Assembly (NCBI RefSeq): GCF_001888165.1
Contig: NZ_CP015455.1
Location: 1,792,001-1,856,000, forward strand
Length of the DNA: 64,000 nucleotides
From: Syntrophotalea acetylenica
Lineage (GTDB): Bacteria > Desulfobacterota > Desulfuromonadia > Desulfuromonadales > Syntrophotaleaceae
Direction of reading: 5' to 3'
The notes beneath the pieces are model-generated. The model was given only the letters and a program-made list of their open reading frames with translations, was not told where the DNA came from and searched no databases. Positions within the stretch are counted from its first letter, which is position 1, and the number at the start of each line of letters is the position of its first letter. Both the position numbers and the translations under genes were made by a program. Below are positions 1-64,000 of the stretch, in pieces.

Positions 1-287
1 CCATCGACGTCGTAATCCCCGTGCACCGCGATCCCCTCCCCTTGACGCAGGGCCTGCGCCAGGCGCTCCACGGCGCGCTGCATGTCCGCCATCTGAAAAG
101 GATCGGGCATGGCGGACAGCCGGGCTTCGAGAAACTCGCGAACTTCTTCGAGAGAGGGAAGGTCGCGGCGGCGCAGCACTTCCTCGGCCAGATGCGAAAC
201 ACCCAAACACCGTTGCAGATCCACTCCCTGCAGAGCCTCGCTGCGAGGGCGTTCAATCCAGAGCGTATCCAGATGCGGCGTTACCAT
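1..287 (-). CDS. recJ: Single-stranded-DNA-specific exonuclease RecJ, N-terminal part (cut by window edge)
   Basis: The minus-strand frame from the ATG at 285-287 stays open to the window edge and encodes about 95 residues. It ends in IAVHGDYDVDG, which matches motif I (DYDVDG, metal-binding aspartates) of the DHH phosphoesterase family, at the position where it lies in RecJ. RecJ is a 5'-3' exonuclease on single-stranded DNA used in recombination and repair. It follows secF on the same strand, as in other Desulfuromonadales where yajC-secD-secF-recJ is a common order (recalled). The remaining DHH and DHHA1 domains lie outside the window, so the identity rests on one motif plus context. Confidence 0.85.
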   Translation of the reverse strand, partial: MVTPHLDTLWIERPRSEALQGVDLQRCLGVSHLAEEVLRRRDLPSLEEVREFLEARLSAMPDPFQMADMQRAVERLAQALRQGEGIAVHGDYDVD

Positions 288-315
288 GTTCCCCCTTGTG
301 TTTTGTCCTTCCAAT

Positions 316-354
316 GTGATCGGGCCAGGAGGTTTCCCTTCCCGGCCCGATCAC
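316..354 (-). terminator. Inverted repeat between secF and recJ, possible terminator or attenuator
   Basis: An 11-bp perfect inverted repeat (GTGATCGGGCC at 316-326 and its complement at 344-354) with a 17-nt loop lies between the secF stop and the recJ start. On the minus strand no clear T-run follows it, so it may be an attenuating or mRNA-stabilising hairpin rather than a strong terminator. Confidence 0.45.
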
Positions 355-376
355 GTCAGTTGCTTAAAGCCTTGAA

Positions 377-1294
377 TCAGGAAGCCGTGGCATTGCGCCG
401 TTTCTTCATATCGTCCCAGACCAGAAGAACCGGGCTGGCGACGAAAATAGAGGAATAGGTGCCAATCAGAATCCCGACCAGCATGGCGAAGGCGAAATTG
501 TGAATGACCCCGCCGCCGAACAGAAACAAAGCCAACACGACAAGCAACGTGGTGCCCGAGGTGAGAATCGTGCGGGACAGAGTTTCATTGATGCTGCCAT
601 TGACCGTCTGATCGAAGGACTGCTTCGGATGCCGCCCGATATTTTCGCGAATCCGATCGTACACGATGATGGTGTCGTTCAGTGAATATCCGATGATGGC
701 CAGGAACGCGGCAATGATCGGCAGGTCGATCTCCTTGCCGAACAGGGAGAACGCTCCGAGGGTAATGAGCACATCGTGCGCCAGGGCAATGACAGCGCCG
801 ACGGCGAATTTGAATTCGAAGCGAATGGTAATGTAGATCAGTACCCCGATCATGGCAAACAGGATAGCCATAAGCCCTTTTTTGCGCAGATCCTTGCCCA
901 CCTGTGGTCCGACCATTTCAACGCGCCGGATATCCACCGTTCCTTTACCGTAAGCCTGTTCAAGATGCGCGCCGACCTGCTGCGCCATCCCCTCGAGTTC
1001 GGAACTGGTGTCCTGCAGGCGAAGCATGAACTCCTGCGAGTCCCCCTCGAATTTCTGCACCAACAGACCTTTCAGGTGCATGCCCTTGAGGGCGGATTTG
1101 ATATCGGCGGCCCGGGTGGCTTCGGAGAATTTGACCTGGATCAGGGTACCACCGGCAAAATCAATGCCGTATTCAGGTCCGCCTCTGGCAATCAGGGAAA
1201 CAAGCCCGGCAACCACCAGCAACAGAGAAAAGATCAGCGCCAGCTTGCGCCGGCCGACAAAGTTGATATTGATATCGTGCTTGACGATTTGCAT
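377..1294 (-). CDS. secF: Protein translocase subunit SecF
   Basis: A 305-residue inner-membrane protein matching SecF in length and layout. It has an N-terminal membrane segment (about residues 17-36, after the FVGRRKLALIFS start), the GIDFAGGTLIQVKF motif, a periplasmic domain, then five membrane segments with the family motif near DTIIVYDRIREN. SecF works with SecD in the Sec translocon accessory complex, using the proton gradient to complete export of preproteins. It starts 10 nt after the secD stop, in the same operon. The ATG start has a plausible GGAG-type ribosome site. Confidence 0.97.
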   Translation of the reverse strand: MQIVKHDININFVGRRKLALIFSLLLVVAGLVSLIARGGPEYGIDFAGGTLIQVKFSEATRAADIKSALKGMHLKGLLVQKFEGDSQEFMLRLQDTSSELEGMAQQVGAHLEQAYGKGTVDIRRVEMVGPQVGKDLRKKGLMAILFAMIGVLIYITIRFEFKFAVGAVIALAHDVLITLGAFSLFGKEIDLPIIAAFLAIIGYSLNDTIIVYDRIRENIGRHPKQSFDQTVNGSINETLSRTILTSGTTLLVVLALFLFGGGVIHNFAFAMLVGILIGTYSSIFVASPVLLVWDDMKKRRNATAS

Positions 1295-1304
1295 GCCACC
1301 CTCC

Positions 1305-2906
1305 CTAGATACTCAACCGCTTGACCTGGTAACGTTCCAGGAAAAAGTCGAAAACTACGCGCGAAACAAAGATGGCCGTAAAAAGGGAAGATACAATCCC
1401 CACCGACAGGGTCACGGCGAATCCTTTGACCGGGCCGGTGCCGAACTGGAACAGCACCAAAGCGGCGATCAAGGTTGTAATATTGGCATCCATAATCGTC
1501 AAAAAAGCCTTGCTGTAACCAGCCTCAAGCGCATTTCGGACCGTTTTTCCAAGACGCAGTTCCTCGCGGATACGTTCGTAAATCAGCACGTTGGCGTCGA
1601 CGGCCATTCCCAGAGTCAGCACAATACCGCCGATCCCCGGCAGGGTGAGACTGGCCTTGAAGAGGCTGAGCAGCGCCAGAATGAATATCAGATTGAGCAC
1701 CAGCGCCAGGTTTGCCACCAGTCCGGCGAGATTGTAATAGATTGCCATGGCAACCACCACAGCGACGCTGCCGATAATGACCGACAAAATCCCCTGATTG
1801 ATGGAATCGAGACCGAGGGACGGACCCACTGTACGATTTTCGAGAATGGTAACCGGCGCGGGCAGCGAACCGGCACGCAGAACAATCGCCAGGTCGGTGG
1901 CCTCCTGCTCGTCAAAGGAACCGGAGATCTGTGCACTGCCGCCGGAGATCCTCTCGCGTATGACCGGTGCCGAGTAGACAGTATCGTCCAGCACGATGGC
2001 CATGCGCTGGCCAATGTTGGCGGCGGTAATCTGATCGAAGCGCTTGGCGCCCACGGCGTTGAAATCGATGGAAACGTAGGGTTCGTTAAAGCGGGGGTCG
2101 ATACGCACCTGGGCGTCGGAGACCAGATCGCCAGTCAGGACGGTTTTATCGTATACAACCAAAGGGACCTGGGTAACGGTCCCGGTCTTCCGGTCGACCA
2201 TCCGTTCGTACAGAAGACGGGTTCCGGGAGGCAGCGCCCCGCCGGCAACGGCTTGCGCATCGACATTGTCCGCCACCATCTTGAACTCCAGCAGGGCGGT
2301 CTTGCCCAGCAGGGCAACGGCGCGCTTGGGCTCCTTGACCCCGGGCAACTGCACCAGGATGCGATCACTTCCCTGTCGCTGCAGAACCGTTTCACTGACC
2401 CCGAACTGATCGATACGGTTGCGCAGTGTCTCCAGCGCCTGCTTGACAGCGTTGTCCTTGATAGCCGACACCGCCTCCGTGGAATAGCGGAAGTTTTTTT
2501 CGATATACCCGCCCTGGGTCTCAAGGGTCAGCGGCTCGAGGTCAGCATAAACGCCCTCGCTCATCAGAGCATCGATCTGGCGGCCCGCCTCATCGTCGTA
2601 GACCACAACCGTCAGGCGATCATTGCCGGTCCTCGATACCCGCTTGAAAATAATATCCTTGTCCCTCAGCTCGCCCTCGATCTGGTCAACCAGTCCGTCA
2701 ACCCGGCTTTCCACAGCCTTGTCGACGTCCACCCCGAGCACAAGATGCATGCCTCCCTGCAGGTCGAGACCGAGATGCAGAGGATCAAAACTTTTTTTCA
2801 GCCAGTTAGGGGTACTGTTGGGAAACAGCGTCGGCATTAATACCAACATGGACAGGACGAGGCACAACAGAACGACCCCTCCCCGCAGCTTGATGCTTTT
2901 GGACAT
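1305..2906 (-). CDS. secD: Protein translocase subunit SecD
   Basis: A 533-residue SecD. It shows a signal-anchor segment at the N-terminus, the PLHLGLDLQGGMHLVLGVD motif, a large periplasmic P1 region, then the SecD/SecF membrane domain with GMAVDANVLIYERIREEL near residue 440. It is the partner of SecF in the SecDF-YajC complex. An AAGGAG ribosome site lies 12 nt before the ATG. It lies between yajC and secF on the minus strand. Length and motifs agree with the family, with no sign of truncation. Confidence 0.97.
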   Translation of the reverse strand: MSKSIKLRGGVVLLCLVLSMLVLMPTLFPNSTPNWLKKSFDPLHLGLDLQGGMHLVLGVDVDKAVESRVDGLVDQIEGELRDKDIIFKRVSRTGNDRLTVVVYDDEAGRQIDALMSEGVYADLEPLTLETQGGYIEKNFRYSTEAVSAIKDNAVKQALETLRNRIDQFGVSETVLQRQGSDRILVQLPGVKEPKRAVALLGKTALLEFKMVADNVDAQAVAGGALPPGTRLLYERMVDRKTGTVTQVPLVVYDKTVLTGDLVSDAQVRIDPRFNEPYVSIDFNAVGAKRFDQITAANIGQRMAIVLDDTVYSAPVIRERISGGSAQISGSFDEQEATDLAIVLRAGSLPAPVTILENRTVGPSLGLDSINQGILSVIIGSVAVVVAMAIYYNLAGLVANLALVLNLIFILALLSLFKASLTLPGIGGIVLTLGMAVDANVLIYERIREELRLGKTVRNALEAGYSKAFLTIMDANITTLIAALVLFQFGTGPVKGFAVTLSVGIVSSLFTAIFVSRVVFDFFLERYQVKRLSI

Positions 2907-2915
2907 GGCTGGTCA

Positions 2916-3092
2916 CTACTCCTTTCGCAATCGATGACAGCGCGCCCGCCCGGCCCGGAAACCGGCAGGCGATCCGACGAACAGGACCGCTGCCAACGCG
3001 CAGGCAAGGTGCAGACACCCGGCAACCGCCGGATCCACAAACAAACGGCTATTCAACAACCGCCCCGCGAGGAAAAAGCGGAGCGGAATCAT
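2916..3092 (-). CDS. Possible 58-residue membrane miniprotein between yajC and secD
   Basis: An ATG-initiated frame fills most of the 222-nt gap between yajC and secD. The predicted peptide starts MIPLRFFLAGRLL and has one hydrophobic stretch (about residues 24-45, ending near AAVLFVGSPAGF), then a basic tail. Its stop lies inside the secD ribosome-binding region (AAGGAG-TAG), which would suit translational coupling. The ribosome site is weak (GGGTG, 7 nt upstream) and I recognise no family. It could equally be untranslated spacer. Confidence 0.25.
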   Translation of the reverse strand: MIPLRFFLAGRLLNSRLFVDPAVAGCLHLACALAAVLFVGSPAGFRAGRARCHRLRKE

Positions 3093-3128
3093 AAAAGCGC
3101 ACCCGGGAAACGAAACTGCGATGCGGGT

Positions 3129-3440
3129 TCAGCCCTGTTCCACACTCACGATGGAGGAACGATTGACCCTGATTTTGACGCCCGTGGCAACTTCGAGGGA
3201 CACGATGTTGTCCTGCACACTGGCGACCTTGCCGTGAATGCCACCGGCGGTGACGATCTGATCGCCGACCTTGAGTCCGTCAACCAGTTGTTTATGCTCT
3301 TTGGCACGTTTCTGCTGTGGCCGGATCAGGAGAAAGTAAAAGATGCCGAACATCAGCACCAGCATGATAATGGTACTGTAGGGGTTGGACTGACCGCCGG
3401 GGGGCGATGCCATGGCATGGGCTTCGGAAATCCAGAACAT
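3129..3440 (-). CDS. yajC: Preprotein translocase subunit YajC
   Basis: A 103-residue protein with one membrane segment (about residues 22-42) followed by LIRPQQKRAKEHKQLVDGL and the conserved GDQIVTAGGIHGKV stretch, both hallmarks of YajC. YajC associates with SecDF and SecYEG in the inner membrane. It lies upstream of secD, 87 nt after the tgt stop. A GAGCCGAT-type site precedes the ATG. Length is typical. Confidence 0.96.
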   Translation of the reverse strand: MFWISEAHAMASPPGGQSNPYSTIIMLVLMFGIFYFLLIRPQQKRAKEHKQLVDGLKVGDQIVTAGGIHGKVASVQDNIVSLEVATGVKIRVNRSSIVSVEQG

Positions 3441-3526
3441 AATCGGCTCCTTCGGGTTGAAGTGTGGTTATTCGTTTACAATCTGTTAGCAGCCTACCAT
3501 AAAAAACAGACGGACTCAGGTGTTTT

Positions 3527-4738
<1,212 letters not shown>

Positions 4739-4780
4739 TCAAAACTGTCCTGCGCCGATATGCCACGGGGCACCGCCGGC

Positions 4781-5812
4781 TCAGAGGATCAACATACAAT
4801 CGCCATAGCTGAAAAAACGAAAACGCTCGGCCACGGCCCTTCGGTAAGCCTCGAGGACAAAATCCCGGCCTGCAAAAGCCGCTACCAGCATCAGCAAAGT
4901 TGAGCAGGGTAAATGGAAGTTGGTTATCAGCCCGTCTATAATCCGGAAGTCAAAGCCGGGCCGGATAAACAGGTCGCAACTGCCCTGCCCCTCGCACAGC
5001 CTGCCACGGTCATCGACAGCGTATTCCAGGGTGCGCGTACTGGTAGTGCCAAGAGCAATGACACGCCGCCCCTCCTGCTTGGCAAGATTGACAGCCGCCG
5101 CGGTATCCGCCGGCACAATGTAATTTTCCTCGTGCATGCGATGTTCGGCCAGATTATCGGTGCGCACCGGCAGAAAAGTCCCAAGCCCGACATGCAGCGT
5201 CAAAGTGCGGATATCGACCCCCCTGGTCCGCAGAGCCTGAAGGATTCCCCCGGTAAAATGAAGGCCGGCGGTGGGTGCGGCAACGGCACCCGCCGCTCTG
5301 GCGAAGACGGTTTGATAGCGGATATGATCTTCTTCGGTGGCTTCCCGTCGGATATAAGGCGGAAGCGGAATTCGTCCGACCCGGCCAAGGACCGCGGCAA
5401 AGTCTCCGGGGCATTCGAAACGCACATGCCGGTAGGGAGAAGCGCCTCCTTCGGTAACGACACCCTCAAGTCCTTCCCCGAAACACAGGCGCATGCCGGT
5501 GCGAGGCGACTTGGAACACCGGGTCAGGCAGGCCCAGGTCTCATCGTCGCCAGGCAGGCGCCGCACCAGAAACACCTCGATACGTCCGCCAGTCTCCTTG
5601 CGGCCCAGAAGACGCGCAGGAATCACCCGTGTATCGTTGACAACAAGCACGTCCCCTGCGCGAAACCAGTCGACGATTTCGGCGAAGCGCGCCAGCTGTG
5701 CCTGTTGCGTTTCCCGGTTAAGAACCATCAGTCGGGAGGACTGGCGTTCCTGCAAAGGGTGCTGGGCAATCAGCGCTTCCGGAAGTTCGAAATCGAAATC
5801 ATTCAGACGCAT
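4781..5812 (-). CDS. queA: S-adenosylmethionine:tRNA ribosyltransferase-isomerase
   Basis: Transfers the ribosyl part of SAM to preQ1-modified tRNA, making epoxyqueuosine. The 343-residue product begins MRLNDFDFELPEALIAQHP, matching the usual QueA start, and contains NDTRVIPARL, AAPTAGLHFT, LHVGLGTFLPVR and NFHLPCSTLLMLVAAFAG. The ATG at 5812 fits the family start. A TTG at 5836 has a better ribosome site (GGAG, 7 nt) and would add eight residues. It is followed by tgt, so two queuosine genes are adjacent. Confidence 0.96.
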   Translation of the reverse strand: MRLNDFDFELPEALIAQHPLQERQSSRLMVLNRETQQAQLARFAEIVDWFRAGDVLVVNDTRVIPARLLGRKETGGRIEVFLVRRLPGDDETWACLTRCSKSPRTGMRLCFGEGLEGVVTEGGASPYRHVRFECPGDFAAVLGRVGRIPLPPYIRREATEEDHIRYQTVFARAAGAVAAPTAGLHFTGGILQALRTRGVDIRTLTLHVGLGTFLPVRTDNLAEHRMHEENYIVPADTAAAVNLAKQEGRRVIALGTTSTRTLEYAVDDRGRLCEGQGSCDLFIRPGFDFRIIDGLITNFHLPCSTLLMLVAAFAGRDFVLEAYRRAVAERFRFFSYGDCMLIL

Positions 5813-5894
5813 ATGATGGTTTACAACTTTCGTCAATGCCAGGCTCCGGGCAGCATAATCTGCCTGTGCAGATCATGCTGATAACTCGCGGAAC

Positions 5895-6083
5895 TCATCC
5901 TTTAACCAGATACACCAGCAGCAACCCGCTTGCCATAAGCAACAGTCCCATACCGCGCATGATGCGATCGGGTATGCGCAAAAAGCCAAGCAGCATTTTT
6001 TTCATACCGGCAGGCGAAACAAACCAGGGCATGCCCTCGACGATCAGCACCACCCCCATCACCGTCACCATAAAATCGACCAT
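5895..6083 (-). CDS. DUF2065 (YjeT-like) small inner-membrane protein
   Basis: A 62-residue protein with two hydrophobic segments (about residues 5-21 and 43-60) linked by a basic stretch (MKKMLLGFLRIPDRIMRGMG). This layout and the VTVMGVVLIVEGMPWF motif match the DUF2065 family of short membrane proteins of unknown function, often found beside hflC/purA or in housekeeping clusters. The ATG at 6083 has AGAGGA eight bases upstream and is preferred to an upstream in-frame start at 6140. Confidence 0.8.
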   Translation of the reverse strand: MVDFMVTVMGVVLIVEGMPWFVSPAGMKKMLLGFLRIPDRIMRGMGLLLMASGLLLVYLVKG

Positions 6084-6224
6084 GGCAGCATTCCTCTTGT
6101 CAAAGGGCGCTATCTTAATCTTCCCGGCAGGCACTGTCAAGAAATGCGGCCGCAGACCGGTGTCATGGAACTCCCTGCCACCCTGACCTGGCAGCTATGA
6201 CCGACCGCTGCCAGCAACCTGCCC

Positions 6225-8033
6225 TTATTCGGATTTGCGGTTCTGGCCAGATTTTTTTCCATGTCGTCTGGCACTGGCGGAAGCGGAAATCTGGCGGCGT
6301 TTATCCACCCCCTTACCCAGCAGCCGATCTGCTGCATCAAGGCGGCCGCAGCTTTGCAATGCATGCATGATACTGGTTCGCTGTTCCGGCAGGTGCCACA
6401 GCAGCAAGGCTTTTTGCAGGCGCCTTTCCCGATCGCCCCTGGCAACATGGACCGATCTTCCGGTCTCGGGGTCGATGCCGGTGTGATACATGCAGGTTGC
6501 CAGCGTTCCCGGCGTCGGCGTAAATTCCTGCACCTGTTCGACACGCAACCCGTTCTCCTTTAAAAACAGTGCGGTGTCGACCATGTCCCCCAGGGTGCAA
6601 CCGGGGTGCCCGGCGATAAGATAGGGAACTATCGCCTGTCGCCTGCCCTGCTCGCGATTAAACAAGCGAAAACCATGCAGAAAACGCAGGAAAATAGCCG
6701 GTCCCGGCTTGCGCATGATCTTCGCCACCTTGCCGCTCAAGGTTTCCGGCGCGACCTTGAGCAGGCCGCTGATGTGCCGTTCCAGCAGTTGCCGGGAATA
6801 GGCCGGCTGTTGCTCCAGGAGATCGAGACGCACGCCGGATGCGACGAACACGTGACGCACGTTGGGCAACGCCCCGATTTTTTTCAACATCGCGGCGATG
6901 GCTTTATCTTCGGCCACGAGATGCTTGCAGGGTTCGGGAAACAGGCAGCCCTGGCGGCGGCAGTTGCGGCGCGCCTCGGCATTGCCACAATGCGCACCGT
7001 ACATATTGGCGGATGGTCCGCCGACATCGGTGATTGTGCCCCGAAAACCTTCGGATTCAGCCATCCTGGCGGCTTCGGCCAGAATGGAAGCTTCGGAACG
7101 GGACTGTATTGTTTTTCCCTGATGGGAGGCAATGGCACAGAAGGCACAGCCGCCAAAACATCCCCGGTGGCTGGTTATGGAGTAGCGGATCTGTTCAAAG
7201 GCTGGAATCGGGTCGGTGTAACCGGGATGCGGCAGGCGACTGAACGGCAAGGCATACAATGCGTCCAGCTGCTGTTGGTCGAGGGGTAAAGCCGGAGGGT
7301 TGACAAGGACCCAGCGCTCGCCGTGATGCTGTGCGACACGACGCCCCCGGTAAGGGTCGGCTTCAGCTGCCGCACGCATGAAAGCGTCATTGAAAGCCGA
7401 CGCGTCCTGGCACACGGTTTCATAGGAAGGCAGTTCGACGGTTCCCGCAGGCGCCTGTGAAACCATGACCGCCGATGCGGGGAGGTCCAGAATTTGAGCA
7501 GGACGGCTTCCGGCCGCGCAGCGCCGCGCCAGCTCCAGAAGACTGGTCTCCGCCATGCCGTAAATCAGCATATCGGCTTTGGCATCGGCCAGCACCGAAC
7601 GGCGTACTTTGTCCGACCAGTAATCGTAATGCGCCAGACGGCGCAGGCTGGCTTCAATCCCGCCGATGACCACCGGAAGCCCTTTGTAGGCGCTCTTGAG
7701 TGCCGCGGTATAAGCGATGACCGCGCGGTTGGGGCGGGCCCCGGCCTGCCCTCCGGGTGTATAGGCATCGTTGTGGCGCAGCTTGCGCGCAGCCGTGTAA
7801 TGGTTCACCATGGAATCCATGGCGCCGGCGGAAACCGCCCCAAACAGTCGCGGCCGGCCCATGACACGAAAAGCATCGCCACGTCTCCAGTCCGGCTGGG
7901 GGAGGATGCCGACCCGAAACCCATGACTAAAGAGAAACCGCGCCAGCAGCGCCACGCCAAATGCCGGATGATCGACATAGGCATCGCCACTGACAAACAG
8001 GACATCGAGTTCGTCCCAGCCTAGGTCCTCCAT
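6225..8033 (-). CDS. YgiQ family radical SAM protein
   Basis: At least 602 residues. It has an N-terminal cobalamin-binding-like half (VSGDAYVDHPAFG, GIEASLRRLAHYDYWSD) and a radical SAM core with the CxxxCxxC cluster motif HRGCFGGCAFCAI near residue 280, then the family C-terminal part (HPGCTLGDMVD, VQEFTPTPGT). The function of YgiQ proteins is unknown. The ATG at 8033 lies inside the conserved region: the family-like sequence SPLFLPTSRRE continues upstream in frame, without a start codon, to the argC stop. The true N-terminus is therefore uncertain, and a missing T near 8058 is possible. The last 40 residues are basic and low in complexity. Confidence 0.9.
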   Translation of the reverse strand: MEDLGWDELDVLFVSGDAYVDHPAFGVALLARFLFSHGFRVGILPQPDWRRGDAFRVMGRPRLFGAVSAGAMDSMVNHYTAARKLRHNDAYTPGGQAGARPNRAVIAYTAALKSAYKGLPVVIGGIEASLRRLAHYDYWSDKVRRSVLADAKADMLIYGMAETSLLELARRCAAGSRPAQILDLPASAVMVSQAPAGTVELPSYETVCQDASAFNDAFMRAAAEADPYRGRRVAQHHGERWVLVNPPALPLDQQQLDALYALPFSRLPHPGYTDPIPAFEQIRYSITSHRGCFGGCAFCAIASHQGKTIQSRSEASILAEAARMAESEGFRGTITDVGGPSANMYGAHCGNAEARRNCRRQGCLFPEPCKHLVAEDKAIAAMLKKIGALPNVRHVFVASGVRLDLLEQQPAYSRQLLERHISGLLKVAPETLSGKVAKIMRKPGPAIFLRFLHGFRLFNREQGRRQAIVPYLIAGHPGCTLGDMVDTALFLKENGLRVEQVQEFTPTPGTLATCMYHTGIDPETGRSVHVARGDRERRLQKALLLWHLPEQRTSIMHALQSCGRLDAADRLLGKGVDKRRQISASASARRHGKKSGQNRKSE

Positions 8034-8159
8034 TTCCCGCCGACTGGTCGGCAGGAAAAGCGGAGAACGATCCGGCGCATAAAGGTTGCCTGGATGGACG
8101 CGCGTGTTAATGACAGCACCCCGGTACGGGCTTGAGCAAAGCAGACTCTCCCAGCAGCA

Positions 8160-9197
8160 TCAGGGATACAGGGGAAGATCCTTCAGCCCGCAATCTTCCT
8201 CCCAGTCCAGCATGATGTTCATATTCTGCACCGCCTGGCTGGCCGCGCCCTTGAGCAGGTTATCGATAACCGAGACGACGATGACACGGCCGGTGCGAGG
8301 GTCCCCGACAACGCCGAGATTACAGAAATTGCTGCCGCGCACATGGAGTATATTGGGTAATTCGCCCTTTGGGTGAACCCGCACAAAAGGTTCATCGGCA
8401 TAACGCCGCGCGAACAATCCCTGCAGCTGCGCCGTATCCATGGGCTGCGTCAAGGTTGCGTAACAGGTGGACAAAATGCCACGGCTGACCGGCAACAGGT
8501 GCGGTGTAAAGCTGACGCGAACCGGCTGCCCCGCCAACTGGCCGAGGGTCTGCTCGATTTCCGGAGTGTGGCGATGCGAAGCCACACCGTAGGCTTTGAA
8601 ACCTTCATTGACCTCGCAATACAGGCTGCCGAGCTTTGCGGTACGTCCGGCTCCGCTGGTACCCGACTTGCTGTCAATGATCAGGCTGTGTGGATCGATC
8701 AGCATCTTTTCCAGCAACGGGGCCAGCGCCAAAGCGACACTGGTCGGATAGCAACCCGGATTGGCCACCAGACGTACGCCGCGAATATTCTCGCGAAAAA
8801 GCTCAGGGAGCCCATAGATCGCCTCGCCCAGCAACTCGGGGCTGGTATGTTTGTCGTACCATGCCTCATAAACGGCAACATCGCGCAGGCGGTAATCCGC
8901 GGACAGATCGACAACTTTTTTGCCGGCCTTGAGCAATTCGGGAACCACAAGCATGGCGGCCTTGTGAGGCAGTGCGGTAAATACGAAGTCGGATTTTCGG
9001 ATGATGGTATCGAGGTCGACCGGATCAAAGGCCAGATCGATACGTCCGAGCAGTGAAGGGAAAACACTGACAATGGGCGTTCCGGCATTCTGACGGGAAG
9101 TCACGCAGGTAATTTCGACCCGCGGATGATTAAGCAGCAACCGAAGCAGTTCGACACCGGTATAACCACTGGCGCCGACAATGGCAACTCTGACCAT
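8160..9197 (-). CDS. argC: N-acetyl-gamma-glutamyl-phosphate reductase
   Basis: Reduces N-acetylglutamyl phosphate to the semialdehyde, the third step of arginine synthesis, using NADPH. The 345-residue product starts [21 protein letters not shown] (nucleotide-binding site) and contains the active-site cysteine in [13 protein letters not shown] and [10 protein letters not shown]. The ATG at 9197 has GGAGG five bases upstream; another ATG at 9209 lacks one. It lies directly after the rpsI terminator on the same strand, so it may use a promoter I could not find or depend on read-through. Confidence 0.97.
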
Positions 9198-9217
9198 GGC
9201 AACCTCCATAAAAGCGA

Positions 9218-9243
9218 AAAGGGAAACCCGCGGGTTTCCCTTT
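9218..9243 (-). terminator. Rho-independent terminator after rplM-rpsI
   Basis: A perfect 13-bp palindrome (AAAGGGAAACCCG and its complement) is followed on the minus strand by TTTTCGCTTTT. It lies 65 nt after the rpsI stop and ends just before the argC ribosome site. Confidence 0.85.
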
Positions 9244-9308
9244 GCACCATAGCTGTAAAGACGCAGAGCTGGGCAGAATGACCGACCCGACCCTGCAACC
9301 CATCCGGA

Positions 9309-9701
9309 TTAACGTTTGGAGAACTGGAACCGTGCGCGGGCGGATTTGCGTCCGTATTTTTTGCGCTCCTTGGCACGGCTGTCGCGGGTAATGAATCCGG
9401 CTTTTTTAAGCACAGCGCGGAGTTCGGGATCGGCCTCGAGCAGAGCCTTGGTGATGCCATGCTTGATGGCACCGGCCTGACCCGAGGGCCCGCCGCCGCA
9501 TACATTGACCAGAATATCGAACTTCCCGACGTTGTTGGTCAGTTCAAGAGGCTGGCGAATAACCATCTTGGAGGTTTCCCGTCCAAAATACTCATCCAGG
9601 GTGCGACGATTGACAGTAATGTTACCTTCCCCCGGCTGCAGCCAGACACGGGCGATGGATGTTTTTCTTTTGCCGGTTGCGTAGAACCTTTGTTCGGCCA
9701 T
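9309..9701 (-). CDS. rpsI: 30S ribosomal protein S9
   Basis: A 130-residue S9 starting [21 protein letters not shown] and ending with the conserved basic tail [22 protein letters not shown], whose last residues reach into the ribosomal P site. It follows rplM by 29 nt, the universal L13-S9 operon. A GGAGATAAAG ribosome site precedes the ATG. Confidence 0.98.
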
Positions 9702-9730
9702 CTTTATCTCCTGACTCGGTCCTGAATTCC

Positions 9731-10159
9731 TTAAATGTTCAATTCAAGCGGCTGCTGGGCAGCATGCGGATGCTCGCCGCCGGCATACACCTTCAGCTTG
9801 CGGATCATGTCCCGGCCCAGCTTGTTCCTGGGCAACATGCCTTTGACAGCCTTCCTGATCAGATCTTCGGGCTTCTTGTCAAGCATTTGCGCGGCAGTGG
9901 CCTCGCGCAATCCGCCGGGATATCCGGAGTGGCGGTAATACATCTTGGCAGCCAGTTTATTACCGGTCAGCTTGACCTTTTCGGCATTGATAACGACCAC
10001 AAAATCACCGGTATCCACACTCGGGGAGTAAATCGCCTTGTGCTTGCCGCGCAGGACGCGGGCAATCTCGCTTGCGGCGCGACCCAGCACCTTGCCATCC
10101 AGGTCGACGACATACCAGTTCTTTTTGACTTCGGATTTTTTTGCTACCTGCGTGCTCAT
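9731..10159 (-). CDS. rplM: 50S ribosomal protein L13
   Basis: A 142-residue L13 with [30 protein letters not shown] and the C-terminal [15 protein letters not shown]. The ATG at 10159 has AGAGGAAG upstream and gives the usual family start, so the frame upstream to 10204 is not used. It is transcribed with rpsI from a sigma-70 type promoter at 10216-10244. Confidence 0.98.
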
Positions 10160-10215
10160 GGCTTCCTCTCTATGCGTAAACTGTGATTTGCGTAACGGGA
10201 CCACAGGGACATCCG

Positions 10216-10244
10216 AATTTAGCGGAACGTTTCAGACATGTCAA
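10216..10244 (-). promoter_or_regulatory. Sigma-70 promoter for rplM-rpsI
   Basis: On the minus strand TTGACA (10239-10244) and TAAATT (10216-10221) are separated by 17 nt. The -10 box overlaps the stop codon of truA, so the ribosomal-protein operon starts inside the end of its upstream neighbour. Confidence 0.7.
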
Positions 10245-11010
10245 GGCATTTTTGCCCGGGAAAAACATCCTGCCCGGCGTAATCGACCGCCATCAGGCAA
10301 AGCCCCTGGGGCGGAGCCGTGACCCCGGCACGATCCCTGCCCCCAGCCGACAGCATATCTTCAATTTCGCAAGGCGACCTGCTTCCCAGGCCGACCTCGA
10401 CCAGGGTCCCGACCATGATGCGCACCATGTTCCGCAAAAAACCTTCACCGCGCACATCCACCTGCAGCAAAGGATCTTCCTCAACCAGATCGACGGAGAA
10501 AAGCTCTCGCACCGTTGTGCGGGCCGCACAGCCGCTGGCGCGAAACGCCGAAAAATCATGTCGCCCGACAAACAGTTCGGCGGCCTCACGCATGGCCTGG
10601 ACATCCAGTCGCCCACGCACCTGCCAGCTGAAACGGCAGGCCATGGGGGATCGCACCGCAGCGCGATAAATACTGTAACGATACCACTTGGATCTGGCGC
10701 TGTAACGGGCGTGAAAATCATCGCATGCCAGCGCTGCGTCGCGCACGGCGATATCCGCCGGAAGGTGCCGGTTGACGCCATCACGATAAGCGCGCATCGG
10801 CAAAAGTTTATCCGTGACGAAATGCGCCACCATGCCGCGTGCGTGAACCCCCGCATCGGTACGGCCGGAGGAAACCAGCCGATGCCTGACTCCGCAGATG
10901 CGCGCCAGAGCATCCTCAACCACCTGCTGCACGGCGAGGCCGTTGGGTTGAATCTGCCAGCCCACGTATTGCGTGCCGTCGTACTCTATGACAAGCCGCA
11001 CGACGCTCAT
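10219..11010 (-). CDS. truA: tRNA pseudouridine(38-40) synthase TruA
   Basis: Converts uridines 38-40 in the tRNA anticodon stem to pseudouridine. The 263-residue product begins [19 protein letters not shown] and carries the catalytic aspartate in [13 protein letters not shown], then [17 protein letters not shown] near the C-terminus. The ATG at 11010 overlaps the stop of the upstream EcfT-like gene (ATGA), which indicates translational coupling. The longer frame up to 11130 has no family match. Confidence 0.96.
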
Positions 11011-11759
11011 CGCACACCCCACAACCAGCACGGCACAAAAACCGCGGATGCCAGCAATACCAGACGGTCGGCCATAGCCATTCGAGCCCCGGCGGATACC
11101 TCGGCGGAAAAAGACAGCCCCGATTCGCAATGCACGTTCACGGCTATCATATCAACTTTCTGAAACAGGCCATCCATCAACAGGAAAAAGGACTCCACGG
11201 CATCGCCGAACCGCGCAAACCAGGGACGCCCCGGGTTACGATCAGGCTTCTTCGCCGAGGATAGCGCATCCTGAACCAGAGGCAACCATAAAAACACGAG
11301 AGCCACATGACGGCTCAGAAAACCCGCCGCGGGCAACCGCCCGAGCCTGCCCATGTTCAACCGCAGGGCCTGCATGAGGCAGGCAGGCGACGTGGTCCAA
11401 CAGAATACAGCGGAACAAAGCGATGCCAGGCCCAGCCGCCAGACAATCAAAACGCCCTCGTAAAATCCATCCAAAGACAGAAAGGCCACGCCACCCAGCG
11501 TCCGTCCGCTGCCCAGCAGAAGGTGCATCAGAAGTACTCCGGCAAACAGCCAGCGTAAGGAAAAGCACCGCCGCAACAGTCGTTGCCGGGGGACACCACA
11601 CAGCAGCACCAGGCTCAGAACCGGCAGACTGATACCCAGCAGAGCCTTGACGCCAGGGGCCGAAAAAACGCCAACCAGCAAAGCTGCCAGAGCCACCAGC
11701 CTGGTGCGGGGGTCGAGTGCGAAGGGTTTTTGCGCCACGGACGGCCGTGCGTCTGCCAC
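11007..11759 (-). CDS. EcfT/CbiQ-like energy-coupling-factor transmembrane protein
   Basis: A 250-residue membrane protein with several hydrophobic segments (about residues 20-60, 65-85, 100-125, 145-165 and 225-247) and an intervening region LMQALRLNMGRLGRLPAAGF that resembles the coupling helices of EcfT/CbiQ proteins. EcfT joins ATPase subunits to a substrate-binding S component in vitamin or metal importers. No EcfA ATPase or S component is present in the window, so the substrate is unknown and the gene may be an isolated family member. It overlaps truA by four bases. Confidence 0.65.
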   Translation of the reverse strand: MADARPSVAQKPFALDPRTRLVALAALLVGVFSAPGVKALLGISLPVLSLVLLCGVPRQRLLRRCFSLRWLFAGVLLMHLLLGSGRTLGGVAFLSLDGFYEGVLIVWRLGLASLCSAVFCWTTSPACLMQALRLNMGRLGRLPAAGFLSRHVALVFLWLPLVQDALSSAKKPDRNPGRPWFARFGDAVESFFLLMDGLFQKVDMIAVNVHCESGLSFSAEVSAGARMAMADRLVLLASAVFVPCWLWGVR

Positions 11760-11797
11760 AATCTCACCCCTGTCCCTGTATGGTTACCCAGAATCAG

Positions 11798-11822
11798 CAA
11801 AGGGGCCCCGGAGGCCCCTTTG
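11798..11822 (-). terminator. Terminator after asd
   Basis: A GC-rich hairpin (CAAAGGGGCC ... GGCCCCTTTG) lies 23 nt after the asd stop on the minus strand, upstream of the EcfT-like gene. The following T-run is short. Confidence 0.65.
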
Positions 11823-11844
11823 AAAACGACCGGTTGTTTGCAAT

Positions 11845-12864
11845 TTACAGATATTTGGCCGCAAGCAATTCAGCGATCTGAACCGCATTGGTGGCGGCGC
11901 CCTTGCGAAGATTGTCGGCAACCACCCACAGATTCAGACCGTTGTCGATCGACTCGTCCTCACGAATACGGCCCACGTAGGTAAGATCCTGCCCGGCGGC
12001 ATCAATCGCGGTCGGATAAAGCAGATTGGCAACATCATCAACCACCCGGACGCCCGGAGCCGCAGCCAGAAGTTCGCGGGCCTTGGCCGCGGACAGCGGT
12101 TTTTCGGTTTCGATATTGACCGCTTCGCTATGGCAGTAAAACACCGGAACCCGAACCGTGGTGGCGGTAACACGCAAGGCGTTGTCGCCGAGAATTTTTC
12201 TGGTTTCGTTGACCATTTTCATTTCTTCCTTGGTATAGCCGTTATCAAGGAAGACATCAATGTGCGGCAGGCAATTAAAGGCAATCTGATGAGGATACAC
12301 CTTGCACTCGGCAGGACGACCGTTGAGCAACTCGCCGGATTGAATGCGCAGCTCCTCGATGGCATTTCGTCCGGTGCCGGACACGGCCTGATAGGTAGAA
12401 ACAACGATACGCTTGATTTTAGCGTAGTCATGCAGCGGCTTGAGGGCAACCATCATCTGGATAGTGGAACAGTTGGGGTTGGCGATGATACCTTTATTGG
12501 TATACAGGGCAACATCCGCCGGGTTGACTTCGGGAACCACCAAAGGGACTTCGGGATCCATGCGCCAGGCACTGGAATTATCAACGCAGACCGCCCCGGA
12601 AGCCGCGGCGATGGGACAGAATTCCTCACTGCGCGAACCGCCGGCGCTGAACAGGGCGATATCGATACCCTTGAAAGAATCCCTGCCAAGTTTCTGCACA
12701 ACCAGTTGCTCGCCCCTGAATTCCAGAAATTTCCCTTCGGAACGTTCGGACGCCAGCAAACGCAGCTCCCCGATGGGAAAATTACGCTCGGCCAACACTT
12801 CCAGCATCTGATTACCCACGGCGCCGGTAGCTCCGGCGACCGCGACATTGAACAACTTGGACAT
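11845..12864 (-). CDS. asd: Aspartate-semialdehyde dehydrogenase
   Basis: Makes aspartate semialdehyde, the branch-point precursor of lysine, threonine, methionine and diaminopimelate. The 339-residue product starts MSKLFNVAVAGATGAVGNQML (NADP-binding), has the active-site cysteine in NPNCSTIQMMVALKPL, and VSGTGRNAIEEL and HIDVFLDNGYTKEEMKM. GGAAGGA lies upstream of the ATG. It follows leuB by 71 nt, a pairing also seen in other bacteria. Confidence 0.97.
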   Translation of the reverse strand: MSKLFNVAVAGATGAVGNQMLEVLAERNFPIGELRLLASERSEGKFLEFRGEQLVVQKLGRDSFKGIDIALFSAGGSRSEEFCPIAAASGAVCVDNSSAWRMDPEVPLVVPEVNPADVALYTNKGIIANPNCSTIQMMVALKPLHDYAKIKRIVVSTYQAVSGTGRNAIEELRIQSGELLNGRPAECKVYPHQIAFNCLPHIDVFLDNGYTKEEMKMVNETRKILGDNALRVTATTVRVPVFYCHSEAVNIETEKPLSAAKARELLAAAPGVRVVDDVANLLYPTAIDAAGQDLTYVGRIREDESIDNGLNLWVVADNLRKGAATNAVQIAELLAAKYL

Positions 12865-12935
12865 GGATGATTCCTTCCGCTTGGAACGCGACTATAGATT
12901 ATCAGGGGACAGGACCTGTTCCGGTCCCTGCCGGC

Positions 12936-14033
12936 TTACGCCCGGTTAATTTCAGCCACCACCGCATCGCCCATGGCGCTGGTGGAAACCAACTGCTCAC
13001 CGCTCGCATTCTGGAATATATCCTGAGTGCGCAACCCTTTGGCAAGACAGTTTTCCACTGCTTTTTCAATACATTCCGCGGCCTCGGGCAGACCGCATGA
13101 ATACCGCAGCAGCATTGCCGCCGATAAAATCTGGGCAACGGGATTGGCAACATTTTTACCGGCGATGTCCGGCGCGCTGCCGCCGGCAGGTTCGTACATG
13201 CCGAAGGTGCCTTCCGCCAGCGAGGCAGATGGCAACATCCCCAGAGAGCCGGTCAGCATGGCGGCCTCGTCAGACAGAATGTCACCAAACATATTGGGGC
13301 ACAAAACCACGTCGAACTGCTTGGGATTCTTGACCAGCTGCATGGCGGCGTTATCGACATACATATGGGTCAGGGCGACATCGGGGTAGTCGGCGGCAAC
13401 CTGTTCCACCACTTCGCGCCACAGCACCGAACTCGACAGGACATTCGCCTTATCGATGGACACGAGTTTTTTGCCTCTCTTGCCGGCGGCTTCAAAAGCG
13501 ACGCGCGCGATTCGCTCGATCTCGTATGCTGAATAAGCCATGGTATCAAAACCGCGCCGCTGAGAGCCTTCGCCCTCGATCCCTTTGGGCTGGGCGAAAT
13601 ATACATCCCCGGTCAGCTCGCGGACAACCAGGATATCGAAACCTCCGGCTATAATTTCTTCCTTGAGTGAAGAAGCCGAGGTCAAAGACGGAAACACGAT
13701 GGCAGGCCGGAAGTTGCAGAACAGCCCGAAGATTTTTCGCAAAGGCAACAGCGCACCGCGCTCGGGACGCTCCTCGGCGGGCAGCAGATCCCACTTGGGC
13801 CCGCCGACACTGCCAAACAGAATGGCGTCGGAGGCGTGGCACAATGCGATCGTGGCATCGGGCAGCGCCTTTCCATCCGTATCGATGGCAACGCCGCCCA
13901 CATTGGCAAAGTTGCGTTCGAACCTGACGCCGAATTTCTGTTCAATGGCATCCAGAACCTTCATGGCCTCTGCCATGATTTCAGGGCCAATACCGTCACC
14001 GGGCAAAACTGCCAGCTTGAATGCTTTTTTCAT
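12936..14033 (-). CDS. leuB: 3-isopropylmalate dehydrogenase
   Basis: Oxidises and decarboxylates 3-isopropylmalate, the third leucine-pathway step. The 365-residue product starts [20 protein letters not shown] and has the isocitrate/isopropylmalate dehydrogenase signature [20 protein letters not shown] near residue 245. The ATG at 14033 has AAGGAG about 10 nt upstream; the frame upstream to 14222 has no match. It has its own promoter (14105-14134) and is separated from leuC-leuD by a terminator, so leuB-asd forms a separate unit. Confidence 0.97.
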
Positions 14034-14104
14034 TGCAGATAGTCTCCTTGCAAATAAGGCCTTGCACCGCTCATTTCCGTTACCCGGTTTGCTCGAACGG
14101 CGCC

Positions 14105-14134
14105 ATAATAGGAAGGGCCTCGGGAAATTGTCAA
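14105..14134 (-). promoter_or_regulatory. Sigma-70 promoter for leuB-asd
   Basis: TTGACA (14129-14134) and TATTAT (14105-14110) are separated by 18 nt on the minus strand, about 70 nt before the leuB start. One of the best consensus matches in the window. Confidence 0.8.
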
Positions 14135-14223
14135 ATATTTTTGCCCTTTGAGGGCCTCGGCCAAAAGAGTTGCGCCTTAAATGGCACATATTTATGTGTT
14201 TCTTTTGGCACAGTGTTAACAAA

Positions 14224-14250
14224 AAATGACCGGGGCGAGCCCGGTCATCT
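14224..14250 (-). terminator. Rho-independent terminator after leuD
   Basis: Stem TGACCGGG/CCCGGTCA with a five-base loop, followed by TTTTTTG on the minus strand, directly after the leuD stop. It ends the leuA-leuC-leuD unit. Confidence 0.88.
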
Positions 14251-14255
14251 TGGTC

Positions 14256-14786
14256 TTAATACCGCTGGTCGGCAAATTCGACCCATCCACCCGCCTCAAC
14301 CAGGGCCTGATCGAAGGGGCTGATGGCAAAGGAAAAGACTTCCCTGCGCGCGCCGACCTCGGCCTCGATCCGGTGCGTCTGAAGGTTGATGGCAATCATG
14401 ACTTCCCCTTGTTTCTCCAGATCCAGAAGACGGTCAATATCCTCCGCCGGCAACTCAATGGCAAGCATGCCGCAGTTAAACATATTCTGGCGGAAAATAC
14501 GTGCATAGCTCTCGGCAATGACCGTATAGATACCATTGACTTCCAGCGACCATGGCGCGTGCTCGCGCGATGATCCGCAACCGAAGTTTTTACGAGCCAC
14601 AATCACTTTGGCCCGTCGCAATGCCTCCCCGGCAGGATCGAACCCGGGCAGTTTCAGATCCTCAAGCAGGTAGGGCTTGAGGGCTTCCTTGGTAACTTCC
14701 GTCAAATAGCGCGCCGGGATGATTTCGTCGGTATTGATATCGGACCGATCCAGAAAAATTGCCGGACCGCCAAAGGTTCTTTTCAT
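14256..14786 (-). CDS. leuD: 3-isopropylmalate dehydratase small subunit
   Basis: A 176-residue swivel-domain subunit of isopropylmalate isomerase. It shows the family stretches DRSDINTDEIIPARYL, NFGCGSSREHAPWSL and ARIFRQNMFNCGML. Its shortness is typical of the archaeal/bacterial type-II small subunit that partners a 400-residue LeuC. AAGGAG precedes the ATG. It lies 100 nt after leuC on the same strand. Confidence 0.95.
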   Translation of the reverse strand: MKRTFGGPAIFLDRSDINTDEIIPARYLTEVTKEALKPYLLEDLKLPGFDPAGEALRRAKVIVARKNFGCGSSREHAPWSLEVNGIYTVIAESYARIFRQNMFNCGMLAIELPAEDIDRLLDLEKQGEVMIAINLQTHRIEAEVGARREVFSFAISPFDQALVEAGGWVEFADQRY

Positions 14787-14886
14787 AATGGTTTTGCTCC
14801 TTCCTCAAAAAGCCGCATTGCGGATCACAAATCGCGTGGATCGGTCACGGCTCCCGTAATCCCGGAAGCGGCCGCGGTTGCCGGAC

Positions 14887-16104
14887 TCATAAGGTACACC
14901 ATCCCCCCTGCCCCATGCGTCCCTGGAAGTTCCGGTTGCTGGTCGCGGCACAAGCCTCGCCAGGCGCCAGAACGCCGTTGCTCATACCGAGGCACGCGCC
15001 GCAGGTCGGATTGGTGATGCAGAAGCCGGCATCCATGAAAATGGCGAGAAGCCCCTCTTCCATCGCCTGACGGAAGATTTTGGGAGTGCCGGGCGACAGG
15101 ATCCCGCGTACGTTGGCAGCAAGCTTGCGGCCCCTGAGAATTTCAGCGGCCTGGCGCAGGTCTTCAAGGCGACCGTTGGTGCAGGTGCCGATATACACCT
15201 GGTCGATTTTGGCACCGGCCATCTCCCGCGCAGACTTAACGCAGTCGGGCTTATAGTCGAAGGTCACCTGGGGCTCAAGACCGGTGACATCGATATCAAG
15301 GACCCTGGCGTACTCGGCATCGGCATCCGAATGCCACTTTTTGAAATCGGCAAGGGCAGCTTCCCTGGAAGGGTACTCCTCGGCGATAAAGGGCCACAGA
15401 TAATCAACCGTCACCGCGTCGGGCAGACAGATGCCGCAGGTGCCACCGGCTTCGATGGCCATATTGGTCAGCGTCATGCGGGCATCCATGGACATGGCCT
15501 CGACCACCGGACCACGGAACTCGATCACGTGATCGGTGGCACCGTTGACGCCAAGCCGGTGAATGATATGCAGTATGACATCCTTGGCGTAGACGTGCGC
15601 GGGGAGGTTTCCGGAAATGTTGACCCTGATGCTCTGCGGCTTGCGGAAGGCGCAAACCCCTTTCAGGATACCGACCTCCAGGTCGGTAGTGCCGACGCCG
15701 GCGGCAAAAGCGCCGAAAGCGCCATGGGTACAGGTGTGACTGTCACCCATGATGACGGTGAATCCGGGACGGATAAAACCCTTCTCCGGAAACAGCGCAT
15801 GGCACACGCCATTGTGACCGATATCGAAAAAATCGGGAATGTCGTGGCGGTGAGCCCAGTCCCGCAGAATTTTTCCCTGGATAGCGGTCTTGCTGTCCTT
15901 GGCCGGGGTGACATGATCGATAACGGCCTTGATCTTGAGGGGATCGAAAACCCGGTCCTTGCCACGCCACTCCAGGTCGGCAATGGCCACTGGGGTGGTA
16001 ATTTCGTGACACAGAACCCGGTCGAGATCAAGAACATAGGTTCCCGGAAAGGGTTCGTCACGCAGATGCGCTGCGAAAATCTTTTGTGCAATCGTCTGTC
16101 CCAT
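14887..16104 (-). CDS. leuC: 3-isopropylmalate dehydratase large subunit
   Basis: The 405-residue catalytic subunit that isomerises 2- to 3-isopropylmalate with a [4Fe-4S] cluster. Cluster cysteines are visible in GTCTNGRLEDL and NPTCGACLGMSNG, and GDSHTCTHGAFGAFAAGVG is the family signature. Its length marks the type-II (archaeal-like) form, consistent with the short LeuD. The ATG at 16104 has GGAG six bases upstream and is preferred to a TTG at 16116. It follows leuA by 56 nt. Confidence 0.96.
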   Translation of the reverse strand: MGQTIAQKIFAAHLRDEPFPGTYVLDLDRVLCHEITTPVAIADLEWRGKDRVFDPLKIKAVIDHVTPAKDSKTAIQGKILRDWAHRHDIPDFFDIGHNGVCHALFPEKGFIRPGFTVIMGDSHTCTHGAFGAFAAGVGTTDLEVGILKGVCAFRKPQSIRVNISGNLPAHVYAKDVILHIIHRLGVNGATDHVIEFRGPVVEAMSMDARMTLTNMAIEAGGTCGICLPDAVTVDYLWPFIAEEYPSREAALADFKKWHSDADAEYARVLDIDVTGLEPQVTFDYKPDCVKSAREMAGAKIDQVYIGTCTNGRLEDLRQAAEILRGRKLAANVRGILSPGTPKIFRQAMEEGLLAIFMDAGFCITNPTCGACLGMSNGVLAPGEACAATSNRNFQGRMGQGGWCTL

Positions 16105-16160
16105 GAATGACTCCAAAATTCCTGAAAAAAATCGGGCCGGAACCCCGGCCCGCCAATGAG

Positions 16161-17702
<1,542 letters not shown>

Positions 17703-17892
17703 GGGACCTCCGTCAGTTGCCGCCCCGGCATCGTCACCGCAAGCAGGGAGCGGTCGTCTTCGTGAATAATTTTCGGACAATTTTACCTATAACGTAAGGA
17801 CGATGAACTATCAGGTCACCCAGGTCCGATTCCACCTGACCACCCCCTTTCCTGTTTCCGCGCATCATGACCAAGCATGCCGCCGGATACAC

Positions 17893-18140
17893 AAAAGCTC
17901 TCTTCCCTTCCAGGGGCGAGAGCTTGGCTTCGCGGTACCACCCTGATTCAGCCCCGACGGGGCCCTTTATTTCCATTCACGCAGGCTCACGTCGCAACCT
18001 AGCCGCCACTGCCGGTTCAATCGCGCAACTCCGAGGCGAGTTCAGCCCGCTCGATACCGGCTCGCAGCAACCGCCGGCTCTCTGCAATCGAGTGAGGACC
18101 TACTACTCCTCTTCACCGTCTTTCAGACATTCTCTATACC
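17893..18140 (-). ncRNA. T-box leader controlling leuA (specifier CUC, leucine)
   Basis: The minus strand carries the exact T-box motif AGGGTGGTACCGCG (17931-17944), which pairs with the tRNA acceptor end. Just downstream is a terminator (AAGCTCTC at 17925-17918, GAGAGCTT at 17902-17895, then T residues). Upstream, a stem I candidate has the AGTA element (near 18101-18107), helix CTCGAT/ATCGAG (18087-18092 with 18050-18055), and GAA followed by CTC at 18038-18040. GAA-specifier order fits the S-turn of stem I, and CUC is a leucine codon, matching the downstream gene. T-boxes are mainly known from Gram-positives, with a few in Deltaproteobacteria (recalled). The 190 nt from here to leuA shows no convincing gene. 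Confidence 0.92.
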
Positions 18141-18142
18141 GT

Positions 18143-18172
18143 ACTAGACCAGAATCCAGGCCATACTGTCAA
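18143..18172 (-). promoter_or_regulatory. Promoter for the T-box leuA transcript
   Basis: TTGACA (18167-18172) and TCTAGT (18143-18148), separated by 18 nt on the minus strand, just ahead of the T-box leader. The remaining 170 nt up to the psd stop shows nothing I can assign. Confidence 0.65.
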
Positions 18173-18345
18173 GGCGTAAAGGGTCGAAACAGCAGTTATT
18201 GCAGCATTTTTTCGATACGGCGATACGATATTCGGTATCTTTAAAATACCGGCCCTGCCTCTTTGTTGAAGCGGAAGACAAACCCCATGCCGGTGCGCCG
18301 CCGGCTTTCATCCGCAACCTGAGCATGCCCGCATCTGAAAATCCA

Positions 18346-18990
18346 TCATTTCAGATAACCAAGCACCGACTCACCACCCCAGACTCTTTCACCGACTCGC
18401 ACCTGGATATCGACATCCTCCGGAAAATAAAGATCGACGCGGGATCCGAACCGGATCAGTCCATACCGGGCACCCCGCTGCAGAATATCCCCCAGTACCG
18501 GATATGAGACAATGCGCCGCGCTATCAGCCCGGCTATCTGCACTACAAGCATTTTGCGTCCCGAAGAGTCTTCCAGCAGCATTCCGGACTGCTCATTGTT
18601 CAGACTGGCCTTGTCCAGGGAGGCATTGAGAAACTGCCCCTTGTTGTAAAACAGATCCACAACCTTGCCGGAAATCGGTACGCGATTCACATGGACATCA
18701 AAGACCGACATGAAGATGCTGATCTTGGTGACTTCAGCTTTGAAACAGCGCTCCTCCAGGGCAGGCCCGACATAAATCACCTTGCCGTCGGCTGGAGCCA
18801 GAATCGCCACCGCCTCGGCGTCACTGTAGCGCTCGGGATTGCGGAAAAAATAGGTTGCAAACAGGGTCAGGCCGAGAAACAGAATGGTACATAGCCCCCA
18901 CCCCAGAAGCGCGAATACCAAGGTGATAAAAGCGAACAAGCCGATAAAGGGGTAGCCTTCGACAGCTACCGGTTGATTTTGGTTACGCAT
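18346..18990 (-). CDS. psd: Phosphatidylserine decarboxylase proenzyme
   Basis: Makes phosphatidylethanolamine in the inner membrane. The 214-residue product has two N-terminal hydrophobic segments (about residues 14-50), FRNPER, APADGKVIYVG, FMSVFDVHVNRVP and the self-cleavage site RFGSRVD, where cleavage at Gly-Ser generates the pyruvoyl group. It belongs to the short PSD-A type. The ATG at 18990 has GAGAGGAAA upstream. In relatives psd is usually next to pssA (recalled), which is absent here. Confidence 0.96.
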   Translation of the reverse strand: MRNQNQPVAVEGYPFIGLFAFITLVFALLGWGLCTILFLGLTLFATYFFRNPERYSDAEAVAILAPADGKVIYVGPALEERCFKAEVTKISIFMSVFDVHVNRVPISGKVVDLFYNKGQFLNASLDKASLNNEQSGMLLEDSSGRKMLVVQIAGLIARRIVSYPVLGDILQRGARYGLIRFGSRVDLYFPEDVDIQVRVGERVWGGESVLGYLK

Positions 18991-19010
18991 AAAGCGTTTC
19001 CTCTCTTGTC

Positions 19011-19048
19011 CCATAAAAAAAACGACGAAAAGGGCCGCTGGGCCCTAC
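19011..19048 (-). terminator. Rho-independent terminator after ilvN
   Basis: Stem AGGGCC/GGCCCT (19031-19046) with a four-base loop. On the minus strand it is followed by TTTTCGTCG and a run of eight T (19011-19020). It separates the ilv unit from psd. Confidence 0.75.
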
Positions 19049-19095
19049 CATGTATCCCCAAGGCAAGCAACAGCAGTGTCGCTACTGGCAGAACT

Positions 19096-19602
19096 TCAGC
19101 CGTTCCACCCCTTGTGTCCGCGCCCCAGAACGATGGGTCCTGAGCGCACGATTTCCTGAATGCCAATGGGCTTGAGCAGATCGACAACCGCCTGAATCTT
19201 GCCTGGAGCACCGGTGATCTCGATGGTATAGGACCGCGCCGTTACATCAACGACACTCCCCCGGAAGATATCGACGATGCGCAGAACCTCGGCCCGCGTA
19301 TCCTCGGTGGCCTGCACCTTGATCAGCGCCAGTTCACGCTCCACAAACTCACAGTCGGTAAAATCGATGACCTTGATGGTGTCGATGAGTTTGTTGAGCT
19401 GTTTGGTGATCTGTTCCAGGATGCGTTCATCGCCGCTGGTCACAATGGTCATGCGGGAGATGCTGGGATCCAGAGTCGGCGCGACCGACAAACTTTCAAT
19501 ATTGAACCCGCGGCCGGAGAAAAGCCCTGCAACACGGGTCAGGACCCCGAACTCGTTTTCCACAAGTACGGAAATCGTATGTTTTGCCTCTTGGCTTGCC
19601 AT
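19096..19602 (-). CDS. ilvN: Acetolactate synthase small (regulatory) subunit
   Basis: The 168-residue regulatory subunit that raises IlvB activity and confers valine feedback inhibition. It has an N-terminal ACT domain (HTISVLVENEFGVLTRVAGL, FSGRGFNIESLSVAP) and a C-terminal domain (RTRAEVLRIVDIFRG-like stretch, YTIEITGAPGKI). The ATG at 19602 has AGGAGG eight bases upstream; the GTG at 19611 is too close to that site. It starts 12 nt after the ilvB stop. Confidence 0.96.
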   Translation of the reverse strand: MASQEAKHTISVLVENEFGVLTRVAGLFSGRGFNIESLSVAPTLDPSISRMTIVTSGDERILEQITKQLNKLIDTIKVIDFTDCEFVERELALIKVQATEDTRAEVLRIVDIFRGSVVDVTARSYTIEITGAPGKIQAVVDLLKPIGIQEIVRSGPIVLGRGHKGWNG

Positions 19603-19614
19603 TACACCCACCTC

Positions 19615-21312
19615 CTAAGAAGCCAGAACCATTTCATCGATCGCAGCCCCTGCAGGTACCATGGGCATGACATTTTCTTCCCGGTCGACCTGGAATTCCA
19701 TCAGAACCGGACCCGGTATTTCGAGAGCTTTTCGGATAACCCCTTCCACCTCGGCAGGACGGGTGGCACGCAAACCTGTAGCACCGTAAGCCTCGGCCAG
19801 TTTGACGAAATCAATCGGCAGCTCCATCGGCGTCTGACTGTAGCGCCGATCAAAGAACAACTGCTGCCACTGTCGCACCATGCCAAGAAAATTATTGTTC
19901 AGAATCGCAATTTTCACGGGCAGTTTGTACTGCACAAGGGTCGCGAGTTCCTGGGAATTCATCTGGAAGGAACCGTCCCCGGAAATGTCAATGACCTGCC
20001 GGTCGGGACAAGCCACCTGGGCCCCAAGGGCAGCGGGAAGACCAAATCCCATGGTCCCCAATCCGCCGGAGGTTATAAAACTGCGTGGATGGCAGAAATT
20101 GAAAAACTGCGCGGTCCACATCTGATGTTGTCCTACCTCGGTGGCGATGACGGCATCCCTGGCCGTCAGTTCCCGGATCTTCTGGATGACAAACTGCGGT
20201 TTGATGACGGTATCGCTGGCCTTGTAAGTCATGGGGTACTGGGAACGCCAGGCATCGATCTGACTGCGCCAGGACGCGGTAAGCTCCGGAAGAGCCTGGA
20301 CCTGTGCCGCATCGCTCCGGAGGCGGTCCATGATATTGGTGATCACGTCCCGCAGTTCCCCGACAATGGGCAGATCAACCCTGACATTCTTCTTGATGGA
20401 GGTGGGATCGATGTCGATATGAATGATTTTGGCTTTAGGCGCAAAAGCCGCGACTCTGCCGGTGACACGGTCGTCAAATCGCGCACCGATGGCAACCAGA
20501 AGGTCCGCATTGGTAACGGCCATATTGGCGTAATAGGTTCCATGCATGCCGAGCATGCCAAGAGCAAGAGGATGCCCCGTCGGGAAAGCGGCCATCCCCA
20601 TCAGGGTTGTCACCACCGGTGCCTGGATGAGCTCGGCAAAGGACATCAGATCCTCGCCGGCATCGGAAGCCGTTGCACCGCCGCCGACAAAGAGCACCGG
20701 ACGGCGGGACGCCAGGATCATTTTGGCGGCTTTCTCAACCTGCCGCACATTGCCGCTGTAAGTCGGCTTGTAGCCTCGCAGTTCAACGGTTTCGGGATAG
20801 GAAAAACGGGTCGCTGCGATCTGCACGTCTTTAGGAAGATCGATCAGAACGGGGCCTGGACGACCGGTGCGGGCGATATAGAAAGCCTGTTTGATGATGC
20901 GTGCGAGGTCCTTGACATCCTTGACCAGATAATTGTGCTTGGTAATGGAGCGGGTCATGCCGACAATGTCCGCTTCCTGAAAAGCGTCGTTGCCGATCAG
21001 AGGCGTCGGCACCTGCCCGGTAATGACCACCATCGGAGTCGAATCCATGTAGGCGGTTGCGATACCGGTCACTGTGTTGGTCGCACCGGGACCGCTGGTG
21101 GCAATGGCCACGCCCACCTTGCCCGTCGCCCGGGCATAGCCGTCGGCAGCGTGTACAGCCGCCTGCTCATGTCGGGTAAGGATGTGCTTGATGGGGTAAT
21201 CAAGCAAGTCGTTGTAGATATTGATGACGGTACCGCCGGGATAACCGAACACCGTGTCCACACCCTCGAGCACCAGGCTTTCCAGAAGTATCTGAGAACC
21301 GGTTTTCTTCAC
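19615..21312 (-). CDS. ilvB: Acetolactate synthase large (catalytic) subunit
   Basis: A thiamine-diphosphate enzyme making acetolactate or acetohydroxybutyrate for branched-chain amino acids. The 565-residue product has [14 protein letters not shown], the catalytic glutamate in [18 protein letters not shown], and the TPP motif [18 protein letters not shown]. It starts at GTG (21312) with GGAGG six bases upstream; the second codons read KKTGSQIL as in relatives. It lies between ilvD and ilvN. Confidence 0.97.
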
Positions 21313-21347
21313 GCCATGCCTCCTCGCAAGCCAGCATCATGTAAAAC

Positions 21348-21378
21348 ACCCGGACGGCGGCCTGGCTGCCGCCCGGGA
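21348..21378 (-). terminator. Hairpin between ilvD and ilvB, possible attenuator
   Basis: A GC-rich inverted repeat (CCCGG-CGGC ... GCCG-CCGGG) is followed by TGTTTTAC on the minus strand, 14 nt after the ilvD stop. It could partly terminate transcription between ilvD and ilvB. Confidence 0.5.
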
Positions 21379-21391
21379 TCAATGGCCTTTG

Positions 21392-23062
21392 TCATCGCGC
21401 CTGACAGATGGCGCCGGTATTGGCCGACGTTACCACAGAGGCATAGCGGGACAACCAGCCTTTTTTGATCTTGGGCTCGGGAGCCTGCCAGCGTTGGCGA
21501 CGCTCCTCCAGCACCTGCTCCGGCACCTTCAGCTCAAGGCGGCGGGTCGGGATGTCAAGCTCGATGACATCACCATCCTCGACAAGGGCAATGGTCCCCC
21601 CCACCGCGGCTTCCGGTGAAACGTGCCCGATGCACGGGCCACGGGTGCCGCCGGAAAAACGCCCATCGGTGATCAGCGCAACGCTGTCGCCGAGCCCGAG
21701 TCCCATGAGGGTTGCCGTAGGGGCAAGCATTTCGCGCATGCCGGGACCTCCTTTGGGACCCTCGTAACGGATCACGACCACGTCACCGGCTTTGACGACC
21801 CCATTCATGAGGGCCTGCATGGCATCTTCCTCTGAATTGAAGCAACGGGCCGTACCCTCGAATTTCATCATTTTTTCGGATACCCCCGACTGTTTGACGA
21901 TCGCGCCGTCAGGGGCCAGATTACCTGACAGAACGGCGATCCCTCCCTCGGGGCGGATCGCATCGCTCATTGGATGAATGACTTCCTCGTCGACATCATA
22001 AACACTGTCGATGATCTGCTTCACGCTGATACCACCGAGAGTGGGGTTGTCAAGGATAAGGTCGCGCAGCTGGTAGAGCACACCCGGCACGCCACCGGCG
22101 GCATCGAGATCTTCCATGAAATATTTTCCCCCGGGATTCATGGATGCCAGTTGCGGCGTGTCACGGCCAAGTTTATCGAACATATCCAGAGGCAGATCGA
22201 CTTCCGCCTCATGAGCAATAGCCAGCAGGTGCAGAACCGTGTTGCTCGATCCGCCAAGCGCCAGATCTACCCGAATGGCGTTTTCGAAAGCCTGCCGGGT
22301 AAGAATCTGTCGTGGAGTGATGCCTTCCCGGACCAGATCGACGATGCGCTCTCCCGAAGCAAAAGCAATATGCCGTTTGTGGGAAGAAACCGCTACCGTG
22401 GTACCGCATCCTACCAGGCTCATACCGAGAGTTTCGGTCAGAATCGCCATGGTATTGGCGGTAAACAGCCCCTGACAGGACCCGGCGCCGGGACATGCGC
22501 GGTTTTCGCACTGCTGCAGTTCATCGGCGCTGATTTCACCTTTTTTGAACCGGGCCATAGCCTCGAAGGTATCGGTAACAAACGAATAACGACGACCGCG
22601 ACGTCCCGTCCCGGTCAGCATGGGCCCTGCCGTAACGACAATACAGGGGATGTCGAGCCGCGCCGCGGCCATCAGCATGCCGGGCGTAATCTTGTCGCAA
22701 TTGGTGAGCAACACCAGACCATCGAGGCGGTGCGCTTCGGCAATCGATTCGACCATATCGGCAATCAGCTCACGGGTGGACAGGGAGTAGTGCATCCCCT
22801 TGTGACCCATGGCAATACCGTCACAGACACCAGGAATACCAAACAGAAAGGAATACCCGCCTCCGGTATGCACACCCTTTTCGATGAAGCGCTCAAGATC
22901 GCGCATTCCAATATGGCCGGGGATCAGGTCGGTAAAAGAGGTGGCGATCCCGATAAGGGGCTTGTCCAGCTCCTTGCGGGGAATGCCGGTGCCCATCAGC
23001 AGGGCGCGATGGGGGGCGCGTTCAAATCCTTGTGTGACGGCTTCGCTTCGTTTGCCTTTCAT
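21392..23062 (-). CDS. ilvD: Dihydroxy-acid dehydratase
   Basis: Dehydrates 2,3-dihydroxy-isovalerate and -methylvalerate to the 2-oxo acids. The 556-residue product has Fe-S cluster cysteines in [13 protein letters not shown] and [16 protein letters not shown], and [21 protein letters not shown] near the C-terminus. The ATG at 23062 ([13 protein letters not shown]) is taken as the start by family length; a GGAAAGGA site lies about 13 nt upstream, longer than usual. It is the first gene of ilvD-ilvB-ilvN. Confidence 0.96.
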
Positions 23063-23216
23063 AAGTCGGATAGATTCCTTTCCTGAAGATCTGTTGTCTG
23101 CCCCGGTGACCTTTCCGGGTGCCTTGACCAGCAGCGTCACACATCCCGGATTTCATAAAATTGTCGACAGCGCAAAACTTTTTTTTGAAAATACCAAATA
23201 GCCGATGATGCAGAAA

Positions 23217-23242
23217 GGGTTCGGACGATGCGCCCAAACCCT
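23217..23242 (-). terminator. Hairpin after the DUF465 gene
   Basis: Inverted repeat AGGGTT/AACCCT with two more paired bases inside, 26 nt after the DUF465 stop on the minus strand. The following T-run is poor. Confidence 0.5.
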
Positions 23243-23267
23243 TCCACCAAATCGCGACAATGGTTTT

Positions 23268-23489
23268 CTACCGCTTCCAAAGACGCATGATCTGCGCCAT
23301 TTCATCCTTACCCGCAAGTTTAAGCTTTTGCACTTTTTTCCTTTGGAGTTCTTCGTCGGTACTTAGAATTTCCCGCTGGTCCAGCATTTCAAGTTCCCGC
23401 TCGAGCAGCACGTGCTCCTCGTAAAGCCTGCGATATCGGGGACTTGCATCGCAGAGCCGCTGGACCAGTCCAAGATCTTGTTCTTCCAT
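23268..23489 (-). CDS. DUF465 (YdcH-like) small coiled-coil protein
   Basis: A 73-residue, highly charged protein. It is mostly predicted helix, with the family's typical pattern: an H/E-rich first helix (RRLYEEHVLLERELEML), a middle stretch STDEELQRKKVQKLKLAGKDEM, and the end IMRLWKR. DUF465 proteins are short helical hairpins of unknown function. It has its own strong promoter (23537-23565) and a terminator-like hairpin, so it is a single-gene unit. GGGAGGTGT precedes the ATG. Confidence 0.8.
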   Translation of the reverse strand: MEEQDLGLVQRLCDASPRYRRLYEEHVLLERELEMLDQREILSTDEELQRKKVQKLKLAGKDEMAQIMRLWKR

Positions 23490-23536
23490 CAGACACCTCC
23501 CAGGAAAGGGTTGACAAAGAGCAACGAGCCTGTTTC

Positions 23537-23565
23537 AAAATAGCGAATCACTCCACATATGTCAA
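23537..23565 (-). promoter_or_regulatory. Sigma-70 promoter for the DUF465 gene
   Basis: TTGACA (23560-23565) and TATTTT (23537-23542) separated by 17 nt on the minus strand, about 50 nt ahead of the start codon. Confidence 0.75.
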
Positions 23566-23658
23566 CAACCTAAGCCGGGCCGGTTGCGGCAGGCACACCG
23601 TGTCGAAACGGCCTTCTCCGAATATCCCGGAGAGCCTGCAAAATGGCGGCATGGACAC

Positions 23659-24369
23659 TCAACCGGAGCAGGAGGAGCCTTTTGCCGCCAGCATATACTC
23701 GGCTTCGGACGCCCGGATATAACGAGGCATGATTTCCCTGGCAGTCTTTCCCTGTCCGTCTCGCAGTCGGGACAAAACCAGCATTGCAGCATGGGATGCA
23801 CGGGGCAGGTTCAGGCTCCAGGAGACAAAATGGCAGCGCTCGCCCATCCGCTGCCGGATCAGATCCCTGTAAAGAAGAGCACCGCTGCCGATAAACAGGT
23901 GATCATCATGCAAATGATCCAGCAAGGCATCGGGGCTCAGAACTTGTTCGGGGATGACAGAAGCCGGTTCGCCCGCCTTGCAGTCGAATACCGAGGCATA
24001 GACCTCCTTTTTGCGGGCATCGATCAGGGCACAAACCGGATAAGCCGACGCCGGACACTGCGTGGCAAGAGTTTCCAGGGAAGAAACGCCGACCACCGGA
24101 ACCCCGCAAGCATAAGCCAGCCCCTTGACCGTGCCGACTCCGACGCGCAGGCCGGTAAAGGAGCCGGGCCCGACAACCACCCCGAAAGCATCCATGTCAC
24201 TCGGCTTGAAACCCGCCTCCGCCAGCATCCAGTTCATCGACCCCAGAATGCGGTCGGTGTGAGTACCCCGTAAATGCAGCAGCACCTCGCCAAGCAATTC
24301 TTCTCCACGGCTCAGCGCCACGCTGCCGGCCGGCGTGGAAGTATCGACGGTAAGAATCAGCTCCGACAT
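23659..24369 (-). CDS. tsaB: tRNA threonylcarbamoyladenosine synthesis protein TsaB
   Basis: A 236-residue ASKHA-fold protein that works with TsaD and TsaE to put t6A on tRNA position 37. It shows the N-terminal LILTVDTSTPAGSVALSRG (phosphate-1-like loop), VVVGPGSFTGLRVGVGTVKGLAYA, and SSLETLA. Length is typical of TsaB. The ATG follows the rseP stop by one or two bases, so both are probably in the uppS-cdsA-dxr-rseP-tsaB unit. Confidence 0.94.
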   Translation of the reverse strand: MSELILTVDTSTPAGSVALSRGEELLGEVLLHLRGTHTDRILGSMNWMLAEAGFKPSDMDAFGVVVGPGSFTGLRVGVGTVKGLAYACGVPVVGVSSLETLATQCPASAYPVCALIDARKKEVYASVFDCKAGEPASVIPEQVLSPDALLDHLHDDHLFIGSGALLYRDLIRQRMGERCHFVSWSLNLPRASHAAMLVLSRLRDGQGKTAREIMPRYIRASEAEYMLAAKGSSCSG

Positions 24370-24370
24370 C

Positions 24371-25706
24371 CTAGCCCCCGAATTGCAGGCGCAGGATGCG
24401 CATGATGTCGTTGTAAAATGCCCACGCCATCAGCAGGACAATCATGGCGAGGCCGATCTGCTGAGCCACCTCACGGGCCTGCTCCGACAGGGGCTTACGG
24501 CGCACAAGCTCAACCAGTCCGAACAGCAGATGCCCGCCATCCAGAATGGGAACCGGAAGAAGATTGAGAATTCCCAGCTGCACGCTCAAAAAGCGAGCAT
24601 CGACAGGATTTTGGCTACATCGACCTCTTCGGCGACGGCGCCGGCCATCTGCACCACCATGATGGGGCCACCGATATTCTGGGCCGAAATATGCCCTGCA
24701 AACAATTTACGCAGAAACAGCAGGGTCAGATCGACCAGTTCGGCCCCCCGCGCAAAGCCCTCGCCGACGGCATCCGCAAAGGCGTAACGTTTGAATTCAG
24801 CTTCAACTTGGGGCCCCACGCCAATTATGTACCGTGGTTGTCCGGCTTCGTTTTCACCTTTGAGCTCAGGGGTAATATTAAGAATCGACTGCCTGCCGGC
24901 GCGCATCACGGTAACGGAAAGAGCACGCCCTTCTCCCGCCTGCACAAGCGTATGAATATCGTACCAGGACATGACCTCCGTGCCGCCGATGGCAACGATG
25001 CGATCTCCCGGCTGCAACCCGGCAAGCGCGGCAGGGGTTCCCGGATCAAGAAATCCAATCACGGCGGACTGCTGCGGCATAAGCCCGATGCCCTGCATGC
25101 CTTCGGCGACAGGGGCTTCCGGCGGCAACAGCAACTCCAGAATTTCGGCATCCCGCTTTATCAACAGGGACATTTCCCTGCCGGCATGGGACAGCAGCTG
25201 CTTTTCAGTTTCCGCCCAACTGACGGTCTCGGTCCCGTCAACCTGAAAAATACAATCACTGGTCTGGAATCCCGCCCGGGCGGCAAAGCTTTCTCCGACC
25301 ACATATCCGACACAAGCAGGCCGGTCCAGAAACTTCGGCTGGTCCATGCCGAGAAAGTAAGCCAGCGGCAGAAATAAAAAAGGCAAAGCCAAATTCATGG
25401 CCGGCCCGGCGGCAACGATGGCCAGTCTCTGCAACACCGGCTTTTCCGCAAAGGAACGCGACCTGTCCGCCTCGGTTACCGGCTGCTGCTCATCCTCAGC
25501 ACCTTCGCCAAGCATCTGCACATATCCGCCAAGGGGGATCAGGCAGATCTTGTATTCCGTTTCGCCCCATGTCCGGGAAAACAGTTTGGGTCCAAACCCG
25601 AGAGAAAACTTGAGAACCTTGACACGGCAGCATTTGGCAACGAGAAAATGTCCCAGTTCGTGAACGAACACCAGTATCCCGAGCATCAGAATACCGCCAG
25701 CGATTT

Positions 25707-25713
<7 letters not shown>
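24371..25713 (-). CDS. rseP: RIP metalloprotease RseP (site-2 protease), frame broken by one missing base
   Basis: An intramembrane zinc protease of the M50 family that cleaves anti-sigma factors and signal-peptide remnants. The first frame (24586-25713, 375 codons) has HELGH (zinc ligands), [10 protein letters not shown] and a PDZ domain (about residues 200-290). It ends at SMLAF-stop. The other frame (24371-24589) continues with [19 protein letters not shown], containing the second zinc-ligand Asp, and two membrane segments. The break is at a run of five T (minus strand; A-run 24588-24592): six T would give a continuous 447-residue protein. Sequence error is most likely; -1 slippage at GCTTTTTGA is possible. 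Confidence 0.9.
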
Positions 25714-26890
<1,177 letters not shown>

Positions 26891-26898
26891 AGTCCCCT

Positions 26899-27711
26899 CT
26901 AGCCCTGAAAGGTCAGGGCAAAATAATATGTTAAAGGAAAAACGAACAGCAGACTGTCAAGGCGGTCCAGAATACCGCCATGCCCCGGAATCATCGAACC
27001 GGAATCCTTGACCCCGAAAGAGCGCTTCAGTAGTGATTCAAACAGATCTCCGAGTTCGGCCACGGCGCCAGCCACCAACCCCAACAACAACAAAAACCCG
27101 AGGCCAGGCCAGGGGACAAATGTCAGATGCGCAATACCCGCGGCGAGAATGCTGCCGGCGAGGCCGCCAATGGCGCCCTCGACGCTCTTGTTGGGGCTGA
27201 CACTGGGATACAATTTGTGCCGCCCCAAAAAGCTGCCGGTAAAATAGGCGCAGGTATCGTTCAGCATCACCATCAGCAAAACCAGAAAAATCCAACGGAC
27301 ACCGTGGGGCAAACCACGCAGCATGGCCAGATGCGCCAGCGGCAAACTCACATAAAGCACGCCGAACAGCAGCAGAGACAACTCTCCCGCGACGGTTTGC
27401 ATATTTCCGTGGCGTATAAGGAAACAGCAGGCAACCCCGAACAGGGATGCGGTCAGACAGCCGATAAAAGCTGCATGCCAGCCCAAAGCCGCAAAAACCA
27501 TAAGAGCCAGCCCAAGAGCCAGGCCCAGAAGCGTTTCGCCAAATCGACGCTGAGCGTAAGCCATGGCGAAAAATTCTAAAAGTCCCCAGCCGCACACGAG
27601 GCCGACAAACCCGAAAAAGCCCCAGAAAGGTGTCCACAGAATAAAGGCGATAAGCAGCGGCAATACAATGCACGCGGTCAGAATCCGGGTTTTAATGGCA
27701 GCCTCCTTCAT
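26899..27711 (-). CDS. cdsA: Phosphatidate cytidylyltransferase
   Basis: Makes CDP-diacylglycerol, the precursor of all phospholipids, in the inner membrane. The 270-residue product has about eight hydrophobic segments and the family signature [18 protein letters not shown] together with [20 protein letters not shown] near the C-terminus. The start overlaps the uppS stop (ATGA), so the two are translationally coupled. Length and motif are typical. Confidence 0.95.
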
Positions 27712-28436
27712 TCCCTGGTTTCATGTTGCAACTGTCCACCTGTCAGGCCGTAGCGTCGTTCTCTGCGCCCGAATTCAGCCAGCGCCTGGTGCAGATCGAC
27801 AACGCCAAAATCAGGCCACAGAACCGGCGTGACATAGATTTCGGCATAAGCCAACTGCCACAACAGAAAGTTACTGATACGCATCTCGCCGCTGGTACGG
27901 ATTAAAAAGTCCGGATCGGGCATGTCCGCGGTCTGCAATGCATTTGAAAATGTCTTTTCATCGATTTCAGAAGGATCGAGGAGCCCGGCCACGGCGTCAT
28001 GCGCAAGCATCCTGGCCGCTTCGACAATTTCGTCCCGGGCGCCATAAGACAAGGCCAGTGTCAGCACCATATCCCGATTGCTGGCAGTGCGCTCCATGGT
28101 CTGCACGAGGGTTTCCCGGACCGGCGCGGGCAAACGACGAATGGAGCCGATGACATTCAGACGGATACGATGGGTAAGGAGGGACTGCAGTTCTCTTTCG
28201 AGAAAAGTGTTGAGCAGGCTCATCAGAGCATCGACTTCTTCATCCGGACGGCCCCAGTTTTCGGAACTGAAAGCGTAGAGCGTCAGATACGGAACCCGTA
28301 GCCGACGACATTCCTCAATGATGACCTTGGCGGTTTCGACTCCATGATGATGACCAAGCATGCGGGGCAAGTTTCGCTGCTCGGCCCAGCGGCCATTGCC
28401 ATCCATGATTATGGCGAGATGTTCGGGTATTCGCAT
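27708..28436 (-). CDS. uppS: Isoprenyl transferase (undecaprenyl diphosphate synthase)
   Basis: Adds isopentenyl units in cis to farnesyl diphosphate to make the C55 lipid carrier for peptidoglycan and O-antigen. The 242-residue product begins MRIPEHLAIIMDGNGRWA (catalytic Asp and phosphate loop), has HHHGVETAKVIIEECR-like and YAFSSENWGRP regions, and DFLIRTSGEMRISNFLLWQLAY. First gene of the unit uppS-cdsA-dxr-rseP-tsaB, with a promoter at 28481-28509. Confidence 0.96.
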   Translation of the reverse strand: MRIPEHLAIIMDGNGRWAEQRNLPRMLGHHHGVETAKVIIEECRRLRVPYLTLYAFSSENWGRPDEEVDALMSLLNTFLERELQSLLTHRIRLNVIGSIRRLPAPVRETLVQTMERTASNRDMVLTLALSYGARDEIVEAARMLAHDAVAGLLDPSEIDEKTFSNALQTADMPDPDFLIRTSGEMRISNFLLWQLAYAEIYVTPVLWPDFGVVDLHQALAEFGRRERRYGLTGGQLQHETRE

Positions 28437-28480
28437 TCAACACCACCCCATGGCAAACGACGATACTTCGAAAGGTTAGA

Positions 28481-28509
28481 ACATTAACACAACGGTTTTT
28501 TACCGGCAA
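28481..28509 (-). promoter_or_regulatory. Candidate promoter for the uppS operon
   Basis: TTGCCG (28504-28509) and TAATGT (28481-28486), 17 nt apart on the minus strand, between the frr terminator and uppS. Only a partial consensus match. Confidence 0.5.
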
Positions 28510-28539
28510 GACGGCATCCGTTGAAGCTGCTGATATAAA

Positions 28540-28567
28540 AAAGGGACGCCACCACCGACGTCCCTCG
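28540..28567 (-). terminator. Rho-independent terminator after frr
   Basis: Stem AGGGACG/CGTCCCT with a ten-base loop and then TTTTTTAT on the minus strand. It closes the rpsB-tsf-pyrH-frr unit about 85 nt after the frr stop. Confidence 0.85.
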
Positions 28568-28650
28568 GTTTACCTGTAGATATGTGCCAGGCCGGGACAG
28601 ATCACGGATTGGCCAGACACCCGATGCGGGCACAGGAATCTGTGCGCACC

Positions 28651-29208
28651 TCAGATCTCCATGATTTCCTTTTCCTTGGCGACAACAAGTTCATCGATCC
28701 TTGCCACAAAAGAGTCGGTAAGATCCTGAATCTCTTTCTCGCCGCGTTTCAAATCATCGGCACTGATTTCCTTGCCTTTTTCCAGCTTTTTCATGCCATC
28801 GTTGGCTTCGCGGCGGGCACCGCGCACGGCAACCTTGGCATCTTCGCCCATCTTCCGTACCACCTTGCCCATTTCCTTGCGTCGCTCTTCGGTCATGGGC
28901 GGTATCGCTATACGGATAATCTGTCCGTCCGAAGAGGGATTAAGGCCGAGGTCAGCCTTGAATATGGCTTTTTCAATTTCGGAAAGGAGTTTTTTCTCCC
29001 AGGGCTGAATGGTAATCATGCGGGGCTCGGGAACAGCCAGGGTACCGACCTGGTTCAGTGGCGTCGGCGTGCCGTAATAATCGACCATGACATCATCCAG
29101 CAGAGCGGTCGAGGCCCTGCCCGTGCGTACTTTGGTCATGTCCTTTTTCAAGGCATCCACTGCCTTGTCCATGCCGCTGCGAGCTTTCTTGATGACATCG
29201 TTATACAT
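28651..29208 (-). CDS. frr: Ribosome recycling factor
   Basis: Splits post-termination ribosomes together with EF-G. The 185-residue product, the usual RRF length, starts [20 protein letters not shown] and contains [20 protein letters not shown] and the RNIRRDAND-like helix ([17 protein letters not shown]). The ATG at 29208 fits the family; an ATG at 29217 overlaps the pyrH stop and sits only two bases after the GGAG site. Last gene of the translation operon. Confidence 0.95.
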
Positions 29209-29213
29209 GGAAT

Positions 29214-30864
<1,651 letters not shown>

Positions 30865-30931
30865 GACTATCTCCCCTCATTGATTCTTGAAAACCCCCGC
30901 ACAAGGGAGCTTCCGTGATACATTCAGCAAA

Positions 30932-30957
30932 AAGGCGGTCGGTTTCCCGGACCGCCT
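30932..30957 (-). terminator. Attenuator/terminator between rpsB and tsf
   Basis: Stem AGGCGGTC/GACCGCCT with a nine- to ten-base loop and then TTTTTG on the minus strand, 27 nt after the rpsB stop. A similar hairpin between rpsB and tsf in Escherichia coli lowers tsf transcription relative to rpsB. Confidence 0.8.
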
Positions 30958-30984
30958 GTTGCGAACTTCAGCGATATTGACGGA

Positions 30985-31776
30985 TTATGCTTTTTCAGCA
31001 TCCGCGGCGGCCTCGGTGGCCGCCTCGGCTACCGCGGGTTCGTCACTGGCTTCCTCTGCAGCCTTGTCGGTATCGGCACGCAAGGCGGCTTCACGGGCCT
31101 GAGCCCCTTCGAGGCAGGCATCGGCCATCTTGGCAGCAAACAGACGAATGGCGCGGATGGCATCATCGTTACCAGGAATCAGATAGTCGATATCGTCGGG
31201 GTCACAGTTGGTATCGACCACCGCGACCACCGGGATACCAAGCTTCCGGGCTTCCTTAACGGCAATGGTTTCCTTTTTGGGATCGATGACAAAAATGGCG
31301 CCGGGCAATTTATTCATGCCCTTGATGCCGCCAAGGGTTTTTTCGAGTTTTTCACGCTCGCGCTCCAGACCCAGAGCTTCCTTTTTGGTGAGCAGCTCAT
31401 AGGTGCCGTCCTGCGACATGATTTCGATTTTCTTCAATCGCTCGATGCTTTTTTTGATCGTGGAAAAGTTGGTCAGCATGCCACCAAGCCAGCGGCTGTC
31501 GATAAAAAACTGACCTGCGCGCTCAGTTTCCTCGCGGATGGCTTCCTGGGCCTGCTTTTTGGTGCCGACGAAGAGGATTTTCTCCCCATTCTGAACCGTC
31601 TCACGCACGAACTGGTAGGCCGACTTGAAATAGCGTACGGTCTTTTGCAGGTCGATAATGTAGATACCGTTGCGGGCCCCGAAGATATAAGGCTTCATTT
31701 TGGGGTTCCAGCGTTTGGTCTGGTGGCCGAAGTGCACCCCCGCCTCGAGCAGTTGTTTCATACTGATTTGAGCCAT
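30985..31776 (-). CDS. rpsB: 30S ribosomal protein S2
   Basis: The 263-residue product starts [19 protein letters not shown], followed by [20 protein letters not shown], and has the S2 signature [20 protein letters not shown]-like stretch near residue 190. The C-terminal 30 residues are an acidic Ala/Glu-rich tail ([20 protein letters not shown]), longer than in E. coli. AAGGAG precedes the ATG at 31776; the long frame upstream of it has no match. First gene of rpsB-tsf-pyrH-frr. Confidence 0.97.
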
Positions 31777-31894
31777 GTTTTTCTCCTTGATAATGGTTTG
31801 CCTCCGCGCCCCTCGCCCCTGGCGAAGCCCGCCGGACTCATTCGGTCGGGCACCGTCGCCGATGGTCAGAACGCGTGCGTGATGTGAACACGTG

Positions 31895-31923
31895 TATTTA
31901 CCATGGACGTACCGGCTTAGCAA
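31895..31923 (-). promoter_or_regulatory. Candidate promoter for rpsB
   Basis: TTGCTA (31918-31923) and TAAATA (31895-31900), 17 nt apart on the minus strand, leaving a leader of about 110 nt before rpsB. The leader is GC-rich and could hold an S2 autoregulatory structure, but I cannot assign one. Confidence 0.45.
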
Positions 31924-32011
31924 GGAGAAAATCGGCTCACTGAACCACGGCAACCATTCCCTGCCGACGTCATGCGCCGCAGGGATCCGACGGCGCAAGG
32001 CGCAAGGCAAG

Positions 32012-32040
32012 CCTTGTTTACAAAGCAGGGGGACTGTATT
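32012..32040 (+). promoter_or_regulatory. Candidate promoter for lptF-lptG
   Basis: TTGTTT and TATTAC (32035-32040) are 17 nt apart on the plus strand. The expected start of transcription would be only a few bases before the lptF ATG at 32054, so the mRNA may be nearly leaderless. Confidence 0.4.
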
Positions 32041-32053
32041 ACTATGCCGGGCT

Positions 32054-33237
32054 ATGTCTACACATCGCATTTATCGCTATCTGCTGCGGGAAACCCTGGT
32101 CCCCATGTTCCTGGGTCTGACGGTCTTTACGCTTGTCCTGCTCATGGGACGGATCCTGAAACTGGTCGAACTTGTGGTCAACAAGGGCGTACCGTTGATG
32201 GATATCCTGCTGCTGTTTGCCTCGTTGCTGCCGAGCTTTCTGGTTCTTACGCTGCCGCTGTCCTTTTTGCTCGGCATCATGGCCGGCCTCGGCCGCATGT
32301 CTTCCGACCTGGAAATCCTTGCGCTGAAAGCCAGCGGTACCAGTCTTTACCAGATAGCAAAACCCCTTGCCGCCCTCGCTCTGGCGGTCAGCCTGGCGAC
32401 AGCACTTCTGACCACCACCGTGCGTCCGGCCAGTGAACAATTTTTCAAACAGAAGCTGTTCGACATTGCCAGCAATCGCGCCAACATCGGAATTGAACCG
32501 CAGGTCTTCAACGACGAATTCGAGGGTATCGTCATTTACGCCAACGATATCGACGAGCGCTCCGGCGCCATGCAGGGGGTATTTATCTCCGACGAACGCA
32601 AGAACACCTTGCCGGCGATAATTCTGGCCAGCAGCGGACACATCGTGTCCAGTCCCAGTACCCTGACAATGACATTGCATCTGGAGGGGGTACCATTCAG
32701 CGGCAAGGTGGCGGTTCGGCGAATGCCTTTCAAGTCGTCGGCTTCCATCAATACGACCTGAGCCTGGATCTCGGACAGGATTCCGCTTCCGTCAACAAAC
32801 CACGCAAACGCAGAAAGACCATGTTCCTTGATGAACTACGCCATGAACTGCATGCCACCCCGGTTGCCGACCGCGACACGGAGCGATACCGTGAACTGTC
32901 CGCCGAATATCAGTGGCGCCTGGCGCTGCCTGTTGCACCTCTTGTTTTTGTGCTGATCGGCATTCCTCTGGGCATTCAACCGGTACGTTCCGGCCGCGGC
33001 AGTGGCTTTGCCATCGGCCTGCTGGTTTTTCTCGGCTATTATCTGCTGTTGTCCCTGGCCAACACCCTGGTGGTGGAAAGCGGACAACCCAGTTTTATCA
33101 TCTGGATGCCCAACCTGGTTTTTCTGGCGGTCGGCCTCTCCATACTCAAAGCCGCGGCCATGGAAAGGCCCCTGCCCCTGGTGCAGGCCGGCCGTCGATG
33201 GACGGAGTACCTGTGCCGCCGTTTATGGAAAAGGTGA
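32054..33237 (+). CDS. lptF: LPS export permease LptF, frame broken by one missing base
   Basis: Inner-membrane half of the LptB2FG transporter that extracts lipopolysaccharide. The first frame starts [20 protein letters not shown] with membrane segments at about residues 15-35, 55-75 and 100-120, followed by the periplasmic beta-jellyroll part. It loses homology after MTLHLEG and stops at 32761. The other frame supplies [19 protein letters not shown], then [10 protein letters not shown] and three C-terminal membrane segments to 33237. The break is a G-run of five (32686-32690); six G give a continuous 394-residue protein. No good ribosome site precedes the ATG. Confidence 0.88.
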
Positions 33238-33239
33238 CC

Positions 33240-34324
33240 ATGCTTATCATCAACCGCTATATCCTGCGATCCTTTTTCCGGTTGTTCGCGCTGGCCCTGG
33301 CGACCTTCGTCGGCCTGTACCTGCTCATCGATTTTTTTGAAAGGGTCGACAATTTCATCGAGCACGGTGCTTCGGCTTCCCTGTATCTGGCCTATTTTCT
33401 TAACAAAATGCCGCTTATCATCACCCAGGTTACCCCACTGGCATGCCTGATGGCGGTCTTTATGACCCTTGGCGGAATGGCGCGCAACGGGGAACTCACC
33501 GCCATGCACGCCGGTGGCTTCAGCCTGGCGGCGATTTCCGCCCCCTGCTGCGCATGGGACTGCTGTTCTCTCTGATCCTCCTCACCGCCAACGAGTTCGT
33601 GGTACCCGATACGGTGAAACAGGCGCGTCACGTTCTGGCCACCGAAGTCAAAGGCGGGCCTTCGGTGACCTATAAGCGAGACAGAATCTGGTTGCGACAT
33701 CAAAAAAACATTCTCAATATTCGCGCGGCCAACCCCGACCGGCAAACCCTGGAAGGCATCACCATGCTGTCCTTCGACGACGGATTTCGCGTGCGCGAAC
33801 GCCTCGATGCCGCCGGCGCCACCTTTGCCGGAAACCTGTGGCGCTGCCGAGATGTCGTTGGCCGCACGTTCGATCCGGACAGCGGCAGCCTGCTGACCGA
33901 GCAGCGTTTCCCCGAAAAAGCCATGGCCCTGCCTGTCACCCCCGAAGATTTCAAGGTGCCCGGCAGCAAGCGCAACGAGGATCTGTCCATCAGCGAATTG
34001 AAGCGCCTCGCGAACAAATTGCAACAGGAAGGCTATAATTCGACCCGTTTCCATGTCGACATGCACGCCCGCATTGCCTCGCCGTTCGCCTGTCTTGTCA
34101 TGGCGTTTCTCGGCATTCCTTTTGCCATCCGCAAGGGCCGGGGTGTCAGCCTCGCCTCGGGGATTGCCCTCAGCATCGGTATCGGTGCAACCTATTTCAT
34201 CATGCACGCCGCGCTGCTGGCCTTCGGATACACCGGAACCTTTTCCCCGCTGGTGGCGGCGTGGGGTGCCAACATCCTGTTTCTGATGGTCGCCGCCTGG
34301 CTGTTCCTGCAGGGGGATGCCTGA
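33240..34324 (+). CDS. lptG: LPS export permease LptG, frame broken by one missing base
   Basis: Second permease half of LptB2FG. The first frame starts MLIINRYILRSFFRLFALAL and reaches AGGFSLAAISAP, then goes out of frame. The other frame continues LLRMGLLFSLILLTANEFVV, the periplasmic domain and the C-terminal membrane part (FACLVMAFLGIPFAIRKGRG). The break is a run of five C (33541-33545); six give a 361-residue LptG. The ATG starts two bases after the lptF stop, with AAGGTG as ribosome site. The gene converges with ahcY. Confidence 0.9.
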
Positions 34325-34366
34325 CCCGATCTTTTGCCTCTACGCGCTGGACTCGAAGTCCTTTGC

Positions 34367-34401
34367 AAAAAAATGGCGTCCCAAACGGACGCCATTTTTT
34401 T
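34367..34401. terminator. Bidirectional terminator between lptG and ahcY
   Basis: A perfect hairpin with A-run and T-run on the two sides (AAAAAAATGGCGTCC / GGACGCCATTTTTTT, five-base loop) lies between two convergent genes. It can serve lptG on the plus strand and ahcY on the minus strand. Confidence 0.92.
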
Positions 34402-34420
34402 GCCCTTTGAAATGACGGGG

Positions 34421-35848
34421 TCAGTAACGGTAGTGATCAGGCTTGAAGGGCCCGTCCGCATCCACCCCGAGGTAAGCGGCCTGCTTCGGAGTCAAACGGG
34501 TCAGCTTTACCCCAAGCTGAGCCAGATGCAGCCGGGCGACCTTTTCATCCAGCTGTTTTGGCAGCACATAAACACGGTTCTCATAGTGGCGAGCGTTCTG
34601 CCACAGCTCGATCTGGGCCAACACCTGATTGGTAAAGGAATTGGACATGACAAAGGACGGGTGCCCTGTCGCGCACCCAAGATTCACCAGCCGCCCCCGT
34701 GCCAGTACCGTTACGCGCTTGCCGTCGGGCCACTCCACCTGATCGACCTGGGGCTTGACTTCATGCACCTTGAGCTGCGGATCATCGTACAATGCATCGA
34801 CCTGAATTTCCGAATCGAAATGTCCGATATTGCAGACAATCGCCTCGTTTTTCATGGCATCCATATGACTGCGGGTGATGACGTCCACATTGCCGGTGGT
34901 GGTGACGAAGACATCCCCCCAGTGGCAGGCATCGTCCATGTCGACGACGGAAAAACCTTCCATTGCGGCCTGAAGTGCACAGATCGGGTCGATTTCCGTG
35001 ACGGACACCAGAGCCCCCATGCCGCGAAATGCCTGGGCACAGCCTTTGCCGACATCTCCGTATCCGAGCACGACACACTTCTTGCCCGCAATCATCACAT
35101 CGGTGGCGCGCTTGATGCCGTCGATCAGCGATTCGCGACAACCATACAAATTATCAAATTTGCTTTTGGTGACAGAATCGTTGACGTTAAAGGCCGGAAA
35201 CAGTAATTCGCCGTTACGGGCCATCTGATAGAGGCGATGCACGCCGGTCGTGGTTTCCTCGCTGACTCCCATCAATCCGGATGCCATGTGCTGCCAATAT
35301 TCGGCGTCGCAAAGCAGCTGCCGGTTCAGCAGCGTGTCCACGATGCTCAACTCCTTATTTTCGCAGGAGATTTCAGGAATCTTGCCGGTACGGGCAAACT
35401 CCCGCTCCCGCGCCACTCCACGATGAATCAGCAGGGTGGCATCACCACCGTCATCAACAATCAGTTGCGGCCCTTGATCATGGGCCAGCGCTTTAAAAGT
35501 GTACTCCCAGTATTCTTCCAGAGATTCGCCCTTGTAGGCAAAAACCGGAATGCCCGCTGCGGCAATGGCGGCCGCGGCGTGATCCTGGGTCGAGAAAATA
35601 TTGCAACTGGCCCAGCGCAGCTCAGCACCGAGGGCCGCCAGCGTTTCGATCAGAACCGCGGTCTGAATGGTCATGTGTAAAGACCCGGTTATGCGCGCGC
35701 CGGCAAGAGGCCTGCTGTCCCGGTATTCTTCACGGATGGCCATGAGTCCGGGCATCTCGGCTTCCGCCATGCGTATTTCACGTCGGCCCCATTCGGCCAG
35801 GCTGATATCCCTGACGATATAACCGCTCGACAATGGTTGCTCTTTCAT
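34421..35848 (-). CDS. ahcY: Adenosylhomocysteinase
   Basis: Splits S-adenosylhomocysteine to homocysteine and adenosine, removing the inhibitor made by SAM-dependent methyltransferases. The 475-residue product has [20 protein letters not shown], the NAD-binding motif [19 protein letters not shown] and the C-terminal [11 protein letters not shown] signature. It contains the extra 40-residue segment typical of long bacterial forms. It lies 47 nt after the ArsR-methyltransferase gene on the same strand, so that regulator probably controls it. Confidence 0.97.
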
Positions 35849-35895
35849 AACGTTCTCCCTTTCAGAAATTAAACAACGCCCAGGCCATGCAATAT

Positions 35896-36834
35896 TTAAG
35901 TGTGTGTCTCCATACCCTGTCGTATCTTAACCGCGGAAAGCAACAGGGTGTCCTGTTCATTGACATTTCCGGACACCCGATTAAAAAAAACCGGCTCAAA
36001 ACCAGCAGCAGCCAGCCATGTTTCCAGTTCCTGCCGTTCGAAACCGAGCCATTGGTCCGCCATTTGCTCTCTGACCCAATCCTGATCATGACGGCACAGG
36101 TCGGCAATACTGATGCCGCCGCCGGCCGGCAGCACCCGGGCCAGTTCGTAAAACACCTGTTGCGGGTGGGGGGCGTGGTGCAGCACCATGTTAAGCACAA
36201 TCCACTGAGCCGCGCCATCCGCCACCGGCAGATGGCGCATTTCTCCCAGGCGCAACTCGACGCCGTCAAGTCCCGCATCGGCAACTCTTTGGCGGGCCAG
36301 TTCGAGCATCCGCGAAGAATGATCCACCCCGATCACCTTCGCTGCGCGGCCGCGCAGGCCGGCCAGAAGATTGCCGGTTCCGACGCCAACTTCAAGGACA
36401 ACGGACACCCGGGGTATGCAAGCCAGCAGTTCCTTTTCGTAATCCGCCATCGGCAGAAGGTTGCGCACCAGATTGTCCCACTGCCGCGCATGTCTGTCGA
36501 AAAAATCCCGGCTTCTGTGCCGCCTCTTCTCCAGAGTCGCCAGCATACGCTCCTTGTCACCCGGGGCGGTTTCCTTTCGAAGCCTGGCCTCGACCACGGA
36601 ACGAATGGCATGAAAAAACGGGTTATCCCCGTCCAGACGGTAGTATCCCCAGGTGCCTTGCCTTTTCACCGACAGCAACCCGACATCCGTAAGTATTTTA
36701 AGGTGATGCGAAACCCTGGATTGTCCGGTCCCGAGAATGCCGGTCAGTTCCTGAACGGTAAACTCGCCGTGAACGAGAACCGCCAGCAGACGCAAGCGGG
36801 TTGGATCGGCCAAGGCTTTGAATGTCGAAAACAT
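35896..36834 (-). CDS. ArsR-family regulator fused to a SAM-dependent methyltransferase domain (SahR-like)
   Basis: A 312-residue two-domain protein. Residues 1-90 form an ArsR-type winged helix ([35 protein letters not shown]). Residues 130-300 form a class I methyltransferase-like domain ([19 protein letters not shown] loop, then [15 protein letters not shown]). Upstream of ahcY and near metK, the likely role is repression of SAM-cycle genes with SAH or SAM as the signal bound in the second domain. This resembles the SahR regulators reported for Proteobacteria (recalled); the exact match is inference. A perfect palindrome overlaps its own promoter. Confidence 0.85.
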
Positions 36835-36855
36835 ATATCAAGAATCCCTGTCGGA

Positions 36856-36879
36856 CTATATCAATATGTTTTGATATAG
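36856..36879 (-). promoter_or_regulatory. Palindromic operator upstream of the ArsR-methyltransferase/ahcY operon
   Basis: Perfect inverted repeat CTATATCAA-n6-TTGATATAG. An extra half-site-like TTGATATAT ends at the start codon (near 36835-36843). The palindrome overlaps the -10 box of the promoter, so binding of the ArsR protein should block transcription. Confidence 0.75.
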
Positions 36880-36901
36880 CGAATTTCGCACCACAAGGCA
36901 A
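36873..36901 (-). promoter_or_regulatory. Promoter for the ArsR-methyltransferase/ahcY operon
   Basis: TTGCCT (36896-36901) and TATATC (36873-36878), 17 nt apart on the minus strand. The -10 box lies inside the palindromic operator. Confidence 0.6.
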
Positions 36902-36904
36902 GAA

Positions 36905-36935
36905 AAAAGGCGGCCCCCCGAAGGGAACCGCCCCA
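36905..36935 (-). terminator. Rho-independent terminator after the lipoprotein gene
   Basis: Stem GGCGG-CCC with TTCG loop and GGG-CCGCC, then TTTTTTC on the minus strand, 20 nt after the lipoprotein stop. Confidence 0.85.
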
Positions 36936-36954
36936 GGACAACCCGGATACCCCT

Positions 36955-37686
36955 TTACTGCAGTGGCATCACCACGGTATGCACTTTTCCCGTAGCAACT
37001 TCGCGGACCTGCAGACGCAGTTGAGCGGCTGACTCGGCCTCACCGGGGAAGAACAGAAAGCCCTGAGCGAGACTGCCTGGCTGGATAGCCTCGTTAATCA
37101 GGGATTTGTTGGCCAGATCCCTGGCTATCTGCCGGCCTGCCTCATCGTCGCCGGCACCCTGGGTGCCACCGACAACCGCTCCGCCAGCGCCGCCCACGGC
37201 CGCCCCCTTGAACAGGGCGGAACCGACGTTTTCACCGCTGAGAATGCCAATGGCGGCACCAAGCACCGCTCCCCCGGCTGCACCGAGCATGGCTCCCTTG
37301 CCGCCGCCCTTTGCAATCCGTGCATATTCCGAACTCTGTTCGATACGCATATAGGCGGTGCGGCTGTCGAGCAGATTCCACAGGCTGCCAGTGCTATCGA
37401 TCAGGAAAGATTGCTCGGGAACCACGGTCAATGCCTGTTCACCCTGATTGTCGAAAACCACCTGGACCGGCAGCAGCCCGGCACTGCGGATGTCGAAGCC
37501 GAACGCGCTGATTGCCTCGGATTTATCGACAAACGCCCTGGATGCCAGTTGCGCTCCGGAAACCACTTGCATATTTGCGTAGCTTGATGGAGCCCGGAAC
37601 GGCACTTCCTGACTGCGATAGGCCGAGCACCCCGCCTGCAGTACCGCCAACAGCGCCAGAGATAACATCGAACCGGTAATTTTCAT
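36955..37686 (-). CDS. Putative lipoprotein with glycine-zipper region
   Basis: A 243-residue protein. It starts MKITGSMLSLALLAVLQAGC: a lipoprotein signal with the lipobox LQAGC, cysteine at residue 20, so it should be lipid-anchored. A middle region (about residues 125-180) is rich in glycine and alanine (GAMLGAAGGAVLGAAIGIL, then GAAVGGAGGAVVGG), a glycine-zipper pattern that inserts in or packs against membranes. Flanking parts look like beta-rich domains. The function is unknown. The longer frame starting at 37764 lacks a signal and is not used. It stands alone between metK and the regulator, with its own terminator. Confidence 0.8.
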   Translation of the reverse strand: MKITGSMLSLALLAVLQAGCSAYRSQEVPFRAPSSYANMQVVSGAQLASRAFVDKSEAISAFGFDIRSAGLLPVQVVFDNQGEQALTVVPEQSFLIDSTGSLWNLLDSRTAYMRIEQSSEYARIAKGGGKGAMLGAAGGAVLGAAIGILSGENVGSALFKGAAVGGAGGAVVGGTQGAGDDEAGRQIARDLANKSLINEAIQPGSLAQGFLFFPGEAESAAQLRLQVREVATGKVHTVVMPLQ

Positions 37687-37886
37687 GATCGTCCACCTTT
37701 CCGTTAGCAGATGCGTGTCTGGTTCCGTTCCGTCAAACGATTGCATTCTTGCAGAACTGAGCACTTTTCATTTATCCGCACGATCTGAATTAAACCTATA
37801 TTAGCACATAAATCAGGTCATGGTCGTCACCTGGGCTCGGCAAACCGACAACAGCAATGCAGACAGCACCGCAAACCGTCCAATAC

Positions 37887-37918
37887 AAAAAAGCGAACCG
37901 CAAGGCTCGCTTTTTTGT
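37887..37918 (-). terminator. Rho-independent terminator after metK
   Basis: Stem AAAAAAGCGA...TCGCTTTTTT with a short inner GCC/GGT pairing and TTGC loop, directly after the metK stop on the minus strand. Confidence 0.9.
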
Positions 37919-37926
37919 CGGAAGGA

Positions 37927-39096
37927 TCAGAACCCGGCGCGTTCACGCAGGGAATCGACCCGGTCGATGCGCTCCCAGGTGAAATCCGGCAATTCCCGCC
38001 CGAAGTGTCCATAGGCAGCGGTTTTGTGATAAATGGGGCGCAGCAGGTCGAGACTGCGAATGATGGCGGCCGGGCGCATGTCGAACTCTTCGCGCACGAT
38101 GCGGGCAATATCGTTGGACGGCAGCACACCGGTACCGAAGGTGTTGACCATGATGGAAACAGGTTCGGCCACGCCAATGGCGTAGGCAATCTGAACTTCA
38201 CACTTGCGTGCCAGTTTTGCGGCCACGACATTTTTGGCAATGTAGCGCGCCATATAGGAGGCGCTGCGATCGACCTTGGAGGGATCCTTGCCGGAAAAGG
38301 CCCCGCCGCCATGGGATCCCTGACCACCATAGGTATCGACGATGATTTTCCGGCCCGTCAAACCGCAGTCGCCCTGCGGACCGCCGACGACGAACCGGCC
38401 TGTCGGGTTGACGTAAAACTTGGTGTTCTCATCGAGCATCTCAACCGGAATGACTTTTTTGATAACTTCTTCGATCAGTGCCTCGCGCAACGTCTCGTAA
38501 GACACATCCGGTTCATGCTGGGAAGAGACCACCACCGCATCGACTCTTACCGGCTTGTCGTTGATATACTGAACCGACACCTGGGATTTGCTGTCCGGAC
38601 GCAAAAAAGTCAGCATTCCGCTCTTGCGAACATCGGCCATGCGTTGTGTCAATTGATGGGCATAGGTAATGGGCATCGGCATCAGCACGGACGTTTCGTC
38701 GCAGGCATAACCGAACATCAGCCCCTGGTCGCCGGCCCCCTGCTCCTTGTAGAGCCCCTGCCCTTCGGTAACGCCCTGGGAAATATCCGGGGACTGGCGA
38801 TCGATGGACGTCAGCACCGCGCAGGTTTCCCAGTCGAAACCCATGGCGGAATCGTTGTAGCCGATGTCCCGGATAACGTCACGGACCACATTGGGATAGT
38901 TGACGACAGCGTTGGTGGTAATTTCTCCGGCGACAATGGCCATCCCCGTGGTAACCATCGTTTCACAGGCGACACGGCTGTGCGGATCCTGAGCGAGGAT
39001 GGCATCAAGAATCGCGTCGGATACCTGGTCGGCCACCTTGTCGGGGTGCCCTTCGCTTACGGATTCGGAGGTAAAAAGAAAATCGGTCATAGGCAT
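37927..39096 (-). CDS. metK: S-adenosylmethionine synthase
   Basis: Makes SAM from methionine and ATP. The 389-residue product has [56 protein letters not shown] and [15 protein letters not shown], the standard metK signatures. The ATG at 39096 has GGAGG eight bases upstream. It is a single-gene unit with its own promoter and terminator. No SAM riboswitch is visible ahead of it. Confidence 0.98.
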
Positions 39097-39134
39097 GAGA
39101 AAGCCCTCCTGGTAAGTATTTTGAAGAATGCTGA

Positions 39135-39163
39135 ATCTTAAGTAGCGACGTGGGACCTGTCAA
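39135..39163 (-). promoter_or_regulatory. Sigma-70 promoter for metK
   Basis: TTGACA (39158-39163) and TAAGAT (39135-39140), 17 nt apart on the minus strand, about 40 nt before the start codon. No copy of the TTGATATAG operator overlaps it. Confidence 0.75.
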
Positions 39164-39177
39164 GCTTTTACGCTGTA

Positions 39178-40953
39178 TCATTCGCCGCCAACTGCGGTCG
39201 GGTGGCTGAAAAGCGAGGGGAACCGTTTGTTCATTTCTCCTGCGAGACGACGGGCTGCCTCGGGAGCCGACCCCAGTTCGAACAGTTCTTCGACAAGCCT
39301 CTCGGCCTCGGGTCGGTGAACCTGACGTATGATCCGCTTGACCTGGGAGATATAGGGGGCATTCATGGACCATTCATCAAAACCGAGACCGAGCAAAACC
39401 AGCGCATAGAGGGGGTCGCCGGCCATTTCGCCACAGATACCGACCATGACGCCTGCCTGTTTTGCCGCATCACAGATCATCCGCAGAGTCCGCAAAATGG
39501 CTGGATGCAGGGGTTCGAAAAGATAGGCCACATGTTCGTTGCCGCGATCCACGGCCAGACAGTACTGAATCAGATCGTTGGTTCCCACGGAAAGAAAATC
39601 GACTTCACGAGCCAGCAATTCGGTGACCAGGGCCGCTGCGGGGGTCTCGATCATGATGCCGATCTCGATGTCAGGGTCGAAAGCATGCCCTTCCGCGACC
39701 AACTCCTGCCTGATTTCCTGAAGCAGGCACTTGCAGCTTTTTATCTCCGCCACGCCGGTAATCATGGGGAACAGGATGCGCGCATTGCCAAACGCGGAAG
39801 CCCTGAGGATGGCCCGCAACTGGACCTTGAACAGATTCTTTTCTTTCAGGGAAAAGCGGATCGCGCGCAACCCCATGGCCGGATTCGCTTCGTCGGAAAG
39901 ATCGATGCCGGAAACCAGTTTGTCGCCTCCGACATCCAGGGTGCGAATGGTCACCGGGTGCGGGGCCATGCTTTCGATGATCTGTCGGTAAGCGCTCAGT
40001 TGTTCTTCTTCGGATGGCACATGATTGCGCTTCATGTAAAGAAATTCGGTACGGAACAACCCCACACCCTGCGCCCCTTCGCGCAGGGCAATCGGCACCT
40101 CCTCCGCAATTTCGATATTGCTGCGCAGCACCACTCGGTGACCGTCCAGGGTAACGGCTTCAAGTCCCCGGAAATAAGTCAGTTCCTCGGCCTGGTATTC
40201 ATAAAACCGCTTCTTTTCAAGGTACTCACGGAAGGTGTCATGGGAGGGGTTGAGCACCACCGTTCCGGTGCTGCCGTCAATAATGACAGGCATGCCCTCC
40301 CGCACGCGGGAAGTGACATTTTCGAGTCCGACCACCGCGGGGATTCCAAGGGAACGGGCGAGAATCGTCGTATGGGAGGTTCTGCCCCCCAGGTCCGTGA
40401 CAAAACCGATAATCCGCGCCTTGTCCATCTGCATCGTGTCGGTGGGCGAAATATCGTGGGCCACGATAACGGATTTACGCTCGATGTCGGCCAGGGATTG
40501 CTGAGAAACGCCTACCAGATTGCGAAGAACGCGCTCCCCCACCGAATCGATGTCGGAGCGGCGTTCCCGGAGGTATTCGTCGTCAATGGTATCGAAAACG
40601 GCGCGAAACTTCCCAAGAACCCTCAGCAGGGCGCCCTCGGCATTGATCCGGTTCCTGCGGATAACAGCGATGGTTTCATCGACCAGCATGGGATCCTTCA
40701 GGATCATCAGGTGCGTGTCGATGATATGCAGATGCTCGGCAATATGGGGATCGGCAACACGATTTTTGACGTCCTCCAGTTCTTGCCGGGAACGCTGCAG
40801 AGCTTTTTCGAACAATCGGATTTCAGCATCGAGTTCGCCGGGTTCGACCGCCCTCTCAACAGCCGACATGCGCCTGCGATCCACCACATAGGCGGAGCCG
40901 ATGGCGATGCCCGGTGAAGCGCCGATGCCTACAAGAAAAACGTCCTGCATCAT
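39178..40953 (-). CDS. ptsI: Phosphoenolpyruvate-protein phosphotransferase (PTS enzyme I)
   Basis: Moves phosphate from PEP to HPr. The 591-residue product has the N-terminal HPr-binding domain, the phospho-histidine motif GGRTSHTTILARSLGIPAVVG near residue 195, the PEP-binding barrel (GLFRTEFLYM) and the catalytic cysteine in VGICGEMAGDP. The ATG at 40953 (MMQDVFLVG) has GGGGAG seven bases upstream. It starts one base after the ptsH stop, last gene of the PTS cluster. Confidence 0.97.
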   Translation of the reverse strand: MMQDVFLVGIGASPGIAIGSAYVVDRRRMSAVERAVEPGELDAEIRLFEKALQRSRQELEDVKNRVADPHIAEHLHIIDTHLMILKDPMLVDETIAVIRRNRINAEGALLRVLGKFRAVFDTIDDEYLRERRSDIDSVGERVLRNLVGVSQQSLADIERKSVIVAHDISPTDTMQMDKARIIGFVTDLGGRTSHTTILARSLGIPAVVGLENVTSRVREGMPVIIDGSTGTVVLNPSHDTFREYLEKKRFYEYQAEELTYFRGLEAVTLDGHRVVLRSNIEIAEEVPIALREGAQGVGLFRTEFLYMKRNHVPSEEEQLSAYRQIIESMAPHPVTIRTLDVGGDKLVSGIDLSDEANPAMGLRAIRFSLKEKNLFKVQLRAILRASAFGNARILFPMITGVAEIKSCKCLLQEIRQELVAEGHAFDPDIEIGIMIETPAAALVTELLAREVDFLSVGTNDLIQYCLAVDRGNEHVAYLFEPLHPAILRTLRMICDAAKQAGVMVGICGEMAGDPLYALVLLGLGFDEWSMNAPYISQVKRIIRQVHRPEAERLVEELFELGSAPEAARRLAGEMNKRFPSLFSHPTAVGGE

Positions 40954-40954
40954 C

Positions 40955-41221
40955 TCACTGCTCCCCAAACCCATCCTGGATCAATTGCCCGAGGGATTCC
41001 ATGGCCTGGCAGGCATCCGGGCCGGAGGTCGTAACCTCGATATGCGTCCCCTGGGCCGCCGCAAGCATCAATATCCCCATAATACTTTTACCGCTGACTT
41101 CCTCACCATCCTTGGAGACCGTGACCTCGGCCTCGAACCTGGCGGCTGTCTTCACGAACAGGGCCGCCGCCCTGGCATGCAATCCCAGCTTATTGACAAT
41201 AATAAAAGACTGTTTTTCCAT
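40955..41221 (-). CDS. ptsH: Phosphocarrier protein HPr
   Basis: An 88-residue HPr. The phosphorylated histidine is in NKLGLHARAAALFVKTAARF (His at residue 15) and the regulatory serine in EVSGKSIMGILML (Ser near residue 46). It starts by one-base overlap with the IID stop (TGATG). The frame upstream in the same phase is shadow. The serine motif matches the HprK target site although no hprK gene is seen near ptsN and rapZ. Confidence 0.95.
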   Translation of the reverse strand: MEKQSFIIVNKLGLHARAAALFVKTAARFEAEVTVSKDGEEVSGKSIMGILMLAAAQGTHIEVTTSGPDACQAMESLGQLIQDGFGEQ

Positions 41222-41991
41222 CAAAATCCCACACTGGCGCATACATGTGATCCAATCCAGACCAACAACACCACACCGGTCAGCATCGCAAGCGAGGATA
41301 ATCCGCGCCGGACCAGCCACCCGACCATAACCATAACAGGTACCACAAGCCAGCCCCAGTGGCCGGGTTGCCGGACAGATTCCAGTCCAGAAAAGGTTAT
41401 CCAGGCCGACACCCCTCCCAGAACCATGACCAGAATGGCGCGCAAACGGTAAGCAAGATCCGACAGACCCCATCGATGCAGCTTGTCGACAATTCTGTAA
41501 CCTCTCCGGTATCCCTGCCAGAAACCGTAAATCCGCAAACCGCAGGATGGCGCATTGTACAAAAGCAAAAAAACCGCGACACTCCACCAGAAACCGGCAA
41601 GTGCCAACCCGACGGCAATGCTGGCCGCCAAAGGCCGCAGTGTTCCCCAGAAAAAACTGTCTCCCATGGCGGCGCAGGGGCCAGCCAGAACGGACTTGAA
41701 CTCCGCCACCTCCATCTCGGGTGCCTGTCCCTGGCTTATCCGTTCTTCGAGGTGCAGACTGGCGCCAAGTACCGGCAAAGCTAACACCGGATGGGTATTG
41801 AAATAATCAAGATGACGCCGGCAAACCCGCTGCAGGTCCGCACCTTGATAAAGGACGCGCAAGCCGGGAAACAGGGCGAAAAGAAACCCCAGGTTCTGCA
41901 TGCGCCCGAAATTCCAACTGGCTTGCAAAAACCAGCCGCGCAACGCAACCCGCCAGAGGATCCATCCGGTAATCTTCCGCGACAGGGCCAT
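41221..41991 (-). CDS. PTS mannose/sorbose-family enzyme IID
   Basis: A 256-residue membrane protein of the EIID family: WFLQASWNFGRMQNLGFLFAL near the start, then FNTHPVLALPVLGASLHLEER, GPCAAMGDSFFWGTLRPLAA and several C-terminal membrane segments. IID and IIC together form the sugar channel of mannose-type PTS. It lies in the order IIA, IIB, IIC, IID, ptsH, ptsI, almost without gaps. The sugar is unknown. Confidence 0.9.
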   Translation of the reverse strand: MALSRKITGWILWRVALRGWFLQASWNFGRMQNLGFLFALFPGLRVLYQGADLQRVCRRHLDYFNTHPVLALPVLGASLHLEERISQGQAPEMEVAEFKSVLAGPCAAMGDSFFWGTLRPLAASIAVGLALAGFWWSVAVFLLLYNAPSCGLRIYGFWQGYRRGYRIVDKLHRWGLSDLAYRLRAILVMVLGGVSAWITFSGLESVRQPGHWGWLVVPVMVMVGWLVRRGLSSLAMLTGVVLLVWIGSHVCASVGF

Positions 41992-41994
41992 GGC

Positions 41995-42692
41995 TTATCC
42001 CGAAACCAGCAGCAGACTGTAAACGACCATAAAGCTCAAAACGTAAAAGCACGCGGATTTGCGGAAGTTCACGGTGCCGAGACAAGCCGCGATGCCGGCC
42101 AGCGGCACGGCCATGCGTAACCACGGGGAGATGTCTGTCGGCCCGGAGGCAAGAACAGGTGTAAAAACCCTGATCCCTACAAAACCGCCAAGAAGAACCA
42201 CCCCCAATGTCAAAAGCGATGCCATTCCGAAATGCAGCGCGCCCTGAAGATGCAGCCAGTTCACCACCCCATAGCGCTGCTCATCGAGAGCCTGCTGGGC
42301 ACGCATCCACAGACATTCATTCCGACGCCGGGCAAGACGATCAAAAAAACCGCCGATCCTGCCGAAGGGCAATGCTGCCAGCAAGCAGAGGATGGAAAAC
42401 GCCGTTGCGGGGACCGGCGGTCCCGGATACTGGGTTATGGCAAGAAAGGTACAGCCGATGGCGACCTGGGTATCGTCGGGGGGATCGAGGCGCCAACAGG
42501 GATCCGTCCCAACCACAACAATTCGAGAAAAGCGCCGATTTCCAATCCGATGGCCGCATTACCAAGCAGCCATCCAGCCAGTGGCGCCGCCACGATTGGC
42601 CGGGAAATCATCAGCTGCAATACCGCAGTCCGATCCAGGCCGGCAAGCAGGGAAACGGCGGCAGCTGTGCAGAGGGAAGATCCGATTGTCAT
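41995..42692 (-). CDS. PTS mannose/sorbose-family enzyme IIC, frame broken by one missing base
   Basis: The EII-Sor family channel subunit. The first frame (from the ATG at 42692, with AGGCAGGT upstream) gives membrane segments and LEIGAFLELLWLGRIPVGAS, then drifts at IPPTIPR and stops at 42435. The other frame continues PPDDTQVAIGCTFLAITQYP and four more hydrophobic segments to 41995. The break is at a run of six C on the minus strand (42478-42483); seven would join the two into a 232-residue IIC with the joint IPPDDTQ, as in relatives. It follows IIB by seven bases. Confidence 0.85.
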
Positions 42693-42699
42693 ACCTGCC

Positions 42700-43182
42700 T
42701 TATTTCAGCTTGATTGCGTTGCGCCAGCTTCGTTTGCGGTCCGAGGGAACGCACTGCAAGTCGATCTTTACGCCGCAGGATTCGAGCTCGGAAAGGTTTG
42801 CAATATCTTCGGGATCCAGGGTAACGGTGCATCCCAACTGAAACGCACCTTCGGGCCGATGAAGATTGCCGAGATTGAGTTTCGAAAAATGCAGGCCCAG
42901 CCGATAGGCCCGCAGGGCATCTGCCGGGCTGGCGAAAAGAACCAGGACCCGCAGTGTCTCGTTATCCCGGGACGCGACAAATTTTGCCGATTCTTCGACA
43001 GATTCGATCAATACCTGGATGCCGCGCGGCACGGAAGCGGTCATGAGTCGCTTGCGGATATCTTCGGCGGCCACTTCGTTATTGGCGACAACGATGCAAT
43101 TGGCACGAGTGTCGGGTATCCAGGCTTCAAGAACCTGACCGTGGATCAGTCGATTGTCGATACGTGCCAGTACCAAGCTCAT
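42700..43182 (-). CDS. PTS mannose/sorbose-family enzyme IIB
   Basis: A 160-residue cytoplasmic IIB. It starts MSLVLARIDNRLIHGQVLEA, in which His-15 is the phosphorylated residue, and continues with the family pattern (CIVVANNEVAAED, LGNLHRPEGAFQLGCTVTLD). The ATG at 43182 has GGATGG upstream. The longer frame back to 43344 has no match. It hands phosphate from IIA to the sugar at the IIC-IID channel. Confidence 0.92.
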   Translation of the reverse strand: MSLVLARIDNRLIHGQVLEAWIPDTRANCIVVANNEVAAEDIRKRLMTASVPRGIQVLIESVEESAKFVASRDNETLRVLVLFASPADALRAYRLGLHFSKLNLGNLHRPEGAFQLGCTVTLDPEDIANLSELESCGVKIDLQCVPSDRKRSWRNAIKLK

Positions 43183-43349
43183 AAACAAACCATCCGCCAA
43201 GGCTATCTGGTTTTCATCCGGAAACGACCCTTTTCCACCGTGGCGGCGTCCATCCGCAGGCTTGCTTGCGCGGCGTACCGATGTACGCCTTCGCGCAACC
43301 CCTTGATTTCCTGGCCGCAACGAAAAAAGGCTCGTTTCCCACATGGATA

Positions 43350-43757
43350 CTATCTGGCAAGAATATCGCTTGCCAGTAAAATACTCTGCTGCCCGCAGTC
43401 CCTCAAGAGCACCGCAAGTTCCCCCAGGGAACGACCAGGACGCTCCTGGGAAGCTCTGAGAAGCATGGGGAGGTTCACGCCACTGAGCACATCGACAACC
43501 CCCTGCTCGAGAAACGAAAAACCGATGTTGGAAGGCGTTCCGCCGAACATATCCGTTAACACCAGCACCCCGTCACCATCCCGTCCCGCCTCTTCGATGG
43601 CCCGCTGAAAACGTTTGCGAATCTCGTCGGGGCCTTCACCGCGCCCGATATGCACCACCGCGACACGGGACAAGGGTCCGAGAATCATTTCAGCCGTCCT
43701 GACAAGTTCACCCGCCAGGCCGCTATGTGTCGCCAGGACCAGACCTACCACGGTCAC
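43350..43757 (-). CDS. PTS mannose/fructose-family enzyme IIA
   Basis: A 135-residue EIIA-Man type domain. It shows VVGLVLATHSGLAGELVRTA, with His-10 as the phosphorylation site, and VLVLTDMFGGTPSNIGF. It starts directly after rapZ (43758). In Desulfuromonadales such a IIA is often found behind rapZ as part of the regulatory PTS (recalled), but here IIB, IIC and IID follow. Confidence 0.93.
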   Translation of the reverse strand: MTVVGLVLATHSGLAGELVRTAEMILGPLSRVAVVHIGRGEGPDEIRKRFQRAIEEAGRDGDGVLVLTDMFGGTPSNIGFSFLEQGVVDVLSGVNLPMLLRASQERPGRSLGELAVLLRDCGQQSILLASDILAR

Positions 43758-44624
43758 CTACTCCTTCGCCACATCGCGGTGCACCCCTTCAACGACGAGA
43801 TTATCGCCGTGGATGGCATGCCGCAGATACTCTGCAATGGCAACGCTGCGATGCCGCCCTCCGGTGCATCCGATAGAGATGGTCAGGTAACTTTTACCTT
43901 CCCGACGGTAACAGGGCAAAAGATAATCGAGAAGGTGCCTGAAACGACCCAGAAATTCCTGGCATGCATCCTGTTCCAGAACAAAATTCCGGACGCCTGG
44001 AGAAAGCCCCGTATAGGGGCGCAGATCAGGTACGAAATGAGGGTTGGGCAAAAAACGCACGTCCATGACAAGATCGGAGCCGGGAGGAATGCCATAACGG
44101 AAACCGAAGGACTGCACAAGAACTGCCAGCGGAATCCCCTTCTGATCGCCGGCCACCATCTGCACAACCTTGGCACGCAGTTGATGGGGGGTCAACCAGG
44201 ATGTATCGATAATTTCCGTGGCAAGATCCATGATGCCGGACAACAGCGCCCGCTCCTGACGGATCGACTCGGCGATTCCCTGTTTCCGGGACAGGGGATG
44301 GCGCCGCCGGGTTTCTGAATAGCGCCGGATAAGCACTTCCTCGCAGGAATCAAAAAAGAAGATGTCGACCAGATGCCCGGCGGAACGTATCTCATCGAGG
44401 GTTTGCCGGTAACCCTCGAGATAGGGTTTGTTGCGCACATCGACGACCACTGCCACATTGGAGTTTCCCGGCCCCGAACAGACATGCAATTTCAGAAATT
44501 CAGGCAGCAACACCAACGGGAGATTGTCGACAACGAAAAAACCTTCATCTTCCAGGGAGCGGGCCGCTGTGGTTTTTCCGGATCCCGACAGCCCCGTAAT
44601 GATAATCAACCGAGCACGTTTCAT
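43758..44624 (-). CDS. rapZ: RNase adapter protein RapZ
   Basis: A 288-residue P-loop protein: Walker A in IIITGLSGSGKTTAARSLED, then FFFDSCEEVLIRRYSETRRRHPL and the C-terminal GCTGGRHRSVAIAEYL. In enteric bacteria RapZ binds GlmZ/GlmY small RNAs and RNase E to tune glucosamine-6-phosphate synthase; in this group its target is unknown. GGAG lies four bases before the ATG. The gap to ptsN is 196 nt and contains no gene I can recognise. Confidence 0.95.
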   Translation of the reverse strand: MKRARLIIITGLSGSGKTTAARSLEDEGFFVVDNLPLVLLPEFLKLHVCSGPGNSNVAVVVDVRNKPYLEGYRQTLDEIRSAGHLVDIFFFDSCEEVLIRRYSETRRRHPLSRKQGIAESIRQERALLSGIMDLATEIIDTSWLTPHQLRAKVVQMVAGDQKGIPLAVLVQSFGFRYGIPPGSDLVMDVRFLPNPHFVPDLRPYTGLSPGVRNFVLEQDACQEFLGRFRHLLDYLLPCYRREGKSYLTISIGCTGGRHRSVAIAEYLRHAIHGDNLVVEGVHRDVAKE

Positions 44625-44820
44625 GCGACTCCAGAGAAAGATCAGCGATGCCGTTCCAGTGCCGAAAAATCAGACCCGGACTCAACTGCACAAAAACACT
44701 CCCGGTCGTTCGGGACGGATACCGCGGCCACCGGGACACCCTTCGGAACAGATACTCACGCTGCAGGCGGCAACTGTTTTAACCCGGAGCGACACAGCAG
44801 ACGTGCCACTCCGGGGCCGG

Positions 44821-45282
44821 TTAAAGCCGTTCTTCCTCTTCCCCGATGATGCGATACAGCTCCGCTTCGGAGTCGGCACTCAGCAAACGCTGGCGCACCG
44901 CGGAACTTTTGAGCAGTTTGGAGATGCGCGCCAAAGTTTTCAGGTGCATCCCGACAGATTCTTCAGGCGCCAGCAGAAGAAAAAAAAGCTGCGCAGGCTT
45001 GCCATCCAGGGAGTCGAATTCAACGCCTTTGCCGCTACGGCCAAAAGACAGCACCAACTGGTCAATGGTCCGGAGCTTGCCGTGAGGAATGGCTACCCCA
45101 TCGCCAATGCCGGTACTCCCGAGCCTTTCCCGCTCCTGCAACACCCTGACCACATCACCATGGTCCAGACTCTTCTCGACCTGGACCACGGCTTTGGCCA
45201 GTTCCTCAAGCACGGCATCCTTGTCCACCGCACTCAGATCAGCGACTATGGCGGCGGGATTAAGCAGATCGACGATTTTCAT
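44821..45282 (-). CDS. ptsN: Nitrogen-regulatory PTS enzyme IIA (PtsN)
   Basis: A 153-residue EIIA-Ntr: MKIVDLLNPAAIVADLSAVD, REREREGSTGIGDGVAIPHGK-like stretch with the phospho-histidine in GVAIPHGKL, and the FFLLLAPEESVGMHLKTLA motif. The ATG at 45282 fits the family start; the upstream frame to 45357 does not. Gene order rpoN-hpf-ptsN-rapZ is the classic rpoN operon. Confidence 0.95.
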   Translation of the reverse strand: MKIVDLLNPAAIVADLSAVDKDAVLEELAKAVVQVEKSLDHGDVVRVLQERERLGSTGIGDGVAIPHGKLRTIDQLVLSFGRSGKGVEFDSLDGKPAQLFFLLLAPEESVGMHLKTLARISKLLKSSAVRQRLLSADSEAELYRIIGEEEERL

Positions 45283-45366
45283 AATACAACCGGTGGACAG
45301 GTTTCTGGCAGCAAAAGTATTGCCGGGCCCGTCTTCTCCTCCTCCTGATGGCAACAAAACACGCCG

Positions 45367-45912
45367 TTACTTGCGGGGAACGATAAGCCCGTAATTACCG
45401 TCCTTGCGACGATACACAACGCTGATTTCTTCTGTTGAAGCATCCGAAAAAACCAGGAATGTCTTGTTCAAAAGATCCATCTGCATTACGGCCTCTTCTA
45501 CGGATAGGGGCTTGACGGAAAAACTCTGGCTGCGAATGACGATGGGCTCCGCGGCGCCCGTGTCGATACTTTCAGCGGCAAAAACCGTCTTTTCCACCTG
45601 ACGAGCCCGCTCATTGGCAGGCTTGTGATTCTTGATTTTTTCCTTGTAGCGCTTCAACTGGCGCTCGATCTTGTCCACCATGCCGTCGATGGCGGCGTAC
45701 ATGTCGTTGGTCTCGTCGGAACCCTTGATGGTGATGCCCTTGGCAACCAGGGTCACCTCGGCACAATGCCGGATCTTTTTTTCCACCGACAGCACAGCCT
45801 GGGCGTCGATCGGCTCATCGATGTACTTCTTTACCCGCACAAGTTTTTCTTCGAGATACATTCTGAGCGCATCACTTGCATCCATGTGTCTAAATGTTAC
45901 GGCAATCTGCAT
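45367..45912 (-). CDS. hpf: Ribosome hibernation promoting factor, long form
   Basis: A 181-residue HPF. It has an N-terminal S30AE domain (MQIAVTFRHMDASDALRMYL, then VTLVAKGITIKGSDETNDMY) that binds the ribosome decoding site, and a C-terminal dimerisation domain (about residues 120-180, PLSVEEAVMQMDLLNKTFLVF) that joins two 70S ribosomes. It has its own strong promoter inside the end of rpoN. Confidence 0.95.
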   Translation of the reverse strand: MQIAVTFRHMDASDALRMYLEEKLVRVKKYIDEPIDAQAVLSVEKKIRHCAEVTLVAKGITIKGSDETNDMYAAIDGMVDKIERQLKRYKEKIKNHKPANERARQVEKTVFAAESIDTGAAEPIVIRSQSFSVKPLSVEEAVMQMDLLNKTFLVFSDASTEEISVVYRRKDGNYGLIVPRK

Positions 45913-45980
45913 GCTTGTAAACCTCCTAAAAACGGGTTATGTAGAGTGTCGAGGCTTTTCGCTTACAGGTCTTGTTACCA

Positions 45981-46010
45981 ATTATACCCAAAGTTTCGGG
46001 TACCGCTCAA
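45981..46010 (-). promoter_or_regulatory. Sigma-70 promoter for hpf
   Basis: Consensus TATAAT (45981-45986) with TTGAGC (46005-46010) 18 nt upstream on the minus strand. The -35 box overlaps the rpoN stop, so hpf, ptsN and rapZ can be expressed independently of rpoN. Confidence 0.75.
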
Positions 46011-47464
46011 AATAGCCTCTTGCGCTCGGTAGACGACCGGATATTAAGCATTTCTCGATACTTTGTTACCGTACGACGGGCGATATCGATCCCCTCCTGC
46101 CGGAGAATATCGACAATTTTCTGATCCGAATACGGTTTTTTGGGATTTTCTTCAGAAATAATGTCCTTGATCTTACTCTTTACACTTTCGGATGCAATTG
46201 AATCACCTACCGTCGTATTTATACCGCTGTTGAAAAAATACTTCAACTCAAACAGGCCTCGCGGAGTCTGTACATATTTGTTGGTCGTCACGCGGCTGAC
46301 CGTCGATTCGTGCATCTCGATATCTTCGGCAACATCACGCAAAACCAGAGGCTTGAGATATTCAATCCCCTTTTCAAAAAAATCCCGCTGGAACTTGACG
46401 ATGCTTTTGGTCACTCTGAAAATGGTGCGTTGCCTTTGATGAATGCTTTTGATCAGCCAGAGAGCGCCGCGTAATTTTTCCTGGATGTATTCACCCGCAG
46501 CCTCGTCCACCTTGTGACCACCGGACAAGGCGTTGCGATAGAAAGAATTGATGCGCAGATTGGGTAATCCTTCGTCATTGAGCACCACGATGTACTCTTC
46601 GCCCACCTTATGCACGAATATATCGGGGGTGATATACTGAATCTCTTCCTGGCTGTACGCCCGACCGGGCCGCGGATCCAGCCCTGAAATAAGACGGGCA
46701 GCCCCCAGAATGTCGTCCAGCGGCACATTCAACGTCCTCGCAATCGCCTGATATCTGCGATTTTCCAGCTCAGCGATATGGTCGCGCAGTATGATGCCGA
46801 CCAGAGTGTCTCCCATGCCCAGAACTTCGGCCTGCTTGAGAAGGCAATCGCGCAAATTGCTGGCACCTACCCCTGCGGGATCGAATTCACGGACCACATG
46901 CAGCGCCCGCTCAGCAACCGTCGGATCGACACCTGTAGCCTTCGAGATTTCTTCGAGCGAGGCCTTGAAGTAACCTTCTTCGTCGATATTGCCGATGACC
47001 TCGGCGGCGGCAAGGCGTACATCCTGGGGAATGCGGCTGAGGTTCAACTGCCAGAGAAGGTGATCGGCGAGGGAGGTTTTTTTGGTCAGAAGACTTTCGA
47101 AGCTGGGGCGATCTTCATCGGCTTCGTAGGTATCGGCGGTCGCGCCGCTGGAGTGGTAGCCATCAAGGTAGTTCTGCCAGTCCGCCTGATTGAACTCCTC
47201 CATGCTGCCCTGCAGTTCCTTGACCTCCTCGGAGCCGGCGGATGTCTCGGGAACTTCTGAAATTTCCGCGGTCTCGGCGGCAAGCTCCTTGTCTTCGGCC
47301 TGATCCCCGCCTTCTTCAAGAACCGGGTTTTCCTCCAGTTCCTGCCGGACGACCGCCTCAAGCTCAATCCGTGAAAGCTGCAGCAGTTTGATGGCCTGCT
47401 GCAACTGAGGGGTCATAACAAGCTGTTGACTCAATTTTAGCTGCTGCCGAATTTCTAATGCCAT
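46007..47464 (-). CDS. rpoN: RNA polymerase sigma-54 factor
   Basis: A 485-residue sigma-54. It has the glutamine/leucine-rich activator-contact region at the start (QQLKLSQQLVMTPQLQQAI), an acidic linker (about residues 45-110), the core-binding part, the helix-turn-helix (about residues 370-390) and the RpoN box ARRTVTKYREMLNI near the C-terminus, which reads the -24 element. It follows lptB by 57 nt. Length is typical. Confidence 0.97.
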   Translation of the reverse strand: MALEIRQQLKLSQQLVMTPQLQQAIKLLQLSRIELEAVVRQELEENPVLEEGGDQAEDKELAAETAEISEVPETSAGSEEVKELQGSMEEFNQADWQNYLDGYHSSGATADTYEADEDRPSFESLLTKKTSLADHLLWQLNLSRIPQDVRLAAAEVIGNIDEEGYFKASLEEISKATGVDPTVAERALHVVREFDPAGVGASNLRDCLLKQAEVLGMGDTLVGIILRDHIAELENRRYQAIARTLNVPLDDILGAARLISGLDPRPGRAYSQEEIQYITPDIFVHKVGEEYIVVLNDEGLPNLRINSFYRNALSGGHKVDEAAGEYIQEKLRGALWLIKSIHQRQRTIFRVTKSIVKFQRDFFEKGIEYLKPLVLRDVAEDIEMHESTVSRVTTNKYVQTPRGLFELKYFFNSGINTTVGDSIASESVKSKIKDIISEENPKKPYSDQKIVDILRQEGIDIARRTVTKYREMLNIRSSTERKRLF

Positions 47465-47521
47465 GTTTCCCCAATCTTTGACAACAAGATCCCCTAAAAC
47501 AACGCGCCTTTTCCGCTGCGG

Positions 47522-48247
47522 TTACAGGCGGAAATTCTCCCCAAGATAAGCGGCTCGGACCTCCGGACAACTGGCGATCTGTTCCGGGTTGCCGCAGGCC
47601 AGAATCCGCCCGTCACTGAGAATATATGCCTTGTCACAAACACCAAGCGTTTCACGGACGTTGTGGTCGGAAACGAGAATTCCGATCCCTTTGTCACGCA
47701 ACCGGCGCACAATGTTCTGAATGTCGTGCACGGCGAGCGGGTCGATACCGGCGAACGGCTCGTCCAGAAGAATAAACCCCGGATCGATAGCGAGGGCGCG
47801 GGCTATTTCAAGTCTTCTGCGTTCCCCCCCGGACAGAGCGTAACCCGGCGAACGCGCTACATGCTGCAGCCGAAATTCCTCGATCAGGTCGTGGGCGCGA
47901 GCCCTCTGCCGACCGGTTGCGCTGGCGACATTTTCAAGAATGGCCAGAAGGTTTTCCTCGACACTCAATTTCCGGAAAACCGAAGCTTCCTGCGGCAGGT
48001 AGGAAATCCCCGCCCGGGCCCGCAGATACATGGGCATGCCGGTAAGGTCCTGAGCGTCGAGAAGCACCTTCCCCTGGTCCGGTCGCACAAGCCCTACCAC
48101 CATGTAGAAGGATGTGGTCTTCCCGGCGCCATTCGGACCCAGCAGACCGACAACCTCACCGGACCGAATGGTCAGATCGACCCCGCATACGACCTGTCGT
48201 CCGCGGTAGCTTTTGCACAGGCCGCAGGCTTCCAGTTTACGGCTCAA
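47522..48247 (-). CDS. lptB: LPS export ABC transporter ATP-binding protein LptB
   Basis: A 241-residue ATPase that powers LptFG. It has Walker [21 protein letters not shown], the Q-loop [12 protein letters not shown], signature [16 protein letters not shown] and Walker [15 protein letters not shown]. It overlaps the end of lptA by eleven bases. Its permease partners are at 32054-34324, on the other strand and 13 kb away. Confidence 0.97.
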
Positions 48248-48734
48248 CGCTTTTCTCCCTGGGCGTCAATATCGCCCTGACCCGCGAGCCGGCCTGACTT
48301 TTGACAACGCTGCGATCTTCGTTCAGGTAAAAGATGATTTCGTCCCCTTCCACCGAGTTGACGCCCTGCTGAACCCTGGGAGACCGGGTCAGAACCACAA
48401 CGCCCTTGCCCACCTCGTAAATCCCACGTCCGGCGGTGGCAACCCGTCCATCTTTCTCGATGCGCACCTTCCCGAGGGCTTCAATCTGGGAAACATCGTT
48501 GCTCTTTCCCTCGTAGCGTACAATGAGCTTGTCGGCGTGCATGGTCAACGCGCCCTGCACCGCAACCACATTACCCACAAAAACGACCTGTTTCAAGCCA
48601 CCGTCGGCTTCCAGGGAGCTGGACGTAACCTGCAACGGCATGCCTTTCCCTGCAGCGCCGATGGGCTCGGAGCAGACCGGCAACGCCAGGACCAGCCCCA
48701 CAATAACCGCAACCAGAGAAATCCTAGAAACCAT
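48237..48734 (-). CDS. lptA: LPS transport periplasmic protein LptA
   Basis: A 165-residue protein with a signal peptide (about residues 1-25, ending near VCSEP) and the OstA-like beta-jellyroll that forms the LPS bridge across the periplasm ([52 protein letters not shown]). It lies between lptC and lptB. Confidence 0.9.
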
Positions 48735-48735
48735 C

Positions 48736-49311
48736 TCAGAACCCCGTTCCTTGAGTGTTCAGCGTTGCCCGGACCTCGGAAAACAATTTCAGGGAGCGAT
48801 CCTTGAGGCCATACCGCATGCCCCGCGCGTCAAGCTGCAGGTTATTATCTTCGAGCCGCACAGGTTTGTCGGTGGATACCTGATCGGTCGCCGATTGATA
48901 GCGCAGTTCTTCACTGCTAAGCGTGTAGCCCTCGACCGCCTTGACGACCACGTCTCCCTTGGCCACAATGTCGCCGGAATTCTGGGTCCACAGGCCTTCG
49001 CGGGCAGTAAGAACCATCTGCAGTCGCCCTTCCCGGTCGAAGAACTCCACCCGCATATCCTGCACGGCGCTCTGGCCCTGCCCCGCATCGTAGGCAGCCG
49101 ACCGGGCCGCCAGACTCCAGCGCCGAATCCCCTGACTTGTTTCAGTGTATTGAACGTCCTGAAGGGAAAGATCCGTGCCGGACGGAAGCGCGTCGACGAC
49201 AGACTCCGGAGGCGTTTCCCGGCGATGGCTGTAAATACGAAAACCCAGCGCCAGACACAGCGCCAGAATCGCAATAAGCAATAAATTTCGAATAGTTACC
49301 CTTCTAATCAT
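48736..49311 (-). CDS. lptC: LPS export protein LptC
   Basis: A 191-residue protein with one N-terminal membrane anchor (about residues 7-25) and a periplasmic jellyroll of the LptC/DUF1239 family (MRVEFFDREGRLQMVLTARE, GDIVAKGDVVVKAVEGYTL). The ATG at 49311 (MIRRVTIRNLLLIA) is chosen because the upstream extension to 49374 lacks family features. It passes LPS from LptFG to LptA. The stop is one base from the lptA start. Confidence 0.88.
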   Translation of the reverse strand: MIRRVTIRNLLLIAILALCLALGFRIYSHRRETPPESVVDALPSGTDLSLQDVQYTETSQGIRRWSLAARSAAYDAGQGQSAVQDMRVEFFDREGRLQMVLTAREGLWTQNSGDIVAKGDVVVKAVEGYTLSSEELRYQSATDQVSTDKPVRLEDNNLQLDARGMRYGLKDRSLKLFSEVRATLNTQGTGF

Positions 49312-49383
49312 AAGTCGCGCCAGTATATCACCATCGCCTGAAACTGTAAAGCTGGTTCCATAAAAAGTTGGCACGGGTTTTGA

Positions 49384-49914
49384 TCAGGAGACCGGTTCGC
49401 CGCCATAATAACGCTCGGTGACACGATGCCAGACTCCGGCCTGTTTCATTAGAAATTCACAGACTTCCCGCACCGCGCCCCGTCCCCCCGGACACGCCGC
49501 GACATAATCCACCCTCTCCCTGACTTCGGCAACCGCATCCGCCACCGTGGCGGAGAATCCGACCCGCAACAGGACAGGCAAATCGACAAGATCGTCTCCC
49601 ATGTAAGCGATTTCGTCTTCCCGAAAACCCCGTTCGCGCAGAATCTGCTCAAAAGGCTCCAGCTTGTTTTTCGCCCCCTGGTAGACAATTTCGATACCCA
49701 GCTCCTCGGCGCGCCGCTGCACAATGGAGGAGCAACGGCCGGTTATGATGCCGACCTGGATGCCGGCGCGCTGCAACAGCTTCAGACCGTGCCCGTCCTT
49801 GACATCGAAACTCTTGCTTTCGCCACCCTGAGCGTCGTAGGTAATGCGGCCATCGGTCATGACCCCGTCAACGTCGAGCAGCAGCAAACGGATGTTTTTC
49901 CCCGGTGCATGCAT
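49384..49914 (-). CDS. kdsC: 3-deoxy-D-manno-octulosonate-8-phosphate phosphatase
   Basis: A 176-residue HAD phosphatase releasing Kdo from Kdo-8-phosphate. It has the nucleophile motif LLLLDVDGVMTDG, ITGRCSSIVQRRAEELGI and the MGDDLVDLPVL metal motif. It overlaps the kdsD stop by one base. Part of the kdsB-pyrG-kdsA-kdsD-kdsC-lptC-lptA-lptB run. Confidence 0.96.
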   Translation of the reverse strand: MHAPGKNIRLLLLDVDGVMTDGRITYDAQGGESKSFDVKDGHGLKLLQRAGIQVGIITGRCSSIVQRRAEELGIEIVYQGAKNKLEPFEQILRERGFREDEIAYMGDDLVDLPVLLRVGFSATVADAVAEVRERVDYVAACPGGRGAVREVCEFLMKQAGVWHRVTERYYGGEPVS

Positions 49915-50885
49915 TAGACAACTCCCGCCTTCAGCAGATCATGCAGATGAATGATGCCGACCGGCACGGTACTGTCTTCCCGGTCGAAAACAAACAGGGA
50001 GGTGATGGAAAACTCCTCCATCTTCTGAACGGCTTTGGCCGCCAGATTGGACCGCAGAATTCGCTTCGGATACGCCGTCATCACTTCACTCAGGGGCAGA
50101 TCAAGGACATCGCAACCCCTGGCCATGGTGCGCCGCAGGTCGCCATCGGTAAAGACACCGACCAGATTGCCGGCATCGTCGAGAACGCCGGTGATGCCCA
50201 GTTTCTTGCTGGTGATTTCGAACAAGGCCTCCTTCAGCAGGGTACCTGTGGTCGCCAGCGGAACCTCGTCGCCGGTATGCATCAGATCCTCGACTTTAAG
50301 CAGCAGCTTTTTCCCCAGAGTGCCGCCAGGATGGAACAGGGCGAAGTCTTCCTCCCGAAAACCGCGTTTTTCCAGCAACGCCACGGCTAGGGCGTCGCCC
50401 ATGGCCAGGGTGACGGTGGTGCTGGCGGTCGGGGCCAGGCCGAGAGGGCACGCTTCCTCGCGCACCGAGATATTGAGCAGCACATCGGCGGCCCGGGAAA
50501 GAGCACTGCCCGGCTGCCCCGTCATGGCAATAAGCGGCAATCCCATGCGCTTGATGACCGGAAGGATGCGTACGATTTCTTCGGTGTTGCCGGAATTGGA
50601 AACGGCGATGACCACATCCCCTTTCATGAGCATGCCGAGGTCGCCATGGATTCCCTCGGCCGGATGCAGGAAAAACGCCGGAGTCCCGGTGGAAGCCATG
50701 GTAGCGGCGATTTTCTGGCAGATAAGCCCGGATTTGCCCATGCCTGTAATGACGACGCGCCCGCGGCAAGCGAGAATCATGTCCACGGCAGCGACAAAAC
50801 GCCCGTCCAGCCGCCGGCAAAGCGCCATGATGGCCTCGGCCTCGATTTCAAGAACCCGTTTTGCGGTATCCAGCATGTTGTTCAC
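49914..50885 (-). CDS. kdsD: Arabinose-5-phosphate isomerase (KpsF/GutQ family)
   Basis: Makes arabinose-5-phosphate for Kdo synthesis. The 323-residue product has a sugar-isomerase (SIS) domain with ITGMGKSGLICQKIAATMA and FLHPAEGIHGDLGML, and two C-terminal CBS domains (about residues 205-320). It overlaps kdsA by four bases (ATGA). Confidence 0.95.
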   Translation of the reverse strand: MNNMLDTAKRVLEIEAEAIMALCRRLDGRFVAAVDMILACRGRVVITGMGKSGLICQKIAATMASTGTPAFFLHPAEGIHGDLGMLMKGDVVIAVSNSGNTEEIVRILPVIKRMGLPLIAMTGQPGSALSRAADVLLNISVREEACPLGLAPTASTTVTLAMGDALAVALLEKRGFREEDFALFHPGGTLGKKLLLKVEDLMHTGDEVPLATTGTLLKEALFEITSKKLGITGVLDDAGNLVGVFTDGDLRRTMARGCDVLDLPLSEVMTAYPKRILRSNLAAKAVQKMEEFSITSLFVFDREDSTVPVGIIHLHDLLKAGVV

Positions 50886-51715
50886 GGTGAAACACGTCCT
50901 TTGACAATGGCATCTATAGCCAGGATTTCCCTGAGAATGGCTTTTATCTGCGCAAGGGGCAGCGAATTGGCCCCGTCACACAAAGCCTTCTCGGGCTGCG
51001 GATGCACTTCCCAGAAAAGGCCGTCTATCCCCATCGCGACGGCGGCCCGGGATAGAGCCGCCACAAACTGCCGCTGCCCGCCCGACGACGTGCCGCTGCC
51101 GCCCGGCAGCTGCACGGCATGGGTGGCGTCGAAGACTACCGGGCACCCTGTTTCGCGCATGATCGCCAGCGCGCGCATGTCCACCACCAGGTTATTGTAG
51201 CCAAAGGTGGTACCGCGCTCTGTCAGCAGAATGCGCTCATTGCCGGTGGACACAACCTTTGCCACGGCATTGGCCATGTCCCAAGGGGCGAGAAACTGAC
51301 CCTTTTTGATATTGACGACCTTGCCGCTGTTGCCGGCGGCCAGCAGCAAATCGGTCTGTCGGCACAGAAAAGCCGGAATCTGTAGAATATCCAGAACCCG
51401 GGCAGCCGCTTCAACCTGAGCGACATCATGCACATCGGACAGGATCGGCAATCCGGTCTGCCGCCGAACGGTATCGAGAATGGCCAGCCCCTTCTCCATT
51501 CCCGGACCGCGAAACGAGGTGACCGAAGTGCGATTCGCCTTGTCGAAGGATGCCTTGAACACAACGCCGATGCCGAGTTCCCGTTTGACCTCCAGCAGTT
51601 GCCGGGCAATGGCGAGAGTTAGCTCCTCGTCCTCCATGACACAGGGACCGGCAATCAGTGCCAGGGGCGAGCCGGCGCCGAAACGGACATCACCTATCTG
51701 GAGAAGATTCGTCAT
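50882..51715 (-). CDS. kdsA: 3-deoxy-8-phosphooctulonate synthase
   Basis: Condenses PEP with arabinose-5-phosphate to Kdo-8-phosphate. The 277-residue product has LIAGPCVMEDEELTLAIAR, FKASFDKANRTSVTSFRGPG, and FDATHAVQLPGG. It starts one base after the pyrG stop. Confidence 0.96.
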   Translation of the reverse strand: MTNLLQIGDVRFGAGSPLALIAGPCVMEDEELTLAIARQLLEVKRELGIGVVFKASFDKANRTSVTSFRGPGMEKGLAILDTVRRQTGLPILSDVHDVAQVEAAARVLDILQIPAFLCRQTDLLLAAGNSGKVVNIKKGQFLAPWDMANAVAKVVSTGNERILLTERGTTFGYNNLVVDMRALAIMRETGCPVVFDATHAVQLPGGSGTSSGGQRQFVAALSRAAVAMGIDGLFWEVHPQPEKALCDGANSLPLAQIKAILREILAIDAIVKGRVSP

Positions 51716-51716
51716 T

Positions 51717-53449
<1,733 letters not shown>

Positions 53450-54202
53450 TCAATGCTCCAGCAGATATTGTTCGACACGAGCCAGGTCTTCCGGCGTGTC
53501 GACTCCCAGACTCACCAGCTCGGTTTCCACCACGCGGATGGGATGCCCGTGCTCCAGAGCCCGGAGCTGTTCGAGCTTTTCCAGGTTTTCCAGAGGCGTG
53601 GCCGGCAAACGTGCAAACTCCAGCAAAAAATCCCTGCGATAAACATACAGGCCAACATGGCGGAACAATACCACAGATGCCGGCAAGCTGCCGGAATTCT
53701 GAATTTCAATATCCCTGGGGCAGGGAATCGGCGCGCGGGAGAAGTAAAGGGCAAACCCCTGTCCATCCGTTACGACCTTGACGACATTGGGATCCATGTA
53801 TTCCTGCCAGGTTGACAGCGGGGTCTTCAGGGTTCCCATGGGAATATTCGGGTTTTCCACCAAAGGAGCGACGACGGCATCGATCATACGCGGATCGATA
53901 AGAGGTTCATCCCCTTGAACATTGACAACCAATTGGGCATCGAGTCCTTCGGCGACTTCGGCCAAACGGTCAGTGCCAGTGGCGTGATCCGCCCGGGTCA
54001 TCCGGACTTCGCCGCCGAAACGCCGCACTTCCTCGGCAATGCGGCAATCGTCCGTGGCAACCACCACGCGGTCAATGCAACGGGCCTGGGCAGCACGTTC
54101 ATAGACCCGCTGGATCATGGTTTTTCCGAGAATCACCGCCAGCGGTTTGCCGGGAAACCGCGACGATGCAAAACGTGCGGGAATTACCGCAATGATGGAC
54201 AT
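53450..54202 (-). CDS. kdsB: 3-deoxy-manno-octulosonate cytidylyltransferase
   Basis: Activates Kdo as CMP-Kdo. The 250-residue product starts MSIIAVIPARFASSRFPGKP, and has VVNVQGDEPLIDPRMIDAVV and YFSRAPIPCPRD. It uses CTP, which is supplied by the adjacent pyrG. The ATG at 54202 is chosen; another ATG at 54214 is directly next to the AAAGG site. First gene of the LPS run, with a promoter at 54341-54369. Confidence 0.96.
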   Translation of the reverse strand: MSIIAVIPARFASSRFPGKPLAVILGKTMIQRVYERAAQARCIDRVVVATDDCRIAEEVRRFGGEVRMTRADHATGTDRLAEVAEGLDAQLVVNVQGDEPLIDPRMIDAVVAPLVENPNIPMGTLKTPLSTWQEYMDPNVVKVVTDGQGFALYFSRAPIPCPRDIEIQNSGSLPASVVLFRHVGLYVYRRDFLLEFARLPATPLENLEKLEQLRALEHGHPIRVVETELVSLGVDTPEDLARVEQYLLEH

Positions 54203-54340
54203 GGCGTTTATCATCCTTTGTTGCGCTCATAAAAACCATCTGCACAGCCAGACAAAATGGCGTCCTGAACAAACACCGCAACACCCCGAATCTGGTTCCT
54301 GGCGACGCCATCGTCCTTTTCAGGGCATAAATTCGCCCGT

Positions 54341-54369
54341 AGGGTAAGAAAACGCGGCGGGCTTGTCAA
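54341..54369 (-). promoter_or_regulatory. Candidate promoter for the kdsB operon
   Basis: TTGACA (54364-54369) and TACCCT (54341-54346), 17 nt apart on the minus strand, leaving a leader of about 130 nt before kdsB. The -10 is weak. Confidence 0.55.
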
Positions 54370-54428
54370 GAACGGCGCATAACCTCAGGCAGAAAATCGA
54401 AGTATCATCGTGCAGCATACGGGAAACG

Positions 54429-54450
54429 GCCTTGGCGGCAGCGCCAAGGC
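54429..54450. repeat. Inverted repeat between kdsB and the TonB-dependent receptor gene
   Basis: Perfect nine-base inverted repeat GCCTTGGCG-n4-CGCCAAGGC. It lies in the divergent 372-nt intergenic region, upstream of both the kdsB promoter and the receptor gene. No T-run follows on either strand, so it may be an operator or an RNA hairpin. The rest of the gap (54203-54574) is AT-rich near the receptor start, with a TATGAT candidate -10 box at about 54525-54530. Confidence 0.5.
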
Positions 54451-54574
54451 TTTATACCCCCCTTTCATTAATAAATTGTAAATATTTGTTTTTTAAAGAA
54501 TTTCTCTATTACACGAGACTCTCTTATGATAAAAAATCGAGGCTGTCTTTTTTTCACACTTCCCATGAGAGAAC

Positions 54575-57031
54575 ATGAAACCATCGCCCTGGCCGCATTT
54601 GCAAAAAACCCGCTGCGCACGAACAGCATGCTCCCGGCAGCCCTGTCAAAGGGCATTCTTTGCGCCAGGTCGCCCTTTCTTTTTCAGGCGGCTGCCGCTG
54701 TTGGTCGTTTTTTGCGCAACGCTGACAGGGTGTCCCGTCGCCATGGCTTTCGAAACCACGCCATGCGGCCAGCAGGATGATGAGCCCCTGGGCAATGTCA
54801 GCACCGTCCTTCCGCCGATCATGGTAAAAGCAGCGTATGAACCCTTGAGCACCGCCTCCCGAACCATCGAGCGAAAAATCATCGAAGGCATCCCCGCCGG
54901 CAACGGCAGCATCAGCGATATGCTGACCTTTCTGCCGGATATACAGTACGGCGAGGCCGCCAATCTTTCTTCGCATGGGGGAGAAATCCTGCCGGCGGCC
55001 GTTTCCATCAGCGGTGGAAAAGCTTTCGAAAACAATTTCATCATCGACGGTCTGGGCAACAACAGTCTGCTCGACCCTGATGCCGACAACCCCCTTGAGC
55101 ACAACAATGTGCCAGGTCACGCCCAGGAAATCTTTCTCGACGCGTCCCTGGTCGAAGATATAACCGTCTACGATCACAACGTTCCCGCCAGTTTTGGAGA
55201 TTTCAAAGGCGGGGTTGTTCATGCCAGAACCATCGATCCCGCCGCCGATTTCGGAGGCAGCCTGTTTTACCGCACCACCCGGGATGCCTGGACCTCATTC
55301 CATATTGCAGCATCCGAGCGTGAAAAATTCGAAAATTCCGCAGACCATTCCCGGCAGCCTGAATTCAAGAAACACCAGGCGGGCTTCGATGTGCATGCCC
55401 CTTTCTCGCCGCGCCTGCGCATGCTGGCCGCCTACCGGCTGTTTCTTTCCAGCATCCCGCTTCAGTATTTTGGCGAAACCCGCAAACAGCAGCGCCGCAA
55501 CGAAACCTTTCTGCTGAAACTTTCCGGAACACCGGCCGCCAGTTCCGCCTCGACCTTTGATCTTTCGTGGCTTTACAGCCCTTATAAAGGCAGATATTTT
55601 CAAAAGGATTTTCGGAACAGCGACATGACCATCCTGGGTGGCGCCTATCAGATCAATGCGGAGCTACGCACCGGGCTGCCCTTCGCCGACCTGCATCTGC
55701 AGGCGGGCTACAAGGAGAGTGAAAATTCCCGGCAAGCTCCGGACCATATGCGCCAGACCCAGAACCCGGACAACAGCTGGGACAGGGAAGGCTTTCCCGG
55801 AGATATCGAAAAAACACAGCAGACCCTGCAGTGCAAAGCCGACCTTGAACTTGACCCTTTGCGCAGTGGAGCGTTCAGCCACAAAATCAACCTCGGGGCC
55901 GATTTTCAGAATATCGAAGGCACCTCCCGACGGGACGAGACCAGCTATCTTTACACCTTTTTTAGCAATGGCACCAACAGGCGAAACGTTTACGAGCAAT
56001 ACGCCGCCGAAGCCCGTTTACAGCAGTACAGCCTCTACCTGGAAGATATCCTTCGCTACAAGCGGCTGGAACTGCGGCCGGGGTTGCGCCTGTCTTATGA
56101 CGATTTCATGGAAAACCTCAATCTGGCGCCGCGTTTTGCCGTCACCCTCGATCTCCTTGGCAACCGCCAGACCATCCTTACGGGCGGCATCAACCGTTAC
56201 TATGCCAACACCCTTTTGGCCTACAGGCTTCTGGAAAGCATGCCGGGAAGCTACATCGAACAAGGTTCCGACACAACCGGCTGGACCCTTTGGAAGACGG
56301 GCTCCACTGACTACGATTTTGCGTCACTGAGGACACCCTGCGCGGATGAATATGTCATTGGCCTGGAGCAGCGACTGCTGGGCGGCAGAGCCACTCTCAC
56401 CTACGTGAAACGCAACGGCAGGGACGAATTCGCCAGGACCATGAGCGACCGACAGGCCGACGGCAAATTCCATTACAGTCTGAACAACAACGGCCGCAGC
56501 CGCCATGAAAGTTATCGTTTAAGCTGGGAACGTCAATGGCCCGAACATTTTATCAGCATCAACGCAACCTATCAGAAAACGACATCCGCCAACGAATCCT
56601 ATAACGACCTGCTCGATGACGAGGACCTCGATGAGGAAATCTGGTACCACGGCCGGGCCATTGCAAAAAGCGCCCTGCCCCGCAAGGACTTCAACCGCCC
56701 CTGGGTTATCAGTTTGCTGCACATCGGGAAACTTCCCTGCAACTTCAGTGTCAGCAGCCTGCTGAAATACCGCAGCGGATATCAGACACTGCAGGCATCG
56801 GGAGAACTACACGAGGATCTTGGCATTCCCGTTTACGAGAAGACCCGCCTCGGCGGGGGGATCACCGCTGACTGCAAAATCGACTGGACTACCCGGCTGT
56901 GGGCCGGGCACAAGGTCATGTTGAGCCTGGAAATCCTGAACCTGCTGAACAAGAAAAATCCCGTGGGCGAGCCCCGGGATGGCTACGAGATGGGGCGCCA
57001 GTTCTGGTTGGGCGCTCAGTATTTCTTCTGA
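54575..57031 (+). CDS. TonB-dependent outer-membrane receptor
   Basis: An 818-residue protein. A long basic N-region leads into the signal core LPLLVVFCATLTG, with likely cleavage after AMA (residue 58). A TonB-box-like stretch (TVLPPIMVKA) is followed by a plug domain (about residues 75-200: ISDMLTFLPDIQYG, FIIDGLGNNSLLDPD, NVPASFGDFKGGVV) and a beta-barrel to the C-terminal WLGAQYFF, ending in phenylalanine as outer-membrane barrels do. The ligand is unknown; no siderophore or vitamin gene is adjacent. GAGAG precedes the ATG. It ends 16 bases from the convergent LVIVD-protein gene. Confidence 0.85.
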   Translation: MKPSPWPHLQKTRCARTACSRQPCQRAFFAPGRPFFFRRLPLLVVFCATLTGCPVAMAFETTPCGQQDDEPLGNVSTVLPPIMVKAAYEPLSTASRTIERKIIEGIPAGNGSISDMLTFLPDIQYGEAANLSSHGGEILPAAVSISGGKAFENNFIIDGLGNNSLLDPDADNPLEHNNVPGHAQEIFLDASLVEDITVYDHNVPASFGDFKGGVVHARTIDPAADFGGSLFYRTTRDAWTSFHIAASEREKFENSADHSRQPEFKKHQAGFDVHAPFSPRLRMLAAYRLFLSSIPLQYFGETRKQQRRNETFLLKLSGTPAASSASTFDLSWLYSPYKGRYFQKDFRNSDMTILGGAYQINAELRTGLPFADLHLQAGYKESENSRQAPDHMRQTQNPDNSWDREGFPGDIEKTQQTLQCKADLELDPLRSGAFSHKINLGADFQNIEGTSRRDETSYLYTFFSNGTNRRNVYEQYAAEARLQQYSLYLEDILRYKRLELRPGLRLSYDDFMENLNLAPRFAVTLDLLGNRQTILTGGINRYYANTLLAYRLLESMPGSYIEQGSDTTGWTLWKTGSTDYDFASLRTPCADEYVIGLEQRLLGGRATLTYVKRNGRDEFARTMSDRQADGKFHYSLNNNGRSRHESYRLSWERQWPEHFISINATYQKTTSANESYNDLLDDEDLDEEIWYHGRAIAKSALPRKDFNRPWVISLLHIGKLPCNFSVSSLLKYRSGYQTLQASGELHEDLGIPVYEKTRLGGGITADCKIDWTTRLWAGHKVMLSLEILNLLNKKNPVGEPRDGYEMGRQFWLGAQYFF

Positions 57032-57047
57032 TTTACGGCTTCGAAGC

Positions 57048-59189
57048 TCAATCAACCACAAGGGCATCGGGCAGAACCAGATTTTTACGACCATCGCTGA
57101 GACACAGCGCGTAAGTTCCGGCCTTCAGCCCTTCAGGCACGGACAATTCGACACGATCCGTGCCGGTACGGGTCGTTTGCGAAATCCGGAAGGGCAAAGG
57201 TACCGCTATCACCCCGCCGAGGTTGGTTGCTGCAATCAACTCCTCCCCAACCACCGCCATGCCCTTGGTCTTGATGCTGAAGCCGAGCAAGCCCAGCGTC
57301 TGTGGTGCATCCGGATTGCGGCAGTCGACCACCTGCAGGCCACCCCGTGTATCCGCCACATAGACTTGTTGTCCCGACACCGCGAGAGACATGGCATTGC
57401 CCGCAGTGCTGAGGCTGCCGACCAGTCGTGGCTGTTCCGGGTTGTCGAGATTGTAGATCTGCAAACCCGCCAGGCCGTTGGCGACAAACAGCCGTTGTCC
57501 GTCAACAACCAGTGAGGTGGCACAGGCAAACGGCAGCAGATAGTCCGGAAGCGCAACCTTGCCGACCATGACCGGGCGCTCGGGGTGGCGCACATCGACA
57601 ATAAAGATCCCCATGGAGCCACAGGCAAGATAGGCGTAATCGTTGCTGACGGCAATATCCAGGAATGGATGAGTCACCGGCATGGCTGCCAATGGCCGCA
57701 TTTTTTCGCCCGGCTTCGCATCAACGACATGCAAGGTGCCGTTCAAATCGGCAACAAAAAGTTTGTGCTGCCGGCAAACCAGCCGTTTCAGTTTGCCCGG
57801 CAGGAGCAGAGAGTCATCGATACGGTGTTTCTTATCGCGGAGAGTTATCGCGTGAATGCCCTTCGCACCATCGGCGACAAATACCCGTTGGTCGTCCGCC
57901 GCGACATCGATGGCCAGACCCGGCGTATCGACAGTCTCCACCAGACGCAAACCGTCGCGATGATTTTCCAGCACCTGCAAGCCGGACCGGCCTCCGGCAA
58001 CATAGATCCAACCCCGCTTGGCCAAAAGCCCCTGAGCCACGCCCGGCAGGGTCAAAACGCGGGGCCTGGCCAGATGTGAAACGCAGTCCCGTGATAAGAC
58101 CTGCAATCCGCGCTTGGCGTCGGCCACCAGAACATGCCTTCCCACGGCTGCAACATCCCAGGAAGCACCGGGCGTATCGATCGCCCCCATAAAATGCAGA
58201 CCCCCGTCGGCATCCGGCTGAAAAACATGCATCCCTCCCAAATCCGCCGCCACCCACAGCACCCCGTCGATCCATTCAAGGCTGCGGGCGCTTCCGAGCA
58301 ACGGAGTCGACCCAAGGTGTCTCGGACGTTGAGGTTGTGCTACCGAGATGACCTGGATGCCCCCGGATTTATCGGCCACATAGGCCCGGTTGTCCAGCAC
58401 CGCTATAGCGGTGGCTTGCCCCGGGGTGTCAACGACGGATACTTTTTCAAGGCCATCGTTCGGCAAGCACCGAAGCACCTGAAAACCCGCCTCACCATCG
58501 GCCACGTAAAGATAGCGACCTGCCTTCCAGAGCCCCGACGCAACGCCGGGAGTATCCAGCGTGGTCAGGATACGCGGCTGATCCCGCAGATCGACAACAT
58601 GCACCCCGGCGGGACCGTCGGCAACATAGGCCCGGTCCCCCTCCACGATAATGTCCAGGACCGTGCCCGGGGTATCCAGGGATGCCAGCAATCGTGGGTT
58701 TTCCGGGTGTTCCACGTCCACGACATGCACCCCATCCTTGTAGGCCGCGACATAAACCCGTGCATCCTGAACCGCCAATTTCCACGGCCATCCCGACAGC
58801 TTGAGAGCTCCGACCATTTTGGGTCGGGTGACATCCGCCAGATCGACGACCTGCAGACCACGGATGGTATCACCGAGAAAACCGAGATGACCTCGAGCCG
58901 CGACCGCTTTGGCGATCCCCCAACTCGGCATCTTCCCTACAATCGCGAAGTGGTTACCGATATCCAGATTGAGAAAAGCCTTCAAGTCCTGAGAAAACCC
59001 CTGACCGCATAGCGTGATCAACGAACCGTCCGCCGTTTTTCTGTTCCTGCTTTGCAGGGAAGTAACCACGATCTCTTCAGGCAGCGGCACGGGTTTAAAA
59101 ATGCTGAAGAGCAGAAAGCCGACCAATGCCAGGTAGGCCAGGGCACAACCGCCGGACACAAGAAAAAGTCGATTAATTCCGGGGCGCAT
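57048..59189 (-). CDS. Membrane-anchored LVIVD-repeat beta-propeller protein
   Basis: A 713-residue protein of unknown function. An N-terminal membrane anchor (residues 9-31) is followed by an IPT/TIG-like stretch (about 40-80, [25 protein letters not shown]). Then come about fourteen repeats of 40-45 residues, each with a GLQVVDL-type strand (for example [39 protein letters not shown]), and a short C-terminal IPT-like segment ([15 protein letters not shown]). Fourteen repeats would suit two seven-bladed propellers. It should face the periplasm. The start overlaps the kinase gene by 17 bases, so kinase and propeller are translated together. Confidence 0.82.
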
Positions 59190-61665
59190 GATTTATCCAA
59201 TCATCGGGAGCAAGCAAAGACGCATCGTTTCTTTCAGGGCTGCCGGGCACCCACTTCCGGATCAGCCGGAACAAATGCTCGTGTTTGAACGGCTTTGCCA
59301 GATAGTCGTCCATACCGCACTGGCGGCATTGGTCATCGATTTCGCCTCGGGAGTGAGCCGTCAGAGCGATGATGGGAGCCTTGATGCCGGCATGACGCAA
59401 TTGCGCCGCGGCCTGGTAACCATCCATGATTGGCATCTGGCAATCCATCAGTATCAAGTCAAAAATCTGCTCCATGGCTTCAGCAACCGCCTGTTCGCCA
59501 TTTTCCGCGGCAACCACTTGGCAACCACGACTCTGCAGGCTGATGGTAATCATGCGGCGGGTGGTGGGATTGTCTTCAGCCAGCAAGACGCGCGGCCTCT
59601 GGACGAACTTCTGCCCGTTTTCCGCCAGTCCTGAAACCGTCGCTGCCGTCTCCGGTTCGCATGCAACAACATCTACCGGCAACCCCGCAACCATTCTGTG
59701 CAATTGTGACGGACATACGGGCTTTACCAGCACCTCCCACAGGGAACCGCTGCCCCCTTCGGGGCAGAGAAGACCACGCGGGGTCATCACCACCCGACGG
59801 CAGTTTTTTGGGCAGTTTTTTTCGAAGTGATCATGCAGTACAGGGTTGTCCCGCAGCAAACAGGCATCCGTCAGCACCAGCCGCAGGTTGGCCCCGCGAC
59901 ATGAGTCCGCAATCATTTCATCGCTCAAAGGAGCATTGAGGGAGAGGGTCTCCACAGCGAGATGCATGGCGTCGAGTTGTTCCACCAGCATATCGCGAAG
60001 CCCCGTATGAGCCACGGCCACCAGCGCTTTTGCCGCAGCCTGTCCCGGTGGCGGAACTGTCCCCGGCCAGCACCTGTCTTCGTGCTTTTGCAAAGGGATG
60101 CAGCAGGTAAACACCGACCCGTCCCCCCTGGCGCTTTCAAGGTGAATATGTCCCCCCATGTGCTCAATCAGTTGTTTGACAATCGCCAGGCCGAGCCCGG
60201 TTCCGCCAAAATGCCTGGTGGTCGAACTGTCCGCCTGCGAAAAAGATTCGAAAATCCTTTGCTGGGCCTCGGGCTCGATGCCGATGCCGGTATCCCTTAC
60301 CTCCAGGTAAATGCAAGCCCCGGAGTCATCCTCTTCCCTGCAGCCAAAGCGGACCGTCACGTCTCCCCGTTCGGTAAACTTGACGGCATTGCCGACCAGA
60401 TTGAACACAATTTGCCGCAGGCGGGCTGGATCGCCGAGCAGGGAAACGGGGGTGCCGGGATCAATGCGGCATATCAGCTCCAGGTTTTTGTCATGGGCGG
60501 CCTTGGCCAGCAGCGCCACCGGTTCTTCGACAACTGCCAGCAGATTGAAAGGAACCGTCTCCAGCACCAGTCGCCCGGCTTCAATCTTGGAAAAGTCAAG
60601 AATATCGTTGAGAATGTTCAACAGGGATTCGCCGGAGCCCTGTATCATATGCGCCAGCTCTCGTTGCTGGCCATCCAGTCCGGTCTTCAGAAGAAGCTCG
60701 GACACGCCGATAACACCGATCATAGGTGTGCGGATTTCATGGCTCATATTGGCCAGAAACCTTGATTTGGCCTGATTGGCAGCCTCGGCCGCTTGCCGCG
60801 CCCTGGCGAGTTGTTCGACCGTTTGATGTAGTTCATCGTTGGTCTCACGCAACTCCCGGGTCTGTTTCAGAACCTGCTCTTCCAGATGGTAACGGTACTC
60901 TTCCAGCTGTTTGTCGCGGCTTTCGAGCTGTTCAAGCATCCGGTTGAATCCCTGGAACAGAACGCCAACCTCGTCGTTGGCAGGATTGACCACCCGCACG
61001 GAGAAATCCTGGCTGCCCGATACCACGCGCATCTTGTTCGCAAGATGCAGGATCGGGCGGGACACCAGACTCTGCAGATACCTTGCGACAAAATAGCCCG
61101 TAAGGCATGACAGGGCAAGCACCGCCAGGACGCTCAGGGCATACGATCTCAGCCACAGATAAAACTCACCGAGGCCGGACTGCAGATAGACCATGCCGAT
61201 GGTGCGGCCCATATGCCGCACCGGAACAACAACCGCCAGGGAGCGGGGAGAAAAAGAATGAACTCTTTGATCCGTCTCGACCGTCCGGGCGAGCAGTTCG
61301 AAGGTGGAAGGGTCCATCCCGGCGCTCCATTGTCCGGGTGCGCCGTGGTTCTTCTGGGGGCGCAGATAATGGGTTACGACCTGATAGCGCAGGGTAAAGA
61401 TGTAGGCGCGGTTGATATGCGGCTGTTGCAGCAGCGAGGACATCACCTGGTCGCCGACCTGTTTGTTTCTGAGGGTCAGAACAATGGTGCTATTGGCGGC
61501 CAGAACCTCGGCCAGCGCGTAATTATGTTCTACCATGTTACGTCGGAACGAGACGATTTCCACCGCCATGAATGCGCTGGCGGACAACACCAGTACCACG
61601 GCGCAGGTCAGCATCATAAGGCCCGTCAGTTTCTTTTTGAGCGTGGCGTGACGGAATCCGAACAT
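59173..61665 (-). CDS. Hybrid sensor histidine kinase with HAMP and receiver domains
   Basis: An 830-residue inner-membrane kinase. From the ATG at 61665: membrane segment about 13-35, periplasmic sensor about 36-165, second membrane segment about 170-192, HAMP about 195-245, coiled coil, HisKA with [18 protein letters not shown] (His near 309), and HATPase with the DTGIGI and [19 protein letters not shown] motifs. A degenerate receiver lacking the acidic pair (about 545-670, RLVLTDACL) precedes a true receiver with [14 protein letters not shown]. There is no HPt domain. GGGAG lies just upstream of 61665; GTG at 61752 and ATG at 61713 are alternatives. The layout resembles BarA/TodS-type orphan kinases. 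Confidence 0.88.
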
Positions 61666-61840
61666 CTGCTCCCAACCCTGTTTCCATACGAAAACGGTGC
61701 TTTTGCCGCGCATGACCACCGATCTCAAAACACGGTGGCGCCCCTCTGACACAAGATCAGCCGGTACGAAATACTAACAAAGGGCTCATGTAAAACAAAG
61801 TCTATTTTCCTGCGTAAAGCCCTCCGGATAAAACAAAGGC

Positions 61841-61870
61841 CCCGCAACCGTCCAGAAGTTTCGGGGCCAT
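61841..61870 (-). terminator. Rho-independent terminator of the feo operon
   Basis: Stem GGCCCCG/CGGGGCC followed by TTTGTTTT on the minus strand, 22 nt after the DtxR-FeoA stop. Confidence 0.8.
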
Positions 61871-61892
61871 CGCATCCGCTGCGTCAAAACAG

Positions 61893-62549
61893 CTATTCGC
61901 TTTTGCCGGTACGAATGAAAATCTCCCGCGCCAGCTGCTCGTCCACGGCAAACTCAGAGTTGCCAACATGAAAAATGAAGGAAGGAAACCGTCGGTTGAG
62001 CCGTACCCGATTGCCCGGCAACACGCCCAGAGACATCAGTTTCTGCATTTTTTTGGCATCGCTGGTGGCTAGATAGGCAATCTCGCCCTCCTGCCCCACC
62101 TTCATTTCGGTGAGGGGCACGACGCCGATGTCCGCCGCGCGCCGTGCAGCCCGGCAACACTCACCGGGAGGAATGGGACGGCCGTGGGGACAGGTTGTGG
62201 GGTGATTCAGAAGGGTGCAGATTCGGGTATCGACCCCTTCGTTGAGGAGATGCTCGAATTCACAGGCCTTGGCATTGGCATTGCTGCCTTTGAGATCAAG
62301 AATATCCATCATCAGACGCTCGGCCAGACGGTGGCGACGCACCACTTTTTCGCCGGCCAGGCGTCCTTCGGAGCGCAGATAGACCCGCTCTCCCTTGATT
62401 TCAACCAGGGCCTTACGTTCGAGATCCAGCAGCGCCGCATCGTCGGCCTTGACATTCAGCGCTTCGAAGGAGGCCGAGTTGTCCCCCTCTTCAACGACCG
62501 CGATCCAAACGGCTTCCAGCAAATCTTCAGCCCTTTCCGAGCGTTCCAT
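61893..62549 (-). CDS. DtxR/MntR-type metal-dependent regulator with C-terminal FeoA domain
   Basis: A 218-residue protein. Residues 1-60 look like a divergent winged helix (ERAEDLLEAVWIAVVEEGD, LDLERKALVEI). Residues 60-125 form the DtxR dimerisation and metal-binding part (VVRRHRLAERLMMDIL, HLLNEGVDTRICTLLNHP, TCPHGRPIPPG). Residues 135-215 are a FeoA-like SH3 domain (EIAYLATSDAKKMQKLMSLG, then VLPGNRVRLNRRFPSFI). It probably senses Fe(II) and controls the feo operon. The ATG at 62549 has AAGGAGA seven bases upstream and overlaps the preceding stop. It is the last gene of the operon. Confidence 0.85.
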   Translation of the reverse strand: MERSERAEDLLEAVWIAVVEEGDNSASFEALNVKADDAALLDLERKALVEIKGERVYLRSEGRLAGEKVVRRHRLAERLMMDILDLKGSNANAKACEFEHLLNEGVDTRICTLLNHPTTCPHGRPIPPGECCRAARRAADIGVVPLTEMKVGQEGEIAYLATSDAKKMQKLMSLGVLPGNRVRLNRRFPSFIFHVGNSEFAVDEQLAREIFIRTGKSE

Positions 62550-62731
62550 CAATCGTTCTCCTTGGATTTATCTTTTTCGCTCCATCGGCGCAAAAAGCCG
62601 GGAACAACGGGATTTTCGTAACCACACCAGGGACAGTGAATCTTCCGGCATCCTCCCGGGCACGCTCCGCAAGGTTTCTGTTCCAACTTGTCGGGAGGCG
62701 GCAGCTCGCGGCCGCAAAAACCGCACTTCAT
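62549..62731 (-). CDS. Small cysteine-rich (zinc-ribbon-like) protein of the feo operon
   Basis: A 60-residue protein with seven cysteines in pairs: MKCGFCG, CGACPGGC and HCPWCGYENP, followed by a basic tail. The spacing suits a zinc ribbon or a metal site. It overlaps feoB by the ATGA arrangement and the regulator by TGATG, so it is firmly part of the operon. Small Cys-rich proteins are often found after feoB; whether this one serves Feo function is inference. Confidence 0.75.
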   Translation of the reverse strand: MKCGFCGRELPPPDKLEQKPCGACPGGCRKIHCPWCGYENPVVPGFLRRWSEKDKSKEND

Positions 62732-64000
62732 ACCAGCCACCCGGTAAAACCGAGGACCACATTGAGACTCCAGCCGACGCTGAAAGCCAACAGGGTAACC
62801 AGCAGGAAGATGCCGGCGGAGACCTTCCAGCCACGCTCCTTCTTCATCATGAGGAACTGGGCGATGCAAGGCACAAACAGTGTCATGGTGACGGCTGCCA
62901 CAGTCAATTGGCGCGGCGTCAGCAATCCCTGGGCGTGCATGTCGTAAAGTCCGGCAGCACCGAAATCACGCCGGAAAAAACCGAAAATGAAGGCGGCGGT
63001 GGTTTTTGCGGGCAGCCCCAGTGCGGCTATGGCAGGTGACATGCCCCGCACCAGGGCATTCAGTCCGCCGGTCATCTTGCCGGCCCACAGCAGAACCGAA
63101 GCGAAGATGAACAACGGAAAGATTTCCAGAAAATACCACTGCATGCGGCTCACCGTCTTTATGACAACATTACGGGCCTGGGGCAACCGCATGGGCGGCA
63201 ACTCCATGTAGAACATGGGGCGCTCTCCCGGCAACAGACGGGCGGACAGCAGGCCCACCAGCAGAAAAACAACCGTTATGCAGGCGATCCAGGTCGGCAA
63301 GGCGCCCGGCACGCCGGAAAGCAGGCCCATGATAACTCCGAGCTGAGCACTGCAGGGAATTGCCAGCGCCAGCAACAGCGTGACGATGATCCTTTCACGC
63401 ACCGTTTCCAGTGTTCGCGTTACCATGGTCGCCATGGTGTCGCATCCGAAACCCAACACCATGGGTATTACCGCCCGGCCGTTCAGCCCGATTTTTTTAA
63501 AGATCCGATCCACAAGCATGGCCAGGCGTGGGAAATAGCCGACATCCTCCATGATGGAAAAAGCCAGAAAGAAAGTGCCGACGATCGGCAGTACCAGAGC
63601 TACCGCATAGCGCACTCCAAGGGTGAATATACCGTATTCGCCGACCAGCAGTTCCCGCAGCCAGTACCAGTCCGTAAGCCGATGCACCAGGTCAATCACC
63701 CAGGGGTTCAGGTAATTTTCGAACAGCTGCCCTTCAAGCAGGTCCACCAGGGTGCCGGCACCGAAACTGCCCACAAACAGATAAATGCCGAAATAAAGCG
63801 CCAGTAGCAGCAGGGGGAAGCCGGTCCAGGGATTGATGGTCCAGGCCGCCAGCTTTTCGAAAAAGCCCGGTTTTCGATCGGCCTGCTGATAAATGACTTC
63901 TTCCAGAATGGCGCGACAGATCCTTTTGCGTTCAAGGCTGATGCGCAAGTTCAGATCCAGGCGCCGCTCGTAAACCGTTTCGTTGACCGCCGCCTCGATG
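62728..64000 (-). CDS. feoB: Ferrous iron transporter FeoB, C-terminal membrane part (cut by window edge)
   Basis: The frame is open to the window edge; 424 codons are visible. It shows the FeoB membrane domain with two Gate-like regions (GTFFLAFSIMEDVGYFPRLA and the C-terminal FIFGFFRRDFGAAGLYDM), GRAVIPMVLGFGCDTMATM and PCSAQLGVIMGLLSG. The N-terminal G-protein domain lies outside the window. FeoB imports Fe(II) across the inner membrane. It is followed by the Cys-rich protein and the DtxR-FeoA fusion. Confidence 0.96.
   Translation of the reverse strand, partial: IEAAVNETVYERRLDLNLRISLERKRICRAILEEVIYQQADRKPGFFEKLAAWTINPWTGFPLLLLALYFGIYLFVGSFGAGTLVDLLEGQLFENYLNPWVIDLVHRLTDWYWLRELLVGEYGIFTLGVRYAVALVLPIVGTFFLAFSIMEDVGYFPRLAMLVDRIFKKIGLNGRAVIPMVLGFGCDTMATMVTRTLETVRERIIVTLLLALAIPCSAQLGVIMGLLSGVPGALPTWIACITVVFLLVGLLSARLLPGERPMFYMELPPMRLPQARNVVIKTVSRMQWYFLEIFPLFIFASVLLWAGKMTGGLNALVRGMSPAIAALGLPAKTTAAFIFGFFRRDFGAAGLYDMHAQGLLTPRQLTVAAVTMTLFVPCIAQFLMMKKERGWKVSAGIFLLVTLLAFSVGWSLNVVLGFTGWLV

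Follow-up and report, generated by a model that had tools for sequence, protein, structure and literature searches.

A SahR-type regulator of ahcY in Syntrophotalea acetylenica, with its predicted operator over the promoter and a probable second operator at the start codon

SahR joins an ArsR-type helix-turn-helix domain to a methyltransferase fold that binds SAM or SAH, and its original description is reportedly that of Novichkov et al. 2014. It has been described as controlling ahcY in response to SAH, with a 20-bp palindrome as its motif, and has been predicted in deltaproteobacteria (PMC4239095, Leyn et al. 2014). SahR regulons are reported from alpha-, delta- and some gammaproteobacteria, with core targets that include sahR, ahcY, metH, metF and metK (PMC4239095). 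This core regulon is a tendency over 70% of genomes, and the row for Desulfuromonadales gives 9 genomes, 6 of them with a regulon, the 6 being read here as SahR in a table of ambiguous layout (PMC4239095). The pattern ATC-10nt-GAT is common to the SahR motif and that of the relative SamR (PMC4239095). In Desulfovibrio, the binding of SahR to SAM-cycle gene operators depends on SAH, as cited in PMC8877191, and in Ensifer aridi the expression of sahR was highest in the sahR deletion strain (PMC8877191). SahR, assigned to the ArsR family, is also listed in 62 genomes (PMC5343134).

We analysed a 64-kb stretch of the S. acetylenica genome (the window), in which two genes form the locus of interest:

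35896..36834, minus strand: sahR, ArsR-type winged helix and class I methyltransferase fold, 312 aa
34421..35848, minus strand: ahcY, adenosylhomocysteinase (TIGR00936, 632.5 bits, cut-off 497.6)

The gap from sahR to ahcY is 47 bp, with ahcY downstream and above its family cut-off, which agrees with the initial annotation of a regulator gene directly before ahcY. In a profile search, the SahR protein matched HTH_5 and HTH_20 as well as several methyltransferase families, confirming the ArsR DNA-binding domain joined to a SAM-binding fold that had been read from the sequence. The winged-helix DNA-binding domain covers residues 4-70, and the predicted model (mean pLDDT 86.0, pTM 0.81, 13 sequences) shows, besides the winged helix and the methyltransferase fold, a long helix at 91-126. 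Every match listed in a fold search was a methyltransferase; because the longest alignments had an rmsd of about 14-20 Å, the search says only class I for the C-terminal fold. A sequence search of solved structures gave no chain spanning both domains among the matches listed. Across 57 aligned SahR proteins, the SAM-pocket residues G150, G152, G154 and D171 were invariant, as were H219, H220, D260 and W262. On sequence grounds, the window regulator is SahR, matched to the published description by domain order, ahcY linkage, motif and promoter overlap; the system is already known and named, which the initial annotation had missed.

The domain composition also bears on two other readings of the protein. 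A metal- or arsenite-sensing ArsR regulator is suggested by the HTH, which passes the ArsR/SmtB subfamily model NF033788 (86.2 bits, cut-off 55). Many ArsR/SmtB metal sensors, although not all, typically have a conserved cysteine metal site. The window protein has two cysteines (139 and 247), and no conserved cysteine column was found in the 57 SahR proteins, where cysteine reached at least 30% only at column 143 (18 proteins). Together with ahcY as the neighbour at 56 of 58 loci, this argues so strongly against a metal sensor that we give that reading almost no weight. The second reading is an active methyltransferase that acts on a substrate and whose DNA-binding part controls only its own expression; it would suit the complete class I fold with its invariant pocket and H219, H220, D260 and W262, as well as the fold matches listed, all of which are methyltransferases. 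We regard it as very improbable, as the gene is in a fixed pairing with ahcY and the operator, orthologues have been published as regulators (PMC4239095, PMC8877191), and the conserved residues could equally serve ligand sensing.

The regulatory region upstream of sahR contains the following features, the promoter elements and the ribosome-binding site being read from their letters:

36907..36934, minus strand: terminator-like hairpin (12 pairs) and T run, separating the upstream gene from the sahR promoter
36896..36901, minus strand: -35-like TTGCCT of the sahR-ahcY promoter; TTGAC or TTGCC at the same place in many relatives
36873..36878, minus strand: -10-like TATATC, inside O1; TAnATC there in relatives
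36856..36879, no strand (palindrome): O1, putative main SahR operator, perfect palindrome CTATATCAA-n6-TTGATATAG, over the -10
36845..36849, minus strand: AGGGA, likely Shine-Dalgarno, in the centre and left half of O2
36835..36854, minus strand: O2, degenerate second palindrome, 23 bp from O1; right half TTGATAT strong, left half weak

Along the minus strand, the order is hairpin, TTGCCT, 17 bp, TATATC within the palindrome, AGGGA, TTGATAT and the ATG at 36834. The full letters of O1 are CTATATCAATATGTTTTGATATAG, with the spacer TATGTT between CTATATCAA and TTGATATAG, and its 20-bp core, ATATCAA-n6-TTGATAT, occupies 36858-36877. The palindrome covering the -10 box was thus found as first described, at 36856-36879 with TATATC inside. 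TTGCCT and TATATC, 17 bp apart, match the sigma-70 consensus at 8 of 12 positions, and the promoter is absent from the promoter scan list, for which the cut-off was 9; we take the pair as the promoter because many relatives have TTGAC at the same place. When promoters were aligned on O1, many had TAnATC 17 bp downstream of TTGAC or TTGCC, frequently with a TG in front of TAnATC, which indicates that the -10 covered by O1 belongs to a conserved promoter. Terminator-like sites numbered 9 in the region versus 6.1±2.2 expected, the hairpin at 36907-36934 being the strongest. A second terminator-like stem with a T run (35990-36006, minus strand) lies inside the 3' end of sahR; given these counts it is possibly a chance occurrence, and if real it would lower ahcY relative to sahR.

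O1 was searched for in the window and in the whole genome. Within the 64 kb, O1 was the sole match at up to 3 mismatches (0.01 expected from dinucleotide shuffles). A genome search for the palindrome, suggested in the initial annotation and run here with the 20-bp core on the 3.2-Mb genome, returned a single exact match and three places with 2 mismatches; the backwards-read control pattern gave 1. A matrix was built from sahR operators without L103, L108, L109, L020, L032 (near copies) and L117 (weakest). On this matrix O1 scored 26.9 and the three 2-mismatch places -0.2, -4.0 and 9.1. A wider regulon through these three places was rejected on account of their low scores and their position inside open frames (stop to stop).

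Conservation was then assessed across the order. SahR was encoded in 52 of 136 genomes, the window genome included, and ahcY in 127 of 136, including all 52 with SahR (lists compared by hand). The 52 genomes and 6 named contigs provided 58 sahR loci, after seven duplicate loci and L048-L051, which align with the protein over part of its length (26-37% identity), had been left out. The results showed ahcY after sahR in the same direction at 56 of the 58 loci, the remaining two stopping at contig ends, and O1 at the same promoter position before sahR in 55 of 58 (scores 19.7-37.7). The three loci without a clear O1 all belong to family f12 (best scores 9.6-10.8). These loci, L103 (G098), L108 (G097) and L109 (G099), have SahR and ahcY, and their promoters contain other AT-rich repeats, for example TTGATCAAT; both the operator and the helix that reads the DNA may have changed in them. 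At L020 (G121), sahR and ahcY form one open frame (592-3003, 804 aa) with no stop between them, and a ribosome-binding-like stretch and an ATG are still present before ahcY; since this is a metagenome assembly, the fused frame may be a stop loss or an error.

We also searched the other published SahR targets. In six genomes of the genus, the metK, metH, metF and fused S-methyltransferase/MTHFR loci contained no site scoring 10 or more, the sahR operator excepted; two metF loci were truncated where their contigs stop, and the window genome has a third, partial metH match, which was left out. In the window, metK sits beyond a 269-aa frame from sahR, and the initial statement that its promoter lacks the site was borne out, with no SahR site at metK in this strain. 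A promoter-like site at 39163-39135 matches 10 of 12 consensus positions, where the region held 3 such sites versus 3.1 expected, and no riboswitch was found near metK at the gathering threshold. Beyond metK, on the minus strand (39178-43757), lie frames that by eye resemble phosphotransferase-system parts (enzyme I, HPr and mannose-type components). The only Rfam match in the window was a T-box leader (RF00230, 17909-18125, minus strand, 118.9 bits), just before a frame (16161-17780) that by eye is 2-isopropylmalate synthase-like.

The wider scan of the order covered 30 metK, 30 metH and 30 metF loci from the 41 other SahR genomes searched. Among the 36 metK loci scanned (6 from the genus and 30 others), six held a strong site; all six proved by identical sequence to be the sahR operator of the same genome, and metK was rejected as a target. 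The sole clear further target in the order was found in G073, with a strong site (36.8) just upstream of metF-metH (L217, around 2378), and its recovery demonstrates that the scan can detect such sites. G073 is also the only one of the 41 searched genomes in which a metH match exceeds the full-length family cut-off. In G065, a weak candidate site close to the beginning of a split metH gene (L184) scored 15.3, below the sahR operators (at least 19.7). Places outside sahR with at most 1 mismatch numbered 11 in the 52 SahR genomes versus 40 in the 84 others (hand count), suggesting that most of them are chance; one further 1-mismatch place was seen in the genus (G117, L091, score 8.6). The regulon therefore looks minimal in the genus, and the early proposal that it is limited to the ahcY operon holds as far as tested, that is, for metK, metH and metF in the genus and for the 2-mismatch genome search. 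Because the published core regulon is a tendency and not a requirement, a regulator lacking sites at metK, metH and metF may still be SahR. With its regulon apparently reduced to a single operon, this lineage can serve as a simple model for a SAH sensor.

These targets also bear on the ligand. The regulator might sense SAM or the SAM/SAH ratio instead of SAH, as suggested for SamR, the effector of which is described as undetermined (PMC4239095); the fold generally binds either ligand, and the SAM pocket is intact. We consider this improbable, however, as the constant target is the SAH-removing ahcY and the SAM-making metK carries no site, while SamR regulons are said to hold metK and no other SAM-cycle gene (PMC4239095).

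The initial annotation had further reported an extra half-site ending at the start codon. This half-site is real: ATATCAA at 36835-36841 abuts the sahR ATG (36834-36832) and is the right half of O2, TTGATAT at 36841-36835. It is not isolated, however, but belongs to a conserved second palindrome. In the window strain O2 is weak; the matrix match that overlaps it, at 36834, scores 2.2. With the f12 loci L103, L108 and L109 excluded from the counts (best site 9.6-10.8), 4 or 5 letters of TTGAT were found 21-24 bp from the O1 right half in 42 of 55 promoters (27 perfect; 22 of 28 genera) and were missing at the other 13 under this 4-of-5 rule. Other 4-bp windows had TTGAT half-sites in 1-9 promoters, with two exceptions, the -35 box with 34 and the window next to it with 17. 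In the 42 promoters, the distance from O1 to the half-site was 23 bp in 34, 22 bp in 5 and 24 bp in 3, and that from the half-site to the assumed start codon was 0-7 nt, exactly 2 nt in 22. The left half was enriched at O1's own 6-bp spacing (88 versus 68.2±6.2; highest of 300 shuffles, 83), and no enrichment was found at other spacings in these promoters. A free scan of downstream shifts placed the best secondary palindrome at +23, with a mean of 5.15 of 10 core matches versus 2.84±0.19, and none of 1000 shuffles reached 5.15 at any shift. Reducing the set to a single promoter for each genus or named contig (34 promoters) gave a mean of 5.41 at +23, again reached by none of 1000 shuffles.

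We also searched 394 genomes of the phylum for more distant SahR genes and obtained SahR-like matches in 34 at E <= 1e-30. Thirty loci were taken, with the partial matches G169 and G181 left out, and L256, L265 and L267, which had no site, were excluded from the spacing tests. Each locus was anchored on its best site, and on the most 3' one when several tied, a choice that favours an upstream partner and does not fix its distance. In five loci from another order of the same class, the highest shift was +37 (6.20), followed by +23 (6.00). In genus g119 of family f60 (11 mutually related loci), a partner stood at -22 (7.55 versus 2.68±0.42; 0 of 1000 shuffles), and 22 bp was the best pair spacing in 10 of 12 loci, with at least 16 of 20 matches. 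Eight loci of other families likewise had a partner at -22 (5.50 versus 3.13±0.49; 0 of 1000 shuffles). Three f60 loci of other genera gave no partner signal; family f60 overall (14 loci) reached 6.71 versus 2.63±0.37, a signal that comes from one genus.

For O2 only, another reading is that the half-site is conserved for a role in translation initiation or at the RNA level, with no binding by SahR. Such a role is possible because 22 of the 42 half-sites end exactly 2 nt before the assumed start codon; AGGGA lies inside O2, and 21 of 56 operator-free ahcY starts have 4 or 5 letters of TTGAT within 14 positions (2 perfect). Against it, the half-site keeps a more constant distance from O1 (23 bp in 34 of 42) than from the start codon (0-7 nt), the left half is enriched at the 6-bp spacing only, and in other lineages of the phylum the main site has its partner on the upstream side, presumably outside the transcript. 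We regard a translational role as a serious contender for O2, but on balance doubtful.

For the locus as a whole, we consider it very probable that SahR is a SAH-sensing ArsR-type autorepressor of sahR-ahcY, with O1 as its operator and the weaker O2 probably helping. The sites, their conservation and spacing, the domains and the ahcY linkage are observed, while DNA binding and the SAH effect are drawn from orthologues. Autorepression relieved by SAH is the published SahR model (PMC4239095, PMC8877191) and is supported by that precedent; repression in the window strain, binding to O2, cooperativity and steepness are what we infer. When SAH is low, a SahR dimer on O1 would cover the -10 and shut the sahR-ahcY promoter, and a second dimer would probably assist from O2, the weaker site, which lies two helical turns from O1 at the ribosome-binding site and the start codon. 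When SAH rises, it would bind the methyltransferase-fold sensor and SahR would leave the DNA; AhcY would then be made, SAH hydrolysed and the switch reset. Against this explanation, three f12 loci of 58 are without a clear O1, the published core targets metH, metF and metK carry no site in the genus, and O2 is weak in the window strain and, by the 4-of-5 rule, missing at 13 of 55 promoters.

Adjacent binding of two SahR dimers would account for the conserved 22-23 bp operator pair, and the conserved spacing of O1 and O2 predicts cooperative binding. We tentatively propose, as a general layout whose chances fall slightly short of even, a main operator near -10/+1 whose partner lies 23 bp further downstream, over the ribosome-binding site, in this lineage and 22 bp to the upstream side, towards -35, in other lineages of the phylum, on which touching dimers would give steep release and operator number would order induction. 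If this is true, contact between two dimers on the same face of the DNA would make the release of ahcY by SAH steep, single-site targets such as metF-metH in G073 would respond gradedly, and the number of operators would set the order of induction. Since SAH inhibits methyltransferases, the sharpness of its removal matters. An observation made blind from sequence is thereby tied to a known regulator, with a refinement, O2, that is readily testable.

Compared with known systems, the window SahR shares its winged-helix DNA-binding domain with ArsR/SmtB metal sensors such as SmtB and CzrA and, unlike them, has a fused methyltransferase fold and no conserved cysteines. SamR of Xanthomonadales is a distant homologue with about 30% identity to SahR and shares ATC-10nt-GAT; it differs in its 24-bp palindrome and in its targets, which are metH, metB, metE, metF, metK, metX2 and hom and not ahcY (PMC4239095). 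An identity with SamR was rejected, the window operator standing at sahR-ahcY and none at metK, metH or metF. Unlike the published SahR core regulon, the genus has no site before metK, metH and metF. The second operator, conserved here 22-23 bp away, found no counterpart in the parts of the published SahR descriptions that were compared, the original SahR paper lying outside this comparison, and the two-operator layout may be the only new part of the system. The locus shares with published SahR an ArsR-family regulator adjoining ahcY and a 20-bp ATC-10nt-GAT palindrome, and autoregulation with SAH as effector is the published model.
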